Assembly (NCBI GenBank): GCA_028293265.1
Contig: JAQGPB010000022.1
Span: 1 to 10,069 of the forward strand
From: Pedosphaera sp.
GTDB taxonomy: Bacteria > Verrucomicrobiota > Verrucomicrobiae > Limisphaerales > Pedosphaeraceae
DNA length: 10,069 nt
Direction of reading: 5' to 3'
The translations under genes were made by a program, and so were the position numbers. Position 1 is the first letter of the stretch, and the number at the start of each line of letters is the position of its first letter. The notes beneath the pieces are model-generated. The model made no database searches, was not told the DNA's origin, and was given only the letters and a program-made list of their open reading frames with translations. Positions 1 to 10,069 of the stretch are shown in pieces.

Positions 1-328
1 CGCTCGAAGTCCAACGCGATTCAATGCCTGGCCATCCCGGCGCAAATTTTTCGGAATCACTCAAAATTCATCCTCGCTGTGTGTTGAAGATAACAGCTAT
101 CGTGTCCCGTGTTCCGGACGCATCTTATCGCCGGGTACCATTCACCAACTTAGTACTTACCGCCTGCGGTCCCTCCAACGTTACGACAGATACTGAACCT
201 GACCTTACAACCGAGATCCCTGATTTTTCATCCCGAGCTGTTCACACTTAGGTGATGTGATTCGGTTGCGCTTCCTAAAGTTTCCGAATCTATTTTGCAA
301 GCGACCAAGTTTTCTGTAGATTGCAACT
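1..328. other. Region without recognisable gene, upstream of thiD
   Basis: No reading frame here resembles a protein family I know. A plus-strand frame stays open from 24 to 251 but has no convincing start signal and no domain. The stretch lies on the thiD side of the presumed junction, so it probably belongs to the same foreign (acidobacteria-like) segment. It most likely holds the 5' flank of thiD. A possible promoter at its right end is listed separately. Confidence 0.5.
295..322 (+). promoter_or_regulatory. Possible thiD promoter, leaderless spacing
   Basis: TTGCAA at 295-300 and TAGATT at 317-322 are separated by 16 bp and resemble sigma70-type -35 and -10 boxes. A start about 7 nt after the -10 box would fall at or next to the thiD ATG at 329. 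No Shine-Dalgarno sequence precedes that ATG, so a leaderless mRNA would fit. This is a weak match read by eye. Confidence 0.25.
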
Positions 329-907
329 ATGGCGGGAGCCCCACCACCTGTAGTCCTCACAATTGCCGGGTTCGATCCCAGCTCCGGCGCTGGGGTCACG
401 GCTGACATCAAGACGATCGCAGCACACGGCTGTTATGGAGTTGCGTGCATCACGGCACTTACTGTCCAGTCCACGGCGGGAGTTCGGCGGGTGAGTGCTG
501 TTGCTTCTGAGATCATTGTCGAAACGCTGTCTGAACTGGCCGCCGATATGGAGATAGCAGCAGTCCATATTGGAATGCTCGGTTCGGGCCACGCAGCTAA
601 GGCCGTTGCGGATTTCTTGACAAACGCAAAACTGCCGAGCGTTGTTCTCGATCCGGTGCTGAAGTCTTCGTCAGGGGCTGATCTGCTAGATGGGGATGGA
701 ATGGAGATATTGACCCGAAGGCTATTACCGCTCGCAACGGTCATAACCCCAAACGTAGATGAGGCGGCGGCCTTGACCGGGTTGGCTGTCACGAATCTTT
801 GTTCGGCCCGGCCCAATGGCACTTTCAAGCCGTACGCCAAGTCATTGGATACATGGTCGCCGCCCACGGCCAGTTCGCCGGTGTGCTTGATGATGCCGTC
901 CGCATAG
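329..907 (+). CDS. thiD: ThiD, HMP/HMP-P kinase, 3'-truncated (authentic part 329 to about 799)
   Basis: ThiD phosphorylates hydroxymethylpyrimidine and its monophosphate in thiamine synthesis, in the cytoplasm (ribokinase-like fold). The N-terminal domain is clear: AGFDPSSGAGVTADIK at residues 13-28, the HGCYGVACITALTVQST block at 33-49, HIGMLGS at 80-86, VLDPVLKSSSG at 106-116 and ITPNVDEAAALTG at 139-151. Homology stops after residue 157 (TNL). The last 35 residues to the stop at 907 are simply the antisense of ftsA. A normal ThiD has about 260-270 residues, so roughly the last 100 are missing, including the ATP-site glycine-rich loop and catalytic Cys region. The product should be inactive. 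The start at 329 leaves the usual short lead before the first beta strand; there is no clear ribosome binding site. The sequence style resembles Acidobacteriota ThiD (recollection), unlike the dcw genes beside it. Confidence 0.85.
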   Translation: MAGAPPPVVLTIAGFDPSSGAGVTADIKTIAAHGCYGVACITALTVQSTAGVRRVSAVASEIIVETLSELAADMEIAAVHIGMLGSGHAAKAVADFLTNAKLPSVVLDPVLKSSSGADLLDGDGMEILTRRLLPLATVITPNVDEAAALTGLAVTNLCSARPNGTFKPYAKSLDTWSPPTASSPVCLMMPSA

Positions 908-1566
908 ACCGCAAAATTCGTCGTGCCACCGCCGAGGTCAATCACCAGCGCTCCCATTTCCTTCTGCTCATTCGTCAACAACGCGAGCGATGCCGCCAAC
1001 CCGTTGAAGACGATCGCCTCGACTTCCAGTTGCAATCCCTTCACCGCGCGAATCGGATTTTGCAGCCGGTTGAAATTCCCATGCACGACATGCACATCCA
1101 CCTCCACCCGCGCTCCCAGCATGCCGACCGGGTCCGCGATGCCATCATGGCCGTCCACCAGAAAATGCTGCCGCACCGCGTGGAGGACATGATTTTCCGC
1201 CGGCAGATTGATCGCCTTGGCGTTCTTGATGACATCCTGCACGTCGTCCGACGTAATCTCCCGGTCCGAGGAAACCACCGGATGCACGCCGCGATTGTTA
1301 AAACCCCGGATATGCCCGCCGGTCACGCCGAGATAAACGCTGCGAATCTCCACGTCCGCCATCTGCTCCGCCTCGACGATGGCATTGCGGATGTCTTCTT
1401 CGGTGGCCGACACATCCGCAATTTCACCTTTGCGGACGCCACGCGAGCGCGCCTGGCCAAGACCAATGAGGTTCAGGGCGCCGCCGGCATTTATTTCGCC
1501 CACCACGGCGACAACTTTGGAGGTGCCGATTTCGAGCCCGACAATCAAGGAAGCAGGATCAAACAT
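433..1566 (-). CDS. ftsA: FtsA, actin-like divisome protein, 3'-truncated (authentic part about 799-1566)
   Basis: FtsA is the actin-like ATPase that tethers FtsZ to the inner membrane and recruits later divisome proteins. Residues 1 to about 255 are authentic: the phosphate-1 motif GLEIGTSKV at 10-18, the SHS2 (1C) region at roughly 85-165, and the second ATP motif VIDLGGGTTNFAV near 208-220, followed by GGDHVSNDLAYGL. After GRAEQ (about residue 256) the frame stays open to 433 but reads antisense of thiD and has no FtsA similarity. About 150 C-terminal residues are therefore lost, including the rest of domain 2 and the membrane-targeting helix. The ATG at 1566 overlaps the ftsQ stop by 8 nt; AAAGG lies a short distance upstream on the minus strand. 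ftsZ, normally next, is not in the window. As it stands the product should be non-functional, but the break is probably not biological. Confidence 0.9.
   Translation of the reverse strand: MFDPASLIVGLEIGTSKVVAVVGEINAGGALNLIGLGQARSRGVRKGEIADVSATEEDIRNAIVEAEQMADVEIRSVYLGVTGGHIRGFNNRGVHPVVSSDREITSDDVQDVIKNAKAINLPAENHVLHAVRQHFLVDGHDGIADPVGMLGARVEVDVHVVHGNFNRLQNPIRAVKGLQLEVEAIVFNGLAASLALLTNEQKEMGALVIDLGGGTTNFAVYADGIIKHTGELAVGGDHVSNDLAYGLKVPLGRAEQRFVTANPVKAAASSTFGVMTVASGNSLRVNISIPSPSSRSAPDEDFSTGSRTTLGSFAFVKKSATALAAWPEPSIPIWTAAISISAASSDSVSTMISEATALTRRTPAVDWTVSAVMHATP
795..804. other. Junction where thiD and ftsA are both cut
   Basis: Reading rightwards, ThiD homology ends at codon 157 (797-799). 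Reading leftwards on the minus strand, FtsA homology ends at about codon 255-256 (799-804). The two genes face each other and lose their 3' ends within a few bases. No insertion sequence, tRNA, long repeat or target duplication is visible at the join. This is the pattern expected of a chimeric contig join or an illegitimate recombination event. Confidence 0.8.
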
Positions 1567-2521
1567 TGCGTCTGCCTTTGTGTTGAACGTTTCTGGCCTT
1601 GGGAATCATTTGCGGCGCGAGGCTTGCCTCGATAAATCGGGCCGGCGGGCTGCCGCGCACGGACAAATCAAGGGTGGCGATGACCTTGCCGACACGCAAG
1701 GCCTGGTCATGGACCGCGCGCCAGCGTCCCAACTGAAAATCCAGGTCCTCCGTCGAAAAGATGACCTGGCTGCCCTGCCCTGTTGTCACCTGCAGAATTT
1801 GCGGCGAAGAAATGTCTATCGTTTGCAGGTCCACCAGCCCGGACATGGGCGAACGGTCAAACGCGGAAATCAATTGCAATGCCGCTCGCGCTTGCGGGGA
1901 ATCAATACGCCGTCCGGGCGCCAGCTCCGCCGGATTGATGCCGAAAATTACGGGCAGAATATCATTGGTCTGCGTCAAGGGCACCGCGCGTTGGCGTGCC
2001 TCGACCGGCATCATCACGCAGCCGTCGGCGTCAAGATGCAACACGCCGAGTTGCATGTTGCCGTTCGTGCGCGCTTGCATGACGTGGATTTGCGCGAGCG
2101 GGTCGCGTTCCGTCACGCGCAAACGCAAGGTATGCGGCAGCACACGTTCCACCGCAACCGACCTGATCATCGAAACCATTTCCAAATCCCTTTTCACGCG
2201 CGCCAGATCAAGCGCGAGCAGATTCTCGCCCGGCTTGACCCCGGCCCAACGCCGCAACTGGTCTGCCGCGATCACCCCATCCGTTCGCACATCAATTTCC
2301 TGCACTGCGAACGACTTGTTTTGGTAGATCAACTGGTCCAAGGCGTATTCGCCCGCGCGCCATACCACGTAAAATCCGAAGATCGTCCCAAACACTATCC
2401 CCAGCGCCGCCGCCGCCAGCCGCATGCGCGACGCGCGCACCTGGTCGGAACGCAGCTTGACGTCGAGCACGTGCGTGTGCCCGAGCCGCCGATTTTTACG
2501 TTTCCCGCCGAACCAGCTCAT
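1559..2521 (-). CDS. ftsQ: FtsQ/DivIB-type cell division protein
   Basis: FtsQ is a bitopic inner-membrane protein that links early and late divisome proteins through its periplasmic POTRA and beta domains. The 320-residue product has a basic cytoplasmic N-terminus (GGKRKNRR at 5-12), one transmembrane helix at about 35-54, a POTRA-like domain at about 71-139 (FAVQEIDV, then AGVKPGENLLALDLARVK, then VERVLPHTLRLRVTERDP), and a beta domain to about residue 300 containing the FGINPAEL segment. Length is slightly above the usual 250-300. The ATG at 2521 overlaps the ddl TGA as ATGA (2518-2521), and GGGAA in the end of ddl lies just upstream, so translation is probably coupled to ddl. Its own stop overlaps ftsA by 8 nt. 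The ddl-ftsQ-ftsA order is the classical one and supports the call, since FtsQ sequence conservation is low. Confidence 0.92.
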   Translation of the reverse strand: MSWFGGKRKNRRLGHTHVLDVKLRSDQVRASRMRLAAAALGIVFGTIFGFYVVWRAGEYALDQLIYQNKSFAVQEIDVRTDGVIAADQLRRWAGVKPGENLLALDLARVKRDLEMVSMIRSVAVERVLPHTLRLRVTERDPLAQIHVMQARTNGNMQLGVLHLDADGCVMMPVEARQRAVPLTQTNDILPVIFGINPAELAPGRRIDSPQARAALQLISAFDRSPMSGLVDLQTIDISSPQILQVTTGQGSQVIFSTEDLDFQLGRWRAVHDQALRVGKVIATLDLSVRGSPPARFIEASLAPQMIPKARNVQHKGRRNV

Positions 2522-3438
2522 TTTTTTCCCGTTCCCAAATTATGATGCAACGCCAGGTCAATCATCCGCTGGCAAAGTTCCGCATAATCAATCCCCGCCG
2601 CCGCCGCCGCCTTGGGCATCAGGCTCAGCTCCGTCATTCCCGGCAGCGTGTTCACCTCCAGCACCACCGGTTCGCCATTGGGCCGCACCATCACATCCAC
2701 CCGCGCATAATCGCGTCCGCCGATCGCGTGGAACGCCCCCAACGCCGCCGTCTGGATGCTCTTGGCAACCGCCGCATCCAGTTGTGCCGGACAAAAAACC
2801 TCGGTCGCTCCCGGCGTATATTTGTTCTGATAATCGAATGTGCCGCTCTTGGGCCGCACTTCAATCACCGGGAGCGCTTGGTTCGCCAAAATGCCAACCG
2901 TCGTTTCGCGGCCGACAATTCTTTCTTCCATCAACACCTGCGAATCATATCGCAACGCCTCGGTCAACGCCTTGTTCCAATCCGCAACGCGCTCAACAAA
3001 TTGCAGCCCCACGCTCGAGCCCTGCCGCACCGGCTTCAACACCACCGGCGGCTCCCAGCCCATCGGCCAGCTTGACGAAGCCGAATCGAACACCATGAAC
3101 TTCGCGGTCGGCACATTCGCCGCCACACATTTCTGCTTGGTCAAAAATTTATCGAAACCAATCCTGCTCGCTTCGGCATCGCAGCCCGTGTAAGGCACAT
3201 CAAGTTCATCCAGCCGGCGCTGCACCGTTCCATCCTCGCCATACGTTCCATGCAACGCCAAAAAAACCACCTGCGTCTCCGGCGATAATTTCCAGTCCGG
3301 TTCCTTTGGATCGAGTTCCGTGACCTGATGGCCCAGCGAACGCAACGCCTTCGCCACTGATTTGCCCGAACGCAACGACACCTCGCGTTCCGCCGAAGGC
3401 CCGCCGAGCATGACTGTGATATGAAGACTCTTTGACAT
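2518..3438 (-). CDS. ddl: D-alanine--D-alanine ligase
   Basis: Ddl joins two D-alanines with ATP to give the dipeptide that MurF adds to UDP-MurNAc-tripeptide. The 306-residue length is normal for Ddl. Visible blocks: VMLGGPSAEREVSLRSG near the N-terminus, ALHGTYGEDG, YTGCDAEAS, the ATP-grasp loop VLKPVRQGSSVG, the omega-loop motif FDYQNKYTPG, and the Mg-binding end GEPVVLEVNTLPGMTELSL. Tyr in the KY of the omega loop is typical of D-Ala-D-Ala ligases; VanA/Leuconostoc-type D-Ala-D-Lac ligases carry Phe there. I chose ATG 3438 because the frame above it (to 3486) reads only repeat A. The start lies 5 nt after the stop of the four-helix-bundle gene and has only weak AAGAA as ribosome binding site. 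The natural 5' flank of ddl therefore seems to have been replaced by repeat sequence. Overlaps ftsQ by 4 nt. Confidence 0.96.
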   Translation of the reverse strand: MSKSLHITVMLGGPSAEREVSLRSGKSVAKALRSLGHQVTELDPKEPDWKLSPETQVVFLALHGTYGEDGTVQRRLDELDVPYTGCDAEASRIGFDKFLTKQKCVAANVPTAKFMVFDSASSSWPMGWEPPVVLKPVRQGSSVGLQFVERVADWNKALTEALRYDSQVLMEERIVGRETTVGILANQALPVIEVRPKSGTFDYQNKYTPGATEVFCPAQLDAAVAKSIQTAALGAFHAIGGRDYARVDVMVRPNGEPVVLEVNTLPGMTELSLMPKAAAAAGIDYAELCQRMIDLALHHNLGTGKK

Positions 3439-3443
3439 TGTTC

Positions 3444-3827
3444 TTATTGGCGATTGCGGATTGCGGATTGCGGATTGCCCGACCATTTGGCCGTCTTGCA
3501 GGAGGCGACAATCATCGCAAGCAGTTCATCTGCTTCTTGCATCAAGTTCGTCAAACGCGCCTGTTTTATTTGATTGCCTTCGATGAGCAATTCCATCCAG
3601 TACATTGATTCATCGCGCTCTTCTTCGACGATGCCCATTTTGGAAACGAAGTCGGCCCGCGATCTTGCGCGGCAGGCCGCGCGATAATTTGCACCCACGG
3701 AAGTCCCGCTGCGCAGCAACTGCCTGCCAATAACATCGGAGGTTCGAGTCTTCGGCAGCGATTCAACCAAATGAATCACCCGCAATGCAAATGCTTTCGT
3801 CCTTTTTTTGAAAACTTCCGGATTCAT
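3444..3827 (-). CDS. Four-helix-bundle protein, 23S rRNA intervening-sequence (IVP) family
   Basis: Small protein of the TIGR02436-like family, first seen encoded in intervening sequences of bacterial 23S rRNA and related to the Avd protein of diversity-generating retroelements. Family members form helical-bundle oligomers; their cellular function is not established. The 127-residue product shows the signature: KKRTKAFALRVIHLVESLP (7-25), then IGRQLLRSGTSVGANYRAA (33-51), then ARSRADFVSKMGIVEEERD (54-72), ESMYWMELL (73-81) and a last helix to about 113. Four helices can be assigned. The final ten residues (NPQSAIRNRQ) are translated from repeat A, not from the family. Two starts are possible, ATG 3833 and ATG 3827; I chose 3827 because MNPE-F-KRT is the usual family start. 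The frame runs open up to 3902 but that part is repeat B and flank. The gene is an intruder between murB and ddl and has no known cell wall role. Confidence 0.9.
   Translation of the reverse strand: MNPEVFKKRTKAFALRVIHLVESLPKTRTSDVIGRQLLRSGTSVGANYRAACRARSRADFVSKMGIVEEERDESMYWMELLIEGNQIKQARLTNLMQEADELLAMIVASCKTAKWSGNPQSAIRNRQ
3446..3478 (+). repeat. Repeat A: ATTGCGG heptamer array, left arm of the 4HB cassette
   Basis: ATTGGCG is followed by three full ATTGCGG units and a partial fourth (3453-3478). It overlaps the 3' end of the four-helix-bundle gene, whose last residues it encodes. It also supplies the region directly upstream of ddl. Orientation is ATTGCGG on the plus strand, opposite to repeat B. 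Confidence 0.9.
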
Positions 3828-3910
3828 AGTCATAGTATTTCGAAGTTGCCCAAAGCCATGTTCACACCGCGATCTCCGCTTCCGATAATCTGCAATCCGC
3901 AATCGCCAAT
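3446..3910. mobile_element. Putative IVS-like cassette: 4HB gene inside inverted repeats
   Basis: The four-helix-bundle gene is enclosed by ATTGGCGATTGCGGATTGC (19 bp) at 3446-3464 and its exact reverse complement at 3892-3910. Including one mismatch the arms extend to 24 nt with 23 matches (3446-3469 and 3887-3910). The cassette fits neatly between the murB stop (3921) and the ddl start (3438) and interrupts a pair of genes that are normally adjacent in dcw clusters. No clear target-site duplication is seen, and no transposase. In RNA the arms could pair and close the 4HB ORF in a long stem, as in 23S rRNA intervening sequences. Mobility is inferred, not shown. Confidence 0.5.
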
Positions 3911-3919
3911 CCGCAATTT
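3882..3919 (-). repeat. Repeat B: CCGCAAT-type repeat, right arm of the 4HB cassette
   Basis: On the plus strand this contains GCAATCCGCAATCGCCAAT (3892-3910), the exact reverse complement of the start of repeat A, followed by CCGCAATTT up to the murB stop. Read on the minus strand it begins AATTGCGGATTG, the same outer end as repeat C and, with one change, repeat D. Confidence 0.9.
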
Positions 3920-3920
3920 C

Positions 3921-4898
3921 CTACGCTTCTCCCACAATCTCCACTTCCGTCTCCAACTCGATGCTCCGTTGCGACCGCGCCCGCTGCCGTATGAGTTCGA
4001 TCAGTTCCAAAACGTCTTTCGCGCTCGCCTGGCCGTCGTTGATGATGAAATTGCCGTGCTCCTGCGAAACCATCGCGTCACCGACCCGCGTTCCCTTCAA
4101 CCCAAGTTCATCAATCAATTTGCCCGCCGGGACCGTCCCCGGATTTTTAAAAATGCACCCCGCGCTCGGCGCGGCCGGCTGGGATTCCCAGCGCTTCTCG
4201 CTGAAGGTCTTCATCCGTTTGTCCACCACTTCACGGCTCGCCGGATGCCCTTTCAGCACCGCCCCCAGGGCGATGTTCTCTTTCAACAACGGACAGCTCC
4301 GGTACTCCACTTTTATCTGCGCCGCCGGCTCCTCGTGCGCCTGACCGCTGTAGTCCATATAGCGAACCGACTCAACCACATCGAACATCCAGCCGCCCAT
4401 CGCGCCCGCGTTCATGCGCAAGCCGCCGCCGACGGTCCCCGGAATGCCTTCCAAAAATTCCAGCCCCGTCATTTGCGCTCGCTTGGCTTCCGCCGCCACC
4501 TGCTTCAACTTCGCTCCCGCGCCGCAATGCATCCGATGGGCCATGACCTCAACCCGGCTGAAATGGGGATGCGCCAGGCAAATCACCAACCCGCGAATCC
4601 CGCCATCACGGATCAACAGATTGGAACCGCGCCCCAGCACAAAGAACGGCAGTTTCCGGTGCTGGCACAGTTGCAGCAGCTTCGACAATTCCGCTTCAGA
4701 CGCCGGCTCGACATAAAAATCCGCGCTCCCGCCCACGCGCAACGTCGTGCGTTTGGCCAGCGCCTCGTCGCGGCGCAACACGGTTTCTGCGGACACTGCC
4801 GCCTGCAACTCGGACATCAAATCGTTGCTGGACACATTCAAATTTCTCCGGTTTTCACCGGGTTTGGGGCATTCTGGAGCCGGGCTCGTCTGGTTCAC
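3921..4898 (-). CDS. murB: UDP-N-acetylenolpyruvoylglucosamine reductase (MurB)
   Basis: FAD enzyme that reduces UDP-GlcNAc-enolpyruvate to UDP-MurNAc with NADPH. Seen in the 325-residue frame: TTLRVGG (51-57), FAD pyrophosphate loop LGRGSNLL (88-95), GIPGTVGGGLRMNAGAMGG (151-169), substrate-binding EYRSCPL (198-204), PSAGCIFKNP (244-253) and SQEHGNFIIN (279-287), ending in LETEVEIVGE with the catalytic Glu. Cys248 takes the place of the proton-donating Ser of E. coli MurB (Ser229), a known alternative in the family. It looks like the shorter type II MurB. The GTG at 4898 overlaps the murG stop as GTGA but has no ribosome binding site, and residues 1-21 look non-homologous. GTG 4835, with GGAGA (4845-4849 complement) 9 nt upstream, is a good alternative start giving 304 residues. 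The expected murC is missing between murG and murB. Confidence 0.95.
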   Translation of the reverse strand: MNQTSPAPECPKPGENRRNLNVSSNDLMSELQAAVSAETVLRRDEALAKRTTLRVGGSADFYVEPASEAELSKLLQLCQHRKLPFFVLGRGSNLLIRDGGIRGLVICLAHPHFSRVEVMAHRMHCGAGAKLKQVAAEAKRAQMTGLEFLEGIPGTVGGGLRMNAGAMGGWMFDVVESVRYMDYSGQAHEEPAAQIKVEYRSCPLLKENIALGAVLKGHPASREVVDKRMKTFSEKRWESQPAAPSAGCIFKNPGTVPAGKLIDELGLKGTRVGDAMVSQEHGNFIINDGQASAKDVLELIELIRQRARSQRSIELETEVEIVGEA

Positions 4899-6070
4899 GT
4901 AATTGCTGATTGTCGGTTTTGGATATTGGGTGAAACTGGTGCCGCGATGCCACCCGCGGCGCGACGGCGCGACGTCACCACCTGCATGATGTTCTCAGCA
5001 ATCTGTTCCGCCGCGTTCGGAACATGCCCTCCAGCCAGTGCCGCGCGCATTTTCTCGCGCATAATGGCGTTCTCCATCAAATCCACGATTTTTGGCGCAA
5101 GCAATTCCGGCTTGGCCCTGCTCTGCTCGATCAAACAGGCCGCGCCGGTTTTCTCAAAAGCAAGTGCATTATAATATTGGTGATTGTCCGTCGCGGCGGG
5201 AAACGGCACCAAAATGGCCGGCACACGCATCGCGGCCAATTCCGCCAAGGACGACGCCCCTGCCCGGCTGATGGCCGCGCTGGCCGCTCCGAGTGCCAGA
5301 TGCATTTCGGCAAAAAACGGGCGAACCATCGCCTTCACCTTGTTCGCCGCGCAAGCTTGCTCAACTTTCCCGGCATCGGCCGGCCCGGTCAGATGAAACA
5401 ACTGCAATCCGGGCACGAGCCTTGCCAAGTTCGGCAGCATTGCAATCACCAAATCATTCAATCCGCTTGCGCCCTGGCTGCCGCCGGTCACCAGCAACAC
5501 GGGCCGTTCCGGTTCCAATCCCAGCGCCACCCGGCAGGCGGCCGCATCCATCGGCTGAAATTGTGGTCGCACCGGCGTCCCGGTGGCTTTCACATGGCGC
5601 GTGTGCAGGCGCTCCGCAGCTTCGGGAAAACCGACAAACGCGCGATTGACCGTCCATGACAACCACCGGTTCGCGCGTCCGGGAATCGTGTTCGACTCGT
5701 GCAGAAAAGCCGGTGCGCCGCACGCTTTGCCTGCCAGCACTGGCGGCGCGCTGGTAAATCCGCCCATTGCCAGCACGGCCTCGGGCCGCGCGGTTTTGAA
5801 AAGTTTGGCCGCCGCGCGATACGATTGCGCGAAACCCCGCACAAACGCCAAAACCCGACCCCGGCTCAAACCAACCGCCGGCAAAGTCGCCACCTGCATC
5901 CCCGCCACGGCTTTCACCGCCTGTTGGTCCACTTCCTTCGGAGAAATCAGCAAAGTCACCGCGCAACCGCGCTGCTTCAGCTCCTCCGCCACCGCCACGC
6001 CGGGAAACAAATGCCCTCCCGTGCCACCACACGCGATGGCCACCCGGGGCGCTGAACTTTGGTTTTGCAT
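4895..6070 (-). CDS. murG: UDP-GlcNAc:lipid I GlcNAc transferase (MurG)
   Basis: Peripheral membrane glycosyltransferase (GT28) that converts lipid I to lipid II on the cytoplasmic face. Motifs in order: GGTGGH (15-20), AMGGFTSAPPVLAGK (101-115), HESNTIPGRANR (124-135), second-domain loop GGSQGASGLN (196-205), SRAGASSLAELAA (268-280) with the UDP-GlcNAc-binding Glu, and FPAATDNHQYYNA (290-302). The ATG at 6070 is preferred to TTG 6073; no clear ribosome binding site. At 391 residues it is longer than usual (about 355-370). The excess is a C-terminal tail from about 367, of which 381-391 (PNIQNRQSAIT) reads repeat D. The tail is probably dispensable. The stop overlaps murB by 4 nt. The gene is bracketed by repeats D and C in the same inward arrangement as the 4HB gene. 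Confidence 0.96.
   Translation of the reverse strand: MQNQSSAPRVAIACGGTGGHLFPGVAVAEELKQRGCAVTLLISPKEVDQQAVKAVAGMQVATLPAVGLSRGRVLAFVRGFAQSYRAAAKLFKTARPEAVLAMGGFTSAPPVLAGKACGAPAFLHESNTIPGRANRWLSWTVNRAFVGFPEAAERLHTRHVKATGTPVRPQFQPMDAAACRVALGLEPERPVLLVTGGSQGASGLNDLVIAMLPNLARLVPGLQLFHLTGPADAGKVEQACAANKVKAMVRPFFAEMHLALGAASAAISRAGASSLAELAAMRVPAILVPFPAATDNHQYYNALAFEKTGAACLIEQSRAKPELLAPKIVDLMENAIMREKMRAALAGGHVPNAAEQIAENIMQVVTSRRRAAGGIAAPVSPNIQNRQSAIT
4901..4930 (+). repeat. Repeat D: diverged ATTGCGG-type repeat in the 3' end of murG
   Basis: AATTGCTGATTGT (4901-4913) matches the outer end of repeat C (AATTGCGGATTGT on its minus strand) with one change, and the similarity continues with a few gaps. 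It encodes the last residues of MurG (IQNRQSAIT), the same kind of peptide that repeat A adds to the 4HB protein. Orientation is the same as repeat A. Confidence 0.65.
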
Positions 6071-6194
6071 CAAATCAATTTCAAACTAAACCGCCACGGC
6101 AGGGATGGCGCGCTGCGCCGTCCCCGTCCTTGTGCACAGCGTCAGGCGACGAAACGGATGCCCCAAGACACAACATCTCACCACTTCTTCTTCC

Positions 6195-6228
6195 AAATCC
6201 GCAATCCGAAATCCACAATCCGCAATTC
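6195..6228 (-). repeat. Repeat C: CCGCAAT-type repeat between ftsW and murG
   Basis: Plus-strand AATCCGCAATCCGAAATCCACAATCCGCAATT: heptamer-like CCGCAAT units, some diverged. It begins 3 nt after the ftsW stop on the minus strand. It has the orientation of repeat B and the inverted orientation to repeat D. The remaining ftsW-murG gap (6074-6194) shows no gene or clear signal. Confidence 0.8.
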
Positions 6229-6231
6229 ATT

Positions 6232-7356
6232 TCACGTCGCCTGCGGAACCCCTTCCGGTTCCAAAGAAGTCGCCGCCGGCGCGTTAACCGCGCGGGCGCG
6301 TCGCGCAATACTCAGTAAAAGCCCGACGCTTGTGAGCATCATTACCAGGTTGGAGCCGCCGTAACTGATAAATGGGAGCGGTAGGCCTTTGTTGGGAAGG
6401 GTACTGGTGACGACGCCGATATTGATAAATGCTTGCAGGCCAATCAGAAAGGTAAGGCCGGTGCCGAGCAGGAGCCCGAAGTTGTCACTGGCATGCGAGG
6501 ATATATATATGCCGGCGATTACCAGCAGGACAAAGGCGAGCACGACCAGGAGGGTCGCGGCGAGACCGAGTTCTTCACCGATGATGGAAAAAATGAAATC
6601 AGTATTGTGTTCCGGCAAAAAGCCGAGCTTTTCGCGGCTGTTGCCCAGGCCAAGTCCGTTCCAGCCGCCCGCGCCGAGGGCCAGCATCGCCTGGTTGGCC
6701 TGATAGCCGATGTCCATCTTGTGCTTGTCAGCATCCAGCCAGGCAAAGATGCGCTTGGTTCGCATCGGGTCATGCATGATGGAAACGGCGAAGGCCGCAG
6801 CGCCCGCCAAAATCGGCGGGATGATGAATTTCCAGCGCGCGCCGGCGATGAAAAACATCGCCGCCGTCACCGTGGCCATCAAAATGGTCGTCCCCCGGTC
6901 CGGTTCGACAAAGATCAACATCAGCACCGCGCCGATCAGCATGCCGGGATACAACATGCCCTGTTTGAATTCTCCCAATCGCCGTTGATAACGATCACCA
7001 TACCAGGCGATGGCGATGATCAAGGCGAGTTTGCCGGCTTCTGAAGGCTGTAATGTCACTCCGGCAAATCGGAGCCACCGCCGCGCTCCGTTCACCTTGA
7101 AACCGATGTGTGGCACCAGCACCATCACCAGCAACAGAACCGCAAATATCAAAATGGGCCAGGCCCATTTTTTCAACAGCCGGTAATCCATGCCGGTCGC
7201 CACCGCACAACCCAGCAGTCCAAGCGAACACCAGACGACCTGCATCTGGAGATAGTGCGTCCCATGGTCCGCCATGCTTGAGCTGTAGAGCATCACCATG
7301 CCCAGGGCGAGCAGGGAGATGACACACAAAATCAAGGTTGTCGTGGCGGTTTTCAC
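6232..7356 (-). CDS. ftsW: FtsW, septal peptidoglycan glycosyltransferase (SEDS)
   Basis: Polytopic SEDS protein that polymerises lipid II at the septum together with a class B PBP (FtsI). The 374-residue product has about ten hydrophobic segments. Family landmarks are NGARRWL (89-95), QPSE (103-106), EPDRGTT (151-157), the long extracellular loop with FLPEHNTDFIFSIIGEELG (246-264), whose Asp253 corresponds to the essential acidic residue of SEDS enzymes, and LPNKGLPLPFISYGGSN (320-336). FtsW rather than RodA is supported by the position between murD and murG. The start is GTG 7356; a nearby ATG upstream runs into a stop after two codons, and no strong ribosome binding site is present. The C-terminal tail after about 355 is short, Ala/Pro-rich and cytoplasmic. 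Its own promoter may lie in the gap upstream. Confidence 0.96.
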   Translation of the reverse strand: MKTATTTLILCVISLLALGMVMLYSSSMADHGTHYLQMQVVWCSLGLLGCAVATGMDYRLLKKWAWPILIFAVLLLVMVLVPHIGFKVNGARRWLRFAGVTLQPSEAGKLALIIAIAWYGDRYQRRLGEFKQGMLYPGMLIGAVLMLIFVEPDRGTTILMATVTAAMFFIAGARWKFIIPPILAGAAAFAVSIMHDPMRTKRIFAWLDADKHKMDIGYQANQAMLALGAGGWNGLGLGNSREKLGFLPEHNTDFIFSIIGEELGLAATLLVVLAFVLLVIAGIYISSHASDNFGLLLGTGLTFLIGLQAFINIGVVTSTLPNKGLPLPFISYGGSNLVMMLTSVGLLLSIARRARAVNAPAATSLEPEGVPQAT

Positions 7357-7384
7357 TTAAAACATGTCTCTATGGAAAACGAAG

Positions 7385-7413
7385 TAACTAATCTCTGACC
7401 TTGCTGCTTCCAA
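7385..7413 (-). promoter_or_regulatory. Possible promoter for ftsW
   Basis: On the minus strand TTGGAA (complement of 7408-7413) and TAGTTA (complement of 7385-7390) are spaced by 17 bp. A transcript would start roughly 20 nt before the GTG of ftsW. The site lies just after the hairpins that follow the LysM gene, where a new transcript would make sense. Weak consensus match by eye. Confidence 0.3.
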
Positions 7414-7426
7414 CTTCAACTAAAAC

Positions 7427-7464
7427 CCTCACCGGACACCGGGGTGAGGTCACCCGGCGTCCGG
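7427..7464 (-). terminator. Terminator-like hairpins after the LysM gene, two exclusive folds
   Basis: Fold 1: CCTCACC (7449-7443 on the minus strand) pairs with GGTGAGG (7433-7427), 9-nt loop, followed by GTTTTA, which looks like a short intrinsic terminator. Fold 2: the 11-nt arms at 7464-7454 and 7442-7432 (CCGGACGCCGG and CCGGTGTCCGG) pair along their full length with one G-U pair. The two folds share bases and cannot coexist. The structure lies 20 nt past the LysM stop. Termination is plausible but the U-tract is only four long. Confidence 0.45.
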
Positions 7465-7484
7465 CAAAGCATCTGCTTATATGA

Positions 7485-8279
7485 TTAATGTGCCGTCGTG
7501 CTGGGTGCGCTCGAAACGGGCAGCGGCGGCGGTGCGCTGGTCACTGTCGGGGTCACGGGCGGCGTGCTGGTGTCAACTGCCGCGGTGGCGGATTTCGCGG
7601 GTATTTTCAATTTTTGACCCGCCTTGATCTTGTCGCTCTTCAACTCGTTCGCGGCCTTTAGTGCCTTGACCTTGAGGCCGTGCGCCGTGGCAATCTTGGT
7701 CAGCGAATCGCCGGCTTTGACCACATAGATGGTGCTGTCACTGCCATCAGCGCCCACGGTTGAGGTGCCGGAAGCCACGGACGAACTCCCGCCGGCGGGG
7801 ACCTGCAATTTCTGACCGACCTTCAGCTTGGTCGGTGGAATCCCGGGGTTGGCAGCCTCGATGTCCTTCATTTTCACACCGAGCTTCTTGCTGATGGTGT
7901 AATACGAATCTCCCTTCGCCACCACGTACTCATGAGTCGCCGGAACTTCGGGGGTGATCGGAGGCTGCGGTATGGGCTGCGGAGGAGGAACCGGCACGGC
8001 ATTGCTGGCCATGCTCGGGACCGTGTTGCTCGTCATGGGCGGCAACGGCGGGGGATTCGTGTCCACCGGCGCGCCGGTGTCCGGCGGCTGTGTGCTGGCG
8101 GTGGTGCTCGAATCCGCGTTCGCATCCTTCTTGCTGCTGCATCCCTGGATCAGCAGCGGAGTGAGCACCAGGATGTTCAGGGCGAAAATGGTGTAAACAG
8201 CGACCTTCACGCGGGCGCGCTTTTTATTTTTTTGCTCCAGCAGGGAGCCTTGGGGGACAAACGGGTTTGAGTTATTCAT
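7485..8279 (-). CDS. LysM-repeat cell envelope protein, possibly a lipoprotein
   Basis: No named family, but the architecture is clear in 264 residues. There is a polar N-terminus beginning MNNSNPFVPQGSLLEQ, a hydrophobic segment at about 24-46 ending LLIQGC (Cys47, a possible but non-ideal lipobox), then a Ser/Thr/Pro-rich linker (about 48-114). LysM repeat 1 lies at 116-161 (YVVAKGDSYYTISKKLGVK through VGQKLQVP), a Gly/Ser linker follows, LysM repeat 2 lies at 183-227 (YVVKAGDSLTKIATAHGLK through AGQKLKIP), and the tail is Ala/Pro/Thr-rich. LysM domains bind GlcNAc-containing glycans, so a periplasmic peptidoglycan-binding role is likely. No catalytic domain is present. I chose ATG 8279; the frame is open to 8360 but the extra part is basic, non-homologous-looking and crosses into the hairpin. 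LysM genes are not part of the classical dcw set; similar ones occur in this place in Verrucomicrobiota as I remember. Confidence 0.88.
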   Translation of the reverse strand: MNNSNPFVPQGSLLEQKNKKRARVKVAVYTIFALNILVLTPLLIQGCSSKKDANADSSTTASTQPPDTGAPVDTNPPPLPPMTSNTVPSMASNAVPVPPPQPIPQPPITPEVPATHEYVVAKGDSYYTISKKLGVKMKDIEAANPGIPPTKLKVGQKLQVPAGGSSSVASGTSTVGADGSDSTIYVVKAGDSLTKIATAHGLKVKALKAANELKSDKIKAGQKLKIPAKSATAAVDTSTPPVTPTVTSAPPPLPVSSAPSTTAH

Positions 8280-8339
8280 TTGGCTGTGGCGCTCGTAAGC
8301 GTCCTTTCTTATGAGGTGGTGGTTATGTGTTGTTTTTTC

Positions 8340-8374
8340 GCGCCGGGGTTTTTTCCTCAAAAAAACCCCGGCGC
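8340..8374. promoter_or_regulatory. 15-bp perfect inverted repeat between murD and the LysM gene
   Basis: Arms at 8340-8354 and 8360-8374 (GCGCCGGGGTTTTTT and its exact complement) with a 5-nt loop. It lies 5 nt past the murD stop. The stem is GC-rich at the base and A/T at the tip. On the minus strand it is followed by a run of A, not T, so it is not a textbook terminator for murD. It could act as an mRNA end or stability element. The rest of the 100-nt gap shows nothing clear except a distant AAAGGA. Confidence 0.6.
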
Positions 8375-8379
8375 AAATT

Positions 8380-9798
8380 TTAAATGTTTATTGGTTCAAT
8401 TTTTTTATTTTGCGGCGGTTCATTTTGATCCGCCGCCAGTTCATGGACCGCTTGGCGGAACACTTCACCCCGGTGCTGGTAGTTTCGAAACTGGTCAAAG
8501 CTCGAGCAGGCTGGTGAAAGCAGTATCACATCGCCGGGCGCCGCATTTTTCGCCGCTATTTTGACAGCTTCTAACAACGATCCCGCCATAGTGCAAGGAG
8601 TAAAGAGGCTCCACGCCGCGCGAATTTTTTCGCGCGCTTCGCCGATGAGAAAAGCGCCCTTGACCCGCTGGGAAATCAACGGCCCGGCGTAATGATATTC
8701 GAGCCCCTTGTCCTTGCCGCCCGCGATAAGCCAGGTGTTTGGCTCGCCGGCCGGGGCCGGCGGAATGGAAAGCAACGCTTTGTGCAGCGCATCCACATTG
8801 GTGGCTTTTGAGTCGTTGATGTACTTGACGCCGTTGATTTCCGCGACCAGTTCGAAGCGGTTCGGCCCGTGCGGCTGCGCCTTCAACGCATCCACCATGG
8901 CATCCAGCGGCAGGCGCAGCACATGGCCCACCGCGAGCGCCGCCATGAGGTTCTCGGCGTTATGCGCGCCGCGCAAGGCGCATTGATCCATGTCGAGCAG
9001 CGGCCACGACCAGCCCGGCACGCGGCTGATCAACAGACCGCGATCCAAAAAGATGTCCGCCCGGCGGTTGTTCGCGCTGAACGTGATTATTTTTCCGTTG
9101 ATGGGAATATCAAGTGCGCGCAACTCCGCCAGCGCCTCGCTCTGGATGATCGCCCAATCGAACGCCTGCTGGTTCTCGAACAATCGCGCCACAGCCCGGT
9201 AGTATGCCGCCGCGCTGCCATATCGATCCAGATGGTCAGGCGTCAGGTTCAGGAGCACCGCGACGGCTGGTCGAAAAAATTGGGTTGTTTCCAGTTGAAA
9301 CGAATTGACCTGCAAGATCAGGTAATCGAGGTCCTTGGTCTGCGGCACCACGGAACAAACCGGCCGCGCGCCATGACCGCACACGGCGGTCTTGCGCCCG
9401 TTGTGTTTCAAAATGCTCTCGATCAATTCGCCGGTGGTCCCCTTCCCGTTCGTTCCCGCGATGGCGATGTTCAGGCAGTGCGACTGCTGAAAGCCGAGTT
9501 CAAATTCCCCGATGATCGGCACTTGTCGCTGCCGCATCTCCTGCACCATTGGCGTCGTGCCCGGCACGGCGGGGCTGACCACGGCCAGGCTGAACTGGCG
9601 GCTGGGATTTTTCGTCGCGCCCAGCTCCACCTCGATGCCCAGCGGACGCAATCGGCCCGCTTCGAGGCGCAGATCTTCGGTATCAGCCTGGTCCACCGCC
9701 ATGACGTTCGCCCCGCTGTCATGCAACAGCCGGCACGCCGCCCGGCCGCGTTCGCCGAGGCCGATCACCAGCACCTGTTTGTTTTGTAATTCGTACAT
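8380..9798 (-). CDS. murD: MurD-type UDP-MurNAc-L-Ala--D-Glu ligase with altered active site
   Basis: MurD adds D-glutamate to UDP-MurNAc-L-Ala using ATP. The 472-residue product has the three Mur ligase domains: Rossmann-like N-domain with VLVIGLGERGRAAC (9-22), central ATPase domain with GTNGKGT (115-121), NSFQLE (165-170), LNLTPDHLDRY (184-193) and GAHNAENLMAALA (277-289), and C-domain with YINDSKATN (326-334), GGKDKG (360-365) and LLSPACSSFDQF (426-437). Family and position after mraY are certain. Several ATP/Mg residues differ from the E. coli enzyme by my alignment: Ser116 is Gly120, Glu157 is Gln163, the carbamylated Lys198 is Val203, and the GNIG motif reads GHGA. His183 (His189) and the substrate-binding C-domain are kept. 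The ATG at 9798 follows mraY by 18 nt, with GGA about 6 nt upstream. Activity cannot be judged from sequence alone. Confidence 0.93.
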   Translation of the reverse strand: MYELQNKQVLVIGLGERGRAACRLLHDSGANVMAVDQADTEDLRLEAGRLRPLGIEVELGATKNPSRQFSLAVVSPAVPGTTPMVQEMRQRQVPIIGEFELGFQQSHCLNIAIAGTNGKGTTGELIESILKHNGRKTAVCGHGARPVCSVVPQTKDLDYLILQVNSFQLETTQFFRPAVAVLLNLTPDHLDRYGSAAAYYRAVARLFENQQAFDWAIIQSEALAELRALDIPINGKIITFSANNRRADIFLDRGLLISRVPGWSWPLLDMDQCALRGAHNAENLMAALAVGHVLRLPLDAMVDALKAQPHGPNRFELVAEINGVKYINDSKATNVDALHKALLSIPPAPAGEPNTWLIAGGKDKGLEYHYAGPLISQRVKGAFLIGEAREKIRAAWSLFTPCTMAGSLLEAVKIAAKNAAPGDVILLSPACSSFDQFRNYQHRGEVFRQAVHELAADQNEPPQNKKIEPINI

Positions 9799-9816
9799 CT
9801 CGATTCCAGACCGATC

Positions 9817-10069
9817 TTATCTTATCTTCAAGCTGCTCAGCGCTACCAGCGCAAACAGCACGCACAAAATATAAAAACGCACCACCACCTGCGTCTCATG
9901 CCAGTTCTTTTTTTCAAAATGATGATGAATCGGCGCCATCAAAAATAATCTTTTTCCCGTGCCATAACGCTTCCGCGTGTAACGAAAATAACTCGTCTGC
10001 AAAATCACCGAAGCCGCTTCCATCACAAAAACTCCGCCCGCGATGAGCAGTACCAGCGGCTGGTGAATC
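9817..10069 (-). CDS. mraY: Phospho-MurNAc-pentapeptide translocase (MraY), C-terminal part, runs off the window
   Basis: MraY makes lipid I from UDP-MurNAc-pentapeptide and undecaprenyl phosphate in the inner membrane. Only the last 83 or so residues are inside the window; the frame is open through the right edge, and an apparent start at 10026 is just an internal GTG. Visible are a membrane segment [20 protein letters not shown], the cytoplasmic loop with [17 protein letters not shown], which contains the family's conserved His triad, and the last helix ending LSSLKIR. The stop at 9817 lies 18 nt before the murD ATG. Its place directly upstream of murD is the standard dcw order. Confidence 0.96.

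Follow-up and report, generated by a model that had tools for sequence, protein, structure and literature searches.

Cyanobacterial heptanucleotide repeats, known as STRR, are present in RNase P RNA. Heptamer repeats have also been reported in the P6b stem of the Nostoc trnL intron, where the stem repeats TDNGATT and NNTGAGT are of unknown origin (PMC4476775), in Xanthomonas, with GGGAATC arrays in 70 and 75 inverted pairs (PMC4692102), and in Beggiatoaceae, with arrays of TAACTGA (PMC4679880). Tandem heptamers are likewise described for the intervening sequence (IVS) of the Coxiella 23S rRNA, a 428-nt insert with a 28-bp stem and an S23p ORF in the sense orientation to the rRNA; two or three GACAGAT units, depending on the strain, and a variant unit lie ahead of the ORF, and RNase III cleaves in vitro at the first heptamer of the 5′ stem (PMC4990558). 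The same report cites 23S rRNA IVSs for Leptospira, Xanthomonas and Brucella too. The four-helix-bundle (4HB) family PF05635 is reported to be similar, both in sequence and in structure, to Avd, an accessory protein of diversity-generating retroelements (DGRs) (PMC10053308). Among the titles and abstract openings listed in searches of an open-access library, we found no paper joining 4HB genes outside rRNA to heptamer arms.

The locus considered here lies in a 10,069-nucleotide stretch of DNA from Pedosphaera sp. (the window). Read along the minus strand, it consists of murB (3921-4898), a 5′ arm (3917-3887), a 129-aa 4HB ORF (3833-3444, stop codon at 3446-3444), a 3′ arm (3478-3446) sharing sequence with the 3′ end of this ORF, and ddl (3438-2518). 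The ORF and arms form a unit of ~475 bp (3444-3917) between two co-directional host genes, murB being recognised from the ORF list and by tblastn to the murB-ddl pairs of relatives, and ddl from the ORF list and from relatives that are 76-81% identical. The ORF belongs to PF05635 (E 2.2e-17, 63.6 bits against a cut-off of 33.8) and TIGR02436 (E 4e-25, 88.1 bits against a cut-off of 24). Its sole strong match among solved structures is PDB 2RLD, an uncharacterised protein (E 8.9e-21); the profile search of PDB sequences returned this entry and one weak match, and Avd was absent. The 4HB ORF stands alone in the unit, with no transposase or reverse transcriptase inside it, and the ORFs of the window, read by eye, have the look of cell-wall and division genes, with no reverse transcriptase noticed. 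By reading of the ORF list, a murG-like ORF (4895-6073) directly overlaps the murB-like ORF (3921-4898), with no murC-like ORF between them. Elsewhere in the window, a near-perfect hairpin at 8337-8377 (18-nt arms, 94%, 5-nt loop), ending in T and A runs, resembles a bidirectional terminator and lies at the 5′ end of a LysM-like ORF.

The arms are built of tandem 7-bp units of the ATTGCGG type. The 5′ arm (3887-3917) reads ATTGCGG ATTGGCG ATTGCGG ATTGCAG ATT on the minus strand, with array matches at 3887, 3894 and 3901, and a lag-7 run at 3452-3478 marks the 3′ arm, which reads GATTGCG on the plus strand. By repeat search, 3446-3469 and 3887-3910 are complementary at 23 of 24 positions (96%), and the 5′ arm also pairs in inverted orientation with 3446-3476 (31 nt, 84%) and 3453-3478 (26 nt, 92%). 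Because both arms are tandem heptamers, pairing is possible in several registers. Exact inverted pairs within 1 kb attain at most 19 bp, a length reached in one of 200 first-order Markov simulations of the window (mean 12.0). The original prediction, a 4HB gene of the IVS family with an inverted repeat between murB and ddl, is upheld by the profile matches, the 23-of-24 arms and the 19-bp exact pair, while the 7-bp tandem make-up of the repeat had been missed. Chance as the source of the inverted repeat was ruled out by the simulations together with the census of 81 genes presented below. A solo heptamer array is found at 6196-6226 on the plus strand (AATCCGC AATCCGA AATCCAC AATCCGC AAT; a lag-7 run, score 12), in the gap between cell-division ORFs that read as ftsW and murG in the ORF list. 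It is possibly a remnant arm; a repeat search of 5900-6700 gave no partner arm.

In the predicted RNA fold of the unit the arms are paired at the minimum energy (-177.1 kcal/mol, z -3.2), and none of 100 shuffles was as low. The unit shares with 23S rRNA IVSs complementary ends able to form a stem and an ORF in sense to the predicted host transcript, and it shares tandem heptamers with the Coxiella IVS. It does not lie inside a 23S rRNA gene: its position is between murB and ddl, and an Rfam scan of 3300-4100 at E 1 gave zero family matches. Across 281 loci, a motif search for an rRNA location, allowing two mismatches, gave single matches in 7. The proposal of an IVS-type design outside rRNA is supported, and the tandem heptamers reported for the Coxiella IVS agree with it. 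The unit is real, and we take it to be a variant of IVSs that lies outside rRNA.

The unit could behave as a true IVS at the RNA level, with RNase III cleaving the operon mRNA where the arms pair and thereby freeing the 4HB piece or splitting the expression of murB and ddl. The predicted arm stem is consistent with such cleavage, as is the reported in vitro cutting by RNase III of the Coxiella IVS, which has the same heptamer and 4HB design (PMC4990558). Orientation was compared across 81 4HB loci: both neighbours lay within 700 bp at 60 of them, the neighbours were co-directional at 42, and the 4HB gene was sense in 39 of these 42, as RNA-level cleavage would have it. While this differs from a coin flip (p 6e-9), ordinary ORFs are sense in 138 of 164 cases, and 4HB genes do not stand out against them (p 0.21). 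The 3′ arm can be translated. In the window, the 3′ arm codes for the C-terminal end of the 4HB protein (GNPQSAIRNRQ), and the ddl frame is likewise open across it from an ATG at 3486. Among 16 hand-picked loci, the 3′ arm was read as the 4HB C-terminus with IRNPQSA-like peptides in the window, L002, L011, L015 and L017, and as the start of the next gene, its start codon overlapping the 4HB stop, in L003, L007, L019, L075 and L079. These overlaps suggest coupling more than uncoupling, and excision would destroy both them and the translated arms. Cleavage of this kind is compatible with an origin as an inserted element, and the two can be true together; we consider it unlikely.

The arm census covered 81 4HB genes, namely that of the window and 80 relatives (51-70% identity), which are the best 80 among the places confirmed for a single query, at least 565 in number. 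These loci come from Planctomycetota, Chloroflexota, Acidobacteriota, Cyanobacteriota, Verrucomicrobiota, Pseudomonadota, Bacteroidota and other phyla. Tandems of GA[TAG]TNNN were found upstream of 72 of the 81 genes and inverted tandems downstream of 74. As anticipated for relatives of the window's gene, arrays in the expected orientation lie on both sides of 66 genes and on at least one side of 80; the one gene with neither (L053) has a start called too far upstream, where an array is visible in the lag-7 scan. Arrays facing the wrong way occurred upstream of 8 genes and downstream of 10, the background being ~0.06-0.07 per 200 bp. In a motif-free scan, 106 lag-7 runs fell within 400 bp of a 4HB gene (1.14 per kb) and 57 fell farther off, in ~503 kb (0.11 per kb), giving a tenfold density near the genes; lags of 5, 6 and 8-11 gave 0-2 runs there.

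The heptamers of these elements include GATTGCG, GATTTTG, GAATGCG, GAGTGCG and GATTGAC, and they vary from element to element, even inside one genome (L033 and L043). Within an element, the variable positions of the unit match between the two arms at a frequency of 0.71 (n=66), compared with 0.468 +/- 0.021 when arms of different elements were paired (highest value 0.537 in 2000 permutations, n=66). Avoidance of stop codons by the units is unsupported, since the units were stop-free in 55 of the 72 left arms and in 67 of the 74 right arms, against proportions of 0.81 and 0.92 for column-shuffled units.

PF05635 genes retrieved by family search carry inverted arrays too, with units such as AAATCGT, TCAGTTA, GGTTACT, GGGCATT, AAACAGT and GGGAGTG (25 loci shown). 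One of these loci (L142) has a 9-bp unit, and two (L116 and L130) show short, non-repetitive arm matches only. Three family searches gave 48 loci, 41 of which were scored, the other 7 being partial or weak; the similarity table covers 17 of 20 fetched stretches, and L156 and L159 were used as later queries. A single 4.1-Mb genome held 17 family matches, 14 of them above the cut-off. A lag-7 run of at least 12 was present on at least one side of 62 of the 79 genes related to the query. Among the family genes it was present at 17 of 26 with high scores and at 10 of 14 with lower scores, the last group lacking independence because 8 of the 41 family-search genes are query loci. Of 279 control ORFs, which were drawn from the same loci, 22 had such a run. 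The division between high and lower scores, at E 1e-20, was set after the data had been seen, and three genes with short flanks were left out of this comparison. The median inverted-arm score was 40-42 at 4HB genes and 18 at control ORFs. Counting against an element family are the arrays that stand without a 4HB gene, namely the 57 distant lag-7 runs and the 22 control ORFs.

Insertion and decay were followed by allelic comparisons in Nostoc. Among 53 Nostoc genomes, the element at L156 is present in G021, with a diverged copy in G061. Nineteen listed genomes have both flanks, and in 15 of them the site is empty, the flanks meeting with an overlap of exactly 8 nt; this overlap is typically ATTAGCCA in the empty site, and ATTAACCA stands on either side of the G021 element. 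Of the remaining four, one is the query, one holds the G061 copy, one has another insert and one is rearranged. The units of this element, the source of the clean 8-bp target duplication, measure 9 bp rather than 7. At a second site (L119), the 29 genomes listed comprise 8 full-length inserts, 4 of them with in-frame stops, 18 empty alleles, 2 inserts from which the ORF is deleted, leaving gaps of 177 and 183 nt, and 1 allele with a 47-nt heptamer stretch, which has private flanking sequence in common with a filled allele.

At a third Nostoc site the units are GATTTTA/G, akin to those of the window. Full-length elements are found at 5 of 30 loci (2 with in-frame stops), 14 retain both arms around a shortened or scrambled ORF, and 1 is nearly clean. 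The alleles that keep arms without an intact ORF indicate that ORFs get lost and that heptamer arms can persist. At the other 10 loci (L245-L250, L254, L255, L259 and L261) an unrelated repeat of ~100-120 nt replaces the 4HB element. A fourth site is common to 14 genomes, and in most of them the arms take up the gap that separates the stop of an operon gene from the start of the gene after it. Many of the Nostoc copies, at the third and fourth sites, are vertical. The empty alleles of Rhodoferax consist of closely spaced gene pairs, the flank matches lying 15 and 27 nt apart, and the comparison of filled and empty alleles showed no visible target duplication. No clean duplication was seen for elements with GATT-type units, the repeat type of the window.

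The target duplication also fits a different origin, in which the 4HB gene and its arrays are passengers of ordinary DNA transposons, carried as a MITE by any transposase able to recognise the ends, and the heptamers are no more than slippage-prone terminal repeats. In two Nostoc genomes, four 4HB matches of the same score occur in each. They were considered as IVSs of rRNA operons, and this was rejected: 6 of the 8 fetched loci were scanned against Rfam with zero matches, and they are repeated units. In G059 these form a 573-bp repeat (L230, L232, L229 and L231) that encloses a 4HB gene and GCAGGGA arrays, has IS-like outer inverted ends (GGAGCAATGCGATTTTGTGAGAT) and lies where the contigs stop. 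Two of the contig ends share a 10-nt flank, CTTGAGCGAT, which suggests a 10-bp target duplication. The other genome, G029, holds four near-identical 4HB regions (L225-L228) with at least 549 bp in common, beginning CTCACAAGTGTAGGTTTTTTACAAAAAAC, one of which sits in a differing larger context. Copies on plasmids are in keeping with a passenger as well. 4HB copies were found on 26 of 72,556 plasmid records and 2 of 50,697 phage records, with one relative among viral contigs. The four plasmid copies that were opened (L313-L316) carry GATT-type arrays and are flanked by genes of defence type, two of them by DUF1156 and Swt1-HEPN and two by drmD and PglX or MmeI; defence-type operons on plasmids are a possible vehicle for the spread of 4HB genes. 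Against carriage as a passenger, a common outer end is seen neither in the window nor in the arm tables of the relatives and of the family-search genes, and units that differ even within one genome (L033 and L043) leave no fixed recognition sequence in common. We regard transposon carriage as an improbable account, somewhat below cleavage of the mRNA.

The original prediction also held that the unit may be mobile and that murB-ddl junctions with and without it should be compared. Eight genomes from the family of G002 (Pedosphaera sp.) were compared at this junction. L084 has a 4HB ORF that is 65% identical, decayed 4HB sequence is present in L098 (by tblastn) and L094 (by eye), and 4HB sequence is absent from L097, with 116 nt at the junction, and from L093, L095, L096 and L099, with 15-36 nt. 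In eight further verrucomicrobial genomes (L085-L092), tblastn gave no 4HB match at the junction, such matches being confined to the window, L084 and L098. In the protein tree, the 4HB sequence of the window and that of L084 belong to a single 13-row group, with support of 90/83, which is under the tool's mark for good support. The empty relatives are too diverged to delimit the ends of the window copy, and hence any target duplication there. Since relatives hold the gene or its remnants at the same junction, the window copy looks old and mainly vertical. The simplest reading of these sequences is that it is probably an old insertion in its family, with several losses since; alternatively, repeated insertion at one spot may have occurred. 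Insertion is supported for a Nostoc relative by its 8-bp duplication. Conserved vertical inheritance, which the original prediction had named as a refutation, makes recent mobility of the window copy less likely and does not weaken the status of the family as elements.

The 4HB proteins evolve under constraint, with dN/dS of 0.10-0.36 in 17 pairs and 0.12 over 28 pairs of the 8 intact genes at the fourth Nostoc site. In the 4HB tree several phyla are interleaved. The tree has 33 changes of phylum label against a minimum of 13 and a shuffled mean of 49.4, so that proteins cluster by phylum above shuffles; it was built on few columns, and 25 of its 89 inner branches are well supported. More than one phylum change in such a tree is no proof of transfer. 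Constraint, together with the murB-ddl site common to relatives, could mean that the window simply carries a small operon gene of the ordinary kind, passed on vertically, next to unrelated simple-sequence arrays that such genomes contain in any case, and heptamer arrays are indeed present at a distance from 4HB genes (57 runs in ~503 kb, the 22 of 279 control ORFs and the solo array at 6196-6226). Unrelated arrays would hardly show a tenfold density near the gene, a fixed inverted orientation and agreement between the arms of one element, nor would an ordinary gene insert as a whole unit, as the Nostoc element with 9-bp units did, or leave full elements decayed to bare arms at orthologous sites. 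This account is very improbable.

Taken together, these results favour a model in which the window unit is probably one member of a widespread family of small insertion elements, present in many phyla, with a 4HB gene between inverted arrays of mostly 7-bp units. The architecture, the agreement of arms within an element, the presence in many phyla, the decay to arms and the constraint on the protein were all observed for the family; clean insertion of a whole unit with target duplication was observed for one Nostoc element, that with 9-bp units. The repeated 573-bp unit of G059 with its shared 10-nt flank, the interleaving of phyla in the 4HB tree and the tandem heptamers of the Coxiella IVS speak for the model as well. 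In this model, read-through from the upstream gene would transcribe the element, and the arms would fold into a long RNA stem as in rRNA IVSs. The 4HB protein, a member of the IVS-protein family and Avd-like by report, might contact this stem or its RNA and help a trans-acting enzyme to mobilise the element. Slippage could renew each array and give rise to an element-specific unit; heptamer number does differ between corresponding arrays of two Planktothrix agardhii strains (L314 and L316). Loss of the ORF would then leave heptamer hairpins.

A broader reading, which we put forward tentatively and would not presume, is that there is a large superfamily of bacterial insertion elements with ends that are no fixed sequence, each element having its own tandem heptamer in mirror image on the two sides of a 4HB gene. 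The rRNA IVSs would be the members that landed in rRNA, and STRR, the trnL P6b repeats and the Xanthomonas GGGAATC pairs would be decayed arms, the arms being rewritten on moving, perhaps by an RNA-templated process with the Avd-like protein. If true, this would unite in a single element family three things that have been described separately: rRNA IVSs, a very large family of four-helix-bundle proteins to which no function is assigned, and the heptanucleotide repeats of bacteria. The filled, decaying and empty alleles of Nostoc genomes would make the old question of IVS mobility testable. The element family also poses a puzzle, namely how the two arms of one element share a unit while other elements, even in the same genome, differ.

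Compared with the described systems, the window unit is closest to the Coxiella IVS (PMC4990558), as presented in that source, in the Pfam family and sense orientation of its 4HB ORF, in complementary ends that can form a long stem, in tandem heptamers and in size, the Coxiella heptamers being taken from the authors' text rather than from sequence. It differs in lying in a protein-coding operon instead of rRNA and in its repeat, ATTGCGG, and RNase III cleavage is known for the Coxiella element. A reverse transcriptase and template and variable repeats, the parts of a DGR, were not noticed by eye in the window. With MITEs and small IS elements, the family shares terminal inverted repeats, which the window has, target duplication in one Nostoc case and decay by internal deletion; it departs from them in having element-specific array ends rather than a fixed sequence and in carrying a conserved gene that is not a transposase. 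Like the published heptanucleotide repeats, its arms are tandem 7-bp units, often in complementary hairpin pairs and of the GATT or GAGT type, and the tandem 7-bp arrays of the window resemble STRR in form, a likeness that does not imply descent. The parts of those publications considered here describe the repeats without a 4HB gene, whereas in the present elements they serve as arms around a gene and can persist once its ORF has decayed.
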